From contig JAJCYQ010000015.1 in assembly GCA_029262835.1 (NCBI GenBank), positions 62,001-126,000 of the forward strand: DNA of 64,000 nt, read 5' to 3'. The stretch's first letter is position 1; every line of letters begins with the position of its first letter. The DNA is from Bacteroidota bacterium (GTDB lineage: Bacteria > Bacteroidota > Rhodothermia > Rhodothermales > UBA10348). A program made the position numbers and the translations under genes. This document shows, in pieces, positions 1 to 64,000 of the stretch. Below the pieces are notes generated by a model. It was not told where the DNA came from. It made no database searches and saw only the letters and a program-made list of their open reading frames with translations.

Positions 1-83
1 AGTCCGCGTGCCATCTCGGCGGCGTAGGTCTGCGTGCCCCCCACGTCGGGTGGGAAGTCCTGGGTGACGACGAGGATATGCAT
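1..83 (-). CDS. Glycosyltransferase family 4, N-terminal fragment
   Basis: Only the first 27 codons lie in the window; the rest is off the left edge. The reverse strand from 83 reads M-H-I-L-V-V-T-Q-D-F-P-P-D-V-G-G-T-Q-T-Y, the typical start of GT-B glycosyltransferases of family 4: a first beta strand followed by a P-P-x-x-G-G loop that contacts donor and acceptor sugar. The start codon overlaps the stop of the upstream membrane-protein gene by one base (TGATG), so translation is probably coupled and the three genes 1416-943-83 form one operon. The acceptor substrate cannot be judged from this piece. Confidence 0.75.
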   Translation of the reverse strand, partial: MHILVVTQDFPPDVGGTQTYAAEMARG

Positions 84-946
84 CAGCCGGGGGCGGAGCT
101 GCCCAGAACACGATCTATCACGTCTGCCCACGGATAGGCCAGCAGAAACAGGATGGCGTTGTTGGCGGGAAAATTGATCTGCATGGACATGAATATCCCC
201 ACATGCATGGCAATAAGGAGCGTCATGACCCACGGGCGAAAGCGGGGAGACCAAATGAGCACGCCAACCAGCTCTGTCAGCAGGCCAAAGGTCAGAATAG
301 CTGTAGCGAGTGGATATTGGTCCAGCACAAGCTGCTGGAAACTGTTGATGTTGACGACGCCGGACTTTGAGAAGACATCGACTGTCCGTTCCTGAATCCA
401 CATCCACATATGGCCGCCATCCACCCACAGTGGGCCCGATGCAATGAGCTTGGACATGGCAGCCGTCGTGTAACCGAGACCAAGGAAGAAAATAATGACG
501 CCGAGTGCGAACCGTCGGCTGTGCTTCTCTTCGCGGAACGCCACGTAGGCCAATCCCAGCGCCACGGCCGTCAGCCCCACGACGTTTGAGCCATGGGAAA
601 TTTCACCCAGACTGTAGCGTGATACGTATTGCAGATGGAAAAAAAGCGCCAACATCAGGTAGCCACTCCGGTGGAGCCGGAAGAACCCGACGAGCGCGGC
701 GGCCGTCATAAGGCCCGCGTTGACGATGGAGAGATTGTGGTCGAACATGAACGAAATATCCACGAACCGGGCAATACCGAGTGGCAGTACGACGTCGGCA
801 ATGTTGGGAATGTAGCGTCCCCACTCCCACCCGAACCAGAGCGCCCAACCGACCATGACGACCTCGAAGATCCGGAAAAACAGGATCTCGCCGCGCGTTT
901 CCACACGGTCTGGCTGAAAGAGCATGTGCATGACTTTTTGCATCAT
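83..946 (-). CDS. HTTM-like multi-pass membrane protein
   Basis: 287 residues with about seven or eight hydrophobic segments spread over the whole length and no signal peptide. The general pattern (aromatic-rich helices, a W-V-D-G-G-H-M-W-M-W stretch near residue 175, C-terminal helices ending in F-L-L-A-Y-P-W-A-D) resembles HTTM proteins, the membrane domain related to vitamin K-dependent gamma-carboxylase. That assignment is by resemblance only. The start at 946 overlaps the stop of the upstream gene (ATGA) and has a strong ribosome site, CCGGAGGTGA at 951-960, unusual here because most genes lack one. It is co-transcribed with its small partner and a glycosyltransferase, suggesting an envelope or glycan role. 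Confidence 0.6.
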   Translation of the reverse strand: MMQKVMHMLFQPDRVETRGEILFFRIFEVVMVGWALWFGWEWGRYIPNIADVVLPLGIARFVDISFMFDHNLSIVNAGLMTAAALVGFFRLHRSGYLMLALFFHLQYVSRYSLGEISHGSNVVGLTAVALGLAYVAFREEKHSRRFALGVIIFFLGLGYTTAAMSKLIASGPLWVDGGHMWMWIQERTVDVFSKSGVVNINSFQQLVLDQYPLATAILTFGLLTELVGVLIWSPRFRPWVMTLLIAMHVGIFMSMQINFPANNAILFLLAYPWADVIDRVLGSSAPG

Positions 947-1416
947 GGCGTCACCTCCGGATGCAGGATCGTGGTATCGGGCGTCATGACGATATACGGC
1001 TCGTAGCGTACCGATATGGAGCGGTTTTCCCCGAGTTCACCGGTCACGCGGTATATGAGGAGCGTCCTTTCGGCGAGGTTGGTGTGGAAGAGCTTTCGGA
1101 GCGCTTCCGTGCGACGGGGCGTCCAGTCCCTTGACTTGGAGACAAAGTTTGCGACGTCATTCTGGTTGATTCCCGTGGGTTCGACAGCAAATGGCGCCCC
1201 CAGGAGTTCGTCGCGCGATGCCGGTTCCCATGATATGGCAACGGCTTCGGCGTCCGAGACATCGCGAACCACAGCCCGGACCCATGGGTTACCGGCTTGT
1301 GAGAACATTGGATAAATGGAAAACGGCCAGAATTCCCCTAAATTCGTGCTGACCAATACGGCGTACACGAGGAACGTGCCCAGTAGCCACTTTTTTGCCC
1401 GGTTCAAATATGTCAT
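943..1416 (-). CDS. Small membrane-anchored partner of the HTTM-like protein
   Basis: 157 residues from ATG at 1416; a longer frame from 1494 exists but its first 26 residues look non-genic. One N-terminal membrane segment (about residues 9-26) is followed by W-P-F-S-I-Y-P-M-F-S, a motif I associate with small proteins encoded beside HTTM genes, then a soluble, presumably extracytoplasmic domain. Function unknown. It is first in a three-gene operon. Its start overlaps the start of the divergent gene at 1410 by seven bases, so neither start has free upstream leader sequence and the two transcripts must overlap. Confidence 0.6.
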   Translation of the reverse strand: MTYLNRAKKWLLGTFLVYAVLVSTNLGEFWPFSIYPMFSQAGNPWVRAVVRDVSDAEAVAISWEPASRDELLGAPFAVEPTGINQNDVANFVSKSRDWTPRRTEALRKLFHTNLAERTLLIYRVTGELGENRSISVRYEPYIVMTPDTTILHPEVTP

Positions 1417-2363
1417 ACGTTCAATTACAGACTGCGGTTGAGAAGTGGCGGCTCTTCCGCGAGACACGCGCGGGGCACATATTTGTCCGCTCACTTCGGG
1501 TGGTGTTACTGGTGGGTATTCTCGTTCTGCTTGGCTGGCAGCTCACGTCAGTGGGTTGGTCGGAGGTCCTCCGGAATTTACCAGTGCACCCGCTGTTCTA
1601 CCTGTTTTTCCTGATGCTCTATGTGTTGCTTCCGGTAGCAGAGTCGTTCATATATCGGGTCACGTGGGAGTTTGATGTTGTCAAAGCGTTTCCGGCGTTC
1701 ATAAAGAAACGGATTTTCAACAAGGATGTCGTGGGATATTCAGGTGAAGTCTATTTCTTTGACTGGGCCCGCAAGCAGATCGGACTTCCTAAAAGGGCGA
1801 TCGCGGAGACGATTCGAGACAACAACATCATCTCGTCGGTTGCATCGACTGTCGTGTCCGTCGTGCTGTTGAGTGTCTTCCTGACAGCGGGAGAGTTGTC
1901 ACTGGACAGGCTGGTCGGGGAGCGTATGGTCATGTGGATGCTGCTCTCGGTGGTCGGTTTCGTGATCCTTATTCCCCTCTGGATACGGTTTCGGCACTTT
2001 CTGTTCAGCATGAAGTGGCGAACGGCCGGGACCATCCTTCTCATACAGGTCGGCCGGCTCGTTACGGGACAGATTCTCCAGATCGGAATGTGGGCGGTCG
2101 TTATGCCCGATGTCCCTCTTGCGGTGTGGTTCACGTATGCGGCGGTGAGTATCATACTTTCCCGCATTCCATTCCTGCCCAACCAAATGCTGGTATTTAC
2201 GAGTATTGGCCTCGGACTCTCCGGTCCGCTCAGTGTGGCACAGGCTCCGCTCGCGAGCATGTTGGTCGTCGCGGCCGGCCTGGACAAACTGCTCAATCTG
2301 ACGCTGTTCGGACTCATCACGCTGACAGGCAGGGATCGGAACGTGGCTCACGCCGAGGCATGA
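1410..2363 (+). CDS. Flippase-like (LPG synthase TM / UPF0104-like) membrane protein
   Basis: 317 residues from ATG at 1410; a TTG at 1395 would add five residues. At least six hydrophobic segments: about residues 25-45, 55-80, 140-160, 175-195, 205-230 and 280-310. The arrangement, with a long first loop and a conserved-looking R-I-P-F-L-P-N-Q near residue 250, resembles the lysylphosphatidylglycerol synthase membrane domain family (glycolipid or isoprenoid-linked sugar flippases). No catalytic synthetase domain is present. The neighbouring glycosyltransferase operon fits a lipid-linked glycan role, but this is inference. Confidence 0.5.
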   Translation: MSYVQLQTAVEKWRLFRETRAGHIFVRSLRVVLLVGILVLLGWQLTSVGWSEVLRNLPVHPLFYLFFLMLYVLLPVAESFIYRVTWEFDVVKAFPAFIKKRIFNKDVVGYSGEVYFFDWARKQIGLPKRAIAETIRDNNIISSVASTVVSVVLLSVFLTAGELSLDRLVGERMVMWMLLSVVGFVILIPLWIRFRHFLFSMKWRTAGTILLIQVGRLVTGQILQIGMWAVVMPDVPLAVWFTYAAVSIILSRIPFLPNQMLVFTSIGLGLSGPLSVAQAPLASMLVVAAGLDKLLNLTLFGLITLTGRDRNVAHAEA

Positions 2364-2417
2364 TGTTCACATTGAATACATGGAACGCAGCCGTTCCAGG
2401 CAGGTTGGTGGACACAG

Positions 2418-2433
2418 AAGACTAAGTAGTCTT
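2418..2433. promoter_or_regulatory. 16-bp palindrome upstream of the RIC gene
   Basis: AAGACTA-AG-TAGTCTT is a perfect 7-bp inverted repeat with a 2-bp spacer, centred about 53 bp before the RIC start and outside both flanking genes. Size and position fit a dimeric repressor or Crp/Fnr-type activator site. RIC genes elsewhere are nitric-oxide regulated; which regulator would bind here is not visible. Confidence 0.35.
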
Positions 2434-2478
2434 TAATCTACAAAACAATCTCCACATTTCATTCCCTACCGCACCGCC

Positions 2479-3195
2479 ATGGAAATCATCCAGTCCCAGC
2501 CCGCGACTGCACCCTTCACAGAGCGCACCATTGCAGACCTCGTTTCGGAAGACTTTCGGCGGGGCATCGTCTTCAAACAGTTCGGCATTGATTTCTGCTG
2601 CGGAGGTGGGAAGACCGTTGCAGATGTCTGCACAGCCAGGGGTATTGCACCGGAAACGCTCTTCCAGGCACTGGTCTCTGCCCATCCAGCTTCTGGACGC
2701 AGTGTTCCGTCGCAGGCAGGCTCATGGTCGCCGGCGTTTCTCGCCGACTACATTGTCAACGAGCACCACGCGTGGGTTCGCGAGCGCATTCCGGTGCTGA
2801 AAGCCTTCACGAAACGCGTTGCGGCCGTTCACGGGCACCACTACACGGAGCTCGCTGAAATCAGGGACGTCTTTTCCGATCTGGCGGACGAACTCGAGGC
2901 GCACATGGAAGATGAAGAGCAGCGCGTGTTTCCGATCATTTCGGATGGTGTTGCGGCCGAGGATCTTTCGGAGCTCATTGCAGAGCTGGAAGCGGAGCAT
3001 GAGGCGGCCGGCGGTGCCATGGCCCGGCTGCGCGAGCTCACAAATGACTTCACGCCGCCTGAAGGCGCCTGCAACACGTTCCGCGCGGCCTACGCTGGCC
3101 TCAAGGATTTTGAGGAAGACCTGCATGCGCACGTGCACCTCGAGAACAACGTGTTGTTCAAGCAGATTCAGTCACCGTCCGCGGCGAAGCAGTAG
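2479..3195 (+). CDS. ric: Iron-sulfur cluster repair di-iron protein (RIC)
   Basis: 238 residues, the normal length for YtfE/ScdA/DnrN proteins, which restore Fe-S clusters damaged by nitric oxide or oxidants in the cytoplasm. Residues 14-75 form the N-terminal ScdA_N (DUF542) domain with the diagnostic F-C-C-G-G-G (Cys40, Cys41). From about 88 the hemerythrin-like four-helix domain begins, with histidines and glutamates in N-E-H-H, H-G-H-H, E-A-H-M-E-D-E-E, E-A-E-H-E and H-A-H-V-H-L-E-N-N that supply the di-iron ligands. The ATG lacks a clear ribosome site. The last 28 bases overlap the convergent lectin-like gene. A palindrome lies upstream at 2418-2433. Confidence 0.92.
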   Translation: MEIIQSQPATAPFTERTIADLVSEDFRRGIVFKQFGIDFCCGGGKTVADVCTARGIAPETLFQALVSAHPASGRSVPSQAGSWSPAFLADYIVNEHHAWVRERIPVLKAFTKRVAAVHGHHYTELAEIRDVFSDLADELEAHMEDEEQRVFPIISDGVAAEDLSELIAELEAEHEAAGGAMARLRELTNDFTPPEGACNTFRAAYAGLKDFEEDLHAHVHLENNVLFKQIQSPSAAKQ

Positions 3196-3902
3196 AACCG
3201 CCCGTCACCGCCCGTAGCCCGCAGATTGTCCAGGCTGCAACCCCTGGATGGGTGTGCGGAATTCCACGATTCGGGATTGGCGCCACCGCCCGTGCGGTCA
3301 TGGTGACCAACCTGTGCGCTGCCGTCTTCCGATGAGCTGGTCCAGTCAGAACACGTATGATCTGTGCCGTCGTCACCGAACGAGGTGCCATCAAGTTGCG
3401 ATCCCGTCAGGATGTCGTGCATGTTCGGCGTGTCGCCCCGTCCGTTGAGTGTGTCGCCACGTTCTGTGAGCTGCGTGGCCTTCGTGAGGTTGTTCTCCCC
3501 GTGAAGTTCGTCGACGTTCGCCGCGATCTGGATACCCGCCGCGTTCAGCCAGGGACCGCTGCCAATGCGGTCGCGGGCGCTCACAGACGTCGTACTCAGG
3601 TACGCGCGCCATGTCCGCTCGCCCGCACCGACCTCTTGGGCGAGCGTCTGGCAGAGCGCATCGGCGCCATCGAGTCCACCGAGGTCAGCGCCTGCGCCCG
3701 GATTCCGGCTCGTGATGAAGAAGGACATGTCGTCCGATACATTGACGGCACCGGGCGCAGCTTGCGCGCCATCGGTCGAAGAAGCGGATGGCGCGTCTGG
3801 CTGGGCACACGCTGCGAAGAAGAGGGCCAGCAGCACCGTGAACATGGTTTCGCGAAGAGCGGATCGGCGGAGCCGGGTCGAACAGAGAGCGGTGGCACGC
3901 AT
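3168..3902 (-). CDS. Secreted lectin-like lipoprotein
   Basis: About 244 residues using ATG at 3902, which gives an Arg-rich n-region, a hydrophobic stretch and a lipobox (F-F-A-A-C); a frame open to 4088 would place 62 extra residues before it. The mature part starts with a low-complexity Ser/Ala/Asp linker, then a domain beginning S-F-F-I-T-S-R-N-P-G and continuing G-G-L-D-G-A-D-A-L-C-Q, R-T-W-R-A-Y-L-S-T and a C-terminal C-S-D-W-T and G-R-F-Y-C-F. Such single-domain proteins are commonly called lectin-like (DUF1554/C-type-lectin-like fold). Four cysteines could form two disulfides. Ligand unknown. It ends inside the convergent RIC gene. Confidence 0.65.
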   Translation of the reverse strand: MRATALCSTRLRRSALRETMFTVLLALFFAACAQPDAPSASSTDGAQAAPGAVNVSDDMSFFITSRNPGAGADLGGLDGADALCQTLAQEVGAGERTWRAYLSTTSVSARDRIGSGPWLNAAGIQIAANVDELHGENNLTKATQLTERGDTLNGRGDTPNMHDILTGSQLDGTSFGDDGTDHTCSDWTSSSEDGSAQVGHHDRTGGGANPESWNSAHPSRGCSLDNLRATGGDGRFYCFAADGD

Positions 3903-3998
3903 GATGGGGACGTATTTTTGGATGGATTCGGGACTTGCAATGTAATAAACTGGCGGTGTAATGCACGTAGGTACCTGCACAAATGACATACCACACAT

Positions 3999-4814
3999 AT
4001 GCGTAACGCGATACTGCTCGCTCTTCTGATTCTTTTTTCCTCCAGTGCCATGGCCCAGTCGTCCGGCCTCCTGATCAGCGAGGTACACGCCGGGGAAGGC
4101 TGGGTAGAACTCGTGAATGCCGGAACGGAGTCCATTGACACGGGCGCCTATTTCCTGTGTAACTTCCCAAGCTACGTACCCGTCCAGGGGCTGAGTGTGG
4201 TGGCTGGTAACCGGGTGCTGGCTCCCGGAGAATATCTGGCCGTCTCCTTCGACGCGTTACCTCCAGCCAGTGGGGAGGTTGGCCTGTATGAGCCCGGCAC
4301 GTTTGACTTCGGCAATGCCGATGACATGCTTGACTACATGGAATACGGGTCTGGCAACCACACCCGCGAGCCACTCGCAGTCCAGAATGGGTTCTGGGAG
4401 AGCGGTGCGTTCGTGGCGGTACCGTCAGTGGGGCAGTCCATGGCGCGCGCCAGTTTCAGCGTATCGGGTTCGGCCAACTGGGAGGCCACGACGCCGTCAC
4501 CGGGCGCGCCGAACGGAATTGTCACGTCGGTAGACGAAAATGGAGCGCTGCCATCGAATGTCACCATTTCCTCGGTCTATCCCAACCCGGTCCGCGGCGC
4601 CGCGGCTTTCGATGTGCGACTAGCCCGGACCGAGGAGCTGAAGATCACCCTGCACGACATACTGGGGCGCGAGGTCTCGGGAATCTACAGCGGGCCGGTG
4701 TCCACCGATCGGACATTCCGTGTGGATATGAGGGGGCTCGCAGGAGGCATGTACTGGGTCAGTATCGAAGGCGAATCGTTCAGCAAGGTACTGCCGCTCG
4801 TCAGATTGAACTGA
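3999..4814 (+). CDS. Lamin-tail-domain protein with T9SS sorting signal
   Basis: 271 residues. Residues 1-20 are a clear signal peptide ending S-A-M-A-Q. A lamin-tail-like beta domain follows (about 22-150: L-L-I-S-E-V-H-A-G-E-G-W-V-E-L-V-N). The C-terminal 80 residues are a type A T9SS sorting domain: S-S-V-Y-P-N-P at about 190, then L-H-D-I-L-G-R-E-V, a G-G-M-Y-W-V and a final K-V-L-P-L-V. The protein is therefore exported by Sec, moved through the type IX secretion system, and anchored or released at the surface. Divergent from the lectin-like lipoprotein with 96 bp between starts; that gap must hold both promoters. Confidence 0.85.
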   Translation: MRNAILLALLILFSSSAMAQSSGLLISEVHAGEGWVELVNAGTESIDTGAYFLCNFPSYVPVQGLSVVAGNRVLAPGEYLAVSFDALPPASGEVGLYEPGTFDFGNADDMLDYMEYGSGNHTREPLAVQNGFWESGAFVAVPSVGQSMARASFSVSGSANWEATTPSPGAPNGIVTSVDENGALPSNVTISSVYPNPVRGAAAFDVRLARTEELKITLHDILGREVSGIYSGPVSTDRTFRVDMRGLAGGMYWVSIEGESFSKVLPLVRLN

Positions 4815-4880
4815 GGATGAATCCTGGCTGGGAATCGGTCGTAGCACGGTTCTACGCATCCATCCAGTCCCAGCCATCCC

Positions 4881-7094
4881 ATGATTCGTACCACGTGCCG
4901 GTACGCGCTTACGTGCGCGGCCCTGTTCTTCGCCATCGTTGACCATGTTACCGCCCAGACGCAGGACTCCAGCCCCGCGCCGCGTGTCCAACCGATTGGC
5001 GCACAAAACAGTCTTCAAGCCGTTTTCGCTGAAAAGCCCCCCCGTATTGACGGGATTATGGACGACGAGATTTGGCAACAGACGCCAGTCGCCGACGACT
5101 TCGTGCAACTCGATCCCATAGACGGCGCGCCGCCGAGCCAGCCCTCGGCCATGCGAATTGCCTACGACAAGGAGAATCTGTATTTCGGGCTGAGTTTCTA
5201 TGACAGCGACCCGGAGCAGATCCGGGCGCGGAACCTGCAGCGTGGCGGTCCGAACGGAAATGATGACATGTTCTGGCTGCTCATTGACACGTACAACGAC
5301 GACAGGAACGCGTATTTGTTCGAGACCAATGTGCTTGGCACACAGGACGACGCCATCATTACCGACGAAAGCATGTCGTTCAGCGACTGGCAGTGGGACG
5401 GCATTTACGAGAGCCAGGGACGAATTGCGGACGACGGCTGGCACGTCGAACTGGCCATTCCGTTCAAGACCATCCGGTTTGACAACAAGGATGAACTGAC
5501 CATGGGGGTGGCCATCATGCGGTTCCTGAACCGCACGGGGGAGCGCTCGCTTTGGCCCTACATTCCGCGCCGGTATGCTGCCGGGATATTCCAGGTCTCC
5601 CAATATGCCAATCTGGAGGGTATCGAAGGCGTGAAGCCGGGGCGCAATGTGCTCATCAAGCCGTATGTCATTTCCGGCGCACAGAAATCGCGCGTTACGG
5701 AGAATGGGTTTGAGACAGATACCGATCAGGACCTTGGCCTGGACGTGAAGTGGGCACTGACGCCGAATTTTACGTTCGATGCTACGCTGAACACCGACTT
5801 TGCGCAGGTCGAATCGGACAACGTGCAGCTGGATCTGACCCGATTCAACTTGTTTTTCCCAGAGAAACGCGAGTTTTTCCTGGAACGGCAGGGGCTGTTC
5901 GAGTTCGGAAATACCGGGCAGACACAAACATTCTTCTCGCGCCGGATTGGTATCTCGAACGACATTCTTGCTGGTGGCCGCCTCGTGGGACAGTTCGACA
6001 AGGTGTCAATCGGAGCCATGAACCTGCAGACGGACGACAACAATGAATTCAGTATTCCAGGGGGCAACAACACAGTACTACGTGCTCGCGTGGACGTGAT
6101 TGACCGGACGACCGTCGGGGCCATCTTCACCAATTTGGAGCAGGACAATGACTGGAACCGCGGGTATGGCGCGGACCTGAGGCGTCGCTTCTGGGGCAAC
6201 AGTGAGTTCTCTGCCTGGTTTTCGCGCATAGAGGACAAGGATCCTGACCAGTCGGACGGCGCGGGGTCCGTGAGTCTCGCCCTGCGATCGGCCGACTGGA
6301 CCTTCGGAGCGGATTATGACAACGTAGGCCGGCGATTCAATCCGGCGCTCGGTTTCGTGCGCCGACGGGACATGAAGAGCTATGCCACAAGTGCCACTTA
6401 CAACCCGTTCCTCGGTGACGGATTTTTCCGATCCTACGCCGTGACGGCAAGTGCTGAACTGATCGATGGGCAGGACAATGAAAAACAGTCCTCCGACCTC
6501 GGGCTCAATGGAAACCTCCGTTTCCGGACGAATGACCGCATAAACTGGTCGCTGGGGCGCAACTTTGAGCGGCTGGACGAGCCGTTCTTCCTGCGGAGCG
6601 ATGTCGAACTCGCGCCCGGCGACTATGTATCGAATTCCGGATCGGTCGGATTCCGGACCGACAACAGCAAGTTCTTTTCAGCCAGCGGAACGTTGCGTTT
6701 TGCGGAGTTTTTCGGGGGAGACCGGACCACATACCAGGTCGGCATTGGCCTCCGCACGGGAAAATATCTGAATATGGATGCGACCGTTTCGCACCAGGAA
6801 TTTGATCTGCCGGTCCCGAACGGCACGTTCAATGCGACGACGTTTGGCATGAACCTGAATGCCGCCTGGAGCCGCAAACTGTTTGCCAACTCGCTCATCC
6901 AGTATGATAATTTTTCGGGCGATCTGCAGGCCAATGTCCGGATTGACTGGATCCATTCGCCTGGCGCCGACCTCTTCATTGTGTTCAATACGAGCTACAA
7001 CTTTACGGGCGAAGACGACCAGTTTGATGTCCGGAATGCCATCCTGAACGACCGCGTGGGTATTGCCAAACTGACCTACGTGATCCAGCTCTGA
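4881..7094 (+). CDS. CBM9-like domain outer-membrane protein (DUF5916 type)
   Basis: 737 residues with a signal peptide cut near residue 25 (V-T-A-Q). Residues about 45-240 match the family 9 carbohydrate-binding-like fold (P-R-I-D-G-I-M-D-D-E-I-W, L-Y-F-G-L-S-F-Y-D, W-H-V-E-L-A-I-P-F-K). The rest is rich in alternating beta strands (F-F-P-E-K-R-E-F-F-L-E, F-F-S-R-R-I-G) typical of the DUF5916 beta-barrel that follows this domain in Bacteroidota and relatives. The likely location is the outer membrane. Often annotated as hydrolase, but no catalytic residues can be assigned. It starts 66 bp after the T9SS cargo gene and could be co-transcribed. Confidence 0.82.
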   Translation: MIRTTCRYALTCAALFFAIVDHVTAQTQDSSPAPRVQPIGAQNSLQAVFAEKPPRIDGIMDDEIWQQTPVADDFVQLDPIDGAPPSQPSAMRIAYDKENLYFGLSFYDSDPEQIRARNLQRGGPNGNDDMFWLLIDTYNDDRNAYLFETNVLGTQDDAIITDESMSFSDWQWDGIYESQGRIADDGWHVELAIPFKTIRFDNKDELTMGVAIMRFLNRTGERSLWPYIPRRYAAGIFQVSQYANLEGIEGVKPGRNVLIKPYVISGAQKSRVTENGFETDTDQDLGLDVKWALTPNFTFDATLNTDFAQVESDNVQLDLTRFNLFFPEKREFFLERQGLFEFGNTGQTQTFFSRRIGISNDILAGGRLVGQFDKVSIGAMNLQTDDNNEFSIPGGNNTVLRARVDVIDRTTVGAIFTNLEQDNDWNRGYGADLRRRFWGNSEFSAWFSRIEDKDPDQSDGAGSVSLALRSADWTFGADYDNVGRRFNPALGFVRRRDMKSYATSATYNPFLGDGFFRSYAVTASAELIDGQDNEKQSSDLGLNGNLRFRTNDRINWSLGRNFERLDEPFFLRSDVELAPGDYVSNSGSVGFRTDNSKFFSASGTLRFAEFFGGDRTTYQVGIGLRTGKYLNMDATVSHQEFDLPVPNGTFNATTFGMNLNAAWSRKLFANSLIQYDNFSGDLQANVRIDWIHSPGADLFIVFNTSYNFTGEDDQFDVRNAILNDRVGIAKLTYVIQL

Positions 7095-7229
7095 TCTGCG
7101 ACGGCGCGGCCGGCCGTTTGCCGGGGACATCCCGACATCCGGAAGCGGGGATTCCCGGCCTTGATATGAACAACGTCCGATCGCATTGGCCGTACAACAT
7201 GGCAGACCACCCACGATTGGAGGCCTGTC

Positions 7230-7982
7230 ATGAACACCGAACGAAGAGTTGCCCTGGTTACTGGCGCCGCATCCGGAATTGGACGCGCCATTGCTGAATT
7301 GTACGTATCGCGCTGCTCGGCCGTCGTGCTGAGCGATGTGGACGAGAAGGCCGGTGAAGCGCTGGCCGAAGCGCTGCGCATAAGCGGCGGGGAGGCCGTG
7401 TTCGTGAAGGCCGACGTGTCGAGGCCCGAAGACTGCGAGCGGACTGTGGAGGAGGCACTTGCGCAGTTTGGACGGCTGGACATGGCATGCAACAACGCGG
7501 GAATCGGGGGCGAGCTGCATCCGACGGCGGAGTATCCGCTGGATGCCTGGAACGACGTCATTGCCACCAACCTGTCAGGTGTCTTCTACGGCATGAAATA
7601 TCAGATTCCTGCCATGCTCCGAAGCGGCGGTGGATCGATTGTCAACATGGCGTCCATCCTGGGCGCAGTGGGTTTTGCAGGCGCCCCGGCCTATACGGCG
7701 GCCAAGCACGGCGTCGTCGGACTGAGCAAGGCCACCGCCCTTGAATATGGCGAGCAGGGTATCCGGGTCAACTCGGTGGGTCCGGCGTTCATCAGTACGC
7801 CTATGATTTCGGACTTCGAGAACGATCCGGACATGAATAAGATGCTGACCGGGCTGCACGCCGTAGGGCGGCTGGGCAAGCCTCACGAAGTCGCTGAACT
7901 GGTTTTCTGGCTGACCTCGCCCGAGGCCAGTTTCGTGACTGGTTCCTACTACGCCGTAGATGGTGGCTACCTTGCCCGCTGA
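7230..7982 (+). CDS. Short-chain dehydrogenase/reductase (SDR)
   Basis: 250 residues, a classical SDR. NAD(P) site T-G-A-A-S-G-I-G at 11-18; D36 and D38 after the second strand favour NAD(H). N-N-A-G at 88-91; catalytic Ser142, Tyr155 and Lys159; the P-G-equivalent is replaced by G-P-A-F-I-S-T-P. The C-terminus S-P-E-A-S-F-V-T-G-S-Y-Y-A-V-D-G-G-Y is standard. The substrate cannot be predicted; database hits will probably read glucose 1-dehydrogenase or 3-oxoacyl reductase. The stop lies 23 bases inside the P-type ATPase gene, so the two are very likely translated from one mRNA. Confidence 0.92.
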   Translation: MNTERRVALVTGAASGIGRAIAELYVSRCSAVVLSDVDEKAGEALAEALRISGGEAVFVKADVSRPEDCERTVEEALAQFGRLDMACNNAGIGGELHPTAEYPLDAWNDVIATNLSGVFYGMKYQIPAMLRSGGGSIVNMASILGAVGFAGAPAYTAAKHGVVGLSKATALEYGEQGIRVNSVGPAFISTPMISDFENDPDMNKMLTGLHAVGRLGKPHEVAELVFWLTSPEASFVTGSYYAVDGGYLAR

Positions 7983-10707
7983 TACCGCGCCCGCTGATAA
8001 CGGCCACTCCGGCCTGACCAGTCAAAAAGCCCGCACGCTGCTTGAGCGCCACGGGCCGAACGTACTGCCGGAGAAGCCGCCCCCGACGTGGTGGCAGGTC
8101 GGACTTCGTCAGCTCAGAAGTCCGCTGATCTACATCCTGATCGTGGCCGCTGCCGTGTCTGTCGTGATTGGACACGCGCAGGATGCCGGCTTCATCGGTG
8201 TCGTCGTTGTACTCAACGCGCTCATCGGAGGCATACAGGAGTGGAAAGCGGAAAAAAGCAGCCAGGCGCTGCAGCACCTGCTCCGCGTCCGCGCGCGCGT
8301 GCTCCGGGACGGCGAGTGGCAATTGGTCGATGCGGAGCATGTCGTCCCCGGAGATGTGGTTCTGCTCGAATCGGGAAACCGGATTCCAGCCGATGCCGAG
8401 GTGTTCGTATCCAATGGACTCGAGGTAGATGAATCGCTGCTCACTGGGGAGTCCATACCGGTCGCTAAGGGTCTCGAGGCCGTGCGCGCTGGTACGACGG
8501 TGGTCCGGGGGCGCGCCCGCGCGCAGGTCGTGGCCACCGGTGCCGATACCGCCGTCGGCGAGATTGCAGAGGCTGTCATGGGTACCCGCGGCGGGCGCGC
8601 CCCCCTTCTGGAGCGAATGGAGCGGCTGACGCGGGTCATTGCCATCGCCGTCGTAGTATCGGCCGCCCTGGTCGCCGTCGGCGCTGTCATGCTCCGTGGG
8701 TATGGCTGGGTGGACATGTTCCAGTTTTCCGTGGCACTCGCCGTGAGTGCCATTCCGGAAGGCCTCCCCGTGGCCATGACCGTCGCGCTGGCCATTGCAT
8801 CGAACCGGATGTCAGGGCGGGGGGTCATTGTCCGGCGGCTGGCGGCGGTGGAAGGGCTCGGTAGCTGCACCCTGATTGCGAGCGACAAGACTGGGACGTT
8901 GACGTGCAACGAGCTGACGGTGCGCCGCATCGTGCTTCCGAGTGGGGACGTGTTCTCCGTTTCCGGTGAAGGATATACAGGCGACGGCGATATCGTGCGG
9001 GAAGAGAGGGTTGGTGAAAGTGGAATGGAAGAGGAGCGGGCTCTCGAGGACCTGCTGCGCGCGGCCGTACTTTGTAACGAGGCCGAACTCACGCATGGAA
9101 GCGCACCCGCGGAAGAAGATGACTTAGGCGCGGCCGCAGACGGTCATGAGGATGTGTGGTCCTGGCAGGGCGATCCGACGGATGTAGCGCTTCTCGCGCT
9201 GGGATGGAAAGCCGGGATGCGGCGGCATGACGAAACGCGGCAATTTCAGGAAACAGGTGCCATTCCGTTCGAGTCCGAACGCCAGTATGCCGCTACGTTT
9301 CATCGGCGTAGCGATGAGGCGGGGGAGTCTCATTTTTCGGCAGGCGCGCTGCTCGTCTGCGTGAAAGGGGCTCCCGAGAAGGTCCTGGAAATGTGCGGCA
9401 ATGCGTCAGACAGCGCGTATGGCGTCGCGGAGCGCATGGCGGCAGATGGGTTGCGCGTACTGGCACTTGCGGATGCAAGCGTGGATGGGTCCCGGGCCGA
9501 AAGCACCCAGGAAGAGTTCAACGAGGAGGATTTCAGCGAGGAAAGACTCACTGGTAATCTCCGGTTTCTTGGCTTTGTGGGCATGATTGACCCCCTCCGT
9601 CCGGGTGCCGTGGACGCCATTCACGCGTGTCACGATGCGGGAGTTGGCGTCTCCATGATTACAGGCGATCATCCGGTAACAGCCCTGGCCATCGCCCGCG
9701 AACTGGGTCTCGCCACGAAGTCCGATCAGGTGGCGACGGGCGAAGACGTACGACGGCATACCGAAGATGGGACACTGGCCGACCTTGTGGCCACTACGAG
9801 GGTGTTCGCAAGGATAGCGCCGACACAGAAACTCGACATCGTGGAAGCCGCGCAGGCAGCAGGCCATTTCGTGGCCGTGACGGGCGATGGCGTGAACGAT
9901 GCGCCAGCGCTCCGGCAGGCCAACATAGGCGTTGCCATGGGCCGCGCGGGCACGGACGTGGCGCGCGAATCGGCAGAACTCGTGATCACGGACGACAATA
10001 TTGCGACCATTGTGGGCGCCGTGGAAGAGGGCCGTATTGCCTATGACAATGTGCGCAAGGTGGTATTCCTGCTCCTGTCGACCGGGCTGGCAGAAGTCCT
10101 CATGCTCGGCGCCGTGGTGGTCTCAGGGTGGCCCGCGGCGCTCGATGGAAGTATCATCCTGCCGCTCCTTCCTGTACAGATCCTGTGGCTGAACCTGGTC
10201 ACCAACGGCATCCAGGACGTTGCGCTGGCCTTTGAGCCCGGGGAGGGGAACGTGCTGCTTCGTCCACCCCGGCCGCCGTCGGAACGCATTTTTGATCGCC
10301 TCATGCTCGAACGGACCGTGCTTTCGGCGCTTGTCATGTCGGTGGCCGGTCTCGCGACCTTCCACTGGATGCTCGAATACGCCGGCTGGACCGTGGAAGC
10401 GAGCCGGAACGCCCTGCTGCTGCTCGTGGTGTTCTTCCAGAACATGCACGTGGGAAATGCGCGCTCGGAGGTGACATCCATATTCCGGCTCTCGCCGCTG
10501 AAAAGTCCGATCCTTATGGCGGGCGTACTCCTTGCCCTTGTTGTTCACGTACTGGCCATGTACGCGCCGTTCATGCAGCGTATTCTGGGCACGTCGCCCG
10601 TACCGGCGGCCCATGTGGCTCTGCTGGTTGGTGTCGCGCTCACCGTTGTTGCGACCATGGAGCTGCATAAAATCTACTGGAACCGCATTCACTTTTATAG
10701 GGCCTGA
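7960..10707 (+). CDS. Cation-transporting P-type ATPase (P2A-like)
   Basis: 915 residues. N-terminal cation-ATPase domain (G-L-T-S-Q-K-A-R), actuator loop with L-T-G-E-S near 165, fourth helix A-I-P-E-G-L-P-V near 265, phosphorylation site D-K-T-G-T-L-T with Asp309, nucleotide-binding K-G-A-P-E near 470, hinge G-D-G-V-N-D-A-P at 642-649, then six C-terminal helices. The P-E-G-L motif and the 10-helix layout point to calcium/manganese-type or related P2 pumps rather than heavy-metal P1B pumps (no C-P-C). It pumps cations across the inner membrane at ATP cost. Start ATG at 7960 overlaps the SDR; GTG at 7963 is possible. Confidence 0.9.
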   Translation: MVATLPADTAPADNGHSGLTSQKARTLLERHGPNVLPEKPPPTWWQVGLRQLRSPLIYILIVAAAVSVVIGHAQDAGFIGVVVVLNALIGGIQEWKAEKSSQALQHLLRVRARVLRDGEWQLVDAEHVVPGDVVLLESGNRIPADAEVFVSNGLEVDESLLTGESIPVAKGLEAVRAGTTVVRGRARAQVVATGADTAVGEIAEAVMGTRGGRAPLLERMERLTRVIAIAVVVSAALVAVGAVMLRGYGWVDMFQFSVALAVSAIPEGLPVAMTVALAIASNRMSGRGVIVRRLAAVEGLGSCTLIASDKTGTLTCNELTVRRIVLPSGDVFSVSGEGYTGDGDIVREERVGESGMEEERALEDLLRAAVLCNEAELTHGSAPAEEDDLGAAADGHEDVWSWQGDPTDVALLALGWKAGMRRHDETRQFQETGAIPFESERQYAATFHRRSDEAGESHFSAGALLVCVKGAPEKVLEMCGNASDSAYGVAERMAADGLRVLALADASVDGSRAESTQEEFNEEDFSEERLTGNLRFLGFVGMIDPLRPGAVDAIHACHDAGVGVSMITGDHPVTALAIARELGLATKSDQVATGEDVRRHTEDGTLADLVATTRVFARIAPTQKLDIVEAAQAAGHFVAVTGDGVNDAPALRQANIGVAMGRAGTDVARESAELVITDDNIATIVGAVEEGRIAYDNVRKVVFLLLSTGLAEVLMLGAVVVSGWPAALDGSIILPLLPVQILWLNLVTNGIQDVALAFEPGEGNVLLRPPRPPSERIFDRLMLERTVLSALVMSVAGLATFHWMLEYAGWTVEASRNALLLLVVFFQNMHVGNARSEVTSIFRLSPLKSPILMAGVLLALVVHVLAMYAPFMQRILGTSPVPAAHVALLVGVALTVVATMELHKIYWNRIHFYRA

Positions 10708-10713
10708 TACCCT

Positions 10714-11151
10714 TCATCGCGTGGCCATTTTTATCCAATCGGGTAGGTCGATGTGCGCGCATGCGCCCGAGGCGGCCTGTAGCCCTTGACGTATGTGTTC
10801 AAGGCCGGTGGCTGGCGCGCGTTCTATTCCTGTGAGCCACTGCGGATCAACGTAGTGCTGGAGAGCAGGATTCCTGGCGGCGCGGCGAGCGATGAATTCG
10901 CCGGGAAAGGGGTCCGGTAGTGGAGGCGCGAGTTGCTGAAGGCCCAGTCTGATAAGGGCACAGGCGTCGTCCCTGCGAGCCCGATCGGCAAGCCACGTCC
11001 AGCGCGTGTGTTCAACCAATCTGGTCGTATGTGCAAACACGCGGGCCGAGGGGGCCAGGATCCAGGCTTCTGCCACGGGCTCAGGCAGGGTGCGGTATCC
11101 CAGAATGCCCGCAAGAAGCACCATGATGATGGTGGTCTTGGGGTAAAACAT
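10714..11151 (-). CDS. Hypothetical membrane-anchored protein
   Basis: 145 residues from ATG at 11151; a longer frame extends to 11589 but that part is Arg/Pro/His-rich and overlaps the real gene at 11226-11753, so it is rejected. Residues 5-20 are a hydrophobic anchor or uncleaved signal (I-I-M-V-L-L-A-G-I-L-G-Y). The remainder is soluble and helical with no motif I recognise. It converges on the ATPase gene with six bases between stops. A conserved 19-bp palindrome lies 60 bp upstream at 11212-11230 and may control it. Confidence 0.5.
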   Translation of the reverse strand: MFYPKTTIIMVLLAGILGYRTLPEPVAEAWILAPSARVFAHTTRLVEHTRWTWLADRARRDDACALIRLGLQQLAPPLPDPFPGEFIARRAARNPALQHYVDPQWLTGIERAPATGLEHIRQGLQAASGACAHIDLPDWIKMATR

Positions 11152-11211
11152 GTTATTCCGGGTGAGAGCGTGTGTTCGTCGGGTATCGGCCGCGCCGAGG
11201 CCCGAATTAAA

Positions 11212-11230
11212 TGTAACTTTTATTGTTACA
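11212..11230. promoter_or_regulatory. 19-bp palindrome, copy 1 (candidate operator)
   Basis: TGTAACTTTTATTGTTACA: 6-bp perfect arms separated by seven A/T bases. It overlaps the stop codon of the upstream minus-strand gene and precedes the next gene. The reverse complement of the second copy (43432-43450) matches at 17 of 19 positions, and the flanks (TAAA before, T-TCCC after) also agree. This suggests a shared regulator whose identity is unknown. Confidence 0.5.
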
Positions 11231-11753
11231 TTTCCCGCAGCATCCGGAAGGTCTCGACGAGCGTCATGACGAGCGCCCACGCGAGCGCCGCACTGACTCC
11301 GATCAGGATGATTTCCCGCCATGGTGCCGGCACGAACCGCATGCCGAGGATCATGAGCACAATGGCCGTAACCATGCCCCAACTGCGGGCGAGCAGTCGG
11401 ATGTCGGCGCCCACGAGGCCCATGCAGTAAAGCGGAGCCAGCAGGCTGTATATGGCGCGTCGCATGCCTCCGGCTTTGTGCGCCAGGAGAACAGCGCGCT
11501 CGCGCAGCCTCGGGATGACCTTCCGGTGAATGGCTCGGTACCCTTCGCCATATCCGAAGGCGACGAGGCTTACGGCGACCGCCATCCAATGCAACGGGCT
11601 GAACGTCTCAAACGCCGCTCCTGCGGCCATGGGCCACAGCCGCCAGATGCCACGCGCCAGCAGCAATGCGAAGCCAATCAGGCCCCAGGCCGCGACGAGT
11701 TTTCCACTCGCCGGGATCTGGGCAGGGTTTCTATGGACAGCGACGCGCGACAT
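11226..11753 (-). CDS. Hypothetical multi-pass membrane protein
   Basis: 175 residues. Four or five hydrophobic segments (about 20-35, 52-70, 100-118, 122-142, 148-168) alternate with Arg-rich loops (Y-R-A-I-H-R-K-V-I-P-R-L-R-E-R-A near 75-90), giving an inside-positive pattern typical of a small inner-membrane protein. I recognise no family. It may be co-transcribed with the small anchored protein downstream, although the palindrome between them argues for independent control of that gene. Confidence 0.5.
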   Translation of the reverse strand: MSRVAVHRNPAQIPASGKLVAAWGLIGFALLLARGIWRLWPMAAGAAFETFSPLHWMAVAVSLVAFGYGEGYRAIHRKVIPRLRERAVLLAHKAGGMRRAIYSLLAPLYCMGLVGADIRLLARSWGMVTAIVLMILGMRFVPAPWREIILIGVSAALAWALVMTLVETFRMLREM

Positions 11754-11919
11754 GAGAGCCGCCTATTCCCGCCGCTCGACATGGTTCCGATGGCGGTGTT
11801 CTGAAATACCATCGCCAGCCGTTCCGCGGCGCTGGCACGCTCCGCGCAAAAGCAGGCTCATCCTTCATGGCCAGCCCAGTCCGCCAGCCCTGCCCGCCCA
11901 CGGGCCAGCCAGTACGCTT

Positions 11920-13356
11920 CTAAGCCAACAGCACGCGCAGCACGTCGCCCGCCGAGTAGGAGAGTTGCTCCCCGGACTGAAACTGCCCAATGAGCGGGAA
12001 ATCGTCCCCGATGGTCACGATGGGTGCCTCCGCATATCCGCCTTTCTGCACCTTGACGACGCCGGCTGTTGACAGCAGATTGTTGCACAGGCAGCGCCGC
12101 CCTTCCGTGTCCTCCGCGCGGCCCCCCTTGGCCACGTAGTCCTCGACGGGCTCTGCAGGGCAGCGATAGACGACCGTGCCGTCATCGTTTCTGACAAGCG
12201 TCCGCAGCATACCGACGTCGCAGAGCCGTGGCCGCGCATCATAAACGCCCGCCTCCGACATGGTCCCCTCCATCTGCGCCACTTTGAACGGGAATCCCGT
12301 GGGAGATGCGACGGGGCTCGTTTTCATGTCGGCCTCGCCCCTTGCTACCCGCTCCAGCAGCTTCATCCGGAGTTCCTCCCGGACGCCCGATTCATGGCAC
12401 AGCGCAAAAGCGGTGCCGACCTGGATACCCGCAGCACCGGATGCCTGGGCGGCGGCCAACGCGCCCATGCGGCCGTAGCCGCCGGCCAGCCAGAACGGTT
12501 TGCCGAGCGCTGCCATGCCGTCGAGGGCCACTTCATCCTTCGGGCCATAAATAGGCTCGCCGGCATTGGTGAGCGTCATTTTTCCTCGCGGCGGGGCATT
12601 ATGACCGCCGGCGACTGGGAGCTCGACAATGAAGCCGTCAATTTCTCCTTCACTCCGCTTGATGAGCGCCGATGCCAGCACGACCGAGCTCACAATAGGC
12701 ACGAAACGCGGCCGTTTGAGCGGACCCATACGCGCAGCAATGCCCGGGAAAATCCGCTCTGGATCGAAGGAAATGGTGGTAGCTTCGCTTCGTGGGCCAG
12801 CGGGCTCGCCTTTCACGTCGAGCCGGTATGAAACGGCCTCGTGCCGCGAGAGTCTGTCGAGAATGCCAGCCACCTGTGTGGGAATACCTGCGCCCATCAG
12901 CACCCAATCGACTCCGGCCAGCATGGCCCCGTAGAGCGATGCCAACGTAGGTAACTGGATTTTTTCAAGCAGGTTGAGTCCCACCTGTCCGGAATGCCCG
13001 CGTCGCGCCAGATGCACCTCCACGAAATTGGACATGGCTGTGATCTGGTCCAGGAAACGGGGCGGGGCAATGGAATAGATGGGGTGAGAGGGCAATTGTT
13101 CACCTGTCTTCGGGCCGCCCTCGCGGAACCAGCGCGAAAGCATGCGGCGGGCCGTATCCTGGAACGGAAATTCCGCGAGGGCGGCCCGTATGTGGCCCGC
13201 CGGGTCTCCTTCGAAGAGCCTGTTGGCAACGACATGGCTGATCGCCGTACCGGAGACCACGCCGAGTTGCCCCCGGCGGGCCACCGCCGATGCCAGTTGC
13301 CAGTTGGAGACGCCCACGCCCATGCCGCCCTGGATAATGGAAGGAAGGTTTGTCAT
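11920..13356 (-). CDS. Nitronate monooxygenase family flavoprotein
   Basis: 478 residues. It begins P-S-I-I-Q-G-G-M-G-V-G-V-S, the FMN-binding start of the 2-nitropropane dioxygenase/nitronate monooxygenase family, a TIM-barrel FMN enzyme. Further marks are V-S-G-T-A near 35, E-L-P-V-A-G-G-H-N-A-P near 245 (the catalytic-His region), W-L-A-G-G-Y-G and G-A-A-G-I-Q-V-G-T-A-F-A for phosphate binding. It is longer than the usual 320-360 residues because of a C-terminal extension containing C-R-C-L-C-N-N-L-like cysteines. That longer form also resembles PfaD-type enoyl reductase relatives, so the substrate is uncertain. 166 bp separate it from the next gene downstream; nothing notable seen there. 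Confidence 0.85.
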   Translation of the reverse strand: MTNLPSIIQGGMGVGVSNWQLASAVARRGQLGVVSGTAISHVVANRLFEGDPAGHIRAALAEFPFQDTARRMLSRWFREGGPKTGEQLPSHPIYSIAPPRFLDQITAMSNFVEVHLARRGHSGQVGLNLLEKIQLPTLASLYGAMLAGVDWVLMGAGIPTQVAGILDRLSRHEAVSYRLDVKGEPAGPRSEATTISFDPERIFPGIAARMGPLKRPRFVPIVSSVVLASALIKRSEGEIDGFIVELPVAGGHNAPPRGKMTLTNAGEPIYGPKDEVALDGMAALGKPFWLAGGYGRMGALAAAQASGAAGIQVGTAFALCHESGVREELRMKLLERVARGEADMKTSPVASPTGFPFKVAQMEGTMSEAGVYDARPRLCDVGMLRTLVRNDDGTVVYRCPAEPVEDYVAKGGRAEDTEGRRCLCNNLLSTAGVVKVQKGGYAEAPIVTIGDDFPLIGQFQSGEQLSYSAGDVLRVLLA

Positions 13357-13526
13357 GAGGATGGTCCAGAATGGGGAAGAGCTACGGTATTACAGAGTGA
13401 AAAGTCTGAATACGGCGGCAAACGACCGGACGCAGGGCTTGTTGCCCTCAGATTGGCGTAGTGGAATCCCCGTCGGTCACATATCACGCGTACGTCCAGG
13501 TCCGGGACTGGACGCGTGCGCCCTGA

Positions 13527-15101
<1,575 letters not shown>

Positions 15102-15138
15102 GGCCGTGCATGAACGCACGGGACGCGTCGGGTTCCGG

Positions 15139-17847
15139 TCAGGCTGGGGGATGCATGACACGGTGCAGCACGGACAACAGGTCCCTTCCGGCGTAGGGTT
15201 TCGGAAGAAACGCGGAAATGCCGGCGCGAAGCAGTCGGTCTTCGGCGTCAGTCGTGAGATAGCCACTCGACATGATGACGGGGACGTCGGCGCCGGCCTG
15301 TCTCAGTGCGACGATGGTACCCAGTCCATCGAGCACGGGCATGGCGGAGTCCAGCAGAATGGCGTCGATGCGGTCGCCCTGGTCCTCCCAGACGCGGAGT
15401 GCATGTTGGCCGTTCTCGGCTTCAAGCGTGGTGTGACCTGCGTGGCGCAGCGCGGCGGTAGCAATTGTCCGAATGGCTGGTTCGTCGTCGACGACGAGGA
15501 CCGTGGCGGAAGTTTGTTCTGGATCTGCTTCCGTGCCGTGACTCATCTCGTCCCCAGCCTCCGCGGAGCTACCCGGTGGGCTGCCCTGGTGCAGCGCGCC
15601 GGACGGATCCCGGGCCGGCAGGTAGATGCGGAATTCGGCCCCCTTTCCGGGCTTGCTCGCTACGTCCACAAACCCGCCATGAGCACGCACAATACTCTGA
15701 ACCGTGGCCAGCCCAAGCCCGGTCCCGGCACCCGGCTCCTTACTCGTGAAAAACGGGTCGAAGATGTTGTCCATGATCTCACGGGCAATGCCGGTACCGG
15801 AATCTTTGACGGTCATCACGACATGCGGGCCGGTGTGCGCCGTCATGTCGCCGCGCGTAAAATGTGTGCGAAGCTCCTCGTTCCGGAGCGAAATCGCCAA
15901 TGTCCCGCCATGCGGCATGGCATCACGGGCGTTGATGCAGAGGTTCATGAGCACCTGGTGCATCTGCGTGGGGTCGGCCGTGATGCGCCAGAGGTCGTCA
16001 GGAACCTGCGTATCGACCGCGATGTCCGGTGGGAATGTTTCAGCCATGAGCCGTTCCATGTCGCGCAAAACAGGCTCAAGACTCATTTCGGACGGGGTGT
16101 CTACGCCGCCACGGGAGAAGGCGAGTACCTGTCTGACGAGGCTTGCTCCCCGCTTGACGCTCGCATCCATACTGTCCAGCATGGCGCGTTTCCGGCCGTC
16201 CTTTTCGCTGGCGCACAGCGCGTCGATGGCGAGCATGATGGGTGTCAGCACGTTGTTCAGGTCGTGGGCGACACCGCCTGCCAGTATGCCAATGCTTTCA
16301 ACACGCTGGGCGCGCAGAAACTGCTGCTCAAGGCGCTTGCGTTCACTTACGTCCTGTTTGACCCCAACGTAGTGGGTGATCGCGCCCTCGGCGTTCGTCA
16401 TGGGTGTAATGGTGAGCTCCTCCGTATATGTGGCGCCGTCCTTGCTGCGGTTTACCACCTCTCCGCTCCAGACGTTACCGGACGCGATGGTCGCCCACAT
16501 CTCCTCGTAGAATGCTGGTGGCTGCAGGCCGCTCTTTATAAGCTCGCCCGGCGTACGTCCGGCGGCCTCTTCCGGTGTAAAACCCGACAGCTCAAAGAAG
16601 GCCTCATTGGCCCATTCTATGACGCCATCCCGGTTGGCTATCACAATGGCGTTGGCCGCAGCGTTCAGTGCGGCGCTCTGCAGTGTGAGTTGGTTCTCAA
16701 TGCGCTTCTTTTCCGTTACGTCGTGAACGAGCGTATAAAGCAATGTCCGTCCGTCGCGCTCGATGGGCCCGGCGAAGACTTCCACGTCCCTGATCTCTCC
16801 GCTCTTGAGCCGGTGTTTGAACTGGAACTCATTCCTTTCCCGTGTCGAGGCGCGGGATATTTCATCGCGTACCTCCGCGCGGGTCATGGTGTTTATTTCG
16901 TGAATGGGCTTGCCGCGGAGCTCCTCGGTCGTCCAACCATAGAACGTGGCGGCCGCCGGATTGGCGTGGACGATTTCTGCCGTCTCGGCGTCAACCAGAA
17001 GCATGACCGTATGATTGTTCTCGAACAGGCTTCGGTAGCGGGATTCGCTTTCCTTCAGCGCGTTCTCCGCCTCCATGGTATCGGTGATATCCTGGATGGC
17101 ACCCTGTACGCGGGTAATGGAGCCTGTGCTGTTTCGCGAAGCTTCGCCAAGCGCACGGACCCATTTCATCCGGCCATCGGCCGCGCGGAATTCAGCACGG
17201 ATGTCGAACGGCGTACCGTCTCTGGCACAGGCTTCGAATGCCTCCCGGATCTGGTCCTGATATGGCTGCACGTAGAACGAAATGAGTTCTTCGACAGCGA
17301 GCGATACGCCCTCATCGACGCCATGGATGCGGCGGGCTTCATCGGTCCACGAATGGCGCATGCTCGGAATATCGATGCTCCAACCTCCCAGAAGACTGAG
17401 TTTGGCGGCCATGGAAATGAACGCCTCGTGGCGGGCCAGCGCCTCCTCGTGTTTCTTCCGCTGCGAGACGTCCTCGACAAAAGCGAACACGCCGTGGAGG
17501 CGGTCGTCGTCGTCATGAAGTGGTCCAGCTGAAATGGTGACGGGTATCAGGGCGCCATTCCTGTGCTCTCGGACGCCCTCGTATCCGGAAAACACGTTTC
17601 GATCCACGATGTTTTTCCAGAACGCCTCGAAGGCTTCGTGCTGGTCGGCCGGAATGATGGGCAGCGGCTTTCCGAGCACGTCGGCGGCCGCCCATCCAAA
17701 CAGCGTTTCCGCGGCGGCATTCCATGATGTAACTCTCCGGTCCAGGTCCATCGTAACAATTGGAATGGGAGAGGAGGCAAGTACGGCGTGCGCGCCTTGT
17801 GGCGTCAGCAGATTCGCTTGGGTGTTCGAAGAGGGGGGGCAGTGCAT
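15139..17847 (-). CDS. Multi-PAS hybrid histidine kinase with receiver domain
   Basis: 902 residues, no membrane segment seen, so probably cytoplasmic. Four PAS/PAC modules (about 20-130, 145-260, 268-380, 392-505), the last with a [10 protein letters not shown] core that could bind a ligand or flavin, but no conserved LOV cysteine is evident. HisKA has G-G-V-A-H-D-L-N-N with phospho-His528; the ATPase has N-boxes at 636-644 and D-S-G-T-G-I-A at 682-688 and G-T-G-L-G-L near 708. A C-terminal receiver (783-900) carries V-D-D-E, acceptor Asp833 and L-P-K-P-Y. No partner regulator gene is adjacent, so the output is unknown. It belongs to the H-D-L-N-N kinase subfamily. Confidence 0.9.
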
Positions 17848-17992
17848 GGCCGGTACGTACGAATGCCGCGTTGTGGCTACTCAATGTACGATATCGGCTA
17901 TATCCGGTACCGATTCAAGCGCTGCGAGTGAGAGCGGGCGCTATCGTCATTCGGATTGCGCCTGGGAATGCGAGGAACTGCGCCCCATCCTA
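17848..17992. other. Noncoding leader of the hybrid kinase gene
   Basis: 145 bp between the kinase start and the end of the creatininase remnant. It should contain the kinase promoter. I see no convincing consensus element, repeat or RNA structure; only short AT-rich runs around 17895-17915. Confidence 0.4.
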
Positions 17993-18321
17993 CTATTCGT
18001 CCTCGTACATGTCTCCCGGATCGGCTGCCGCCAGCACGACGAAAAAGGCTGCCAGGCGATCGGTCACCGCTTCCATGTACCGCTCGCCCTTGCCGGGCCC
18101 GGCGGCATCGAGCGAATGCACAAAATCCGGATGGATGTGCAGCATGACGCTCGTTTCAAGCTCTCCATCGCGACGGCCGACGCCTGAAGCGTATCGGTGC
18201 CGTAGGGAAGCTGGAAGTTGTGGGGCTCCGTGGCGCCCCAGGGCAGCACGGCTACCTGCCAGTCAGTGTCCTTGACGTCCGTCAGGCTGGCTTCTGTCAA
18301 TACGTACGGTCTGGGAGGCAT
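17993..18321 (-). pseudogene. Creatininase-family remnant (internal deletion and frameshift)
   Basis: The minus strand from ATG 18321 encodes a normal creatininase/MftE-type start: V-A-V-L-P-W-G-A-T-E-P-H-N-F-Q-L-P-Y-G-T, with the metal-binding E-x-H and following D. After G-T-D-T-L-Q the frame loses similarity. In another frame the same strand then reads G-E-L-E-T-S-V-M-L-H and continues to D-P-G-D-M-Y-E-D-E and a stop at 17993-17995, which matches the C-terminal part of the family (the E-T-S motif near the last helices). The family is about 240-260 residues; only about 109 codons remain, so roughly 140 central codons are missing and the halves are out of frame. Not functional as read, unless the assembly collapsed here. 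Confidence 0.75.
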
Positions 18322-18332
18322 GCGCGGCCTGT

Positions 18333-18369
18333 ATTTTCAATTGGACGGAGAAAGATTTTCAATTGGACG
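18333..18369. repeat. 14-bp direct repeat, 23-bp period
   Basis: TTTTCAATTGGACG occurs at 18333-18346 and 18356-18369, followed at 18373 by CCAATTG, an inverted partial copy. It lies in the 67-bp gap between the creatininase remnant and the dienelactone hydrolase gene. The spacing of about two helical turns would suit a DNA-binding protein, but it could also be debris from the deletion. Confidence 0.5.
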
Positions 18370-18388
18370 AAGCCAATTGATCGACGTC

Positions 18389-19261
18389 TCAGTCCCCGAG
18401 CGTGCGTCCCAGATAGTCTTTGAGGCGGTTCCAGGCGTCGGCGGCGGGAACGGCGCGGACGTCAGGCTCTTCGTCGACGCGCAGCCAGAAGCCGTGATTC
18501 ACATCGTCGTAGATGTGCAGGTCGTGCTCGAGGCCGGCGGCGTCAAGGGCTGCTTCAAACGCTTCGACGGCTTCCGGGGCGGGTCCGCGGTCGAGCCGTG
18601 CAAATGTGCCGTAGATTTCGTGATCCACGTGCGCGAGTGCCTCCGGATCGTCGATCAGGCGGCCGTAGAAAATAGCGGTCGCGTCGTGGTTGTCTCCATC
18701 AAGCCCGAAGGAAAGCGCAATACCGCCGCCGAAGCACCAGCCCATGGCGCCCACGCGTCCCGTCACGTCGCTGCGCTCCTTCAGGAAAGCGACCGCCGCA
18801 TTCAGGTTTTCGATCACAACCGGCATGTTCTCGTTGGCCTCGGTCATGAGCGCAATGTTTTCATCCCGGTTCGTGCCCGTTCGGCCCTGGTAGAGGTCGG
18901 CGGCGAGTGTAACGTATCCTTCGGCGGCGAAGTCGTCAGCGACCTGGCGCACGCGGTCCGTGAGCCCGTTCCATTCGTGGATGATGACAAGCGCCGGAAA
19001 CGGTCCCTCCCCATCGGGCACGGCCAGATAACCGGTGGTCGCCGCATCTACAGGAAAATAAGTGACGTCCTGGCCTTCAAGTTCGCCGCCCTCGCCCTTG
19101 ATGGCAGGCGGGAGTTCAGCGAGGGCCGTGGTTACGGCTTCGCTGGTCGGCGCGTTTTCAGCGGTCGTTGCATCGGATGTCGGCTCTTCCTGTGGATTGC
19201 CGCACGCTGCGACGAACAGGAGTAGAGGGAGCAGTGCGGGCACAAAGCGGCTGGTAGTCAT
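18389..19261 (-). CDS. Dienelactone hydrolase family lipoprotein
   Basis: 290 residues. Signal peptide with lipobox F-V-A-A-C (Cys20), so an envelope lipoprotein. A linker rich in Thr/Glu/Ala leads to an alpha/beta-hydrolase domain: oxyanion region H-E-W-N-G-L near 95-100, nucleophile in G-W-C-F-G-G (Cys176), which is the cysteine version typical of dienelactone hydrolases, and catalytic His in V-N-H-G-F-W near 257. The acid residue is probably in the D-D-P-E region near 209. Substrate unknown; secreted members act on esters or lactones. Downstream lies the broken creatininase gene. Confidence 0.85.
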   Translation of the reverse strand: MTTSRFVPALLPLLLFVAACGNPQEEPTSDATTAENAPTSEAVTTALAELPPAIKGEGGELEGQDVTYFPVDAATTGYLAVPDGEGPFPALVIIHEWNGLTDRVRQVADDFAAEGYVTLAADLYQGRTGTNRDENIALMTEANENMPVVIENLNAAVAFLKERSDVTGRVGAMGWCFGGGIALSFGLDGDNHDATAIFYGRLIDDPEALAHVDHEIYGTFARLDRGPAPEAVEAFEAALDAAGLEHDLHIYDDVNHGFWLRVDEEPDVRAVPAADAWNRLKDYLGRTLGD

Positions 19262-19276
19262 GGTTCTGGAGGTTGT

Positions 19277-19819
19277 TTATTTCGATGTTTGCGTTTCAAT
19301 ACGATGCAGAGTGTCGCGAATCTCAGTGAGCAGCAGGACCGATTCGTTGGGCTCCTGGCTCGTTGTGGTCTCGGTCGTCGAAGGAGGACCATGATGCGAT
19401 GCGAGGGCATCGCGCTGCGCCAGGATAGCCGACTGGAATGCGTGGATATCTACGATACCCGTCAGCTTGGCGTCAGATTGACCTTCTGGATTGCTCTGGC
19501 CAGCGGTCTCGACCTGCATGGTCATGAGCCCGAAATGTCGCTGGATGGGCCCATGGGACAGGCTGATGTCCTGGATTTTATCGAGCATGATGGTTTTGTC
19601 TTTCTGGAAGATGACGCCTCGATGAATATGGAGGCGCTTCTCTGTCAACTCGCAGGTGAGGGCTTCAAAGTACCGGCCAGACCACCACCATCCGAGGAAA
19701 AGCCAGAAAGGGATGGCAATGATGCCGACAACAGTTACCGCGAGTGTTCCGAGACTTATCAGATACAGATAAATGCGCAGCTTGTTGTCGAATGTGGCTT
19801 TGATGGGTAAATGGTTCAT
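19277..19819 (-). CDS. Bacterial PH (bPH2) domain membrane protein
   Basis: 180 residues. Two adjacent hydrophobic helices at about 14-48 (I-Y-L-Y-L-I-S-L-G, I-P-F-W-L-F-L-G-W-W-W) precede a PH-like domain (about 52-130) with the family pattern L-T-E-K-R-L-H-I-H-R-G-V-I-F and K-I-Q-D-I-S-L. This is the YdbS/YdbT arrangement, whose role is mostly undefined (some affect antimicrobial or membrane stress resistance). The C-terminus is a predicted coiled segment. The start overlaps the end of the WYL regulator gene by four bases (ATGA), so the regulator and this protein form an operon. Confidence 0.8.
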   Translation of the reverse strand: MNHLPIKATFDNKLRIYLYLISLGTLAVTVVGIIAIPFWLFLGWWWSGRYFEALTCELTEKRLHIHRGVIFQKDKTIMLDKIQDISLSHGPIQRHFGLMTMQVETAGQSNPEGQSDAKLTGIVDIHAFQSAILAQRDALASHHGPPSTTETTTSQEPNESVLLLTEIRDTLHRIETQTSK

Positions 19820-20814
19820 GCGTGTGCGTACCGGTTGGGGTGATAAGTGGCCGCCAACTTGTCGACCTCGTAGGCCACGGCGCGGCGCAGGAAATCGGGC
19901 TCGAGGACCTCGGCGTCGCCCCCGAAGGAGAGGATCCAGCGCCGGACGTCGACTTCTCCCATTACCTCAAGGTCCACCTGGAGGCTGCCGTCCGGCAGGT
20001 CGGTCATGACCTGGCTGGCGTGCCAGCGGTCTTCCTTGATCCAGCGGGCTACCCAGGGGCTGAAGCGAACTTTGACTGTGAAAGGCTCGCGGTCGCGGAA
20101 CATGCCGAACATGGAGCCGAGAAAATTCTCCAGGTCGAAGTCACCCGGGACGTCGAAGAATGCGTCGGTCGGCTCGGCCGATCGGATCCGATCCATGCGG
20201 AAAATCAGGACGTCTTCGCGCTTGTGGCACCAGGCAATAAGGTAGCCACGGCCATCGCGGCTGACGAGCCGGTAGGGATCGACCAGCCGTTCAGACTCGC
20301 GGTCGCGGTACATGGTGTAGTAGCGCATGCGGACCGTCCGCGTTTCGTTAATATACGTGGAAAACGCCTCCAGCCAAGGGAGCGGCTCCTCGGGAGCGGG
20401 CCCCCGGAGAATGGACAGGGAGGGAGAAAAGCTGCCGAGGTCGGTGTCGAGCAGGTCCGGCATGAGCTCGCGGACGCGGTGTGCCAGGCGCTCAATGGCC
20501 TCAGCCATGGGAGCCGCCCCGAACTGTTCGAGGACATTCTGGGCCAGTTCGATGGCGGCGAGCTCCGAGCGGCGGATCTGGGCCACTGGAAGTTCACCGG
20601 ACGCTTCGGTCAACTCGTAACTTCCCGTCTGCACATTGTAGTCGATGGCGTGGCCAAAGGCCCGCATGTGTTCCAGGTCCTGCATGATGGTGCGCCGACT
20701 GACCTCGAGCTCATGGGCCGCCTCGGAGGCATTGAACCGCCGACCGGCCAGCAACCACTTGCGCAGTTGGAGTTGGCGCCAGGCCTGTGGATGGGTTGGA
20801 GAGGATCGGGACAT
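19816..20814 (-). CDS. WYL-domain transcriptional regulator (DeoR/YafY type)
   Basis: 332 residues from ATG at 20814; an in-frame extension to 20994 is rejected. N-terminal helix-turn-helix (about 12-60: F-N-A-S-E-A-A-H-E-L-E-V-S-R-R-T-I), then a WYL domain (about 140-230: V-R-M-R-Y-Y-T-M-Y-R-D-R-E and G-R-G-Y-L-I-A-W-C-H) and a WCX C-terminal domain. WYL proteins sense small ligands or nucleic acids and regulate stress, defence or metabolism genes. It is the first gene of a two-gene unit with the PH-domain protein and diverges from the Smr gene across 118 bp. No anti-phage genes are nearby. Confidence 0.88.
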   Translation of the reverse strand: MSRSSPTHPQAWRQLQLRKWLLAGRRFNASEAAHELEVSRRTIMQDLEHMRAFGHAIDYNVQTGSYELTEASGELPVAQIRRSELAAIELAQNVLEQFGAAPMAEAIERLAHRVRELMPDLLDTDLGSFSPSLSILRGPAPEEPLPWLEAFSTYINETRTVRMRYYTMYRDRESERLVDPYRLVSRDGRGYLIAWCHKREDVLIFRMDRIRSAEPTDAFFDVPGDFDLENFLGSMFGMFRDREPFTVKVRFSPWVARWIKEDRWHASQVMTDLPDGSLQVDLEVMGEVDVRRWILSFGGDAEVLEPDFLRRAVAYEVDKLAATYHPNRYAHA

Positions 20815-20932
20815 GCAGGAAACAATACATTCTGTAGCGTCTCCCAATATAAGATTGTGGGTGTGAAGTCCAACTTCCCACGTGCAGGTGTAGATTCGGC
20901 GCAGCCAACCCTTGTTCAACGAGTGCCATCCC

Positions 20933-21382
20933 ATGAGACCAGAAAACGATACCTGCAGCACGTGCGGTAACCCCGTTGACGTCTCGGCCGCCATCTGTCC
21001 CTACTGCGGTGCCATTGGGCGCTCGGAAATGGCACAGATGGGCATTTCGATGGTGGATGTGGGGCACGCCGGTATGACGACCCGCGAGGCCATCCATGTT
21101 CTCCATGCCGGGCTGGATGCTGCCCAGGCGCAGGGCGCCCGCGCGCTCGTGATCGTCCACGGGTATGGATCAACCGGCTTCGGTGGAGGCATCCGCAAGG
21201 CCGTCCACGCGACCTGCCGAAATTGGCAGTCGGTGGGGCGCATCCGCTACTGGCTGCCAGGCGAGCGGCTGCGCCCCGGCGAAGAACTCGCTGCCGTCTT
21301 GCGGCGAGACGTGCCTGAGCTGGTCAAGGGTCCTCACTGGAATGCCGGGAATCCGGGAATAACAGTGGTGGTCACTGCGTGA
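20933..21382 (+). CDS. Zinc-ribbon Smr-domain protein
   Basis: 149 residues from ATG at 20933. Residues 6-25 form a zinc ribbon (C-S-T-C-G-N-P then C-P-Y-C-G). Residues about 40-145 are an Smr domain: G-M-T-T-R-E-A near 47, V-I-V-H-G-Y-G-S-T-G-F-G-G-G-I near 85 where the canonical H-G-x-G-x-G loop sits. Smr domains nick branched DNA or cleave RNA; the T-G-F-G-G-G variant differs slightly from canonical T-G-K-G-x-G. The combination suggests a small nucleic-acid-binding nuclease. Its last 11 bases overlap the convergent CBS gene. Confidence 0.8.
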   Translation: MRPENDTCSTCGNPVDVSAAICPYCGAIGRSEMAQMGISMVDVGHAGMTTREAIHVLHAGLDAAQAQGARALVIVHGYGSTGFGGGIRKAVHATCRNWQSVGRIRYWLPGERLRPGEELAAVLRRDVPELVKGPHWNAGNPGITVVVTA

Positions 21383-21797
21383 TGTAATTCTCCAGATGCT
21401 CGATCAGGCTTTCCTGGTCCTTCAGCTTGAACTTCACCAGATCGCCCATTGAAACGACGCCGGTTACCACGTCATCTTCCACGATCGGAAGGTGGCGAAT
21501 GCGGCGGTCCGTCATGAGCGACATGGCCTCATCAATGCCCACAGATTCCGGCGCGGTGATTACCTGGCGCGTCATGACATCGGCCACGCGGGTCTCCCTC
21601 GAGGATTTCCCCTGGAGGATTACCTTGCGGGCGTAGTCGCGCTCGGAGATAATGCCGACAAGCCGGCTTTCGTCGAGCACGACAAGCGCCCCGACCCCTT
21701 TCTGGGCCATGCGTTCAATGGCGGAATAGACGGTTGCGTCCGGCGCAATGGACCAGACATCATGTCCTTTCTGGTTGAGAATGCGTTTGATTGTCAT
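21372..21797 (-). CDS. Two-CBS-domain protein
   Basis: 141 residues, almost entirely a CBS pair (about 12-60 and 73-125) with the usual G-A-L-V-V-L-D-x-x-R-L-V-G-I-I-S-E-R-D-Y and I-R-H-L-P-I-V-E-D-D-V-V-T-G-V-V-S-x-x-D cores, which bind adenosine nucleotides. No effector domain is fused, so it presumably acts as a stand-alone energy sensor on an unknown partner. It overlaps the Smr gene by 11 bases at the 3' end and sits nine bases after the amidohydrolase start-side neighbour ends. Confidence 0.9.
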   Translation of the reverse strand: MTIKRILNQKGHDVWSIAPDATVYSAIERMAQKGVGALVVLDESRLVGIISERDYARKVILQGKSSRETRVADVMTRQVITAPESVGIDEAMSLMTDRRIRHLPIVEDDVVTGVVSMGDLVKFKLKDQESLIEHLENYITQ

Positions 21798-21806
21798 GGT
21801 GGTACC

Positions 21807-23132
21807 TCAATTCTGCTTCAGCATGTTGCCGCGTGGCTGTTTGCGGCGCGGGTTGTTGAGCTTCGTGGGAATGTCCCAGCGGAACAGGCCGCCCTCCTTG
21901 TAGACATGTCCGTCTTTCATGACGAACGAGATGTCGTACAGCGCGGCAATGTCATCGAGGGGGTTTTCCGGCATGGCCACGATGTCCGCATTGCGACCGG
22001 CCTCAATGCGCCCTGAATTGGCTCCCAGCAGGTCAGCAGCATGCATGGTCGCCATGCGCAGGATGTGCTCGTTGGGGAGTTCGGCATCGACGTAGCTGAA
22101 CAGGAAGCCGATGGTCTGCTCACCACGGGTTTTGCCCTCCTCGTAGTAGACGACATCCGATCCGAACGCCATGGGAACGCCTGCGGCGTAGGCGCGCTTG
22201 TTGCGCTCCACGTTGGACCAGTAGCGCGTTTCGCCCAGACGCGAGGCGGGGAAGTCCGTGCCGACGAGGTACGTACCTCGGTTCGCCATGAGCTCAAGTG
22301 TCGAATCGGAAGGATTGAACCCGTGTTCAATGGAATCCACGCCGCCGAGAACGGCATTCCGGATGCCTTCATCGCTCGTAGCGTGCGCCATGACCTTCAC
22401 GCCCATGTCGTGCGCTTCTTCAACCGCGACGCGGACGTCCTCCTCGGAGTAGATGTAGGGCTGGTTGTCGATGATGAGCTTCACGAAAGTGGCCCCGTAG
22501 TGCACATTTTCGCGCACGGCGCGGATGATTTCGTCATGGGAGTCGGCGTAGAAGTACTCCGGCTCGCCAAGCGCAGGTTTTTCCGGATTCATCTGGAACT
22601 GACCGCCGAAGGGCGCGATCATGCGGCCGGCGGCAACGATATTCGGGCCCGGAATCCACCCGCCTTCAATGGCGCGCCGCAGTGTGACATCGCCATATAG
22701 TCCGTTGTTGCCCGTGTCACGGACCCAGACAAATCCGGCTTCGAGCATGGAACGGGCGAGCATCGTGCCCTGTGCCACGCGCATGGAAGTGTCTTCGATC
22801 AGGCTGGCGTAGTAATAGGACCCGTGGTCGTCAATGTCGGACCCGTCCATTTCCTGCAGGGCCAGGTGCGTGTGGGCGTCAATGAGGCCTGGCATGACGT
22901 AGCTGCCGGACAGGTCCAGACGGTGCGCGCCGGCGGGCACCGACACGCTCGGGCCTACTTCTGCGATATGTCCATCTGTGACAAGGATTTGCTGATTGTC
23001 CAGGACGCGGCCGTTCTCAACGTCAATGAGGTGGCCAGCGTCAATTACTGTGTGGTTCTGTGCGGCCGTATTGGGCACAACCAGCATGAGTACGGCCAGC
23101 GCCGCGCCGAAAATGCGGAAGAGCGTTTTCAT
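21807..23132 (-). CDS. Secreted metal-dependent amidohydrolase
   Basis: 441 residues with a signal peptide (cut near A-A-Q at 24-25). Composite beta domain followed by the TIM-barrel of the imidazolonepropionase-like amidohydrolases: D-A-H-T-H with His87 and His89, bridging Lys in F-V-K-L-I-I-D near 230, H in M-A-H-A-T-S near 264, S-I-E-H-G near 285, and Asp in F-G-S-D-V near 360. Secreted members of this group are often dipeptidases acting on Xaa-Pro or Xaa-Arg peptides. Exact substrate unknown. Unlinked to the divergent PPOX gene (85-bp gap). Confidence 0.88.
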   Translation of the reverse strand: MKTLFRIFGAALAVLMLVVPNTAAQNHTVIDAGHLIDVENGRVLDNQQILVTDGHIAEVGPSVSVPAGAHRLDLSGSYVMPGLIDAHTHLALQEMDGSDIDDHGSYYYASLIEDTSMRVAQGTMLARSMLEAGFVWVRDTGNNGLYGDVTLRRAIEGGWIPGPNIVAAGRMIAPFGGQFQMNPEKPALGEPEYFYADSHDEIIRAVRENVHYGATFVKLIIDNQPYIYSEEDVRVAVEEAHDMGVKVMAHATSDEGIRNAVLGGVDSIEHGFNPSDSTLELMANRGTYLVGTDFPASRLGETRYWSNVERNKRAYAAGVPMAFGSDVVYYEEGKTRGEQTIGFLFSYVDAELPNEHILRMATMHAADLLGANSGRIEAGRNADIVAMPENPLDDIAALYDISFVMKDGHVYKEGGLFRWDIPTKLNNPRRKQPRGNMLKQN

Positions 23133-23217
23133 CTGTTCTGGTGGGGATGTGAACGTTGTGGTGGGAAACGTGAAATAGGATCACGAAATTCCAGTATATC
23201 ACATTCCAACAGAAAAA

Positions 23218-23826
23218 ATGGACAAAGCCCTGAAATTGAGCGACATGCGGCGTCGGGACCGGCGTATGGACAGCCCGGAGTGGATGGGGGAATTCCTTGC
23301 CCGGGCCCCTGTAGGGACGCTGGCGACGGCCATGGACGGGCAGCCCTTCCTGAACAGCAACATTTTTGTCTACGAACCGGAGAAGCACTGCCTTTACATG
23401 CACACGGCGCATATTGGACGTACGCGGACGAACGTCGCCGACGGCGGCGACGCAGGCGTGCCGGTCTGTTTATCCGTCCACGAAATGGGGCGCCTGCTAC
23501 CCGCCGACACGGCGCTCGAGATGAGCGTGGAGTATGCCGGCATCGTTATTTTTGGGTGCGCCCGGATTGTGGAAAGCGTGGACGAATCGCGCTATGCCCT
23601 CGAGCTTATGCTCAGCAAATATTTTGCACACCTGGTCGCCGGTCGGGACTACCGGGCCATCACACGGCAGGAAATTGCGCGCACGACCGTGTACCGGATA
23701 GACATCGACGAGTGGTCGGGCAAGAAAAAATCTGCCGCTGTCGATTTTCCGGGGGCCTTCCTGTGGGGGGAGTCCCCATCAGCAGGCACGCACGTCACGC
23801 CGAATTCGTCAGCTGGCGTGACGTGA
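23218..23826 (+). CDS. PPOX/NimA-like flavin-binding protein
   Basis: 202 residues. Split-barrel FMN-binding fold of the pyridoxamine 5'-phosphate oxidase superfamily: G-T-L-A-T-A-M-D-G-Q-P-F near 33-44, H-T-A-H-I-G-R-T-R near 60-68 (FMN phosphate site), C-L-S-V-H-E-M-G-R near 84. This order is that of 5-nitroimidazole reductase-like (NimA) proteins. A catalytic role in nitro reduction is possible but unproven. The final codons form a perfect stem-loop with the stop (23791-23825). Confidence 0.85.
   Translation: MDKALKLSDMRRRDRRMDSPEWMGEFLARAPVGTLATAMDGQPFLNSNIFVYEPEKHCLYMHTAHIGRTRTNVADGGDAGVPVCLSVHEMGRLLPADTALEMSVEYAGIVIFGCARIVESVDESRYALELMLSKYFAHLVAGRDYRAITRQEIARTTVYRIDIDEWSGKKKSAAVDFPGAFLWGESPSAGTHVTPNSSAGVT
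23791..23825. terminator. 11-bp stem-loop between convergent genes
   Basis: CACGTCACGCC (23791-23801) and GGCGTGACGTG (23815-23825) pair perfectly over a 13-base loop. The structure lies in the last codons of the PPOX gene and reaches its stop, 34 bp before the convergent FKBP gene ends. No T-run follows on either strand, so it is a possible Rho-assisted or bidirectional end point rather than a classical terminator. Confidence 0.45.
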
Positions 23827-23859
23827 CACCCCCTGCGGAATGCGTCGCTGCCTGAGGCC

Positions 23860-24348
23860 TTACTCGATTCCGAGCAATTCGACGTCGAAAATCAGGGTCG
23901 CATTAGGTGGAATGACGCCGCCAGCACCGCGAGCACCATAGCCCATTTCCGGCGGGAGCGTGAGAATGCGGCGCTCACCGACTTTCATGCCTTCCACACC
24001 CGTGTCCCAACCCGTGATGACGCGTCCGGCTCCGAGAGGAAAGGAAAACGCCTCGCCGCGATCACGGGAGCTGTCGAATTTCGTACCGCGGTTTTCGGGC
24101 GCCGAGGCGTCAAAGAGCCATCCCGTGTAGTGCACAACCGCTGTCTTTCCGGCGGCAATGGCTTCTCCTTCTCCTTCTGCAATAACGTCAATCATGAGTT
24201 CTGATGGTGGTGCTGTGGCGCTGTCCGCTTCGTCCGGTGCCTGTGCACTTGTCTCGCCTGTATTTTCGGTAGATGCAGCGGGGTCCGATTCGGAGCCGCA
24301 GGCAGGGACAAGAAGAATGACCAGCAGGAGGAGAAGAGTGGTGCGCAT
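23860..24348 (-). CDS. FKBP-type peptidyl-prolyl isomerase lipoprotein
   Basis: 162 residues from ATG at 24348. Lipoprotein signal (hydrophobic L-run, lipobox V-P-A-C, Cys17), a Ser/Glu/Ala linker, then an FKBP domain: [46 protein letters not shown] and final [12 protein letters not shown]. All active-site aromatics of FKBP12-type enzymes are present. It catalyses proline isomerisation during folding of exported proteins in the periplasm. Follows the glutamate synthase-like gene by 46 bp. Confidence 0.92.
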
Positions 24349-24394
24349 GAATGGTCGGAAATTTTGTGGTGAGGCGGCTTCTATGCCCGTGCTG

Positions 24395-25903
24395 TCAGAC
24401 GGTTTCGCGCACCGCCATGTCCGGATAGAGGTCGGCAAAGGCCTCGACCTTGTTGTTGCGCTGACGGAACACCAGTGACCGGTTCAGATCCGAGAGCGAA
24501 GTGCAGCCAGCCGCGCGGTAGAGGTCGAGGAAGTCGTCGAGCGTTCCGTCGTGATAGTTCATGACGCGTACCCACTTGTCTTCCACCACCAGGCCACGCA
24601 TTTTTGCCCGGTTGTTGGTGGCAACACCCGCTGGACACGTGTTCAGGTTGCACTCGAGCGCCTGTATACAGCCGAGGGCGAGCATCATGCCGCGCGCTGA
24701 ATTGCACAGGTCGGCGCCCAGGCAGAGGGCTTTGAACATGTCAAAACCGTCGATGATCTTGCCCGCCGTAATGACTTTGATGTCGTCTTTGAGCGCGTAA
24801 CGGCGCAGCGTGTTCACGGCGAAGACAAGCGCATTCTCCCACGGCATGCCCACATGATCCGAAAAAATTACCGGTGCCGCTCCCGTGCCGCCTTCTGCGC
24901 CATCTATCGTAATGAAATCCGGTTTCAGACCCGTCTCTACAATGGCCTCGCATATGTCCACGAATTCCTGCTCACGCCCAATACAGAGCTTGAAACCCAC
25001 GGGTTTACCACCGGAGAGTGTGCGTAGCCGGTCAATGAATTCCAGGAGACCCTGGGGCGAGTTGAAGGCGGAGTGTCCGGGCGGTGAGTGGACGTCGGTC
25101 CAGGGCTCAAGGCCCCGTATGCGGGCAATTTCTTCGTTGTTCTTCTTGGCTGGCAGCATGCCGCCGTGCCCGGGTTTGGCTCCCTGGGACAGCTTGAGCT
25201 CGATCATCTTGACCTCGGGAATGTCGGCCGTCTCCCGGAACCGTTCCTCTGAAAAGTGGCCCTCGGCGTCGCGGCATCCAAAGTAACCCGTCCCGATCTG
25301 GTAGACCAGGTCGCCGCCCATGCGGTGATAGTCGGAAACGCCGCCCTCACCCGTATTGTGATAGAATTTGCCGGCCGCGGCCCCTTTGTTGAGCGCCATG
25401 ATCGCGTTCTTGCTGAGCGAGCCGTAACTCATGGCCGAGATGTTCAGGAGGTTGGCCTCGTAGGGCTGGGTGCAGGCCTCGGTCCCGATCCGGACGCGGG
25501 GCGCCTCGTCGAGGGCTGGGCTTGGATAGATGGAGTGGGCGGTCCACTCCATGTTCTCCCGCTGGAGGTCGTGCTCGGTCCCGAACGGATGCGTATTGAC
25601 GGCTTTCTTGGCGCGCGTATAGACATAGCGCCTCTGGATCCGGTTGAGCGGTTTGCCGTCCAGGTCGGACTCTACAAAATACTGGTGGATCTCTGGCGCA
25701 ATGCCCTCGAACAGGTACCGGAAGTGCCCAATGACCGGAAAATTACGCAGAATGGTGTGCTCTTTCTGCGTCACATCGTGCAGTCCGACAAGCACGATGG
25801 TGCACGCAATGACGAGTACACTCGGTAGTGGGAAGAAAATGATCAGATACAGCCCGACGAAGAAGACGATGGCCGCAAAAATGAATCGGAGAACGGGTTT
25901 CAT
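24395..25903 (-). CDS. FMN-binding glutamate-synthase-like protein
   Basis: 502 residues. Two hydrophobic N-terminal segments (about 5-40) anchor it to the membrane. The rest is the FMN/central domain of glutamate synthase large chain: [36 protein letters not shown], and C-x5-C-x4-C ([12 protein letters not shown]) for a 3Fe-4S cluster. The glutaminase domain is missing, so it is not a full GOGAT; such stand-alone forms are widespread and their reaction is not settled. No small subunit gene nearby. Confidence 0.85.
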
Positions 25904-26050
25904 GGGCGATGGGTTGGATGACGGTGGGCCTTTGGGTGGCGTGCAGTGGGCCTGCGCAGGCTTCGTGTGCGTGGCTTACGATATGTTTCCCTGGCGATAG
26001 ATACAAACCTGCGTGGCGCCTGAGGCGCGGCGGAACACGAATCTGAATGT

Positions 26051-26070
26051 GATGTATATGATGTATACAT
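26051..26070. promoter_or_regulatory. Candidate autoregulatory operator of the toxin-antitoxin operon
   Basis: Two adjacent near-identical 9-mers, GATGTATAT (26051-26059) and GATGTATAC (26060-26068), end in the palindrome ATGTATACAT (26061-26070), 18 bp before the antitoxin start. Ribbon-helix-helix antitoxins typically bind such short repeats, so autoregulation is likely. Confidence 0.4.
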
Positions 26071-26087
26071 TACTTGTTCGGGTAGAT

Positions 26088-26381
26088 ATGGTCCGGAAAC
26101 AACTTTACATAACGCATGAGCAGGAGCAGGCCCTGAAAGCCAGCGCCAAAGCCGAGGGAAAATCAGAGGCAGGGGTTGTCCGGGATGCCCTGGTCGCCTA
26201 CCTGACCAAAACCAGTGGTGCCGGCCTGCATCGCAATCAGGCCAGCCTGGCCCGGGAACTCGTAGAAGCGAATGTCGAGCTGTCCCGAGACGTATCGTTC
26301 GGAGAGGGTTTTGTCTTCGATCGAATGAAGGGCTACGAAGAGAGGAACGTGCGCGCGCCTGGATCGGATCGACGCGTATGA
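26088..26381 (+). CDS. Ribbon-helix-helix antitoxin (VapB/CopG type)
   Basis: 97 residues from ATG at 26088; upstream in-frame codons to 26013 include the operator region and are rejected. Residues 1-40 form a ribbon-helix-helix (K-Q-L-Y-I-T strand, E-Q-E-Q-A-L-K-A-S-A-K-A-E-G-K-S and V-V-R-D-A-L helices); the C-terminal half is presumably the toxin-wrapping tail. The stop overlaps the PIN-domain gene start by four bases (ATGA), the classic arrangement of an antitoxin-toxin pair. It should neutralise the downstream toxin and repress its own operon. Confidence 0.85.
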   Translation: MVRKQLYITHEQEQALKASAKAEGKSEAGVVRDALVAYLTKTSGAGLHRNQASLARELVEANVELSRDVSFGEGFVFDRMKGYEERNVRAPGSDRRV

Positions 26382-26821
26382 CGTGTCTGATCGATACCAA
26401 TATACTGGTATATGCCATCGACAATTCCGTCCCTACCCGGATGTCGCGAGCGAACACCGTGCTGGAAACAGTGGTCTCGGCCGAAAGCGCAGTAATAACG
26501 GCGCAGGTTCTCGCTGAGTTTGCCAACGTATCGCTGAAAAACGTACCACGGCCGAACGGGATGGAACCAGTTTATGCCATCGTAGAGCACTACATGCGGG
26601 CGATCCCTGTTCTCCCGTTGACATCAGCCATCGTGCTGGAAGCCGTTCGAGGCGTGCGCGCTTACAGCCTGTCGTATTACGACTCCCAGATCTGGGCGGC
26701 GGCCCGATTGAATCAGATTCCGGTCGTGCTCAGCGAGGATTTTCGATCCAATGGCACGCTGGAAGGCGTTACTTTTGTCAATCCGTTCGATTCGGCATTC
26801 GATCCGGCTCGCCTCGCGTGA
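26378..26821 (+). CDS. PIN-domain toxin (VapC type)
   Basis: 147 residues. PIN ribonuclease fold with its acidic centre complete: Asp6 in I-D-T-N-I-L, Glu47 in L-A-E-F-A-N, Asp102 in Y-Y-D-S-Q-I-W-A-A-A, and Glu120/Asp121 in L-S-E-D-F. VapC toxins cleave tRNA or rRNA in a magnesium-dependent manner; the target here is not known. Co-translated with the antitoxin (ATGA overlap). The location 1 kb from tRNA-Arg is consistent with an accessory insertion near a tRNA gene, but no direct repeats mark its ends. Confidence 0.9.
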   Translation: MTCLIDTNILVYAIDNSVPTRMSRANTVLETVVSAESAVITAQVLAEFANVSLKNVPRPNGMEPVYAIVEHYMRAIPVLPLTSAIVLEAVRGVRAYSLSYYDSQIWAAARLNQIPVVLSEDFRSNGTLEGVTFVNPFDSAFDPARLA

Positions 26822-26841
26822 TGGTGTGTCGTGCAGCGGCA

Positions 26842-27093
26842 CTACTTTCGGCGGGAGACCGGGAATTCCATCTCGCCAATTTCCACGTCCAGTTCAGCCA
26901 GTCGAGCAGCCAGGCGCTCCTGGACGAGTTTGATGGCTTCATTATGGATGCTTGGACCTATATCGGTGAGCACGTGGTCAAGCAGGCTGCCCGCCGCTAT
27001 GGACCCCATATCCTCATCATGTTCGTCTCGCATGTAGGCCTGCAGCGACTGGATGGCTTCCTCCCGGTTTTCCTTGTTGAGTTCGATGGGCAT
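26842..27093 (-). CDS. DUF2164 family protein
   Basis: 83 residues. The string I-x-x-L-Q-A-Y-M-R-D-E-H-D-E-D-M-G with L-L-D-H-V-L-T-D-I-G-P and the N-E-A tail matches the DUF2164 family: short, acidic, soluble proteins of unknown role. Convergent with the PIN toxin gene (20 bp apart). Small orphan proteins like this are frequent in toxin-antitoxin-rich stretches. Confidence 0.75.
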   Translation of the reverse strand: MPIELNKENREEAIQSLQAYMRDEHDEDMGSIAAGSLLDHVLTDIGPSIHNEAIKLVQERLAARLAELDVEIGEMEFPVSRRK

Positions 27094-27172
27094 GCCGGTG
27101 AGAGCTGGTAATTGCGGGCGGCGGCTGGTTGCGAATTGGCTTGCGCGGGGTTAATGTACAAAAGGATGCGCG

Positions 27173-27421
27173 ATGAGCCCCACTATATGGAGAATTCGTG
27201 GCTACCGATTTTTCTTCTATTCCCGGGAAGAATCCAGGCCCCATATTCACGTGGTTTCTGCAGACGGATCGGCCAAATTCTGGTTGGAGCCAAATGTGGA
27301 ACTTGCAGATTCCCATGGATATAATGGAAAAACACTGGGTATTGTCGAAAAGGAAGTGCTGACTCATGCGGAAGAATTCAGAAGAGCCTGGCGTAGTTAC
27401 TTCACCGATCAAGATCGTTGA
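27173..27421 (+). CDS. DUF4160 family protein
   Basis: 82 residues. Begins P-T-I-W-R-I-R-G-Y-R-F-F-F-Y-S and has R-P-H-I-H-V near 23-28, the hallmark of DUF4160, followed by A-K-F-W-L-E-P and an acidic helix with W-R-S-Y-F. Always small and almost always paired with a DUF2442 gene, as here. The pair behaves like a mobile two-gene cassette with toxin-antitoxin-like distribution, but its biochemistry is undefined. The downstream DUF2442 start lies 56 bases inside this gene. Confidence 0.85.
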   Translation: MSPTIWRIRGYRFFFYSREESRPHIHVVSADGSAKFWLEPNVELADSHGYNGKTLGIVEKEVLTHAEEFRRAWRSYFTDQDR

Positions 27422-27635
27422 TATTGGGCTGAGAGAACTTAACGTGGTGCTGTACGGAAAGCCCGTCACGATGTCGCTGGCGATGTTCCCCTGGTTCGAC
27501 GGTGCACCTGAGTCAGCGATAAGGAACGTACGCGAAGTTCGTCCGAACCACTTTCACTGGGAGGAACTGGATGTGGACCTGACATCGGACATGATGCGCA
27601 ATCCGCACCGATATCCTGAAGTAGCTCTGTTGTGA
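27366..27635 (+). CDS. DUF2442 family protein
   Basis: 89 residues, ATG at 27366 overlapping the DUF4160 gene by 56 bases. Contains the family pattern L-Y-G-K-P-V-T-M-S-L-A-M-F-P and the R-P-N-H-F-H-W-E-E-L-D-V-D-L ending typical of DUF2442, where the H-W-x-x-L-D-x-D-L motif is diagnostic. A later start near 27429 would shorten the overlap and cannot be excluded. Function unknown; partner of the preceding gene. The region after its stop holds two hairpins. Confidence 0.82.
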   Translation: MRKNSEEPGVVTSPIKIVDIGLRELNVVLYGKPVTMSLAMFPWFDGAPESAIRNVREVRPNHFHWEELDVDLTSDMMRNPHRYPEVALL

Positions 27636-27692
27636 GCAGCCCTGGTAGCAGGCTGTCGCCGAGGCTTTGTCGGGGTGAGTGGCTGCTCGTTT

Positions 27693-27713
27693 GAACTCCC
27701 TTCTCGGGAGTTC
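27693..27713. other. 8-bp perfect hairpin downstream of DUF2442
   Basis: GAACTCCC (27693-27700) and GGGAGTTC (27706-27713) pair with a five-base loop. The right arm and following GACC-TCCC resemble a tRNA T-arm, but no rest of a tRNA is present. It may help end the DUF4160/DUF2442 transcript. Confidence 0.4.
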
Positions 27714-27729
27714 GACCTCCCCGCAAAAT

Positions 27730-27770
27730 ATTGAACGCTTGGCCGGCACAAGGCCGACCAAGCGTTCAAT
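27730..27770 (-). terminator. Intrinsic terminator of tRNA-Arg
   Basis: A 13-bp perfect stem (ATTGAACGCTTGG at 27730-27742 with CCAAGCGTTCAAT at 27758-27770), extended by a further C-G-G-C/G-C-C-G pair run, starts two bases after the tRNA 3' end. On the minus strand it is followed by ATTTTGCGG, a short U-rich tail. It probably terminates tRNA transcription, and may act on plus-strand transcripts too. Confidence 0.6.
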
Positions 27771-27845
<75 letters not shown>

Positions 27846-27863
27846 GTGTTGCATCAGACCAGC

Positions 27864-27893
27864 AATATATCACAGCTCGGGTAAATGGGGCAA
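27864..27893 (-). promoter_or_regulatory. Candidate promoter of tRNA-Arg
   Basis: On the minus strand TTGCCC (27893-27888), an 18-base spacer and TATATT (27869-27864) end 18 bases before the tRNA 5' end. This fits a housekeeping promoter with transcription starting just upstream of the mature tRNA. Confidence 0.45.
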
Positions 27894-27916
27894 ATGAAGT
27901 TTGGATAGAACGCGCG

Positions 27917-28231
27917 TCACGCGGCGTCTGCCTCCTGGCGGAGTCGCCCGCAGACGAGCATACAGATGGAGGAGAGGGTCGGGTCATTGATGGAGTAGTA
28001 GGCGAAGAGTCCTTCCTTGCGCCGCTTGACACACTTCTCACCGGCAAGATGGCGGAGGTGCTTGCTGATGTTGGCCTGGTGCTGACCGGTTTCTTCGACC
28101 AGTTCCTGGACGCTCATTTCGCCGCGCTCGTGTAGCAGACTCAGGATTTCAAGGCGTACCGGTTCGCTGAGCATCTTGAAGCGACGCGCGGCACGGTGCA
28201 TGATGTCACGTGGGACAAGATTCGATTCCAT
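27917..28231 (-). CDS. ArsR-family transcriptional regulator
   Basis: 104 residues. Winged helix-turn-helix of the ArsR/SmtB family: F-K-M-L-S-E-P-V-R-L-E-I-L at 18-30, recognition helix H-Q-A-N-I-S-K-H-L-R-H-L near 51-62. Cys67 follows the recognition helix, and Cys90 and Cys94 lie in the last helix (D-P-T-L-S-S-I-C-M-L-V-C-G), so a thiol-based sensing mode is possible; the classic ArsR E-L-C-V-C-D-L site is absent. Divergent from the TolC-MFP-RND-PII operon across 281 bp that contain AT-rich inverted repeats, so it probably represses that operon. Confidence 0.88.
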   Translation of the reverse strand: MESNLVPRDIMHRAARRFKMLSEPVRLEILSLLHERGEMSVQELVEETGQHQANISKHLRHLAGEKCVKRRKEGLFAYYSINDPTLSSICMLVCGRLRQEADAA

Positions 28232-28447
28232 GGACTGATTTCGGACCAGGAGTGTTCTGGGAAGTCTGAATACATGCGCAAACCGTTATGTATATATCGA
28301 GTTCCCGGCCTTCGTTCAATGCGAATTCACGCGGCATGCTGGAGGCCGGTGGAACAGAAATATCCCTAAATATGATATATAAGTCGTATGGGGTCGTGGT
28401 TTGGTGGCGCAGCAAGGGAGCGGGAACGTATTCGGCAGGCTTGGAAC

Positions 28448-28469
28448 AATATAACGATGTCGATATATT
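28448..28469. promoter_or_regulatory. Candidate ArsR operator before the RND operon
   Basis: AATATAACGA-TG-TCGATATATT is an inverted repeat with 9 of 10 matching positions, 44 bp before the TolC gene. A related half-site TATATATCGA lies at 28291-28300, closer to the ArsR gene. ArsR proteins bind AT-rich dyads of this kind. The rest of the 281-bp gap shows no other clear element. Confidence 0.4.
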
Positions 28470-28512
28470 ATGGTTGTCTACATTGTTTCTCGGACCATAC
28501 TGAACTACACGC

Positions 28513-29850
28513 ATGATCAAGAACTTCCTGGCACTCGGTCTCGTGCTCGTCTGCATGGCGCCATCCGTCCGCGCGCAGTCCGGAGAGGCGGCGCGTCCGC
28601 TCGTGCGGGAAATATCGCTCGACGAGGCGCTCGCCCTTGCTCGGGTGGGCAATTTCGGTAATCGGTCGGCGACGTCACGGTACGATGCGGCGCGCGGTGA
28701 CAGAACGCAGTCCCTCGCCGCGTTTTTGCCGCAGGTAACGGTGCTTGAGCAGGCCATGACCACCAACGATCCCGCAAACGCCTTCGCTTTCCAGCTCAAA
28801 CAGGAGCGGGCGGACATGGCACTGTTTTCGCCCGACGTGCTCAACGACCCGGACCGGATTACGAACTGGGCGACGATTTTCCAGGTGCAGCAGCCGCTGC
28901 TGGACGTGGAAGCCCTGCAGAATCGAAGGGCAGCGGGAGCGGCGGCCGAGGCGTCAGGCCTTCTGGCCAGACGCACCCGGGAAACAACCGATCGGAACGT
29001 CAAGAATGTCTACTTCGGCCTGATCGTTGCCGAGCAGCGCACGGCCGTACTGGACTCGGCGCTCTCCGCCGCGCGCGGTAATCTGCGGCTCGTTTCTGAC
29101 TTCCACGAGCAGGGGCTGACTCCCCGGGCCGACGTGCTGGCCGCCGAAGTCCGTGTGCTTGACCTGGAAAGCCAACGGGCCGAAGCAGCGGCGGCTCTGT
29201 CTGACGCCTCGGACGCGCTTCGGGTGCAACTGGGCATGACAGACGAGGCCCGGCTCGTTCCGACAACACCGCTCACCAAGGCCACGATTGATCTGGCTGA
29301 CATGGACCTCGGACGCGTGAACACCGAGCGAGCCGACATGCAGGCGCTGCGGCTCATGGCATCGACGGCGCGGAGTCAGCTGCGGGCAGACAAATCCGGG
29401 TATCTACCGAAAATCCACGCCATGGGATCGTACGAACTGAACGACGACCAGGCTTTTGGAACCCGCGGTGACAACTGGACGGCTGGCGTCACGCTGTCAT
29501 GGAACGTGTTTTCCGGCATGCAGCGTGCGGGCGCCATTGAGCGATCGAAAGCACAGCTCAGCCAGGCCGATATCGCAGTGCAGGAACGTGCACTCCAGAA
29601 CGAAGTCGCCCTGGCGCGTGCTCTCCGGCAGCTCGATGTCGCGCGCGAGCGACTCGCCAGCGCCGAGCGCGGCGTGGCGCTCGCGCGCGAACTGCTCCGT
29701 ATGCGGCGCGATCGCTACGAACAGAATCTGGAAACGGCCGAGGATGTACTGGCAGCAGAAGTCGAACTCGCCACGCAGCGCCTGGCCCATCTCAACGCCC
29801 TCTATTCATGGAATACAACCGTACAGGAAATCGAATGGCTCGCCCAATGA
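28513..29850 (+). CDS. TolC-family outer-membrane efflux channel (ArsR-linked)
   Basis: 445 residues with a signal peptide (cut near V-R-A-Q at 22-23). The remainder has the two-fold repeated outer-membrane efflux protein pattern: long heptad-rich helices (L-D-E-A-L-A-L-A-R, R-A-E-A-A-A-A-L-S-D-A-S-D) and conserved turns (R-S-K-A-Q-L-S-Q-A). It should form the trimeric channel of a tripartite pump. First gene of a four-gene operon; the adaptor start overlaps its stop (ATGA). Confidence 0.9.
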   Translation: MIKNFLALGLVLVCMAPSVRAQSGEAARPLVREISLDEALALARVGNFGNRSATSRYDAARGDRTQSLAAFLPQVTVLEQAMTTNDPANAFAFQLKQERADMALFSPDVLNDPDRITNWATIFQVQQPLLDVEALQNRRAAGAAAEASGLLARRTRETTDRNVKNVYFGLIVAEQRTAVLDSALSAARGNLRLVSDFHEQGLTPRADVLAAEVRVLDLESQRAEAAAALSDASDALRVQLGMTDEARLVPTTPLTKATIDLADMDLGRVNTERADMQALRLMASTARSQLRADKSGYLPKIHAMGSYELNDDQAFGTRGDNWTAGVTLSWNVFSGMQRAGAIERSKAQLSQADIAVQERALQNEVALARALRQLDVARERLASAERGVALARELLRMRRDRYEQNLETAEDVLAAEVELATQRLAHLNALYSWNTTVQEIEWLAQ

Positions 29851-31013
29851 AACTCACCTCCGCAATTGTCCTGGCCAGCGCGGCGCTTTTCGTGGCTGCC
29901 TGCGGCTCGGAGCCGGCACCGTCCGGTGACGCGGCCCTCCGCGGGACATCCGCCGGTGCTGCCCGGCAAATCAGCCAGGAGGCCGTTCCGGTCAGCGTGC
30001 TGACCGTGCGCCCATCGACGTCGTCTGCGCCGCTGGCGTTTCCCGCGCAGGTCGAGGGAAATCGCCGTGTAGCCATCAGTACAAGGCTCATGGCGCGTAT
30101 TGACCACATTCGCGCTCGGGAGGGTGACCCCGTGACCGAGGGTGACACCCTGGTTGAGCTCGACCGCTCGGCACTCGACGCCGAGAAAGCGCGCGCCGAG
30201 GCCGCCAGGCAGCAGGCGGAGGCGGCGCTCTCAGCCGCCGCCAATCAGCTGCGCCGATTTATCGCACTTGAAGAGCGTGGTAGCGCAACGGAGCGCGAAC
30301 TCGAAGAAGTTCGCACCATGCATGAAAGCGCCCAGGCGGGCCTTGCGGCGGCCGAAGGTGCGCTGGCGGCGGCCAGGGAGCAGCTCACCCATGCCGTTAT
30401 TACGTCGCCCGTCACGGGACACGTGGTGGCGCGGTATGCCGAGGCGGGCGCCACGGCGGCGCCTGGCCGGCCCATCCTGGAAGTAGAGACCACGTCGGAC
30501 CTGCGCGTAGTGGCGCTCGTGCCGGAAGGCCAGGTCAGCCGCCTCCGCGAAGGAGATCCTGTTACGGTCGAGATAGACGCCGCCAGGATGCGCCTCGAGG
30601 GCCGGCTGGCCACGATAAACCGTGGTGCGAGCGCGCCTGCCAGGCAGTTCCGCGTGGAGGTCGATCGGCTGCGCGCTGCAGGCGATGCGTCGATGGAGAC
30701 GCTCCGGCCCGGTATGTACGCCCGCCTTCTCGTCACGGCAGCGCCCGCAGACGGGGCCAGACAGGTCACCTCGCCTGGGCAGGTCGCTACTCCCGAGCAG
30801 ATCACGATTCCCGTGCAGGCCGTCGTCCGGCGGGGTCAGCTGACCGGCGTCTGGATTGTGCCGGAGAGCAGAAGGGTACGTCTCCGCTGGGTACGGCTCG
30901 GCGCCGCGCGAGACGGCGAGGTGGAGGTCCTCTCAGGGCTCCAGAGCGGCGAACGGATTGTACTTGAGGCGGATGGGCGCCTCGTTGACGGCCAGGAGGT
31001 ACGCGAGCAATGA
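29847..31013 (+). CDS. RND periplasmic adaptor lipoprotein (ArsR-linked)
   Basis: 388 residues from ATG at 29847, chosen because it overlaps the TolC stop exactly as the later genes in this operon do; ATG at 29835 is an alternative. Lipobox F-V-A-A-C (Cys20). Then lipoyl-like half (R-V-A-I-S-T-R-L-M-A-R-I-D-H-I), a long helical hairpin (A-E-A-A-R-Q-Q-A-E-A-A-L), second lipoyl half with V-I-T-S-P-V-T-G-H-V, and beta-barrel domain. No metal-binding Met/His region is seen, unlike the adaptor at 46664. It bridges pump and channel. Confidence 0.9.
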   Translation: MKLTSAIVLASAALFVAACGSEPAPSGDAALRGTSAGAARQISQEAVPVSVLTVRPSTSSAPLAFPAQVEGNRRVAISTRLMARIDHIRAREGDPVTEGDTLVELDRSALDAEKARAEAARQQAEAALSAAANQLRRFIALEERGSATERELEEVRTMHESAQAGLAAAEGALAAAREQLTHAVITSPVTGHVVARYAEAGATAAPGRPILEVETTSDLRVVALVPEGQVSRLREGDPVTVEIDAARMRLEGRLATINRGASAPARQFRVEVDRLRAAGDASMETLRPGMYARLLVTAAPADGARQVTSPGQVATPEQITIPVQAVVRRGQLTGVWIVPESRRVRLRWVRLGAARDGEVEVLSGLQSGERIVLEADGRLVDGQEVREQ

Positions 31014-34000
31014 GTACGCATCCACACATCCAGGGCGAAGGCCTGGCTGGCCGCATTGCATCCGTATTCATCCACTCGAAGCTCACACCGCTCCTCATGG
31101 CGGTCTTCATGGGCATTGGCATCTACAGCGCCGTGCTCACGCCCAAGGAAGAGGATCCGCAGATCGAGGTCCCCATGGTCGATATCGCGCTGGCCATGCC
31201 GGGCGCGAGCCCCGAGGAAATGGAGAGCGTCGTGATTGAGCCGGTCGAGCACCTGCTGGGTAACATCGAGGGCGTCGAGTACATATTCTCCACCGCCCTG
31301 CCGGGTCAGGCCCTTATCAGCGCGACCTGGTACGTGGGCGAGAACGTGGAAGAAAGCCTCGTTGGCCTCTACGAGGAGCTGCTCAAGCGCATGGAAACCA
31401 TGCCGGAAGGCGTCACCATGCCGCTCATCAAGACGCGCGACGTGGATGACGTTCCGGTGCTCGCGCTTACGCTGCACAGCACGTCGTACGACGATTACGA
31501 CCTGCGCCGCATGGGCGTGGAGCTCGCCGCCGAGATCAAAAAAATTAACGGCGTGGCCCGCGTCGACGTCATCGGAGGCCGCACCCGCGAGCTCCGCATT
31601 ACCCCCCATCCGGAGCAGCTGGCCGCCTATGGGCTCGGCCTTGGGGACATTGCGCAATCCGTCGCATCGACCAATAACCGCCTGCATGCGGGCACATTCG
31701 CGCAGGGTGACGCGGTGTTCGCTGTCGAAACGGGCCATTTCCTGGTGGATGCAGCGGACGCCGCCGGTATTGTCGTGGGCGTCCATGGGGGGCAGCCCAT
31801 TCACCTGTCCGATGTGGCGACTGTTACCGATGGACCGGCCGAGCCGGTAAGCTATGTCGGGTTTTCGTCGGGCACGGCGGGTGCGCGGCCCGCCGTTACG
31901 CTGGCTATCGCGAAGCGGCCGGGGCAGGATGCCATGTCCGTTTCAGAGCGGGTGCTCTCGGGCGTAGAGCGCCTCGCGCCCGCGCTTCTGCCAACGGACG
32001 TCACTGTGACAACGACGCGTAACTACGGGGCCAGCGCGCTGGGTAAGGTCATGGAGCTGCTGCTGCATCTGATCGTGGCGATTGGCGCGGTTACCATCGT
32101 CGTAGGCCTCGCGATGGGGTGGCGGGGCGGCCTCGTAGTGTTCCTTTCGGTGCCTATCAGCTTTGCGCTCACGCTGTTCGTGTACTACATGTTTGGCTAC
32201 ACGCTCAACCGGATCACGCTGTTTGCACTGATTTTTGTGACGGGTATCGTGGTCGATGATTCCATTATTGTGGCCGAGAACATGGAGCGGCATTTCAAGA
32301 TGCGGAAGCGGCCGTTTGCGCAGGCCGCGATGGCCGCGATCAGCGAGGTGGGCAACCCGACGATCCTGGCTACGCTGACCGTGATAGCAGCCGTGCTGCC
32401 GATGGCCTTCGTATCGGGGCTCATGGGGCCGTATATGAGTCCGATGCCCATTGGCGCATCGATCGCCATGATGTTCTCGTTGCTCGTGGCGCTCATGGTG
32501 ACGCCGTATCTGGCATTCCGTCTTCTCAAGAATCACGATGCGGACGGCGAAGAAGAGAAGGAGTACAACCTGGAGAAAACCTGGTCGTGGCGTATGTACC
32601 GGGCCGTGATGAATCCGCTGCTCGACCGCCGCGTGCTGCGGTGGGGATTCCTCGGAGGACTCGGCGTGTTGCTCGTGGCTTCGCTGTCGCTCTTCTATTT
32701 CCGGGCCGTATCGATGAAAATGCTGCCTCACGACAACAAGAGCGAGTTCCAGGTCATGGTGGACATGCCCGAGGGCACGACGCTGGAGCGTACGCACGCC
32801 GTGGTGCGGGAGCTTGAAGCGTGGCTCGGCGAGCAGGCTGAGGTGACGCATGTCCAGACATACACAGGAACGTCGGGGCCGGTAAACCTGAATGGCCTTG
32901 TGCGCCATTATGATATGCGGCGCGCTCCGCATGAGGCGGACCTCCAGGTGAACCTCCTTCCAAAAGAGGAGCGCAGCGAGCAGAGTCACGCCATCGCGCG
33001 CCGCATGCGCGGACCGCTACAGGACCTGGCGCGCCCCATGGGTGCGAACGTCAAAATCGCTGAGGTGCCGCCTGGGCCGCCCGTACTCTCGACGCTCGTG
33101 GCTGAAATCTATGGGCCTGATCCGGAGGTGCAGGTGGATGTGGCGAGGCAGGTCATGGAGGCGTTCGCCAGGTCGAAAGGCGTCGTGGACGTCGACTGGA
33201 TGGTGGATGCGGACTGGACGCGGTATGTACTGAAGGTGGACAGGGAGAAGGCGGCGCTGGCCGGAATTCCGGTCGGTCGCATTGCAGGCGACGTGAACGC
33301 GGCGCTCGGCGGACGACAGATTTCGCGCATGCGCCTTCCCGGCGAACGGGAGCCTGTACCCGTCATGCTTCGCCTCGCCGAAGGGGCGCGCTCGGGCGTG
33401 GATCGTCTCGCTGGACTGCAATTACGGACAGCCTCGGGAGCCATGATTCCCGTCGGGGATCTGGTCCAGGTGGAGGAGATGCTCGCCGAAAAACGAATTG
33501 ACCGCAAGAATCAGCAGCGGGTCATCTACGTCACGGGAGACGTGGCGGGGGAGGTCGAAAGTCCTGTCTATGCCATGTTCGAGATCGAGGATCACCTCGC
33601 GAACATACAGATGCCGGCGGGTTATGGGTTTGAGACGCTCTACACGGCGCCGCCCACGTTTGGCCAGGACTATGCGCTCAAATGGGACGGCGAGTGGCGC
33701 GTAACCTACAAGGTGTTCCGCGACCTCGGTATCGCATTCGCCGTCGTGCTGGTCGTGATCTATCTGCTCATTGTGGGCTGGTTCCAGAACCTGGTGACGC
33801 CGCTCGTCATGATGGTCGCCATTCCGCTCTCACTCGTAGGCATCGTGGTCGGACACTGGATGATGGGCGCCTTCTTCACGGCCACGTCCATGATCGGCTT
33901 CATTGCGCTGGCTGGCATCATGGTACGTAACTCTGTGCTGCTCATAGACTTCATAGAGCTTCGGCTCCGGGAAGGGGAGGCCCTTCGTCAGGCCGTCCTG

Positions 34001-34195
34001 GAAGCGGGTGCCGTGCGTACGCGGCCCATTCTGTTGACTGCCGGCACGGTGGTGATCGGCGCCTTCATCATCCTGTTCGACCCCATTTTCCAGGGGCTTG
34101 CCATCTCTCTCATGGGCGGGGCTATTGCATCGACCGCACTGACACTCGTCACGGTACCCCTCATATTCTACATGTCCAAACGGAACGCACAATGA
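31010..34195 (+). CDS. RND efflux permease with PII-like partner
   Basis: 1061 residues, 12 membrane helices expected with two large periplasmic loops. The N-terminus (E-E-D-P-Q-I-E-V-P-M-V-D-I) and P-G-A-S-P-E-E-M-E are typical. The fourth helix reads G-I-V-V-D-D-S-I-I-V-A-E-N-M-E-R-H, with the paired aspartates of the proton relay as in hydrophobe (HAE-type) pumps, not the D-F-G or I-G-x-M-V-D-A motifs of the metal pumps elsewhere in the window. Substrate therefore unlikely to be a simple metal ion, but ArsR control leaves room for thiol-reactive toxicants. Overlaps both neighbours by four bases. Confidence 0.9.
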   Translation: MSTHPHIQGEGLAGRIASVFIHSKLTPLLMAVFMGIGIYSAVLTPKEEDPQIEVPMVDIALAMPGASPEEMESVVIEPVEHLLGNIEGVEYIFSTALPGQALISATWYVGENVEESLVGLYEELLKRMETMPEGVTMPLIKTRDVDDVPVLALTLHSTSYDDYDLRRMGVELAAEIKKINGVARVDVIGGRTRELRITPHPEQLAAYGLGLGDIAQSVASTNNRLHAGTFAQGDAVFAVETGHFLVDAADAAGIVVGVHGGQPIHLSDVATVTDGPAEPVSYVGFSSGTAGARPAVTLAIAKRPGQDAMSVSERVLSGVERLAPALLPTDVTVTTTRNYGASALGKVMELLLHLIVAIGAVTIVVGLAMGWRGGLVVFLSVPISFALTLFVYYMFGYTLNRITLFALIFVTGIVVDDSIIVAENMERHFKMRKRPFAQAAMAAISEVGNPTILATLTVIAAVLPMAFVSGLMGPYMSPMPIGASIAMMFSLLVALMVTPYLAFRLLKNHDADGEEEKEYNLEKTWSWRMYRAVMNPLLDRRVLRWGFLGGLGVLLVASLSLFYFRAVSMKMLPHDNKSEFQVMVDMPEGTTLERTHAVVRELEAWLGEQAEVTHVQTYTGTSGPVNLNGLVRHYDMRRAPHEADLQVNLLPKEERSEQSHAIARRMRGPLQDLARPMGANVKIAEVPPGPPVLSTLVAEIYGPDPEVQVDVARQVMEAFARSKGVVDVDWMVDADWTRYVLKVDREKAALAGIPVGRIAGDVNAALGGRQISRMRLPGEREPVPVMLRLAEGARSGVDRLAGLQLRTASGAMIPVGDLVQVEEMLAEKRIDRKNQQRVIYVTGDVAGEVESPVYAMFEIEDHLANIQMPAGYGFETLYTAPPTFGQDYALKWDGEWRVTYKVFRDLGIAFAVVLVVIYLLIVGWFQNLVTPLVMMVAIPLSLVGIVVGHWMMGAFFTATSMIGFIALAGIMVRNSVLLIDFIELRLREGEALRQAVLEAGAVRTRPILLTAGTVVIGAFIILFDPIFQGLAISLMGGAIASTALTLVTVPLIFYMSKRNAQ

Positions 34196-34509
34196 AACTG
34201 ATTGCCATTCTTTCCATCGATGAGTGCCATGAGGCGCTCCGCAAGCTGTTCTATGCGCACGGCGTGGACATACTGAGCAAGGTCGATATCAAAGGCTATC
34301 CCATGCCGGACGCGGTCGGTGACCGGCCGTCCTGGTTCTCGGCTCGTTTGTCGGCGGTGTATTCGACCCTGTCTTTCGCGTTCACGGACGACGCCAAGGC
34401 GGACTCGGTCATGGATGCACTGGAGACGTTTGCGTGCGAAGGAGAGCCGGATCATCCGGTGCACGCTTTTCTGTTGCCGGTGGAGCGGATGGTTACGGGA
34501 TCTGGGTAA
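34192..34509 (+). CDS. PII-like small protein linked to RND pump
   Basis: 105 residues. Ferredoxin-like beta-alpha-beta pattern: K-L-I-A-I-L-S-I first strand, E-A-L-R-K-L-F-Y-A-H-G-V helix, and V-D-I-K-G-Y where PII proteins have their start of the T-loop; second helix A-D-S-V-M-D-A-L-E-T-F. It lacks the canonical uridylylation tyrosine context. PII-like proteins encoded next to RND pumps are known as a genomic association; a role in sensing a small ligand and gating transport is inference. Last gene of the ArsR-linked operon, its final 17 bases overlap the convergent TolC gene. Confidence 0.7.
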   Translation: MKLIAILSIDECHEALRKLFYAHGVDILSKVDIKGYPMPDAVGDRPSWFSARLSAVYSTLSFAFTDDAKADSVMDALETFACEGEPDHPVHAFLLPVERMVTGSG

Positions 34510-35743
34510 ACACCAGGTCGGTGCCGACGAATTGCTCCAGCCGGATCAGGTGATGATAGTATGCACGGAGGGTCTCGTAGAATTTCATCTCCTCGTCAAT
34601 GACCAGGCGCTGGGTGTCGAGTAGTGTCAGCAGATCGAGCTCCCCAAGCCGATACCCTTTTCGGGTCTGCTCGAGCAATGTCCGCGAAGCAGAGCGGACG
34701 CGCTCGGTAAAGTCACGCAGACTCCGTCGCGTATTGTCGTAGCCGTGCCATGCCGTTTCCAGGTTGCGTTTGGTCTCGAGCAGTACACGTTCATGACGCC
34801 AGGTGGCCTGCTGGACACCGGCCTGAGCCCGGGCTACGCGACTGCGATGGGATGTAAACGACAACAGGGGGATGGTCAGCCCGATCTGGAATCCCTGCTG
34901 ATTGAAGCCTGTACCGGAATCCTGTGGATAGTAGTCCAATTTTATATCCGGAAGCACCATGCTACGGGCCCATGTCACTTCTCTTCGGGCGGCCTTGCTT
35001 ATGGCCCGCGTTTCCTGAACGGCTGGTGACTGCATCAGGAATCCCATGGCGGTAGACTGATCCAGGTCTGGATCAAAAAACAGTAGAGTATCTGGAAACG
35101 CGATATCGTAGGTCTGGTTGTCGGGATCAATCCCGACGGCTTCAAACAGGGCGTACCGGGCGGCCTGGACCTCCTGCTCGGCTTCACCCAGCGAACGCCG
35201 TGCGGCGGCCAGTTGCAGGTTGGCCTTCATGCGCTCCAGCCCCGACGCCTCACCGGTTTCTTCTCGGAGCGTGACGGCATCGACAAGTGCTGTATTCAGT
35301 TCCAGTTCCCGCTCGCGGAGGTGCTTCATTTCGAGCGCATACAGAACGTCCGTGTAGGCGGTCTTGACGCGGAGCTCGACGGCGGCACGTTTGGTACCAA
35401 GACGAACATCCTCTGCCGATACAAGCGCTCCCAGATGTTGTCGGCGTCGGACGGTCTCAAGGGGATTGTCCGCACTTTGACTCAGTGTCCATCGCTGTTC
35501 GCTGAAGGAGGCGTCATCGGATATGCCTTCCCGGAAATACAGGAGGTCAGCATCCTTCAGGCCGAGGGTCAGTTTTCTCTCTCTGTCAAGGATGTCGCGT
35601 TCCGTTTGGATGACCTCCATGTCTGGGTGGCGCTCAATGGCAAGTTCGACGGCGTCGTGTACGGACAGGATAGTCTGTCCGGAAGAACGTTCGACGGGTA
35701 CTGTCAGGCAGCACAGAAAGAGGACCAATGTGTTTTTTTTCAT
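34493..35743 (-). CDS. TolC-family channel of the CzcA-type efflux system
   Basis: 416 residues with a signal peptide ending S-S-G-Q near 22. Outer-membrane efflux protein repeats with the usual long coiled helices. Its start overlaps the CzcA-type pump stop by four bases (ATGA), and its stop overlaps the convergent PII-like gene by 17 bases. Order adaptor-pump-channel is unusual compared with the channel-first order of the other two systems in this window. Confidence 0.9.
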   Translation of the reverse strand: MKKNTLVLFLCCLTVPVERSSGQTILSVHDAVELAIERHPDMEVIQTERDILDRERKLTLGLKDADLLYFREGISDDASFSEQRWTLSQSADNPLETVRRRQHLGALVSAEDVRLGTKRAAVELRVKTAYTDVLYALEMKHLRERELELNTALVDAVTLREETGEASGLERMKANLQLAAARRSLGEAEQEVQAARYALFEAVGIDPDNQTYDIAFPDTLLFFDPDLDQSTAMGFLMQSPAVQETRAISKAARREVTWARSMVLPDIKLDYYPQDSGTGFNQQGFQIGLTIPLLSFTSHRSRVARAQAGVQQATWRHERVLLETKRNLETAWHGYDNTRRSLRDFTERVRSASRTLLEQTRKGYRLGELDLLTLLDTQRLVIDEEMKFYETLRAYYHHLIRLEQFVGTDLVFTQIP

Positions 35744-38700
35744 GACGCGTCGTCTTTTTCAATCCAGTTGTAGAGCGTAGGGAGAACGCGAAGCGTAAGG
35801 ATCGTGGCGGTGATCAGTCCCCCGATCACAACGGTTGCCAGGGGACGCTGTACCTCGGATCCGGGACCCGTATTGAATGCCATGGGGATGAACCCAAGAC
35901 TGGCTACAAGTGCCGTCATGAGGACCGGCCGAAGCCGGTCGCCGGCTCCTTCGATGGTAGCGCGACGAACGCTCCACCCTTCTTTCTGCCGCAGATTGTT
36001 CAGGTGGGAAATCATCACAATGCCATTGAGGACAGCCACGCCGAACAGCGCCACGAATCCGACCGCCGCCGAGACGGAGAGGTACAGATCGCGCACCCAG
36101 AGGAGCACAATACCGCCCGACATGGCCAGTGGAAGCGTCAGCAGGATCATGGCCACATATTTCATGTGTCCAAACATCAGGTAGAGCAGACCAACTATGA
36201 TCAAAAGCGCCAGGGGCACCACGATATACAGGTGCTGCATGGCACGTTGTTGATTCTCGAAAGCCCCACCGTACTCGACAAAAATGCCCGCCGGAATGTT
36301 CACTTCCTGGTCTATCAGTTTCTTCAGCGCTGCGACATAGGTTCCGATATCCGTATCGTCCAGGTTGATACCGACAATGACCCGCCGCCACCCGTTTTCC
36401 CTGGCGACTTCCCGGGGACCTTCTTCCGCCTGGATGACGGCGAGGCGACTCAATGGGACGCTGCCACCGCCCGGCACCTGGATGGGCACGTCCATCAATG
36501 CTCTGAAATCGGAACGCAATTCCGCAGGATACCGTGTCACTATTTCGAAGCGCCGCTGTCCCTCAAACAGTTCGCCGGCCGGGGCGCCACCGATTCCGGC
36601 TTCGATAACCTGCTGTACGTCCTCGACATTGATTCCGAATCCGGCGATGGCCGCTCGATCTATAGTGATATTCATGTATGGCTGACCGGTCGGCTGCTCA
36701 ACGAGCACATTACCCGTTCCGTCAATACCCGGTACGGCACTGGCAATCCGGCCGGCGACGGCATGGAGTGAGTCCAGGTCTTCACCGAACAGCTTGACGG
36801 CGATGTCACTCTTGACGCCCGACGTGAGTTCGTCGACACGCATGGCGATTGGCTGCGTGAAATTGTAGGCCAGCCCGGGCTCGCCCTGCATGAAGGGTTC
36901 GATGTCCCTGATGATGGATGCTTTCGTTGCCCCTTCCCGCCACTCGTCCGGTGGATGGAGCAGCACCCACACATCGGTCTGGTGTACGCCCATCCAATCG
37001 TTGGCCAGGTCTGAGCGGCCTGTCTTGGGAATTACATCCTTGACTTCGGGGATGTTTGTGATGAGGTCCCCGGCAAACTGGTCGGCACGTGCCACGGATT
37101 CGTCCAGTGTCACACTCGGCATACGGATTTGCTCGACCAATATGGACCCTTCATCGAGTTCCGGCAGGAATTCCGTACCAAGGAATGGAACCAGTGCGAG
37201 ACTGCCTGCGAAAACCACGGCAGCAATGGAAAATGTCGCTGACCGCCGGTCCAGGTTGCGCTCGAGGAAGCGCTCGTAGCGCGGCCTGATGAACTCCATC
37301 AGGTAGTTGCGACGGACGCGGACGCCCTTTCGAAATACTATACCGGCCATGGCCGGGACATAGACCAGTGCAAGCAGGAGGGACCCGAAGACGGCGGTTG
37401 CAACGGTGATGGCCATGGGGCGAAAGAGTATGCCCTCCATTCCTTCGAATGTGGCAATGGGCACGTAGACCATGAGAATGATGAGGACCCCAAAGAATAT
37501 GGGCCGTGCAACTTCATGCGCTGCATTGCGCAGGAGCTCTGCCTTCGGACGGTCTTCCTTGTCGGACTCCAGTTTGTGGACCATATTTTCGATCATCACC
37601 ACTGAGCCGTCCACGACCATGCCGAAATCAATGGCGCCAAGACTCATCAGGTTGGCAGCCAGACCGAATTCCCGCATACCGATGAAGGCAAAGAGCATGG
37701 ACAGAGGAATGACCGACGCGACAATCAGAGCGCCTGAAATCTCACCAAGCAGGAGCAGCAGCACCGCGATGACGAGAAAGCCGCCCTCAAGCAGGTTTTT
37801 CGTGATGGTACTGGTCGTGCGGTCTATCAGATCACTCTGGTCGTAGAATTTCTCAATCCACACGCCGTCGGGCAGCCCAGCGTTGACCTGGTCAATCCGC
37901 TCCTCCATCCGGCCAATGACATCGCGTCCGTTGCCGCCGCGGAGCATCATCACAATGCCGGTTACGACTTCTCCGCTACCGTTCATGGTGACCGCGCCCT
38001 GTCGCAGTTGGCGGCTTTCTACGACTTCACTGATATCCCGGACGAAAATCGGGCGGTCACCACGTTTTGTAACAATCACGCTTTCGATGTCCGCCGCGTC
38101 TCGGATGAGACCAAACCCACGTATGATGTACTGCTCCCGGTTGTGCTCGAGGTAGTTGCCCCCGGAAACACTGTTGTTGCTTTCGATGGCCGCGATCACG
38201 TCAGACAGCCCAACACCGGCCTCCCGCAGTCGGCGTGGATCGATCACGACCTCATACTGCTTTACAAAACCGCCAAAGGAATTTATTTCTGTGACACCAC
38301 GCACGGTTTTGAGCTGTGGTGCCACGAGCCAGTCCTGGATTTCCCGGAGCTCCGTGAGCGATTTGTGCGGGCCACGGACGACGTACTGGTATATTTCACC
38401 CAGTGCCGTTGAGATGGGGCCCAGTTGCGGAGCAGACACACCGTCGGGCAGGGCGTCCCGTACGTCCTGGAGGCGTTGGCTGACCATCTGACGCGCGAAG
38501 TACGGGTCGGTATCCTCATCAAAGAGAACGGTGACGGCACTCAGGCCAAACTGACTGATTGACCGGACCTCCGACACTTGCGGCAGACCGTTCATGGCTG
38601 TTTCGATGGGGAAGGACACGAGTCGTTCCACATCGTATGGGGAGAATCGTCCGGATTTCGTGATGACGAGCACCTGTACGGGCGTCACATCGGGAAGGGA

Positions 38701-38811
38701 GTTGATGGGCAGCCGTTGCAGCGAGAAAATGCCCCCTGCCGCCATCAGCACGACCAGTGACAGGGCAACAAACTTCTGTTGCAGACTGAACTCGATTACA
38801 TTTTTCAGCAT
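35740..38811 (-). CDS. Heavy-metal RND pump, CzcA-like
   Basis: 1023 residues. Fourth helix I-D-F-G-M-V-V-D-G-S-V-V-M-I-E-N carries the D-F-G-x3-D-G-x4-E-N signature of divalent-metal (Co/Zn/Cd/Ni) pumps. Loop region F-T-Q-P-I-A-M-R-V-D-E-L-T-S-G-V is CzcA-like and lacks the three copper-relay methionines seen in the second pump (43452-46625). It should expel divalent metals from the periplasm using the proton gradient. Second gene after the adaptor (three-base gap), followed by the channel gene with ATGA overlap. Confidence 0.92.
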   Translation of the reverse strand: MLKNVIEFSLQQKFVALSLVVLMAAGGIFSLQRLPINSLPDVTPVQVLVITKSGRFSPYDVERLVSFPIETAMNGLPQVSEVRSISQFGLSAVTVLFDEDTDPYFARQMVSQRLQDVRDALPDGVSAPQLGPISTALGEIYQYVVRGPHKSLTELREIQDWLVAPQLKTVRGVTEINSFGGFVKQYEVVIDPRRLREAGVGLSDVIAAIESNNSVSGGNYLEHNREQYIIRGFGLIRDAADIESVIVTKRGDRPIFVRDISEVVESRQLRQGAVTMNGSGEVVTGIVMMLRGGNGRDVIGRMEERIDQVNAGLPDGVWIEKFYDQSDLIDRTTSTITKNLLEGGFLVIAVLLLLLGEISGALIVASVIPLSMLFAFIGMREFGLAANLMSLGAIDFGMVVDGSVVMIENMVHKLESDKEDRPKAELLRNAAHEVARPIFFGVLIILMVYVPIATFEGMEGILFRPMAITVATAVFGSLLLALVYVPAMAGIVFRKGVRVRRNYLMEFIRPRYERFLERNLDRRSATFSIAAVVFAGSLALVPFLGTEFLPELDEGSILVEQIRMPSVTLDESVARADQFAGDLITNIPEVKDVIPKTGRSDLANDWMGVHQTDVWVLLHPPDEWREGATKASIIRDIEPFMQGEPGLAYNFTQPIAMRVDELTSGVKSDIAVKLFGEDLDSLHAVAGRIASAVPGIDGTGNVLVEQPTGQPYMNITIDRAAIAGFGINVEDVQQVIEAGIGGAPAGELFEGQRRFEIVTRYPAELRSDFRALMDVPIQVPGGGSVPLSRLAVIQAEEGPREVARENGWRRVIVGINLDDTDIGTYVAALKKLIDQEVNIPAGIFVEYGGAFENQQRAMQHLYIVVPLALLIIVGLLYLMFGHMKYVAMILLTLPLAMSGGIVLLWVRDLYLSVSAAVGFVALFGVAVLNGIVMISHLNNLRQKEGWSVRRATIEGAGDRLRPVLMTALVASLGFIPMAFNTGPGSEVQRPLATVVIGGLITATILTLRVLPTLYNWIEKDDAS

Positions 38812-38814
38812 GAC

Positions 38815-39942
38815 TTATTCGGCGTATTGGGAGAGCCTGTCGAGGGCTTTCAAGGAGAACACATTCGAAACGGCCACAACCTCTCCGGCCGCCAACCCGG
38901 AGCCCACAATGACCGATTCCGGGTTCGTGCGCACGACGGAAATGCGTCGGGCCGTAAAACCGCCGTCGGGTTGCTGCACGTAGACTGTGGCACTGGCGCC
39001 GTCATAGACAACCGCAGACAGCGGGATGGACAGCACCGGCTCCGCGGAAGCAGCCTGTATAATGAGCTGCACGGTCTGACCAATCCGGGGCCAGCCGGCA
39101 TCGGTTGTGGATATGATGTTCACGACCACGGATCGGCTGACCGCATCTACCGATGGGTTGATACCGGCAATTCGCGTCTCAAGCGAACGGCTCAGTCCTC
39201 CCGATTCAACAATTCGGACCGGTGTCCCCACACGCAGGTCGGCCGCATCGTCGGGAGGCACGAATCCCTTGATGAGCACGCTGCTGTTGTCGACAATGCG
39301 GAGCATCTGGCTGTAGGCGAGAACGGACTGTCCCAACTCCACGCCGTGGAACTCGATGATTCCGTCGATAGGAGACACAATGGGAAGCAGTGAATTGGTG
39401 GGACTCTGGCCGAGGGCCGTGGGCTGGACGCGTCCCGCTGGCAGCCCCAGCGCTCGGAGCCGCGCCATAGCGGCCTGCGTCGTGGCACGGGCACGCTCCA
39501 GATCGGCTACCGCTTTCTCGAGCATGCGCTGCGGACTGATTCCCTCCTCTACAAGGGTTTCCAGTCGTGCCGCCTGCTGTTCGGCGTAGGTTTCCTCTGC
39601 CCGCGCTTCGGCAAAGTTGGCTACAAGATTGGCATATTCCAGACTTTCCAGTTCCAACAGGGTGTCGCCTGCTCGGACTCTGTCGCCATCGTGAGCGTGT
39701 ACCGACGCCACGCGACCGCTGATGGGTGCGCTCACCTGTGCTACATGACCAGGTGCGGCTTCAACGGTACCTGGCAGCGGGATCGTATAGGATGTCGTCT
39801 CTTCACTGACGACCGACACCTCCGTGGCCGGTTGTCTTGTGGCCGCATCGTCGGAGGGGAGCAGGCGCTCCACAGGAGTATCCGTGCAGGCCGACGTGCT
39901 GACAAGCAGCCAGGCCAAAAACAGGAAGGATTTGTGTATCAT
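38815..39942 (-). CDS. RND adaptor lipoprotein, CzcB-like
   Basis: 375 residues; lipobox S-T-S-A-C (Cys19). Adaptor architecture: P-G-T-V-E-A-A-P-G-H-V-A-Q-V-S-A-P near 57, helical hairpin (about 110-165), second lipoyl half (S-P-I-D-G-I-I-E-F), then the beta-barrel and membrane-proximal domains. First gene of the minus-strand operon, divergent from the response-regulator gene across 110 bp, so likely the direct target of that regulator. Confidence 0.9.
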   Translation of the reverse strand: MIHKSFLFLAWLLVSTSACTDTPVERLLPSDDAATRQPATEVSVVSEETTSYTIPLPGTVEAAPGHVAQVSAPISGRVASVHAHDGDRVRAGDTLLELESLEYANLVANFAEARAEETYAEQQAARLETLVEEGISPQRMLEKAVADLERARATTQAAMARLRALGLPAGRVQPTALGQSPTNSLLPIVSPIDGIIEFHGVELGQSVLAYSQMLRIVDNSSVLIKGFVPPDDAADLRVGTPVRIVESGGLSRSLETRIAGINPSVDAVSRSVVVNIISTTDAGWPRIGQTVQLIIQAASAEPVLSIPLSAVVYDGASATVYVQQPDGGFTARRISVVRTNPESVIVGSGLAAGEVVAVSNVFSLKALDRLSQYAE

Positions 39943-40024
39943 GGTGGTGGTTCTTGTTGCCGAACGGGAAGACCTTCTTCTGACAGCAATTTCGAGCCGT
40001 CTGCCACCGGCTGCATTGGAGACC

Positions 40025-40049
40025 CATTAGACCTTCATTAGAACCCATT
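40025..40049. promoter_or_regulatory. Candidate response-regulator direct repeats
   Basis: CATTAGA (40025-40031), CATTAGA (40036-40042) and CATT (40046-40049) recur with 11- and 10-base steps, one helical turn apart, as expected for tandem dimers of OmpR-type regulators. They abut the regulator's GTG start and lie about 85-115 bp before the divergent efflux operon. Confidence 0.4.
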
Positions 40050-40052
40050 CTC

Positions 40053-40778
40053 GTGCGAACAGACGGACATATATTGGTTGTAGAAGACGAACCGGACATT
40101 GCAGAATTCATTGAACTCGGTTTGCAGGAGGAGGGCTATATGACCACGTGGCGATCCCGGGGGGAAGACATTCGTCAGCGCGATATTGAAGCGGCGGACC
40201 TGGTGCTGCTCGACGTCCGGCTTCCAGGCATGAGTGGGCTGGATGTCTGCATGCATCTGCGGACCGTGAGGCATACCCTGCCGGTTATCATGTTGAGCGC
40301 CCTCCACGCCGTGGAAGATCGCGTGCGTGGACTCGGAGCGGGGGCCGATGACTACATAGCCAAACCATTTGCATTCGAGGAGCTCGTGGCCCGGATCCAG
40401 GCCCTCCTGCGCCGTCGGGTACTGTGGGGAATGGCCCGTGCATCCCTTGATGCCGAATCGCGAATCGAAGCCGGGGGGATCGTTCTTGACCATACGGCTC
40501 ATACATGTTTTCACGGTGCCAAAGAGATTGCGCTGACTCCCCGCGAGTTTGCCCTGTTGGCCTACTTCATGCAGCATGTGGGGCAGGCCCTGGACCGGGA
40601 TACATTGCACCAGGACGTCTGGGGACATGACTTCGATCGCGGCACGAACCTGGTTGACGTCTATGTGGCCTATGTCAGACAGAAACTGCGGGATGCCGGA
40701 TGCCAGGCGGGCGTTGAGACCGTCCGCGGTGTCGGCTACCGGTTTTCTCCCAGTGGAGGCCCGGAATCGCATGAGTGA
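40053..40778 (+). CDS. OmpR-family response regulator of a metal efflux operon
   Basis: 241 residues from GTG at 40053. Receiver domain 6-120 with acidic E11-D12-E13, phospho-acceptor Asp54 (L-L-D-V-R-L-P-G) and Lys in Y-I-A-K-P-F. Winged-helix output domain 140-235 (L-T-P-R-E-F-A-L-L, V-D-V-Y-V-A-Y-V-R-Q-K-L, R-G-V-G-Y-R-F). Lies divergent from the CzcBAC operon, so probably its activator. GTG has no ribosome site and abuts the repeat cluster, which suggests a leaderless or poorly placed start. Followed by its kinase with an eight-base overlap. Confidence 0.9.
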   Translation: MRTDGHILVVEDEPDIAEFIELGLQEEGYMTTWRSRGEDIRQRDIEAADLVLLDVRLPGMSGLDVCMHLRTVRHTLPVIMLSALHAVEDRVRGLGAGADDYIAKPFAFEELVARIQALLRRRVLWGMARASLDAESRIEAGGIVLDHTAHTCFHGAKEIALTPREFALLAYFMQHVGQALDRDTLHQDVWGHDFDRGTNLVDVYVAYVRQKLRDAGCQAGVETVRGVGYRFSPSGGPESHE

Positions 40779-42246
40779 GCATCTTCGAGTGTCTGATGAC
40801 CGAGGGCCGAGGTCCTTCCGATTTCGCCTTGTAGGTACGACCATGGTTGTCCTGGGCCTGTCCATGTCCGTTCTGGCCTTCGTACTCTGGGCGGGCGCCA
40901 TGGCCTGGCTCAATCATCTGGCCCGCTCCATCCTGGACCAGGAAATGCAGGAGGTGGCATCGGCCGTCGTCGCTCCGGATGGCACGCTCCAGGTCGATGC
41001 CTATGCCTGGAATGAACCCCATCATACGACGCGGGCCGCGCACGTTGATCCGTTTTACCTGCAGATCTTCGACCCAGCGGGGCGACTGATCCGAGGCTCC
41101 CGGAATATCGCGCTTTTCAGCCCGGGAACGTATCCTTCCCGCATCATGGCCGCGTCCACCGTGCGGGACGAATGGCACGATCCTCTCCGGACGTTTCGTA
41201 TTGACGATGTGACCCACTATTATGCCGTGTGGCCACTCGTCGCTCTTGACGGAGAGCGCCTCGGCACCGTACAACTGGCGAGGGAAGATCCGGGAATTGG
41301 CAGTCTCTATGGCCGGTTTGCCGCTTTCCTGATAGCCGGACTCCTGCTTACGCTCGTACTTTTGGCAGGACTCATCTGGTGGTCCGCGGGACGCGTCATG
41401 GGCCCGTTGGCGCAGACGACGGCCTTTGCCCGGAAATTGTCTCTCGATACGCTGCACGAGCGGCTCCACTTCCGGGAAGCCGTGGATGAAGAGACCCGGC
41501 AACTGGCGGCCACGCTGAATGAATTGCTCGACCGGCTCGAGAAGTCGGTCGATGAAATCAGAAGGTTTTCGTCCAACGCGGCCCATGAGCTCCTGACACC
41601 GCTGACGGCGATACGCGGTCATGTAGATGTAGCTCTTCGTCGTGAACGGGATGCGGAAGCGTACCAACAGACCCTGCACCTGGTCTCGCGGCGCATGATG
41701 CAGTTCGAGAAGATGGTCGACGGACTGTTGCTCATGGCTCGGTTGGAGCACGAGGCGGGCGGGCAAGCCCGGAGGCGCGTTGCGCTGCAGGAGGTATGCA
41801 AACATGTTGTAGAGGCCCTCTGGGACGCGGCGTCCCAGAAGGGTCTCACTCTCGAATCCCGGCTGGAGCCGGCGTGCACGCACGGAGACAGCCACCTTTT
41901 GGAACGGCTGGTTGCAAACCTGGTCGAGAATGCCATCAAATTTACCGAGGCGGGCTCCGTGTCGGTTTCGTGTTTTGAGGACGATGACAGCGCATACGTC
42001 GAAGTTGCAGACACGGGCCGCGGTATGTCGGCATCCTTCGCCAAGCGGGCGACAGAGCGGTTCACCCGCGCCTCCGACCAGGCATCGGGAAGCGTTTCCG
42101 GATCTGGCCTCGGGTTGGCCCTCGTCGACCAGATAGCCCGCTGGCATCGTGGGTCGGTGGCCATTCATTCACAACAGGGTGAGGGTACGCAGATCCGCAT
42201 CCAATTTGTGAAGGCTGATTCAATCCGGGCACAAGAAGCCAATTAA
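40771..42246 (+). CDS. Sensor histidine kinase partnered with the OmpR regulator
   Basis: 491 residues from ATG at 40771; upstream in-frame codons are regulator-gene shadow. Two membrane helices (about 22-48 and 183-205) flank a 135-residue periplasmic sensor with several His residues (H-H-T-T, H-V-D, H-Y-Y). HAMP region 206-258, HisKA with phospho-His272 in N-A-A-H-E-L-L-T-P-L, ATPase with V-E-N-A-I-K-F and D-T-G-R-G-M, G-L-G-L-A-L. Similar to CusS/CopS sensors by layout. A periplasmic metal is the natural signal given the neighbouring efflux operon. Confidence 0.9.
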   Translation: MSEHLRVSDDRGPRSFRFRLVGTTMVVLGLSMSVLAFVLWAGAMAWLNHLARSILDQEMQEVASAVVAPDGTLQVDAYAWNEPHHTTRAAHVDPFYLQIFDPAGRLIRGSRNIALFSPGTYPSRIMAASTVRDEWHDPLRTFRIDDVTHYYAVWPLVALDGERLGTVQLAREDPGIGSLYGRFAAFLIAGLLLTLVLLAGLIWWSAGRVMGPLAQTTAFARKLSLDTLHERLHFREAVDEETRQLAATLNELLDRLEKSVDEIRRFSSNAAHELLTPLTAIRGHVDVALRRERDAEAYQQTLHLVSRRMMQFEKMVDGLLLMARLEHEAGGQARRRVALQEVCKHVVEALWDAASQKGLTLESRLEPACTHGDSHLLERLVANLVENAIKFTEAGSVSVSCFEDDDSAYVEVADTGRGMSASFAKRATERFTRASDQASGSVSGSGLGLALVDQIARWHRGSVAIHSQQGEGTQIRIQFVKADSIRAQEAN

Positions 42247-42303
42247 GCGCGTAGACGCCACGATATCCTTGGCTTTTCCTACATACAATCCATAAGCCCC
42301 ACC

Positions 42304-42813
42304 ATGCTCCCAATGACTGCCCACAGGCCGGTTTCGAGTCTCCGCTCCAGTTCCATTTTCCTGGTCGCATTTCTCTTTTTCTCAGCCTGCACCACGGCCG
42401 ATGCGCCGCAGACGGAAACGGCTCCCCCGCCGGCCCCCGCGCAGGATGCGCCACCGCCGAACACGTCGCCTGAGGGCGCGATGAGCTACATCATTGCTCC
42501 GCAGAACGGCCAAGCGGTGTCAAGCCCCGTAACCGTGCAATTCGGACTGAAGGGTATGGGCGTAGCGCCCGCCGGCATCCAGATGGAGAACACAGGGCAC
42601 CATCACCTCATGATCGATGTCGATGAGTTGCCCGATATGTCGCAGCCGTTGCCAGCTGACGACAATCATATCCACTTCGGGAAAGGGCAGACCGAGACGA
42701 CGCTTGATCTCGCCCCCGGCACGCACACGCTGCAGCTCATTCTCGGAAACTGGGCGCATACGCCGCACGATCCTCCCGTCGTGTCAGAGAAAATCACGAT
42801 TACCGTCGAGTAG
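42304..42813 (+). CDS. DUF4399 lipoprotein
   Basis: 169 residues. Signal peptide ending in lipobox F-F-S-A-C (Cys29), a Pro/Ala-rich linker, then the DUF4399 domain: P-Q-N-G-Q-A-V, V-Q-F-G-L-K-G-M-G-V-A-P, H-H-L-M-I-D, H-I-H-F-G-K-G-Q-T-E and H-T-L-Q-L-I-L. The many histidines (H105/H106/H107-type cluster) could bind metal, but this is not shown. Downstream of the kinase by 57 bp and convergent with the DUF2238-like gene (2 bp apart). Confidence 0.85.
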   Translation: MLPMTAHRPVSSLRSSSIFLVAFLFFSACTTADAPQTETAPPPAPAQDAPPPNTSPEGAMSYIIAPQNGQAVSSPVTVQFGLKGMGVAPAGIQMENTGHHHLMIDVDELPDMSQPLPADDNHIHFGKGQTETTLDLAPGTHTLQLILGNWAHTPHDPPVVSEKITITVE

Positions 42814-42815
42814 GG

Positions 42816-43424
42816 TCAACCGGACCGGCGAACGAGCCGCCAGCCGACCGTGCTCACGAGGGCGGCTCCAATGGTGTTCAGCACCATGTCCCACATGGTG
42901 TCCGTAAGGCCCGACGGGTCGTCGAACATTGTCTTCTGCATGTTCATGCCGGCGAGTTCATCGACGGCGAATTCGAAGACTTCCCAGAGCGCGCCGAGCG
43001 CAAGGGCAAAAACGAACGCGAAAAAGGCCACGAATCCCGGGTTGAGCGCAACGCCTATCCTATCGACCGCATTCAATGCGTAGACCAGGTAGAAGCCGGC
43101 CGTTCCGAGGAGCAGGCCAGACATGCCGTGCAGAAACAGGTCCCACCACCAGATGCGGGCGTAGAAGTCACGCATTTCTCCGAGAAAGAGCGCGGCCATG
43201 ACAAAGAGGACGACGGCGGCGTGCAGGCTGCGCGGCAAATGCACGGCCACTTCGACGCGGCGGATGGCGGGCCACAGGGGTAGCGACGTGACGCCCAGGA
43301 TGATGACAACCAGGAAAGCGTTCAGAAGCTGCTGGCGCAGGACAGCCGCCAGAAGCTCCGCGGACAGCAGCACCACAGCAATGACAAGGACGCGATGGTA
43401 ATCCACAAGGTAATCCAGGCGCAT
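42816..43424 (-). CDS. DUF2238 (YjdF-like) membrane protein
   Basis: 202 residues from ATG at 43424. Six hydrophobic segments. The cores W-W-D-L-F-L-H-G-M-S-G-L-L-L-G and A-L-W-E-V-F-E-F-A-V-D with D-T-M-W-D-M-V-L-N-T-I-G-A are the DUF2238/YjdF family signatures. Function unknown; related proteins sit in metal or stress regions. The ATG follows the second 19-bp palindrome by eight bases, so binding there would block this gene's promoter or leader. Convergent with the DUF4399 gene. Confidence 0.8.
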   Translation of the reverse strand: MRLDYLVDYHRVLVIAVVLLSAELLAAVLRQQLLNAFLVVIILGVTSLPLWPAIRRVEVAVHLPRSLHAAVVLFVMAALFLGEMRDFYARIWWWDLFLHGMSGLLLGTAGFYLVYALNAVDRIGVALNPGFVAFFAFVFALALGALWEVFEFAVDELAGMNMQKTMFDDPSGLTDTMWDMVLNTIGAALVSTVGWRLVRRSG

Positions 43425-43431
43425 GGGGATA

Positions 43432-43450
43432 TGTAACAATAACTGTTACA
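43432..43450. promoter_or_regulatory. 19-bp palindrome, copy 2 (candidate operator)
   Basis: TGTAACAATAACTGTTACA: same 6-7-6 geometry as 11212-11230. Its reverse complement, TGTAACAGTTATTGTTACA, differs from copy 1 at only two positions. It lies between the CusA stop and the DUF2238 gene start, eight bases from that ATG. Confidence 0.5.
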
Positions 43451-43451
43451 T

Positions 43452-46400
43452 TTATTCTGGTCGATTCGGAGCTTCGCCGGCCGTTTCCGGCCGGTTCATC
43501 ATAAGATACAAGGCGGGAAGGACCAAGAGTGTCATGGCCGCGGCCGAGAAGAGACCACCAATCATGGGCGCGGCAATGCGTTTCATGACCTCCGATCCGG
43601 TCTCGGAGCCGAACATGATGGGCAAAAGCGCCAGGAGCGTCGTAATGACCGTCATGAGCAGCGGCCGGATGCGGAGCGCCGAGCCTTCCTCGACGGCATC
43701 GCGGAGCGCCTGGCGCGAGGTAAGGCGTCCTTCTGCGCGCCACCGCTCTACCGATTCCCGGATGTAGACCAGCATGACGACTCCCGTTTCGGCGGCCAGC
43801 CCCGCGACGGCGATGAACCCGACCGCGACAGCGATACTCATGTTATAGTCCAGCAGGGTGAGTAGCCAGACGGCTCCAACGGCCGAGAACGGCAGCGTGA
43901 GCATGATCAGAAGCACATCCCGCAGGCGGCGCAGGTGAATGAGGAGCAGCATGAAGATGATGGCGAGCGTGAGCGGTACGACAACCAAGAGGCGCTCATT
44001 GGCACGCTGCATGAATTCATACTGCCCGCTCCAGCGGAGCGAGTAGCCGGGCGGGAGCGCGAGCTCTTCCTCCACAACGCGGCGCGCGCGTTCGACCCAG
44101 GACCCCATGTCGACGCCCGGCTCGAGGTCCACGAATACCCAGGCATTCGGCCGGGCATTCTCGCTTTTGATCATCGTGGGCCCGTCCGTCATGCGGAGCG
44201 TAGCCACCTGGCCAAGTGGGATCGGTCCGCCGACGGGCGTCGGTATCAGAACGCGGGAGAGTGCATCCATATCGGACCGCAGACCACGTTCGTAGCGGAT
44301 ATTGATCGGATGCCGTTCGAGCCCCTCGATGGTCGTTGCTACGTTCATGCCGCCGAGGGCGAGGCTCACGACGTCCAGGACATCGCCCGTCGTAAGGCCG
44401 TGCCTTCCGGCCTCGAACCGGTCCACATCCACATCCAGGAATGTCCCGCCGACAGAGCGCTCGGCGAGCACACTGAGCGTGCCTCCGAGGGGCGGCAGGA
44501 TTTCCTCGAGCCGCATGCCGAGGCGCTCGAGCTCGGCCAGGTCGGGACCGGCAATTTTAACGCCCACGGCCGTCTTGATACCCGTGGCCAGCATGTCGGT
44601 CCGCGTCTTGATGGGCATGGTCCACATGTTGGTCAGTCCGGGAATATCAATGGCCGCATTCATTTCGCGTATCAGGCTGTCCTGCGTTACGCCCTCGCGC
44701 CATTCGCTTCGGGGCTTGAGCACAACGGTCGTCTCGAACATGGACAGGGGAGCCGGATCGGTAGCGGTATTCGCCCGCCCGGCCTTGCCGAATACGGAGG
44801 CCACTTCTGGGAAGGTGGCAATAATCCGGTCCGTCTGCTGCAACAGTTCGGCCGCTTTTCGGGGCGATACGCCAGGCAGCGTCGTCGGCATGTACAGCAG
44901 GTCTCCCTCGTTGAGGGCCGGCATGAATTCGGATCCCAATTGCGGGAACGGTACTGCCACGCGAGAAGTCAGGGTCTGCTGAAGCGGGAGCAGGCTGGCC
45001 GCGATGAGGAGGAGGGCGGTGAGTGCGACAAGCAGCGGGCGGGCCAGTGCAAGGCGGAGCAGTGGCCGGAACGTGGCTATAAGGAACCGGGACAGCGGAT
45101 TCCGGGCTTCGCTGCGTATGCGCCCGCGGATGAAAATGGACATGAGCGCCGGCACGAGCGTAATGGCCAGGAGCGCGGCCGCCGCCATGGAAAACGTCTT
45201 GGTCCAGGCGAGTGGTCCGAAGAGCCGGCCCTCCACATTCTCGAGTGTGAACACGGGCACGAAGCTGACCGTCACAATGAGCAGCGAGAAGAACAGGCTC
45301 GGCCCGACCTCGACCGCAGCCCGGCGAACGGCCTCGAGCCTTGCCTGTGGAGACGGATCCGGTGCGAGTCGTTCCATGTGCTTGTGGGCGTTTTCGACCA
45401 TCACCAGGCTCGCATCGACCATGACACCAATGGCAATGGCAATGCCGCCGAGGCTCATGATATTGGCGTTCATGCCGAGCGCGTACATCACGATGAGGGC
45501 CATGAGGATGCCCACGGGGACCGATATGACGGCCACAAACGCGCTCCTGACGTGCAGCAGAAAGAGCATCACGATGAGGGCGACGACGAGCAGTTCCTGC
45601 CAGAGTTTGGTGGTGAGCGTCGAAACGGCGCGGGAAATGAGCGCAGAGCGGTCGTACTCGGTGTTGATGACGACGCCGGGCGGAAGGCTCGGGCGGAGTT
45701 CATCGAGGCGGGCCTTGACCCGGTCAATGACCTCCAGCGCGTTTTCGCCGTAGCGCATGACGATGATGCCGCCAATGACTTCGCCTTCGCCGTCACTTTC
45801 GGCAATGCCGCGCCTGATCTCCGGGCCGCGCCGGACATCGGCCACGTCGCCGATGGTGATCATGCCGCCGCGCTCGGCCCGGAGCGGAATGGAGCGGATG
45901 TCATCGAGGCCGCGCAGGTAGCCCTTGCCGCGCACAATGAATTCGCGCTCTCCGAGTTCGACCAGGCGTCCGCCCACGTCGCGATTGCTGCGCCGGATCT
46001 GCATGGCCATGTGGCTTGTCGAAATGCCGAATGCGGCCAGGCGCTGGGGGTCGACGACGACCTGGTACTGCTCCTCGAAGCCGCCGACCGTCGCGACTTC
46101 GGCCACGCCTTCGAGCGCCTGGAGCTCATAGGACAGAAAAAAGTCCTGCAGCGAGCGGAGCTCGCCGAGGTCGAGCGCGCCTGTCGTGTCGGCGAGGCTG
46201 TACTGGTACACCCACCCGACGCCGGTGGCATCGGGCCCGATGGACGGGCTCACGCCGTCCGGGAGCGAACCGGATACCTGGTTCAGGTACTCGAGGACGC
46301 GCGACCGCGCCCAGTACATGTCCGTGCCGTCTTCGAATATTATGTACACAAAGCTCGACCCGAACATGGAGTATCCGCGCACGGTGTGGGCGAACGGCAC

Positions 46401-46625
46401 GGATAGCATGGCCGTCGCGAGGGGGTAGGTGATCTGCTCTTCTACGATCTGCGGCCCCTGGCCCGTGAAGTCGGTTTTGATGATGACCTGGACATCTGAG
46501 AGGTCGGGGATGGCATCGACCGGCGTGTTCAGCGCGGCCCACGTGCCAATGGCGGCCAGAATGACCGTCGTCAGCATGATGAGCGTCCTGTTCCGTATGG
46601 ATGCTTCGATGATTGCCTGTATCAT
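43452..46625 (-). CDS. cusA: Copper/silver RND pump, CusA-like
   Basis: 1057 residues. Fourth helix I-A-I-A-I-G-V-M-V-D-A-S-L-V-M-V-E-N-A-H is the monovalent-cation (Cu/Ag) signature. The three methionines of the E. coli CusA copper path have counterparts: L-L-Y-M-P-T-T (Met573), L-S-M-F-E-T-T (Met623) and R-T-D-M-L-A-T-G (Met672). W-T-M-P-I-K and the periplasmic V-F-G-K-A-G-R-A-N-T-A-T-D also match. It exports periplasmic Cu(I)/Ag(I). Follows CusB by 38 bp. Confidence 0.95.
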   Translation of the reverse strand: MIQAIIEASIRNRTLIMLTTVILAAIGTWAALNTPVDAIPDLSDVQVIIKTDFTGQGPQIVEEQITYPLATAMLSVPFAHTVRGYSMFGSSFVYIIFEDGTDMYWARSRVLEYLNQVSGSLPDGVSPSIGPDATGVGWVYQYSLADTTGALDLGELRSLQDFFLSYELQALEGVAEVATVGGFEEQYQVVVDPQRLAAFGISTSHMAMQIRRSNRDVGGRLVELGEREFIVRGKGYLRGLDDIRSIPLRAERGGMITIGDVADVRRGPEIRRGIAESDGEGEVIGGIIVMRYGENALEVIDRVKARLDELRPSLPPGVVINTEYDRSALISRAVSTLTTKLWQELLVVALIVMLFLLHVRSAFVAVISVPVGILMALIVMYALGMNANIMSLGGIAIAIGVMVDASLVMVENAHKHMERLAPDPSPQARLEAVRRAAVEVGPSLFFSLLIVTVSFVPVFTLENVEGRLFGPLAWTKTFSMAAAALLAITLVPALMSIFIRGRIRSEARNPLSRFLIATFRPLLRLALARPLLVALTALLLIAASLLPLQQTLTSRVAVPFPQLGSEFMPALNEGDLLYMPTTLPGVSPRKAAELLQQTDRIIATFPEVASVFGKAGRANTATDPAPLSMFETTVVLKPRSEWREGVTQDSLIREMNAAIDIPGLTNMWTMPIKTRTDMLATGIKTAVGVKIAGPDLAELERLGMRLEEILPPLGGTLSVLAERSVGGTFLDVDVDRFEAGRHGLTTGDVLDVVSLALGGMNVATTIEGLERHPINIRYERGLRSDMDALSRVLIPTPVGGPIPLGQVATLRMTDGPTMIKSENARPNAWVFVDLEPGVDMGSWVERARRVVEEELALPPGYSLRWSGQYEFMQRANERLLVVVPLTLAIIFMLLLIHLRRLRDVLLIMLTLPFSAVGAVWLLTLLDYNMSIAVAVGFIAVAGLAAETGVVMLVYIRESVERWRAEGRLTSRQALRDAVEEGSALRIRPLLMTVITTLLALLPIMFGSETGSEVMKRIAAPMIGGLFSAAAMTLLVLPALYLMMNRPETAGEAPNRPE

Positions 46626-46663
46626 GGGTTCTGCCCGTATTTCCGGTGTGTGCCTCTCGGCCG

Positions 46664-47992
46664 TTACATATCCATATCCATTCCCGCCATACCCGCCATG
46701 GCAGCGCCCAGGCGGGATTCGGAATCGATCAGGAACTGGGCGCTTGTAACAATGCGCTCGCCCCCGGAGAGTCCTTCGAGGATCACCGAGTACCCGTCGG
46801 AGGTCAGACCGGATGTCACGCTGACGGGCTGGAAGCGCCCCCCTCCGAGGTCCTGGATGACAACTTCGTGGCGGCCATCGCGCACGATGGCACTGGTCGG
46901 TACGACTGGCGCAGCAGGTGCGGGTGTGCCCTCGAGCCAGACGGTGGCAAACATGCCGGGCTTGAAGGGGCTCGAGTGGCCGCCAGCGTGCCCGCCTGCG
47001 TTGCTTGCGCTGAGGACAATTCGGGCGCGGGCCGCCCGGAGTGGCTCGTTCAGCATGTGATAGATATAGTCGATTTCGCCGTCGAAGCTGTTGCCGGGGT
47101 TCCAGGGCAGCTCAACCTTGGCATGTGTTCCGACTCCGACCCAGGCCAGGTCCTGCTCGTGCACATCCACGATGAGCCACGTGCGGGAAATATCGACGAT
47201 ATCCATGAGCCGGTCACCGGCGCTGATGTGGGCACCCTCGGTGACTTTCTTGCGCATGATTTCGCCACTCACGGGCGCGTGGAATGGGATGGTGCGCAGG
47301 GGGATGCCGGTCCGTTCGACCTGTTCAATGATGTGCTCCGGAATATCCCAGAGCCGAAGCCGGCGGCGGGCCGACTCGGCAAGGCCTTCATCGAACGTGC
47401 GCGCGGCAAGGAGCTCTTCCTGCGTCGAGAGCACTTCGGGGCTGTAGAGGTCGAACAGGTGGTCGCCGGCCTGCACGCGCTTGCCGTCGAAATCGGCTTC
47501 CAGGTACTCGACCCACCCCGATACTTTCGGGGATATGGTGCGCTCGGCCTGTTCGTCCATGACAAAGTGTCCTGTGGCCCGAACTGTCCGCGGCAGGGGA
47601 CGGACGTCGACAAGGGTTGTACGCACGCCGATGTTCTGGATGGTCACGGGGTCAATGAGGACCGTGCTGCCGCCGGCGGCCAGCTGGTCCGACATGTCCA
47701 TACCATCGGCGGCCTGCTGCTCTGGCATGTCCATACTATCGGCGGTCTGCTGGTTCGGCCTGTCCATGCCGCTGTGTGGATCGGGCTCGGTGCTGTGCCC
47801 GTCATGGTCGGTTCCCGGCGCGCAGGCCGCCACGAGAAGGCTCGCGCCGAGAAAGAACGAGGCCAGGAGGCCGGCGCGGCGCAATGTGGCGCGGCGCAAT
47901 GTGGCGCGACGCGAGGCGGCGCGACATCCAGCGGCGCGACATCCAGCGGCACGGCGCTTGGAAGAGGAGTGTGTGTGGAAGAAATCAGTCAT
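46664..47992 (-). CDS. cusB: Copper/silver RND adaptor lipoprotein, CusB-like
   Basis: 442 residues from ATG at 47992. Adaptor of the CusBA type: lipobox V-A-A-C near 50, then a His/Met/Asp-rich stretch with repeats (M-D-M-P-E-Q-Q-A-A-D-G-M-D-M), the CusB-type domain with A-R-A-T-G-H-F-V, helical hairpin and barrel domains, and a Met-rich end (M-A-G-M-A-G-M-D-M-D-M). Met pairs near the N-terminus match the role of CusB Met residues that pass Cu(I) to CusA. The n-region before the hydrophobic core is unusually long and Arg-rich because of a 15-bp repeat (47874-47948). Start overlaps the channel gene stop by eight bases. Confidence 0.93.
   Translation of the reverse strand: MTDFFHTHSSSKRRAAGCRAAGCRAASRRATLRRATLRRAGLLASFFLGASLLVAACAPGTDHDGHSTEPDPHSGMDRPNQQTADSMDMPEQQAADGMDMSDQLAAGGSTVLIDPVTIQNIGVRTTLVDVRPLPRTVRATGHFVMDEQAERTISPKVSGWVEYLEADFDGKRVQAGDHLFDLYSPEVLSTQEELLAARTFDEGLAESARRRLRLWDIPEHIIEQVERTGIPLRTIPFHAPVSGEIMRKKVTEGAHISAGDRLMDIVDISRTWLIVDVHEQDLAWVGVGTHAKVELPWNPGNSFDGEIDYIYHMLNEPLRAARARIVLSASNAGGHAGGHSSPFKPGMFATVWLEGTPAPAAPVVPTSAIVRDGRHEVVIQDLGGGRFQPVSVTSGLTSDGYSVILEGLSGGERIVTSAQFLIDSESRLGAAMAGMAGMDMDM
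47693..47758. repeat. 33-bp tandem repeat in the CusB metal-binding region
   Basis: Two full 33-bp units starting at 47693 and 47726, with partial copies on both sides, encode an 11-residue Met/Asp/Gln unit (x-Q-Q-x-A-D-x-M-D-M-x). Reading frame is kept. Expansion would add copper-binding M-D-M groups. Confidence 0.75.
47874..47948. repeat. 15-bp tandem repeat in the CusB signal region
   Basis: Five 15-bp units (47874-47888, 47889-47903, 47904-47918, 47919-47933, 47934-47948), GCGCGGCGCAATGTG-like then GCGCGACATCCAGCG-like, with a partial sixth. In the CusB frame each encodes five residues (R-A-A-G-C, R-A-T-L-R types), lengthening the positive n-region. Copies 1 and 2 are identical and copies 4 and 5 are identical, a sign of recent slippage. 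Confidence 0.85.
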
Positions 47993-49460
47993 GGTAGGAG
48001 TGGTCACGTGATGCGGGACTGGATCCGAGGGCGCGCTCGAGCATGATCTGTGTTTCCATGAGGCGCGCGGTCGTATCGATGTGCTGCGTGCGCAGCCGGT
48101 ACAGGGTGCGCTCGGCGTCGAGGACCTGCAGAAGGCTTGTCTGGCCCGAGCGGTAGGCGACAAGCGCCGTCTGCTGGGCGATCTCGGCGCGGGGAACGAG
48201 CACATCGCGCAGCAGGCGTAACTGTTCGCGCTGCACGTCGACGCGCTCCGAGATCTCGGCCACTTCGGTCCGGATGGCGGTCTGGCGCGCGCGGATGAGG
48301 TGCTCGACTTCGGCAACGCCGAGCCGCGCGCGCTCCTTTGGGGCGCGGCGAGCCGCGCCCCAAAGGGGAATGGTGAGGCCAAGGCGCAGTCCGACGGCGT
48401 CCCGGCCATCGCCCTGCGGAAGGAAGGTTTCTTCCGCCGTATCGACCCAGGTGAGTCCAATCTGGAAGTCGGGTCGGGCGGACAGCCGGGCCACCTCGGC
48501 GTCTTCAAGGCGGCTGCGCCGGAGGGCTTCGAGGGCCCGAAGATCCGGACGGGAAGTGAGTGCCATCTGGATGCGTTGTTCAGCCGTCAGGTGTTCGGCT
48601 GGCAGCTCCAAGGCCAGCCGAGCGGCGGCTTCGGGGCCAGCGCCCGGGGCAGGGCCAAAGTCGGCACCCTGCGCCACGCCAAAGACCGGTGGCAGGGAAT
48701 CGGGCAGCGCGAGGTCCGGCATGTCGGTAAGGCGCGCCAGGTCGCGGCGGGCGAGCAGCCGGTCTTCGGAGAACTTCTGCATGGCCAGATCAAGCGCGGC
48801 GCGTTCGAGCTGGATGGAAATCAGCGGAGCCATGGCTTCCTCACCCGTCTCATACCGGTTCGTGGCCGATGCCTCAAAGCGGCTCAGGCTATGTTGGAAC
48901 TGCCGGGCATTCCGGATGAGGGCGCCAGCACGCCACGCACGATTCCAGGCCAGTTGGCTGTCTTGGGTAAGATCGAGTGCGAGGCGGAGCGCGTCCTGGT
49001 CAATTCGTTCTGCGTCGAAGCGGGCGGCCCCGCTGCGCGCCGCCCGAAGTCCTGGCCAGGGAATATTCTGTTCCACGGCCAAGCGCGTCCGCTGCGATCC
49101 GCGCGCGGTAAACACGCGGTAGGGAAACCAGCTGACATCGACTTTGGGATCCGGAAGCGCCGTGAGCCACGCCGCGTGTGCACGCATGGCGTCAGCGTCC
49201 AGACCGGCCGCCGAGAGCGCCGGGTTACGATCGATTACGAGGTCTACAGCCTGCTGACTGCTGTTGACTGTGGTCTGCGCGGTGGCTGGGTGCAGCCGTG
49301 GGCTGACGAGCGCCCAGACGGCGACGGCGAGGTAGGCCGCCCGCGACACGACAGTCGTGCGTCGCAAGCGTGACAAGTCTGGTGTGCTGGACGTGGACGG
49401 CGCGAGCGCCGGGCTCAGCTTATGTGCCAGACGGCACAAGGCCAAAATATAGCGGGACAT
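47985..49460 (-). CDS. cusC: TolC-family channel of the CusBA system, CusC-like
   Basis: 491 residues. Hydrophobic segment about 42-58 preceded by a long basic region, so a late signal peptide or a misplaced start; a shorter start cannot be chosen with confidence. The mature part has the outer-membrane efflux protein repeats and the inserted loop P-V-F-G-V-A-Q-G. Its end overlaps the CusB start by eight bases. It is preceded by the Met/Cys-rich small gene (72-bp gap). Confidence 0.88.
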   Translation of the reverse strand: MSRYILALCRLAHKLSPALAPSTSSTPDLSRLRRTTVVSRAAYLAVAVWALVSPRLHPATAQTTVNSSQQAVDLVIDRNPALSAAGLDADAMRAHAAWLTALPDPKVDVSWFPYRVFTARGSQRTRLAVEQNIPWPGLRAARSGAARFDAERIDQDALRLALDLTQDSQLAWNRAWRAGALIRNARQFQHSLSRFEASATNRYETGEEAMAPLISIQLERAALDLAMQKFSEDRLLARRDLARLTDMPDLALPDSLPPVFGVAQGADFGPAPGAGPEAAARLALELPAEHLTAEQRIQMALTSRPDLRALEALRRSRLEDAEVARLSARPDFQIGLTWVDTAEETFLPQGDGRDAVGLRLGLTIPLWGAARRAPKERARLGVAEVEHLIRARQTAIRTEVAEISERVDVQREQLRLLRDVLVPRAEIAQQTALVAYRSGQTSLLQVLDAERTLYRLRTQHIDTTARLMETQIMLERALGSSPASRDHSYHD

Positions 49461-49532
49461 GGTGTTTCTGCTGAGTGGAACAGGAGACGAGTGTCACACC
49501 ACACGGGAGCATGACACGGCGAAACCCGTATC

Positions 49533-49934
49533 TCAGAGCAGAAACGATGCGTTCAGGATGTGCAGAGGGGTACAGCGGGCGGCACGTTGCGAGTCCTGCG
49601 GCTCACGTCCGGTGGGCACGCAGAAAGATTGAATATGCGCCGCCGGATGTACTGACGAATCGAGTCCTCTGGCGGACGGAGCAGTGATCCCCTGCTGCCT
49701 GTGCGGAACGGCAGGCGTCGCCGTCACGAGGCCCGTCTGCATGCAGCAGGACGAAATTTCCTCTCCGCGCGGCGGGCATGGCATGTCGCCCGACATATCC
49801 ATGTTCCTGGTGTCCGACATACCTTCGTGACCCGCTCCCGCGTGCGCAACGACAGGCAGGGCAAGCGGCACGAGAAGCACGAGCGCCATGAGAGGCGCGA
49901 CGAGCCGGGCGGTTGGATGTGGGACGCGATTCAT
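49533..49934 (-). CDS. Small Met/Cys/His-rich exported protein at head of the copper operon
   Basis: 133 residues. Signal peptide with core L-M-A-L-V-L-L-V-P-L-A-L-P-V-V-A-H-A (cut near 32). The mature part is short and metal-ligand rich: H-E-G-M, N-M-D-M-S-G-D-M-P-C-P-P and S-S-C-C-M-Q at about 36-66. I know of no named family, but small proteins with C-P-P and C-C-M are often first in copper-efflux operons of this phylum. Possible Cu(I) buffer. Divergent from the Crp/Fnr gene across 66 bp. Confidence 0.65.
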   Translation of the reverse strand: MNRVPHPTARLVAPLMALVLLVPLALPVVAHAGAGHEGMSDTRNMDMSGDMPCPPRGEEISSCCMQTGLVTATPAVPHRQQGITAPSARGLDSSVHPAAHIQSFCVPTGREPQDSQRAARCTPLHILNASFLL

Positions 49935-50000
49935 GGCGGCATTTTACCACGGCGGGTTCATTAGTTCCTGTTCACGCGCCAGTATTCGTATCATCTGTTT

Positions 50001-50645
50001 ATGCCCTATGCCATCGATGCCCTCTTTCCCGGGCTCTTCCCGGAATCCATGCCCGACCCGTTTCATGCGTCAGCATCGAACGAGGACCCTCCGCGCGTGA
50101 CCCACGTCCCGGCGGGCACGCATATCTGCATGGAGGGAGACCGGTGCGGCTTCATTCCACTCGTGGTCGAGGGCACGGCCCGCGTCTACAAAATGGCGGA
50201 AAATGGACGGGAAATCACGCTGTACCGCATTGAGCCGGGAGGGAGCTGCGTCGTGACGGCGTCGTGCATTATTGGCGAGCGCGACTTTCCGGCATTCGCC
50301 ATCGCGGAAACCGACGTCACGGCCATTGTGGTTGGCGCTGACCGTTTCCAGCGCCTGACGCGGGAAAGCCATGCCTGGCATGCCTATGTCTACGGCCTGC
50401 TGTCGCGGAAGCTGGCCGACGTCATTGAGCTTGTGGAAGAGGTCGCTTTTCGTCGGGTAGATGCGCGCCTTCTCGATTATCTGCAGGCCGAGGCCAGTGG
50501 CGGCGTGCTCCAGAGGACGCATGAGGCGATGGCGGCCGATCTGGGCACGTCCCGCGAGGTGGTATCGCGCCTGCTGAAAGACCTGGAAGAGCAGGGAAGG
50601 GTACAGCGGGAGCGGGGTGGCGTGCGTCTCATGTCGCCTGATTGA
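50001..50645 (+). CDS. Crp/Fnr-family regulator
   Basis: 214 residues. Cyclic-nucleotide-binding-like domain (about 30-135) and an HTH (T-H-E-A-M-A-A-D-L-G-T-S-R-E-V-V-S-R-L-L at about 173-192). No cAMP-contact residues of Crp are evident. Four cysteines (43, 49, 83, 89), the last two in G-G-S-C-V-V-T-A-S-C, are a motif of a Crp/Fnr branch usually found beside DUF2892 genes, here too; redox or thiol sensing is plausible but unproven. A perfect TGTGA-N6-TCACA site lies downstream, upstream of DUF2892. Divergent from the copper operon. Confidence 0.88.
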   Translation: MPYAIDALFPGLFPESMPDPFHASASNEDPPRVTHVPAGTHICMEGDRCGFIPLVVEGTARVYKMAENGREITLYRIEPGGSCVVTASCIIGERDFPAFAIAETDVTAIVVGADRFQRLTRESHAWHAYVYGLLSRKLADVIELVEEVAFRRVDARLLDYLQAEASGGVLQRTHEAMAADLGTSREVVSRLLKDLEEQGRVQRERGGVRLMSPD

Positions 50646-50666
50646 CGGACTCGAATTGGCCGGCTG

Positions 50667-50682
50667 TGTGACCCAGGTCACA
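50667..50682. promoter_or_regulatory. Perfect Crp/Fnr-type operator TGTGACCCAGGTCACA
   Basis: A 16-bp perfect palindrome, TGTGA-CCCAGG-TCACA, equals the canonical Crp consensus. It is centred about 90 bp before the DUF2892 start and 22 bp after the stop of the Crp/Fnr gene, making the DUF2892 gene a likely direct target of its neighbour. Confidence 0.6.
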
Positions 50683-50764
50683 GACCGGTACAGCAGGGCG
50701 GGGGTATGTTGCCGGCGTTCGCATCCATCATACTCTTCGTCAACCAAAATACAGGCAGACCGAC

Positions 50765-50977
50765 ATGAAAAAGAACATGGGATCCTTGGACCGTATTGTG
50801 CGCACCGTTGTCGCAGCCATCGTGGCTGTTCTCATCGCGACGGGAACTCTTACCGGCGTCGTCGCCATCGTGGCCGGTGTGCTGGCCGGCGTTTTCCTGC
50901 TGACGAGCTTCGTGAGCTTCTGCCCACTCTACGCCCCATTCGGAATTTCAACGTGCAAGGTGGAGAGCGGGAAATAG
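50765..50977 (+). CDS. DUF2892 (YgaP-like) small membrane protein
   Basis: 70 residues: two membrane helices (about 13-30, 33-50) joined by G-T-L-T-G-V, then C-P-L-Y-A-P-F-G-I-S-T-C. This matches DUF2892, also present as the membrane part of YgaP rhodanese. The cysteines C-P and T-C near the end could react with sulfur species. Follows the Crp/Fnr gene by 119 bp, with a Crp-type site between. Confidence 0.88.
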   Translation: MKKNMGSLDRIVRTVVAAIVAVLIATGTLTGVVAIVAGVLAGVFLLTSFVSFCPLYAPFGISTCKVESGK

Positions 50978-51052
50978 GCGATCAGATGGGAAGTCTGGCG
51001 TCTGGCCACATGGAGTAGACGCGGCCAGAGGCCCGTCGCCAAGCCCTTTCAG

Positions 51053-51085
51053 TTTGCGGAACTTGCGATTTCAGGGTACCTTTCG
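51053..51085 (+). promoter_or_regulatory. Candidate Bacteroidota-type promoter
   Basis: TTTG (51053-51056), a 20-base spacer and TACCTTTCG (51077-51085) match the -33 TTTG / -7 TAnnTTTG pattern with one mismatch, ending about 30 bp before the next start. The remaining 138-bp gap after DUF2892 shows nothing else. Confidence 0.35.
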
Positions 51086-51115
51086 CGGGTACACCCACAA
51101 ACGCATTTCCTACCC

Positions 51116-51802
51116 ATGAAACGGATCCTGCTTCTGGCGATCCTGGCCGTGCTTTTATGGCCACAAGGCGCTGCCCAGGCCCGCCAGGTCGGCTTATCGG
51201 TCAGCGTGGGCACGCTCGGCCCGGGCGCCAGCCTGGCCTATTCCGTGTCGCCCAAATTTTCCCTGCGAGCGGGCGGTGCCCTGCTCTCGACAACGATCGA
51301 TGAGGACTTCGACGAGGACGACGTTTCGCTCGTCCTCAACGGAGACGCGCGTGTCGGGGCGGTTTCGGCGCTCGCCGACTATCATCCCTTCCGGAGCAGC
51401 TTCCGCCTTAGCGGTGGCCTCCGTTTGAACCTTCTCGATGCCGACGTTTCGGGGCGGTCGAACGATCCGTTCTGCCTCGGCGATGAAGACGCCCAGGGGA
51501 TTTGCCAGACCAAGGAATTCGCCCCGGAAAAAGTAGGTGAGTTCGGCGTCAAGGTAACGTATGCGAATGCGCTGCAACCGTACGCGGGTATTGGATTCGG
51601 CAACCTGGCGCACGGCAACAAGCGTATTACGTTCATGTTCGATGCCGGTGTAATCTATACAGGCAGCCCGGAGATTGAACTGGAAGCGACGGGCCTGCTC
51701 ACGCCCACCGCAGCGCAGAACGAAGCCGTTCTGAACGAAGGGTTCGAATCGTTCGTCCTCTATCCTGTCGTGTCTTTTGGCATTGGCGTTCGGTTCCACT
51801 AG
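51116..51802 (+). CDS. Hypothetical outer-membrane beta-barrel protein
   Basis: 228 residues. Signal peptide ending A-Q-A near 22. The mature part alternates hydrophobic and polar residues in short strands (L-S-V-S-V-G-T-L-G, F-S-L-R-A-G-G-A-L-L-S, F-R-L-S-G-G-L-R-L-N-L-L), and ends V-S-F-G-I-G-V-R-F-H, a barrel ending with terminal aromatic. Reminiscent of OmpA/OmpW-like small barrels; family not recognised. Likely first in a cluster with the lipoprotein 18 bp downstream. Confidence 0.6.
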   Translation: MKRILLLAILAVLLWPQGAAQARQVGLSVSVGTLGPGASLAYSVSPKFSLRAGGALLSTTIDEDFDEDDVSLVLNGDARVGAVSALADYHPFRSSFRLSGGLRLNLLDADVSGRSNDPFCLGDEDAQGICQTKEFAPEKVGEFGVKVTYANALQPYAGIGFGNLAHGNKRITFMFDAGVIYTGSPEIELEATGLLTPTAAQNEAVLNEGFESFVLYPVVSFGIGVRFH

Positions 51803-51820
51803 GATTTTCCCACTACAATC

Positions 51821-53557
51821 ATGAAACGATCAGTTTTTTCGTGGATGGTCCTTGTCGCCGTCCTGTTCGCCCCGGGTTGCGATTTCCAGGCCGTGGAAGA
51901 CGCACTGGATGATTTTGACGTTGTCATCGGCCTCGAGTCGGTCAATACGGTCATCAACGGTACCGTGGTCGATGCCGGAACGGGCAATCTTGTCCCAGCG
52001 CGGCTCACCTTTTCGGGAGATGGGGCCTTCAGCGTCATCGATGCGTTTTCAGATCCGGTCGACGCGATCGATGCCGATGCCGGCATTGTAACGTTCGGCA
52101 TCCAGAACTCGGTTGTGCCATCGCCCGCGTCGCCCGTTGTCATCCGGGTCACGGCGGAAGCGGACGGGTTCCACTCCACGTCCCGTACGCTGAGCATTTC
52201 GGAAACAGGAGACACCAGCTTCAGCCTGACCATGTCGCCCGTCTCGGTCGCGTCCTCCATTCGTGGAACGGAAAGCAGCTTTCAGTCTGGAGTTCAGACA
52301 TCTGGCGGTGTTATTGTGCAGGGAACAGTCATTGAAACTCCGCTGGCTGCCCAGTCCACGGCGCAGGCCACGCTTGACGTGCCGGCAGGGACGACGCCCT
52401 TGACGCGCGCCGGCGCACCGCTTTCGGGCCAATTGACGACCGAGCTGAGGGTATTTGACTCGGCTTCTGGCATGCGGGCACTGCCGTCTGGCGCGCGCTC
52501 GGCGGGTGGCGCGGCGAACGCATCGATCGTGGGAGCTACGTTCTTCCGGATGTCGGATGCCGCCGGGTCTGTGGCCGCAACGTTCCGGGGCCCGCAGGGC
52601 AAAGCTGGTTCCGCGTGCTCCGATGCGGGTGGCACGAGCCTGCGCATTTTGACGCGCGATGCCGCTCTGGTGGCCGCCTTTCCGGCCATGACGGCTCCGA
52701 CGGCGACGGTCGCCGCGTGGACGCCGGCCGATGGTCAGAACAACCAGATTGCCTCGGGAATCCCCGTTACGCTCGAGGGCGACGCCCTGGTAGCGGAGCT
52801 CTGTTTCGGCGGCAGCGCCGCGAACGTGGACGCGTCAGCGCTCGGCGATGTGTCGGATGGCGTTTTCTACACGTATGCGCTCGTTCCAGGCGGCGGTCTG
52901 GTGCTGGAAACCGGCACGCTGGACCATCAGGTGACCATCTCGAATCCATCCGGATCGGCCGTGAATGCCGTGTTCACGCTCGTGGGCCCGGGCCTGCAGG
53001 AGACCAGCGCCCGCCAGGTGGGAGCGGGCTCCACCAGCCTCCGTCTTTCTGAACTTTTCGATACCGCCTCGTCGTTCAGCGTCCTCTCTGGCGCGAGCTT
53101 CATCCTGACCGCCACGCTTCCGACCGGAGCGTTCGAGTCGACGGTCGTTGCTCCGTCTCCACTCAGCGGCGCATCGACCCTTAACCTGCCGTCGTCGGCA
53201 GGGCTCCAGACGTACGCCGTGAGCGCCACGCTCCAGTGCCCCGACCCTGCCAACCAGGAATTCGAAGTGCAGGTTACGACCGAGAGCCTGGATGCCGTGA
53301 GCGCATTTTACCGCGTGGCGGGCAGTGAGGATGCCTGGACACTCGTGCGCAGTTCCGATATTTCCCGCAAGGAGGCAACGTCCTCGTCGATTGCCATCGA
53401 CGCCAGCCTGTCGCTGCTACCGAGCACGAATTACGCGTTTCGGGGCGTGCTTGGAGACGATTCGTCCGAAACTGTCCAGATGACACCGTCTTCGGCGTCG
53501 TCATGGACCGTGACGTTGTCGCCCGACGACGTCGGTCTGACGTGTGAAGCCAAATAG
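51821..53557 (+). CDS. Large exported lipoprotein, unknown function
   Basis: 578 residues. Lipobox F-A-P-G-C (Cys20). N-terminal beta region (about 40-145: N-G-T-V-V-D-A-G-T-G-N-L-V-P-A-R-L-T-F) looks like a carboxypeptidase-regulatory-like beta sandwich. The rest is Ser/Thr/Ala-rich, probably all-beta, with two Cys pairs and no motif I recognise. It probably sits on the outer membrane; co-transcribed with the preceding barrel protein. Confidence 0.6.
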   Translation: MKRSVFSWMVLVAVLFAPGCDFQAVEDALDDFDVVIGLESVNTVINGTVVDAGTGNLVPARLTFSGDGAFSVIDAFSDPVDAIDADAGIVTFGIQNSVVPSPASPVVIRVTAEADGFHSTSRTLSISETGDTSFSLTMSPVSVASSIRGTESSFQSGVQTSGGVIVQGTVIETPLAAQSTAQATLDVPAGTTPLTRAGAPLSGQLTTELRVFDSASGMRALPSGARSAGGAANASIVGATFFRMSDAAGSVAATFRGPQGKAGSACSDAGGTSLRILTRDAALVAAFPAMTAPTATVAAWTPADGQNNQIASGIPVTLEGDALVAELCFGGSAANVDASALGDVSDGVFYTYALVPGGGLVLETGTLDHQVTISNPSGSAVNAVFTLVGPGLQETSARQVGAGSTSLRLSELFDTASSFSVLSGASFILTATLPTGAFESTVVAPSPLSGASTLNLPSSAGLQTYAVSATLQCPDPANQEFEVQVTTESLDAVSAFYRVAGSEDAWTLVRSSDISRKEATSSSIAIDASLSLLPSTNYAFRGVLGDDSSETVQMTPSSASSWTVTLSPDDVGLTCEAK

Positions 53558-53589
53558 CCTACCCGGTCGCTGCATCAACCCTCTGTAAC

Positions 53590-54834
53590 ATGTCCACTTA
53601 CAAGCTCCGCTGTCTCGGTACGGAAGACCGGATTGAAGACGAGTATACGGTCAGGTACCACGACACGGCGCTGCTCCGGGCGGAGTATGCGGCGCGTACG
53701 CTTACCCCCCGCGACCTGCCGGGGCTCTGGCGCTACACGGACTGGTTGCCGGTCTCGACGCCCGGCCAGCAGGTGGCCGGATCGGTCTGCTTCCGGAGCG
53801 AGGCGCTCGGCGCGCGGCTGGGCCTGACGAATCTCTGGATTTCCTTCCAGGGGTACTGGCCCGAGAAAGGGGGGTACTGCCCGACGACTACGTTCAAGGA
53901 CATGGAGGCGGTAACGACGCTCCGAAGACTTCGCGACCACGGTGTGCCTGGACTCATCTGCGCATCGGCCGGCAATACGGCGCGTGCGTTCGCGCACTTT
54001 GGAGGTCTTGATGGCTATCCGATCCTGCTGGTCGTGGCAGAAAAGCACCTGGGCCGGATCTGGGTCCCGAAAGGCCATTCATCGGACTCGGTAACGCTTA
54101 TAGGTATCGCCGGCGGTGATTACAACGATGCCATCGAAGTAACGGGGAGAATTCTGGAATCTGGTGGATGGCGCCGCGAAGGCGGCGTGCACAACGTGGC
54201 CAGGCGGGATGGGATCGGGTCGCTCATACTGACCGCGACCGAGGCCATTGGCGCGCTGCCCACGCATTACTTCCAGGGAGTCGGCGGCGGTCCAGGTCCG
54301 ATCGGCGTGCATGAAATGGCGCTTCGGGCCATCGATGCCGGCTTCGCCAAGGGCCCTGTTCCAGAGCTCCACCTGTCGCAGAACGATACCTTCTGTCCCA
54401 TCCACGATGCGTGGCAGAAGCGCAGCCGTACGCTGGCACCGCTTGGCGAAACCCTGCATCCGCGTGTGTTTTCTGATTACCTGGTGAACCGTGCCCCGGC
54501 CTGGAGCGTGACGGGCGGGCTGTACGATGTACTGTCCGAGTCCGGTGGCGAGACCTACGCTGTTTCATACGCCGAGGCCGAGGCGGCCGATGCGCTGATC
54601 CGTGACGCGCTGGGCATTGATCCCATGTCGCCGGCGGCCGTGGCCCTTGCGTCGCTCCAGCAGGCCGTGGCGCGTGGACGGGTCGACCCGGACGACTGCA
54701 TTCTGCTGAATATATCTGGCGGCGGGCAGGAGCGGTACCGGGAGGAAGTGGAGACGGTCGCCATTACGCCACACGCCATCACGGACAAGGAAGAAGCTGT
54801 TCGTATTGGGCGGGCGGTGGTGACTGGCGCGTAA
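53590..54834 (+). CDS. Cysteate synthase-like PLP enzyme
   Basis: 414 residues. Fold-type II PLP enzyme near threonine synthase. Key landmarks agree with archaeal cysteate synthase (phosphoserine plus sulfite to cysteate): L-L-R-A-E-Y at 29-34, R-D-L-P-G-L-W-R-Y near 41-49, G-Y-W-P-E-K-G at 88-94, PLP Lys103 in T-F-K-D, S-A-G-N-T at 126-130, G-G-V-H-N-V-A-R-R near 190-205, and N-I-S-G-G-G. In bacteria cysteate feeds sulfonolipid (capnine-type) synthesis. The usual acyltransferase partner is not in the window. Starts 32 bp after the lipoprotein gene. Confidence 0.85.
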   Translation: MSTYKLRCLGTEDRIEDEYTVRYHDTALLRAEYAARTLTPRDLPGLWRYTDWLPVSTPGQQVAGSVCFRSEALGARLGLTNLWISFQGYWPEKGGYCPTTTFKDMEAVTTLRRLRDHGVPGLICASAGNTARAFAHFGGLDGYPILLVVAEKHLGRIWVPKGHSSDSVTLIGIAGGDYNDAIEVTGRILESGGWRREGGVHNVARRDGIGSLILTATEAIGALPTHYFQGVGGGPGPIGVHEMALRAIDAGFAKGPVPELHLSQNDTFCPIHDAWQKRSRTLAPLGETLHPRVFSDYLVNRAPAWSVTGGLYDVLSESGGETYAVSYAEAEAADALIRDALGIDPMSPAAVALASLQQAVARGRVDPDDCILLNISGGGQERYREEVETVAITPHAITDKEEAVRIGRAVVTGA

Positions 54835-54868
54835 CGCTCGAGGGCGGAGCAGCCGGGCGCGGCGTCAT

Positions 54869-54893
54869 GAAACCGTTTCGACGTTTCTTTTTT
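54869..54893 (+). terminator. Weak intrinsic terminator after cysteate synthase
   Basis: GAAAC (54869-54873) and GTTTC (54883-54887) can pair and are followed by TTTTTT (54888-54893). Five base pairs only, but position 35 bp after the stop and the T-run support it. Confidence 0.4.
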
Positions 54894-54973
54894 GGGGCAT
54901 GTGGTATAGATTGCATGATGGCGGGCCGTTGCAGCCTGTCGTCGTCGATCCCCACCACCATTGCACCCTTCCC

Positions 54974-57319
54974 ATGCACTATTTCATGCTTTCCCGTTCT
55001 GTGACGGCGTGGTCGTGCGCCATGCTGACTCTGCTGGCGCTTTCCACTGCTCCAATCTCGTCTGCCCAGGAATTTGGAGCGGCCCTTGCCCTCGCAGATG
55101 GTCAGATTGTGGCTTCTGACCTGGGCAGTGGCGCATCGGCCGGACAGGTGCACGTTTTTTCGCGCGGCGTTGATGGTACATGGTCTTCCGTGGACGTACT
55201 CGCACTCGCCGGCCCGGATGCCGAGGCCGACGGATATGGCAGCGCACTTGCTGCCCACGGAGTAACCCTGGTTGTTGGCGCGGACCGCAGCGGCCTGGTT
55301 GATGTCTATTCAAAGGGCGCTGACGGCTCGTGGACGCGCATACAACGCCTCACGGAGGACGCCCCGAATTTTGGCCGAAGTGTCAGTGTGCATGAGCACA
55401 TGCTCATTGTGGGCGCTGAAAATGCCGCGTTCGGCTACCACCTGACCGACACCGGCGAGTGGGTTCGCGTTCCGGGTCTCGATGCGGGTTCGCTTGCCAA
55501 CGACGCGGACTATGGCGCATCGGTGAGCGTTGAAGGCATGCGGGCACTGGTAGGTGCGCCAGGAGCTGCTGCAGGCGCCGGCGAGGTGCACGGATATTAC
55601 TTCGACGACGGCGCGTGGCACGCCAGTGGCCGGCTGGACCTCCCGGCAGACGGCGAGCGGACGGCTTTTGGCACATCGGTTCTCGTGCATCATGGATATG
55701 CGCTGGCAGGCGCGACCGGCTACGACCGCCGCGTCGGCGCCGTGGGCGTGTACCAGTGGAATGAAGAGAGTAAATCATACAGCTTCTCAACGCGGCTCAC
55801 GCTGCCTGCAGCGAGCGGCAACGAAGGGCTTGGGGCCGCGCTCGCCTACAGTGAGCACGTCGTGTACGTTGGCGCGCCCATGACGAACCGCGCAGAAGGC
55901 GCCGTTCACGCGTTCAGGGCCGAAAATCACATGCAGAGGTGGGTCGCCGAGGCGCCGCTGCCCGCCGAACTCCAGACGCGGAACGGACTGGGCGCGGACA
56001 TTGCCGCGAGCGCCGACCTGCTCGTCGCGAGCGCTCCCCGGTACGACAACGGGGAAGGTGCCGTCATTGTCTACGAGAAAGGAGACGATGGCGCGTGGAT
56101 GCAGTCGGGCATTGTCTATCCGGAAGAAGGCGCGGCCTACGCATCCATAACAGGCAGTGAGGCGCCGTGTGAAGAGGGCACGGCCGCTGGATGGACCTGC
56201 CAGGATGTAGACATGATTTCGTTCCTGTCGGTTGCCGACATCGGCGGCGTGCGCGGTACGCGCGCCAACGACATATGGGGCTGGACAGACCCCGAGACAG
56301 GCCGCGAATATGCCCTTGTGGGACGCACGGACGGTATGGCGTTTGTTGACGTCACCGATCCCGCCATGCCCGTCTATCTCGGCAACATGGACCGTACGCC
56401 CGGAGCGCCCCCGTCCGTCTGGCGCGACATGAAGGTTTACAGGGACCACGTCTTCGTCGTGGCAGACGGAGCAGGAGAGCACGGCATGCAGGTCTTCGAC
56501 CTCGCGCGTCTTCGGAATGTCGAAAATGCCCCCGTCCAGTTCGAGCCGGATGTGCTCTACGACGGCATTGCCAGTTCGCACAACATTGTGATCAACGAGG
56601 AGACCGGCTTCGCCTACGCCGTTGGCAACCGCATGGGCGGCGAGACGTGCGGCGGCGGACTGCACATGATCGACATCAGTACGCCAAAGGAGCCTGCGTT
56701 CGCCGGTTGTTTCTCCCACGAAGGCACCGGCCGCAGCGGAACGGGCACGACGCACGATGCCCAGTGTGTGGTTTACCGTGGCCCGGACAGCGACCATGCA
56801 GGCCAGGAAATCTGCCTTGGATCCAACGAAACGGCGCTTTCCATTGCTGATGTCACGGACAAGAGCAACCCGACAGTGATCTCCATGGCCACCTATCCGG
56901 CCATCGCGTACACGCACCAAGGGTGGCTGACAGAAGATCAGCGATTCTTCTACATCAACGACGAGGGCGATGAGCCGCAGGGGCTGGTTGAAGGCACCCG
57001 CACGCTCATTTTCGATCTCGTCGACCTCGACGACCCGGTATTGATCGGCGAGCACATATCGACCGAGAAGAACACGGATCACAACCTCTACGTGCGCGGC
57101 AACACGATGTACCAGTCGAATTACCAGTCCGGTCTGCGCATTTTTGACATCTCGGATCCTGAGAATCCATTGGAAATCGCATATTTCGACACGGTTCGCA
57201 ACGATGCCACGGGCGGCGGCTCCTGGAGCAACTACCCGTACTTCGAGAGCGGTACCATCGTCGTGACCTCTGGCCGAGAAGGCCTGTTCATGCTCAAAAA
57301 GAAAGAGGTGGATCTGTAG
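54974..57319 (+). CDS. Secreted FG-GAP/LVIVD choice-of-anchor B protein
   Basis: 781 residues from ATG at 54974; a start at 54986 is nearly as good, and a longer frame to 54899 is rejected. Signal peptide ends S-S-A-Q. Residues about 40-390 are FG-GAP-like beta-propeller repeats (F-G-A-A-L-A-L, Y-G-S-A-L-A, F-G-R-S-V-S-V). From about 400 a second propeller of LVIVD repeats (F-V-D-V-T-D-P-A-M-P-V-Y, M-H-M-I-D-I-S-T-P-K-E-P, F-D-I-S-D-P-E-N-P-L) forms the choice-of-anchor B core. Likely extracellular; binding partner unknown. Confidence 0.85.
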   Translation: MHYFMLSRSVTAWSCAMLTLLALSTAPISSAQEFGAALALADGQIVASDLGSGASAGQVHVFSRGVDGTWSSVDVLALAGPDAEADGYGSALAAHGVTLVVGADRSGLVDVYSKGADGSWTRIQRLTEDAPNFGRSVSVHEHMLIVGAENAAFGYHLTDTGEWVRVPGLDAGSLANDADYGASVSVEGMRALVGAPGAAAGAGEVHGYYFDDGAWHASGRLDLPADGERTAFGTSVLVHHGYALAGATGYDRRVGAVGVYQWNEESKSYSFSTRLTLPAASGNEGLGAALAYSEHVVYVGAPMTNRAEGAVHAFRAENHMQRWVAEAPLPAELQTRNGLGADIAASADLLVASAPRYDNGEGAVIVYEKGDDGAWMQSGIVYPEEGAAYASITGSEAPCEEGTAAGWTCQDVDMISFLSVADIGGVRGTRANDIWGWTDPETGREYALVGRTDGMAFVDVTDPAMPVYLGNMDRTPGAPPSVWRDMKVYRDHVFVVADGAGEHGMQVFDLARLRNVENAPVQFEPDVLYDGIASSHNIVINEETGFAYAVGNRMGGETCGGGLHMIDISTPKEPAFAGCFSHEGTGRSGTGTTHDAQCVVYRGPDSDHAGQEICLGSNETALSIADVTDKSNPTVISMATYPAIAYTHQGWLTEDQRFFYINDEGDEPQGLVEGTRTLIFDLVDLDDPVLIGEHISTEKNTDHNLYVRGNTMYQSNYQSGLRIFDISDPENPLEIAYFDTVRNDATGGGSWSNYPYFESGTIVVTSGREGLFMLKKKEVDL

Positions 57320-57365
57320 TGTTTGTAGGTCCCGACCGGTGTTGATTTCGATAGATGCGAAGCAT

Positions 57366-59369
57366 ATGCGCGCTAAGGCCGGTCTGCTCCTGGCTGTCGC
57401 CACGGCTGTGGTACTGGCCGGGTGTGGCCCGCGCGCGGATACGCCGGATGCCGCCTCGGAAGGCCCCGTATTTCGGAATTGGGGAGATGAGGCCACCTAT
57501 GTCGGTCGAGATACCTGTGCCCAGTGCCACCAGCCCCAGTTTGAGTCGTTCGTGCGCTCGCAGATGGGGCGCTCGTGGAAGCATGCGCGCCGCTCGCTGT
57601 CCGACGCCGACTGGGAGAATCCGCCCGTGCTGCGCGATGCGTTCAACGATCTGTATTTCCAACCGTTTGCAGAAGGGGAGAATCTATTTGTACGGGAATT
57701 CCGGCTCGAGGGTCGGGATACCACGCACCTGCGCATCGAACAGATAGACTTCATTGTCGGATCGGGGCACCACACGAACAGCCACATTTATGAGGAGAAC
57801 GGATACCTGTACCAGATTCCTGTTACATGGTACTCCCAGGACGCCAAATGGGGGCTGGCTCCCAAATTCCAGAAGTCTGGCAACAACTACCGATTCAGCC
57901 GCGTCATCACAGATGAATGCATGGCGTGCCACAATGCACCGCCGTCGTTCGTGGAAGGATCGGAGAACCGGTTCGAGTCGGTGCCCTCCGGGATTGGATG
58001 TGAAAACTGCCACGGGCCGGGGTCCATCCACGTGGAGGAGAAACAGGCTGGCATCATCGTGAATGTGGCCGAGGAGATAGATGACTCCATCGTGAACCCG
58101 GGGAAGCTCACACCCGAGCGGCAGCTCGATGTGTGCAAGCGATGCCACATGCAGGGTGTGGCTGTCTTCGAGGAGGGGGAAGGACCGCTCGACTGGCGAC
58201 CTGGGAAAGCCCTCTCCGCGCACGAGCAGGTGTTCTGGCCGCGACAGCCCGACTCGGTATCGACCTTCATCATGGCCTCGCACCCGGACCGGCTCGCCAT
58301 GAGTGCCTGTTTCGAGTCGACGTGGGATGCCTACGAGAAGGCAGGCGGAGCCGCCGCGCTTGGCGGTCCGAACGGCGTACCGCGCCCGCTGACGTGCGTA
58401 ACGTGCCACGATCCGCACGTTCCCATCGAGGAAATGCCCGACGGGCACTATGACATCACGTGTCAGAACTGCCATGAGGGCCCCAAGGCCATAACGACGC
58501 CGTGCACGGAGCCCACGGTCGTGGCCGGCACGAATACCGCATCGTGCGCATCGTGTCATATGCCCCCGTCGGGAAGCTCTGATATCCCGTATATCCAGGT
58601 GACTGACCATTATATCCGTGTGGTTGAGCGCGATGTGCTGCCACCAGAGGGAGTAGAGGAGCAGCGCCGTTTCATTCGTCTGGCCGGGCTCATCGGTAGC
58701 GATTCCGACCATCACCAGGTTGCCGATGGGTTTCTGACCTATTACGAGCAGTTCACCGATCGGCCGGGCATGCTCGATTCAGCGGCGGCGCGCCTTCGGA
58801 AGGCAAAGCGCCAGGTTCCGGCCGCCGACCTGACGAAATCCTGGATCCGACTGTGGCATCTGCAGCAGGACTACGCAGCCACCGTGCGGTACGTCTCCTC
58901 GGATGGGTTTGTGGAGGTGGACGATGCCTGGACCTGGTACCGCATGGCGCAGGCGTTCCGGCAGACGGGGCGCGTAGACGAGGCTGTGGTCTACATGGAG
59001 CGCGCCGTGGACCTCGGCGAGGACCACCTCCGCTTCACCGATCAACTCGGAGCCACGTACGTGGAAGCTGGACGGTATGAAGATGCCGTAAGGGTCCTCT
59101 CGGTCAATATTCAGCGGCAGGGTCGTTTTGTCGAATCATGGATCAACCGCGGGTTTGCGCGGTTGCTGCTCGGGCAGTTCGAAGCGGCAGAAGAAGATTT
59201 CCGTACGGCGCTTTCGCTCGATCCTGACCAGGAGCAGGCCCTCGCCAACCTGGCATCGCTCTACGCGAACACAGACAGGCCGGAGGAGGCTCGTCCGCTC
59301 GTCCGACGCCTGCTCGATCTGTCACCCGGAAACCCCGGCTATCGACAACTCTGGAACGCCCTCCAATAG
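57366..59369 (+). CDS. Heptaheme cytochrome c lipoprotein with TPR repeats
   Basis: 667 residues from ATG at 57366; a GTG at 57339 is possible but gives a poorer signal. Lipobox L-A-G-C (Cys20). Seven CxxCH heme sites start at residues 51 (CAQCH), 185 (CMACH), 212 (CENCH), 257 (CKRCH), 344 (CVTCH), 366 (CQNCH) and 394 (CASCH). The C-terminal third (about 520-660) has tetratricopeptide repeats (A-W-T-W-Y-R-M-A-Q-A-F-R-Q-T-G, A-Y-V-E-A-G-R-Y). Probably an envelope electron-transfer or scaffold protein; electron donor unknown. Confidence 0.88.
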   Translation: MRAKAGLLLAVATAVVLAGCGPRADTPDAASEGPVFRNWGDEATYVGRDTCAQCHQPQFESFVRSQMGRSWKHARRSLSDADWENPPVLRDAFNDLYFQPFAEGENLFVREFRLEGRDTTHLRIEQIDFIVGSGHHTNSHIYEENGYLYQIPVTWYSQDAKWGLAPKFQKSGNNYRFSRVITDECMACHNAPPSFVEGSENRFESVPSGIGCENCHGPGSIHVEEKQAGIIVNVAEEIDDSIVNPGKLTPERQLDVCKRCHMQGVAVFEEGEGPLDWRPGKALSAHEQVFWPRQPDSVSTFIMASHPDRLAMSACFESTWDAYEKAGGAAALGGPNGVPRPLTCVTCHDPHVPIEEMPDGHYDITCQNCHEGPKAITTPCTEPTVVAGTNTASCASCHMPPSGSSDIPYIQVTDHYIRVVERDVLPPEGVEEQRRFIRLAGLIGSDSDHHQVADGFLTYYEQFTDRPGMLDSAAARLRKAKRQVPAADLTKSWIRLWHLQQDYAATVRYVSSDGFVEVDDAWTWYRMAQAFRQTGRVDEAVVYMERAVDLGEDHLRFTDQLGATYVEAGRYEDAVRVLSVNIQRQGRFVESWINRGFARLLLGQFEAAEEDFRTALSLDPDQEQALANLASLYANTDRPEEARPLVRRLLDLSPGNPGYRQLWNALQ

Positions 59370-59380
59370 CTTTTTCATTC

Positions 59381-60793
59381 ATGGAACGCAGAACCAAAAT
59401 TGTGTGCACGCTCGGTCCGGCGTCCGATTCAGAAGACACGATCCGGGCGCTCATCCGGGCTGGTATGGATGTAGCCCGCCTCAACTTCTCGCACGGTACG
59501 CACGAATACCACCGGACACTTATTGAGAACGTACGCGCTGCTTCGAGTGTTGAAGGGCGCCAGGTGGCCATTCTGCAGGACCTGCAGGGGCCGAAGATCC
59601 GGATCGGTGAGGTGGAAGCGGGGGGCATTGATCTCGTCGCCGGCCATTCCATCCGACTTACATCTGAAGTGTTGGCAACGAGTACCTGCGAGGCGCTCCA
59701 CGTGAGTTACGATACACTGGCAGACGACCTGTCGGTGGGAGGGGAGATCCTGATTGATGATGGTAATATCGAACTCAGGGTGGTCGGTCTGGACGGTCGG
59801 GACGTGCTGGCGGAGGTGGTTGTCGGCGGGCGGCTGACCTCGCGCAAGGGTGTCAATCTGCCAAATATCAAAACGTCTACGCCAGCCCTGACGGAAAAAG
59901 ACCTGGCGGACCTGGAGTTTGGTCTGGCCGAAGGTGTGGATATCATCGCCTTGTCGTTTGTGCGCGAGGCATCGGACGTGCGCCAGCTTGCGGACCGCGT
60001 GCGTTCTCGTGGAAGTAACGTACTCATCATTGCCAAGATTGAGAAGCCGGAGGCCGTGGGTTGCATTGACGAAATCCTGGCTACCACCGACGGTATCATG
60101 GTGGCTCGCGGCGACCTGGGCATCGAAATGCGGCTTTCAAAAGTGCCAGGAGCCCAGAAATCCATCATTTCGAAATGCCTCGCGGCGGCCAAGCCGGCGA
60201 TAACGGCAACGCAGATGCTGGAAAGCATGATCGACAATGCCCGTCCGACCCGGGCTGAGGTGTCCGATGTGGCGAACGCCGTCCTGGATGGGTCCGACGC
60301 CGTCATGTTGTCGGGAGAGACCGCCATGGGAGCTTACCCTGTGCGCGCGGTCGAAGTCATGCACAACATCATTGTGGAGACAGAAAAGTCCTATCTGGCG
60401 CTGCACGCGCTCGATCCGACAGGTGACGACGTGGATGTTACCGAGGCGGTTTCGCGCTCGGCGTACTGGATGGCCGCAAAAGTGGGCGCGCGGGCCATTG
60501 CCTGCCTCACGGCGTCGGGCAATACGGCACGGGCCATTGCTCGTCACAGGCCCCACGTGCCGGTCTATGCCTTTACCGATGACCATCGCGTGGTAGGGCA
60601 ATTAGCACTCTCCTGGGGAACAAAGGCATTTTTCATTCCTTTCCAATGCGACACGGATGAGGGCATTACGCTTGTCCACGACATGCTTCGGGACATGGGT
60701 CTGGCCCATGATGGAGATCGCGTCGTGGTTACAGCCGGAATGCCACTTCCAGCCAAGGACCGGACCAATATGGTCCACATCAGCACGCTGTAG
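59381..60793 (+). CDS. pyk: Pyruvate kinase
   Basis: 470 residues, normal bacterial length. Opens R-T-K-I-V-C-T-L-G-P-A-S and L-N-F-S-H-G. Conserved L-Q-D-L-Q-G-P-K-I-R-I-G, catalytic I-A-K-I-E-K-P-E-A, M-V-A-R-G-D-L-G, and A-T-Q-M-L-E-S-M-I-D-N-A-R-P-T-R-A-E follow. Converts PEP and ADP to pyruvate and ATP. Starts 11 bp after the cytochrome gene and is followed 13 bp later by the PorW-like gene, so it may be co-transcribed with envelope genes. Confidence 0.96.
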   Translation: MERRTKIVCTLGPASDSEDTIRALIRAGMDVARLNFSHGTHEYHRTLIENVRAASSVEGRQVAILQDLQGPKIRIGEVEAGGIDLVAGHSIRLTSEVLATSTCEALHVSYDTLADDLSVGGEILIDDGNIELRVVGLDGRDVLAEVVVGGRLTSRKGVNLPNIKTSTPALTEKDLADLEFGLAEGVDIIALSFVREASDVRQLADRVRSRGSNVLIIAKIEKPEAVGCIDEILATTDGIMVARGDLGIEMRLSKVPGAQKSIISKCLAAAKPAITATQMLESMIDNARPTRAEVSDVANAVLDGSDAVMLSGETAMGAYPVRAVEVMHNIIVETEKSYLALHALDPTGDDVDVTEAVSRSAYWMAAKVGARAIACLTASGNTARAIARHRPHVPVYAFTDDHRVVGQLALSWGTKAFFIPFQCDTDEGITLVHDMLRDMGLAHDGDRVVVTAGMPLPAKDRTNMVHISTL

Positions 60794-60806
60794 CCCCACA
60801 TCCTGC

Positions 60807-63800
60807 ATGCCGCATAGCACAGCACGGAACAGCCTCTTTCTGCTCGCACTGGTTTCGCTGGTGGCGGGATGTGGGAGTATGGGTTTCCTGGGCCAGCGCT
60901 ATGACAATTTTACGGCCTACTACAATGGATTCTACAACGCGGAGCGGGTCTATGAAAAAGGCCAGGATGGACTGAATCGAACCGTGCAGCCGGTTGACAG
61001 AACGCAGTTCCATTCCATATTCGAGCGCCAGACCGGGAACACGAGCAGTCGCGACTTTGAGAGTGCCGTCAAGAAAAGCGCGGACCTTCTCAGAGAGCAC
61101 CCCGACTCCAAATGGGTAGACGATGCGCTGCTCCTGATTGGTAAATCCTATTTCTATCAGGAAAACTTCGTGGGTGCCGAGCAGAAATTCCGCGAGGTCA
61201 TGCAGGTTTCCGAGGAAGAAGCGGAAGAGGCCCGGTTCTGGCTGGCGCGCACACTCATTACGTCGGGTGCGCTGCCGGAGGCACGGACGGTACTCACCGA
61301 AGGTGTTGCGTCGGACCGTGCAGGTGACCGGTGGAAGGCCATGTATGAACTGGCGCTCGGAGAGCTGGCGGTCCAGGAAGGGTCCATGGAAGAGGCGGCC
61401 ACGTTCCTGGAGTCGGGCCTTCGGAACGTCCGAGACAAGGAAACGGGTGCCCGCGCCCAGTTTCTGTTTGGTCAGGTGCTGGAGACACTGGGCAGACCAG
61501 AGGAGGCCGCCCGCGCCTATGACCGCGTCCGCAAGTACAGGTATTCATTTGAGCTGGGGTACGCTGCGCAGTTCTCTGCGGCTCGTGTGCTGGGTATGCA
61601 CGTCGATGCTTCAGAAGGACTTGATCGTGTGCGTAAAATGGAGCGGGATGACAAGAATATTGATGCCACGGGGGAACTGCGCCTGCTGCGTGGCAGGATT
61701 CTGCAGGAAGCGGGGCATATTGACGACGCCTACGCCGTCTACGATGCCCTTTTGTACGACGGAAACCCGGACCCGTCCGTGAATCGCGTGCGTAGCCGGG
61801 TCCATCTGGCCATGGCTGAATTCTACCGGGAAATAGAGGGCGATTTTGTGATGGCAGCCGCGTACTACGATTCGGCAGCTACAGGGCTCTCCCCGCGCAG
61901 TGGGACCCGATCTGGTGCATCAGGCAGCCGCACGTCTGCGTTGTTGGGAGGCAGCAACATCCTGGCGCCGGAGGCACTCGGGGATATCGGCGAAGTCAGG
62001 TCGTCGTTTGCGACGTTCGCCGCCGCCTATAAGCGGATCGCGGAAATGGACTCTGTATTGTATCTGGGTTCTCTCCCCAAGGAAGAGTTTGATGCGCGCG
62101 TTCTGGCCATGAGACAGGCGCGGGCCCAGGAGCTTGCGGAAATGCAGCGCAGGCAGGAGGCTGAGCGGCGGAACAGCCAGTTCCAGCAGCAGCGCGGTGG
62201 GCAGGAAGATGTATTCCGTAATCAGGGGCTTCCACAGGGGAAGATCATTCCAGGAGTGAACGACGGTGTCGGAAATAATGCATCGGGGTTCCTCTACTTC
62301 GAGGATCCCATCCGCGTCCAGGAAGGTGTTGAAACCTTCCGGGAGCGGTGGGGCGATCGCCCCCTGGTACCGAATTGGCGCCGTGCAGAAGCTGTTCGTG
62401 CTACTGGTGGCAACAGAGATGGATCGAACGACCGGGCTGGACGAGCAGGCGAGGATGGGGGCGATCTGGATGCGGTACTTGGCGGTGTTGACGGTGAGGA
62501 TGCAGATGTGGGGCTTCCTCAGATTGATCTCAGCGGCATTCCTCGAGATTCCACATCGCGCGCCGAAGTGCGTGGACAGCGTGCCCTTGCACGGTACGAC
62601 GTGGGGAATACGCTCTTTTTGAATATGAGCATGCCGGACTCGGCGGCCGCGTGGTATCGCCTTGTGGTTGACGAGGATTCGGACCAGCCAGTAGCGCGAC
62701 GAGCTCTCTATGCGCTCGCGGAAATACAGCGGGCACTGGGCGACGAGGAAGCAGCCGACCGACTGTACAGGGAGGTCCTTGATCGGTATCCGGATTCTGA
62801 ATTTGCGGCAATCGTTGCCAGGAATCTGGGACTGGAGTCATTGGAGGTTGCTGCGGACTCGGCTCTCGAGGCGAGGCTGGACTATGAGGCCGTTCGCCGG
62901 AACATGGATAGACCTGCGCTCGCACATGAATACAGTAACTATCTGAAGGAAATGCTCGGAGTGGCGGCCACCTGGAGAGAGCAGGAAGTCGCGGCCCAGG
63001 CCATGCTGGCGGCTGCCCGCGCTCACCTGGAGTGGGCCGACTCCGACTCGGCGCGCATTGTTGCGCCGCTACCCATCAGCCCGATGGACAGCACGGTATT
63101 GGACCTTTGGCCGGAAAGAGCGACTCCCGACCCCACAAGTTCAGCTGTAGATTCTTCGGCTATTGAGTCAATCGCCGCAGATTCTTCGGTAATTGAGCCT
63201 GTTGGCGCAGATTCTTCGGTTTTCGACGTTGCGGCCGCAGACTCTTCGGTTTTTGACTTTCCAGCCGCAGATTCTTCGGATGTTGACGTCGTGGTTGCAG
63301 ATTCGTTGTCGCCTGGTGTGTCAACCGATTCATTGGCGCTGGCCCGCGCTCAACCGGAATCGTCACTGGAAGTTCTGGATGCGACCAACGAGCCTGACAG
63401 TCTCTATCTTGGCGACCTGTATGCGTGGGTGAAAGAGCGCTTCACTGGCACGCCTTACTTCCTTGAGGCCGATCGTATGGCGGGCTTTCTGGATGATTTT
63501 ATGGCACCACCGGTCGATGAGGCAGAGGTGGCACGGCAGCTATCGGCCAATGATTCTCTGGTGATGGCACTCATGCGGGGCGAAAAGCCGCTCTCGCGTA
63601 CCGACTCGACCCGTACAGACTCGGCCGGTGCGCCGGTCAATGACCCGGGACTGCTCGACCAGGAAGACGAGCAGCTGGAGGGCATGAAGCCCGGCGCGGA
63701 TGTGTTGGACGAAGCCGAGCCCGGAGCCGACGAAGTTCGGATTGTACCGGATGTCCCGGCCCGTGCTCCTGTGGACAGCTCCGCAGTCAGCCTGCGCGAG

Positions 63801-64000
63801 GACCTGTGGCCACTTCTCGAGGGCAATGAATCTGCCGTGCAGGGGGAGGGTTTCTGGTTGGCCGTTGGTGCGGATCATGAAGACGAGCAGACGGCCCGGC
63901 AGAATACATCATTGCTCAAACGGCTCCTTATGGGCGACGCGTCTCGTGTACGTGTGCTTCGCTCGGTCGATTCAGAGGATGGCATTTTTGTGACAGCCGT
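60807..64000 (+). CDS. PorW/SprE-like T9SS TPR lipoprotein, 3' end missing
   Basis: At least 1064 residues from ATG at 60807; the frame is open to the right edge. Lipobox V-A-G-C (Cys22), then L-G-Q-R-Y-D-N-F-T-A-Y-Y-N-G-F-Y-N-A, the start seen in SprE/PorW, lipoproteins required for type IX secretion and gliding. TPR-like repeats (about 105-330, 620-690). A Gln/Arg-rich coiled segment near 430-470 follows. Asp/Ser-rich tandem repeats near 782-831. Works with the T9SS motor in the envelope. A T9SS cargo gene is in the same window. The C-terminus is absent. Confidence 0.85.
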   Translation, partial: MPHSTARNSLFLLALVSLVAGCGSMGFLGQRYDNFTAYYNGFYNAERVYEKGQDGLNRTVQPVDRTQFHSIFERQTGNTSSRDFESAVKKSADLLREHPDSKWVDDALLLIGKSYFYQENFVGAEQKFREVMQVSEEEAEEARFWLARTLITSGALPEARTVLTEGVASDRAGDRWKAMYELALGELAVQEGSMEEAATFLESGLRNVRDKETGARAQFLFGQVLETLGRPEEAARAYDRVRKYRYSFELGYAAQFSAARVLGMHVDASEGLDRVRKMERDDKNIDATGELRLLRGRILQEAGHIDDAYAVYDALLYDGNPDPSVNRVRSRVHLAMAEFYREIEGDFVMAAAYYDSAATGLSPRSGTRSGASGSRTSALLGGSNILAPEALGDIGEVRSSFATFAAAYKRIAEMDSVLYLGSLPKEEFDARVLAMRQARAQELAEMQRRQEAERRNSQFQQQRGGQEDVFRNQGLPQGKIIPGVNDGVGNNASGFLYFEDPIRVQEGVETFRERWGDRPLVPNWRRAEAVRATGGNRDGSNDRAGRAGEDGGDLDAVLGGVDGEDADVGLPQIDLSGIPRDSTSRAEVRGQRALARYDVGNTLFLNMSMPDSAAAWYRLVVDEDSDQPVARRALYALAEIQRALGDEEAADRLYREVLDRYPDSEFAAIVARNLGLESLEVAADSALEARLDYEAVRRNMDRPALAHEYSNYLKEMLGVAATWREQEVAAQAMLAAARAHLEWADSDSARIVAPLPISPMDSTVLDLWPERATPDPTSSAVDSSAIESIAADSSVIEPVGADSSVFDVAAADSSVFDFPAADSSDVDVVVADSLSPGVSTDSLALARAQPESSLEVLDATNEPDSLYLGDLYAWVKERFTGTPYFLEADRMAGFLDDFMAPPVDEAEVARQLSANDSLVMALMRGEKPLSRTDSTRTDSAGAPVNDPGLLDQEDEQLEGMKPGADVLDEAEPGADEVRIVPDVPARAPVDSSAVSLREDLWPLLEGNESAVQGEGFWLAVGADHEDEQTARQNTSLLKRLLMGDASRVRVLRSVDSEDGIFVTA
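63150..63299 (+). repeat. 30-bp tandem repeat within the PorW/SprE-like gene
   Basis: Five exact-length 30-bp units at 63150, 63180, 63210, 63240 and 63270, each starting GATTCTTCGG-like, encode D-S-S-x-x-x-x-x-x-A decapeptides; a partial sixth begins at 63300. Reading frame is preserved. The units lie between TPR-rich and C-terminal parts and may be a flexible acidic linker of variable length. Confidence 0.85.

Follow-up and report, generated by a model that had tools for sequence, protein, structure and literature searches.

The gene at positions 53590..54834 (+ strand) of the window, i.e. of the whole stretch of 64,000 nucleotides analysed here, raises two questions: does it encode a cysteate synthase, as originally predicted, and, if so, does it mark its host as a producer of sulfonolipids, or does the cysteate enter some other route?

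Family assignment and catalytic residues

The open reading frame starts with ATG and encodes a 414-aa protein of PLP fold-type II. Compared with the curated equivalog profile TIGR03844 (cysteate_syn), the protein scores 416.7 bits (E 8e-125), 92 bits over the cut-off of 324.9, and its residues 4–395 align with positions 1–395 of the 398-position model; Pfam recognizes the general PALP fold alone. The best sequence match among solved structures is PDB 9k3c, CapA2 of Alistipes finegoldii, with 254 bits and 37.8% identity, as against at most 41 bits and about 22% identity for the solved threonine synthases. CapA2 is also the top Foldseek match (E 8.5e-32), followed by a threonine synthase (4.8e-16); the AlphaFold model of the protein is of moderate quality (pLDDT 71) and poor over residues 1–62. 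CapA2 itself passes the TIGR03844 cut-off with 480 bits: the two proteins belong to the same curated family, match over their full length and share the same predicted catalytic residues (PDB 9k3c/9k3o).

The local motifs had been described as archaeal. This is half right: the closest solved relative is bacterial. TIGR03844 also includes the cysteate synthase of Methanosarcina acetivorans, which alone among the control genomes exceeds the cut-off. In Alistipes and Odoribacter, the place of CapA is taken by a homologue of the archaeal enzyme; CapA catalyses the same reaction in Capnocytophaga, and the homologue is described as distantly related to it (PMC10191378). Since the Alistipes/Odoribacter homologue has been described and the structure of CapA2 solved, the bacterial enzyme type is already known and hence not new.

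The PLP-binding lysine is predicted to be Lys103, within PTTTFKDMEA, and the phosphate loop (SAGNT) to span residues 126–130. As judged from the alignment, Lys103, Asn129, Asn202 and Arg205 are common to threonine synthases too, whereas Glu106, Arg206-Asp207, Tyr227, Gln229, Glu242, Asn265, Trp275, Asn300 and Asn374 are found in all the cysteate synthases compared and not in threonine synthases; the run Arg205-Arg206-Asp207-Gly208 is present in the window protein. By analogy with its relatives, O-phospho-L-serine would form an external aldimine with the PLP carried by Lys103, the phosphate would depart to give an aminoacrylate, and sulfite would add to the latter to yield L-cysteate. The phylogeny that had been proposed as a check places the sequences of the lineage, CapA2 and two Streptomyces plasmid enzymes in one clade (support 98/97) apart from threonine synthases, in a tree that lacks methanogen sequences and includes partial sequences and only a small number of threonine synthases.

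As the substrates are predicted ones and the identity to the solved CapA2 is just about 38%, the protein could be a beta-replacement enzyme of the same fold that combines O-phosphoserine not with sulfite but with some other nucleophile; we regard this as improbable, given the 92-bit margin over the equivalog cut-off and the conservation, in the window protein, of the residues common to the Alistipes and Streptomyces enzymes. Despite the shared PLP fold type and the weak matches to threonine-synthase models (68 bits for the best one, far below its cut-off of 303), it is scarcely credible that the gene encodes a threonine synthase or an O-phosphohomoserine-using relative: the low identity to the solved threonine synthases, the tree, the curated cut-off and the presence of a separate ThrC encoded elsewhere in the genome (244 bits) all argue to the contrary. 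The prediction of a cysteate synthase rather than a threonine synthase is thus borne out by the family profile, the CapA2 match, the tree and the separate ThrC, and the sequence data support the assignment of 53590..54834 to a known enzyme family, as a CapA2-type cysteate synthase of predicted activity and substrates.

Gene neighbourhood and distribution

Ten distinct homologues (61–88% identity) were found in relatives, and up to 13 other genomes of the order carry a protein over the cut-off; the open reading frame is therefore a conserved gene rather than a chance one. A recent foreign origin was considered and rejected: its GC (64.1) and GC3 (74.0) values resemble those of its neighbours.

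In the genus, the gene is part of a co-directional run. The run starts at 51116..51802 (+), which encodes a 228-aa probable outer-membrane beta-barrel protein (weak CarO-type match, below the cut-off), conserved in the genus and in position in three relatives. It continues with a 578-aa probable lipoprotein (51821..53557, +), recognized by a signal-like N-terminal stretch ending in Cys; 32 bp separate this gene, also conserved in the genus, from the cysteate synthase gene that follows, and its product has no Pfam or NCBIfam family match. Downstream lies a gene for a beta-propeller surface protein of the FG-GAP/choice-of-anchor B type (54899..57319, +; TIGR04312, 434 bits; FG-GAP_2), whose true start is probably at 54986 (MLSRSV..., signal-like), followed by a gene for a 676-aa multihaem cytochrome that combines TPRs with seven CXXCH haem motifs (57339..59369, +; Pfam Cytochrome_C7, Paired_CXXCH_1 and TPR). 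The conserved block ends with a pyruvate kinase-like gene (59381..60793, +; named from sequence alone), a housekeeping neighbour that is outside any sulfonate pathway. The cysteate synthase gene therefore does stand among surface-protein genes, as noted originally.

A choice-of-anchor B gene occurs near the cysteate synthase gene in three genera (its own and two others) and is absent nearby in another genus of the family. A functional link between the two was considered, but it is weakened by two observations: most related genomes contain about ten paralogues of the choice-of-anchor family, and G017 keeps the choice-of-anchor B, cytochrome and pyruvate-kinase genes side by side although no cysteate synthase was found in it. 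For the same reasons, the neighbours reveal no pathway, and no partner gene for a sulfonolipid or sulfonate pathway was found in the neighbourhood. Note that the FG-GAP/choice-of-anchor B family, with about ten copies in most related genomes (in the source genome, 54899–57319 and nine more places), constitutes an unusual surface-protein expansion in its own right.

Cysteate synthase was found in 13 of 100 genomes, the source genome included, nearly all from the same family. Across the phylum, 8/392 genomes carry it, all of them from that family, and 148/392 carry a SulA-type acyltransferase; none of the 392 carries both. Chance alone predicts three co-occurrences, with a hypergeometric probability of 0.022 for none; this value treats as separate events eight carriers that form one clade, so the zero overlap does not argue strongly for avoidance. 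In Alistipes, both genes are known to be present. Since CapA2 passes TIGR03844, Alistipes-type cysteate synthases would have been counted if sampled. A. finegoldii has SulA as well and makes sulfonolipid, whereas a SulA-type enzyme was not found in the source genome. In this bacterial family, cysteate synthase is encoded by an accessory gene that stands alone and that only some of the species possess.

Lys-type acyltransferases do exist elsewhere in the order, in other families (L089, L091); L089 scores 397 and 377 bits against the solved CapB and SulA, respectively. In other families of the order, we also observed SulA-type acyltransferases fused C-terminally to a fatty-acyl-AMP ligase (L117 1–2769, +; L118 1459–4149, −; also in G033, G027 and G066), in open frames of 1113–1210 aa with an acyl-carrier domain in between, as recognized by eye. 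Such a fusion would pass the acyl-ACP directly to the condensing enzyme; a limited check of the sulfonolipid literature turned up no description of it. In G003, two copies of the cysteate synthase gene lie at 15829–17001 and 216570–217742 (L068, L080) of the 233,570-bp contig JAJCYR010000091.1; because these are mirror positions, the contig has the appearance of a palindrome created during assembly, and the second copy is probably spurious.

Acyltransferases and the fate of cysteate

The source assembly (G000, 3.45 Mb) is 97.6% complete, which leaves room for about 2.4% of missing sequence. Two alpha-oxoamine synthases (AOS) were found in the whole assembly: KBL, whose gene neighbours a tdh-like one, and an Spt-like enzyme encoded at C16:15048–16190. 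The latter scores 403 bits against the serine palmitoyltransferase of Sphingobacterium multivorum versus 227 against SulA, and has Ala where SulA has Lys281, a residue that marks the known cysteate acyltransferases and has been proposed to separate them from serine palmitoyltransferases (PMC9304779). The nearest candidate in the source genome therefore shares its AOS fold with the SulA/CapB cysteate acyltransferase (PDB 7u7h, 28eh) but is a serine palmitoyltransferase by score and has Ala in place of Lys281. No SulA/CapB-type acyltransferase (Lys281) was found in the 97.6%-complete assembly or in the other cysteate synthase-positive genomes of the order, and an order-specific acyltransferase query gave no match at 1e-105 in G000. 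The expected acyltransferase is thus missing, as originally stated, from the window and, as searched, from the whole assembly, where the suggested search yields only KBL and the Ala-type Spt; the idea that the pathway genes lie elsewhere in the genome fails for the known SulA/CapB acyltransferase. The 3-ketocapnine reductase genes of producers are scattered (PMC11211663), and short-chain dehydrogenases are too numerous in the genome for one of them to be assigned this role.

Two further observations were made on the AOS enzymes and their surroundings. The stop of the Spt gene is overlapped by a gene (L003 338–1474, −) encoding a 378-aa protein that has no Pfam or NCBIfam match and whose position suggests an N-acyltransferase for ceramide. 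A third alpha-oxoamine synthase, with Ser at the Lys281 position and 41% identity to Spt, occurs in genus g12, perhaps Rhodothermus (L085–L088).

We consider it very likely that the gene encodes a stand-alone, CapA2-type L-cysteate synthase whose product enters a step other than that of SulA/CapB, either an Ala-type Spt or a non-lipid use. That cysteate is consumed by an undescribed route, through a cysteate-accepting Ala-type Spt or into a non-lipid sulfonate product, is a proposal to which we give slightly less than an even chance.

A non-lipid use (taurine by decarboxylation, a peptide or secondary metabolite, an anionic solute or a sulfite sink) is a serious contender, which we believe a little less readily than we doubt it. 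It would fit the existence of cysteate synthase-positive genomes without acyltransferase, and PLP decarboxylases of PF00282 are present. However, PF00282 enzymes are present equally in cysteate synthase-negative relatives, and a dedicated decarboxylase leading to taurine was rejected because of this lack of correlation; the two PF00282 enzymes examined are closer to aromatic amino acid or tryptophan decarboxylases than to cysteine sulfinate decarboxylase. The coenzyme M/sulfopyruvate route, through which M. acetivorans uses its cysteate, was rejected as well: the best score in G000 for ComE, the beta subunit of sulfopyruvate decarboxylase, is 28.5 bits, against a TIGR03846 cut-off of 221.5, which makes coenzyme M synthesis through ComE unlikely in the source genome. 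Also against a non-lipid use, the cysteate synthase gene has no dedicated partner gene alongside and no peptide synthetase gene was seen in the neighbourhoods read.

By contrast, a peptide synthetase gene does adjoin that of the TIGR03844 enzyme (415 bits) of Streptomyces sp. NBC_01340, an arrangement that makes it likely that the family has non-lipid uses elsewhere. On the plasmid of this strain (L115 1–14709), the cysteate synthase gene lies 15 bp downstream of a gene for a 3987-aa nonribosomal peptide synthetase with a terminal reductase; a gene for a DpgA-like type III PKS comes next. The locus is possibly a cluster for a cysteate-containing peptide.

The other route, in which cysteate would be turned into sulfonolipid by an order-wide Ala-type Spt that replaces SulA, appears to us doubtful, albeit worth considering. 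Its main support comes from Salinibacter. Genome G038 contains four rhodopsin genes, which fits Salinibacter ruber, strain M31 of which has four rhodopsins (PMC12613981); S. ruber, a known producer of sulfonolipids, contains halocapnines (PMC5167729), the synthesis of which is stated as undefined (PMC6508672). As AOS enzymes, G038 has only KBL and an Ala-type Spt that is 69% identical to that of the source genome, and the Lys281 rule may therefore fail in this order. On the other hand, no TIGR03844 enzyme was found in G038 at 1e-60, SulA(K281A) is about 1000-fold less active (PMC9304779), and the Spt of the source genome scores far closer to serine palmitoyltransferase. Moreover, the Ala-type Spt is present in 40/40 genomes of the order searched, whether or not they have a cysteate synthase, with Ala always found where the position was read, and no convincing Spt residue tracks the presence of cysteate synthase in the family (the best candidate, an N-terminal position, shows a difference of 0.51).

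Cysteate synthase as a marker

Cysteate synthase and the acyltransferase are jointly used for mapping sulfonolipid producers. The original view that the gene marks sulfonolipid synthesis finds no support: SulA/CapB was not found in the genome or in its cysteate synthase-positive relatives, and the two enzymes never coincide among the 392 genomes. Because this genome and its relatives have no known acyltransferase, it is not supported that cysteate synthase alone marks sulfonolipid. Indeed, cysteate synthase is uncoupled from the committing acyltransferase throughout one bacterial family, and for this reason a survey by cysteate synthase alone would miscall producers. In addition, G038, with only the Ala-type Spt and KBL, makes the Lys281 rule directly testable: if the Ala-type Spt accepts cysteate, this might also explain the halocapnine of Salinibacter, where no SulA was found.
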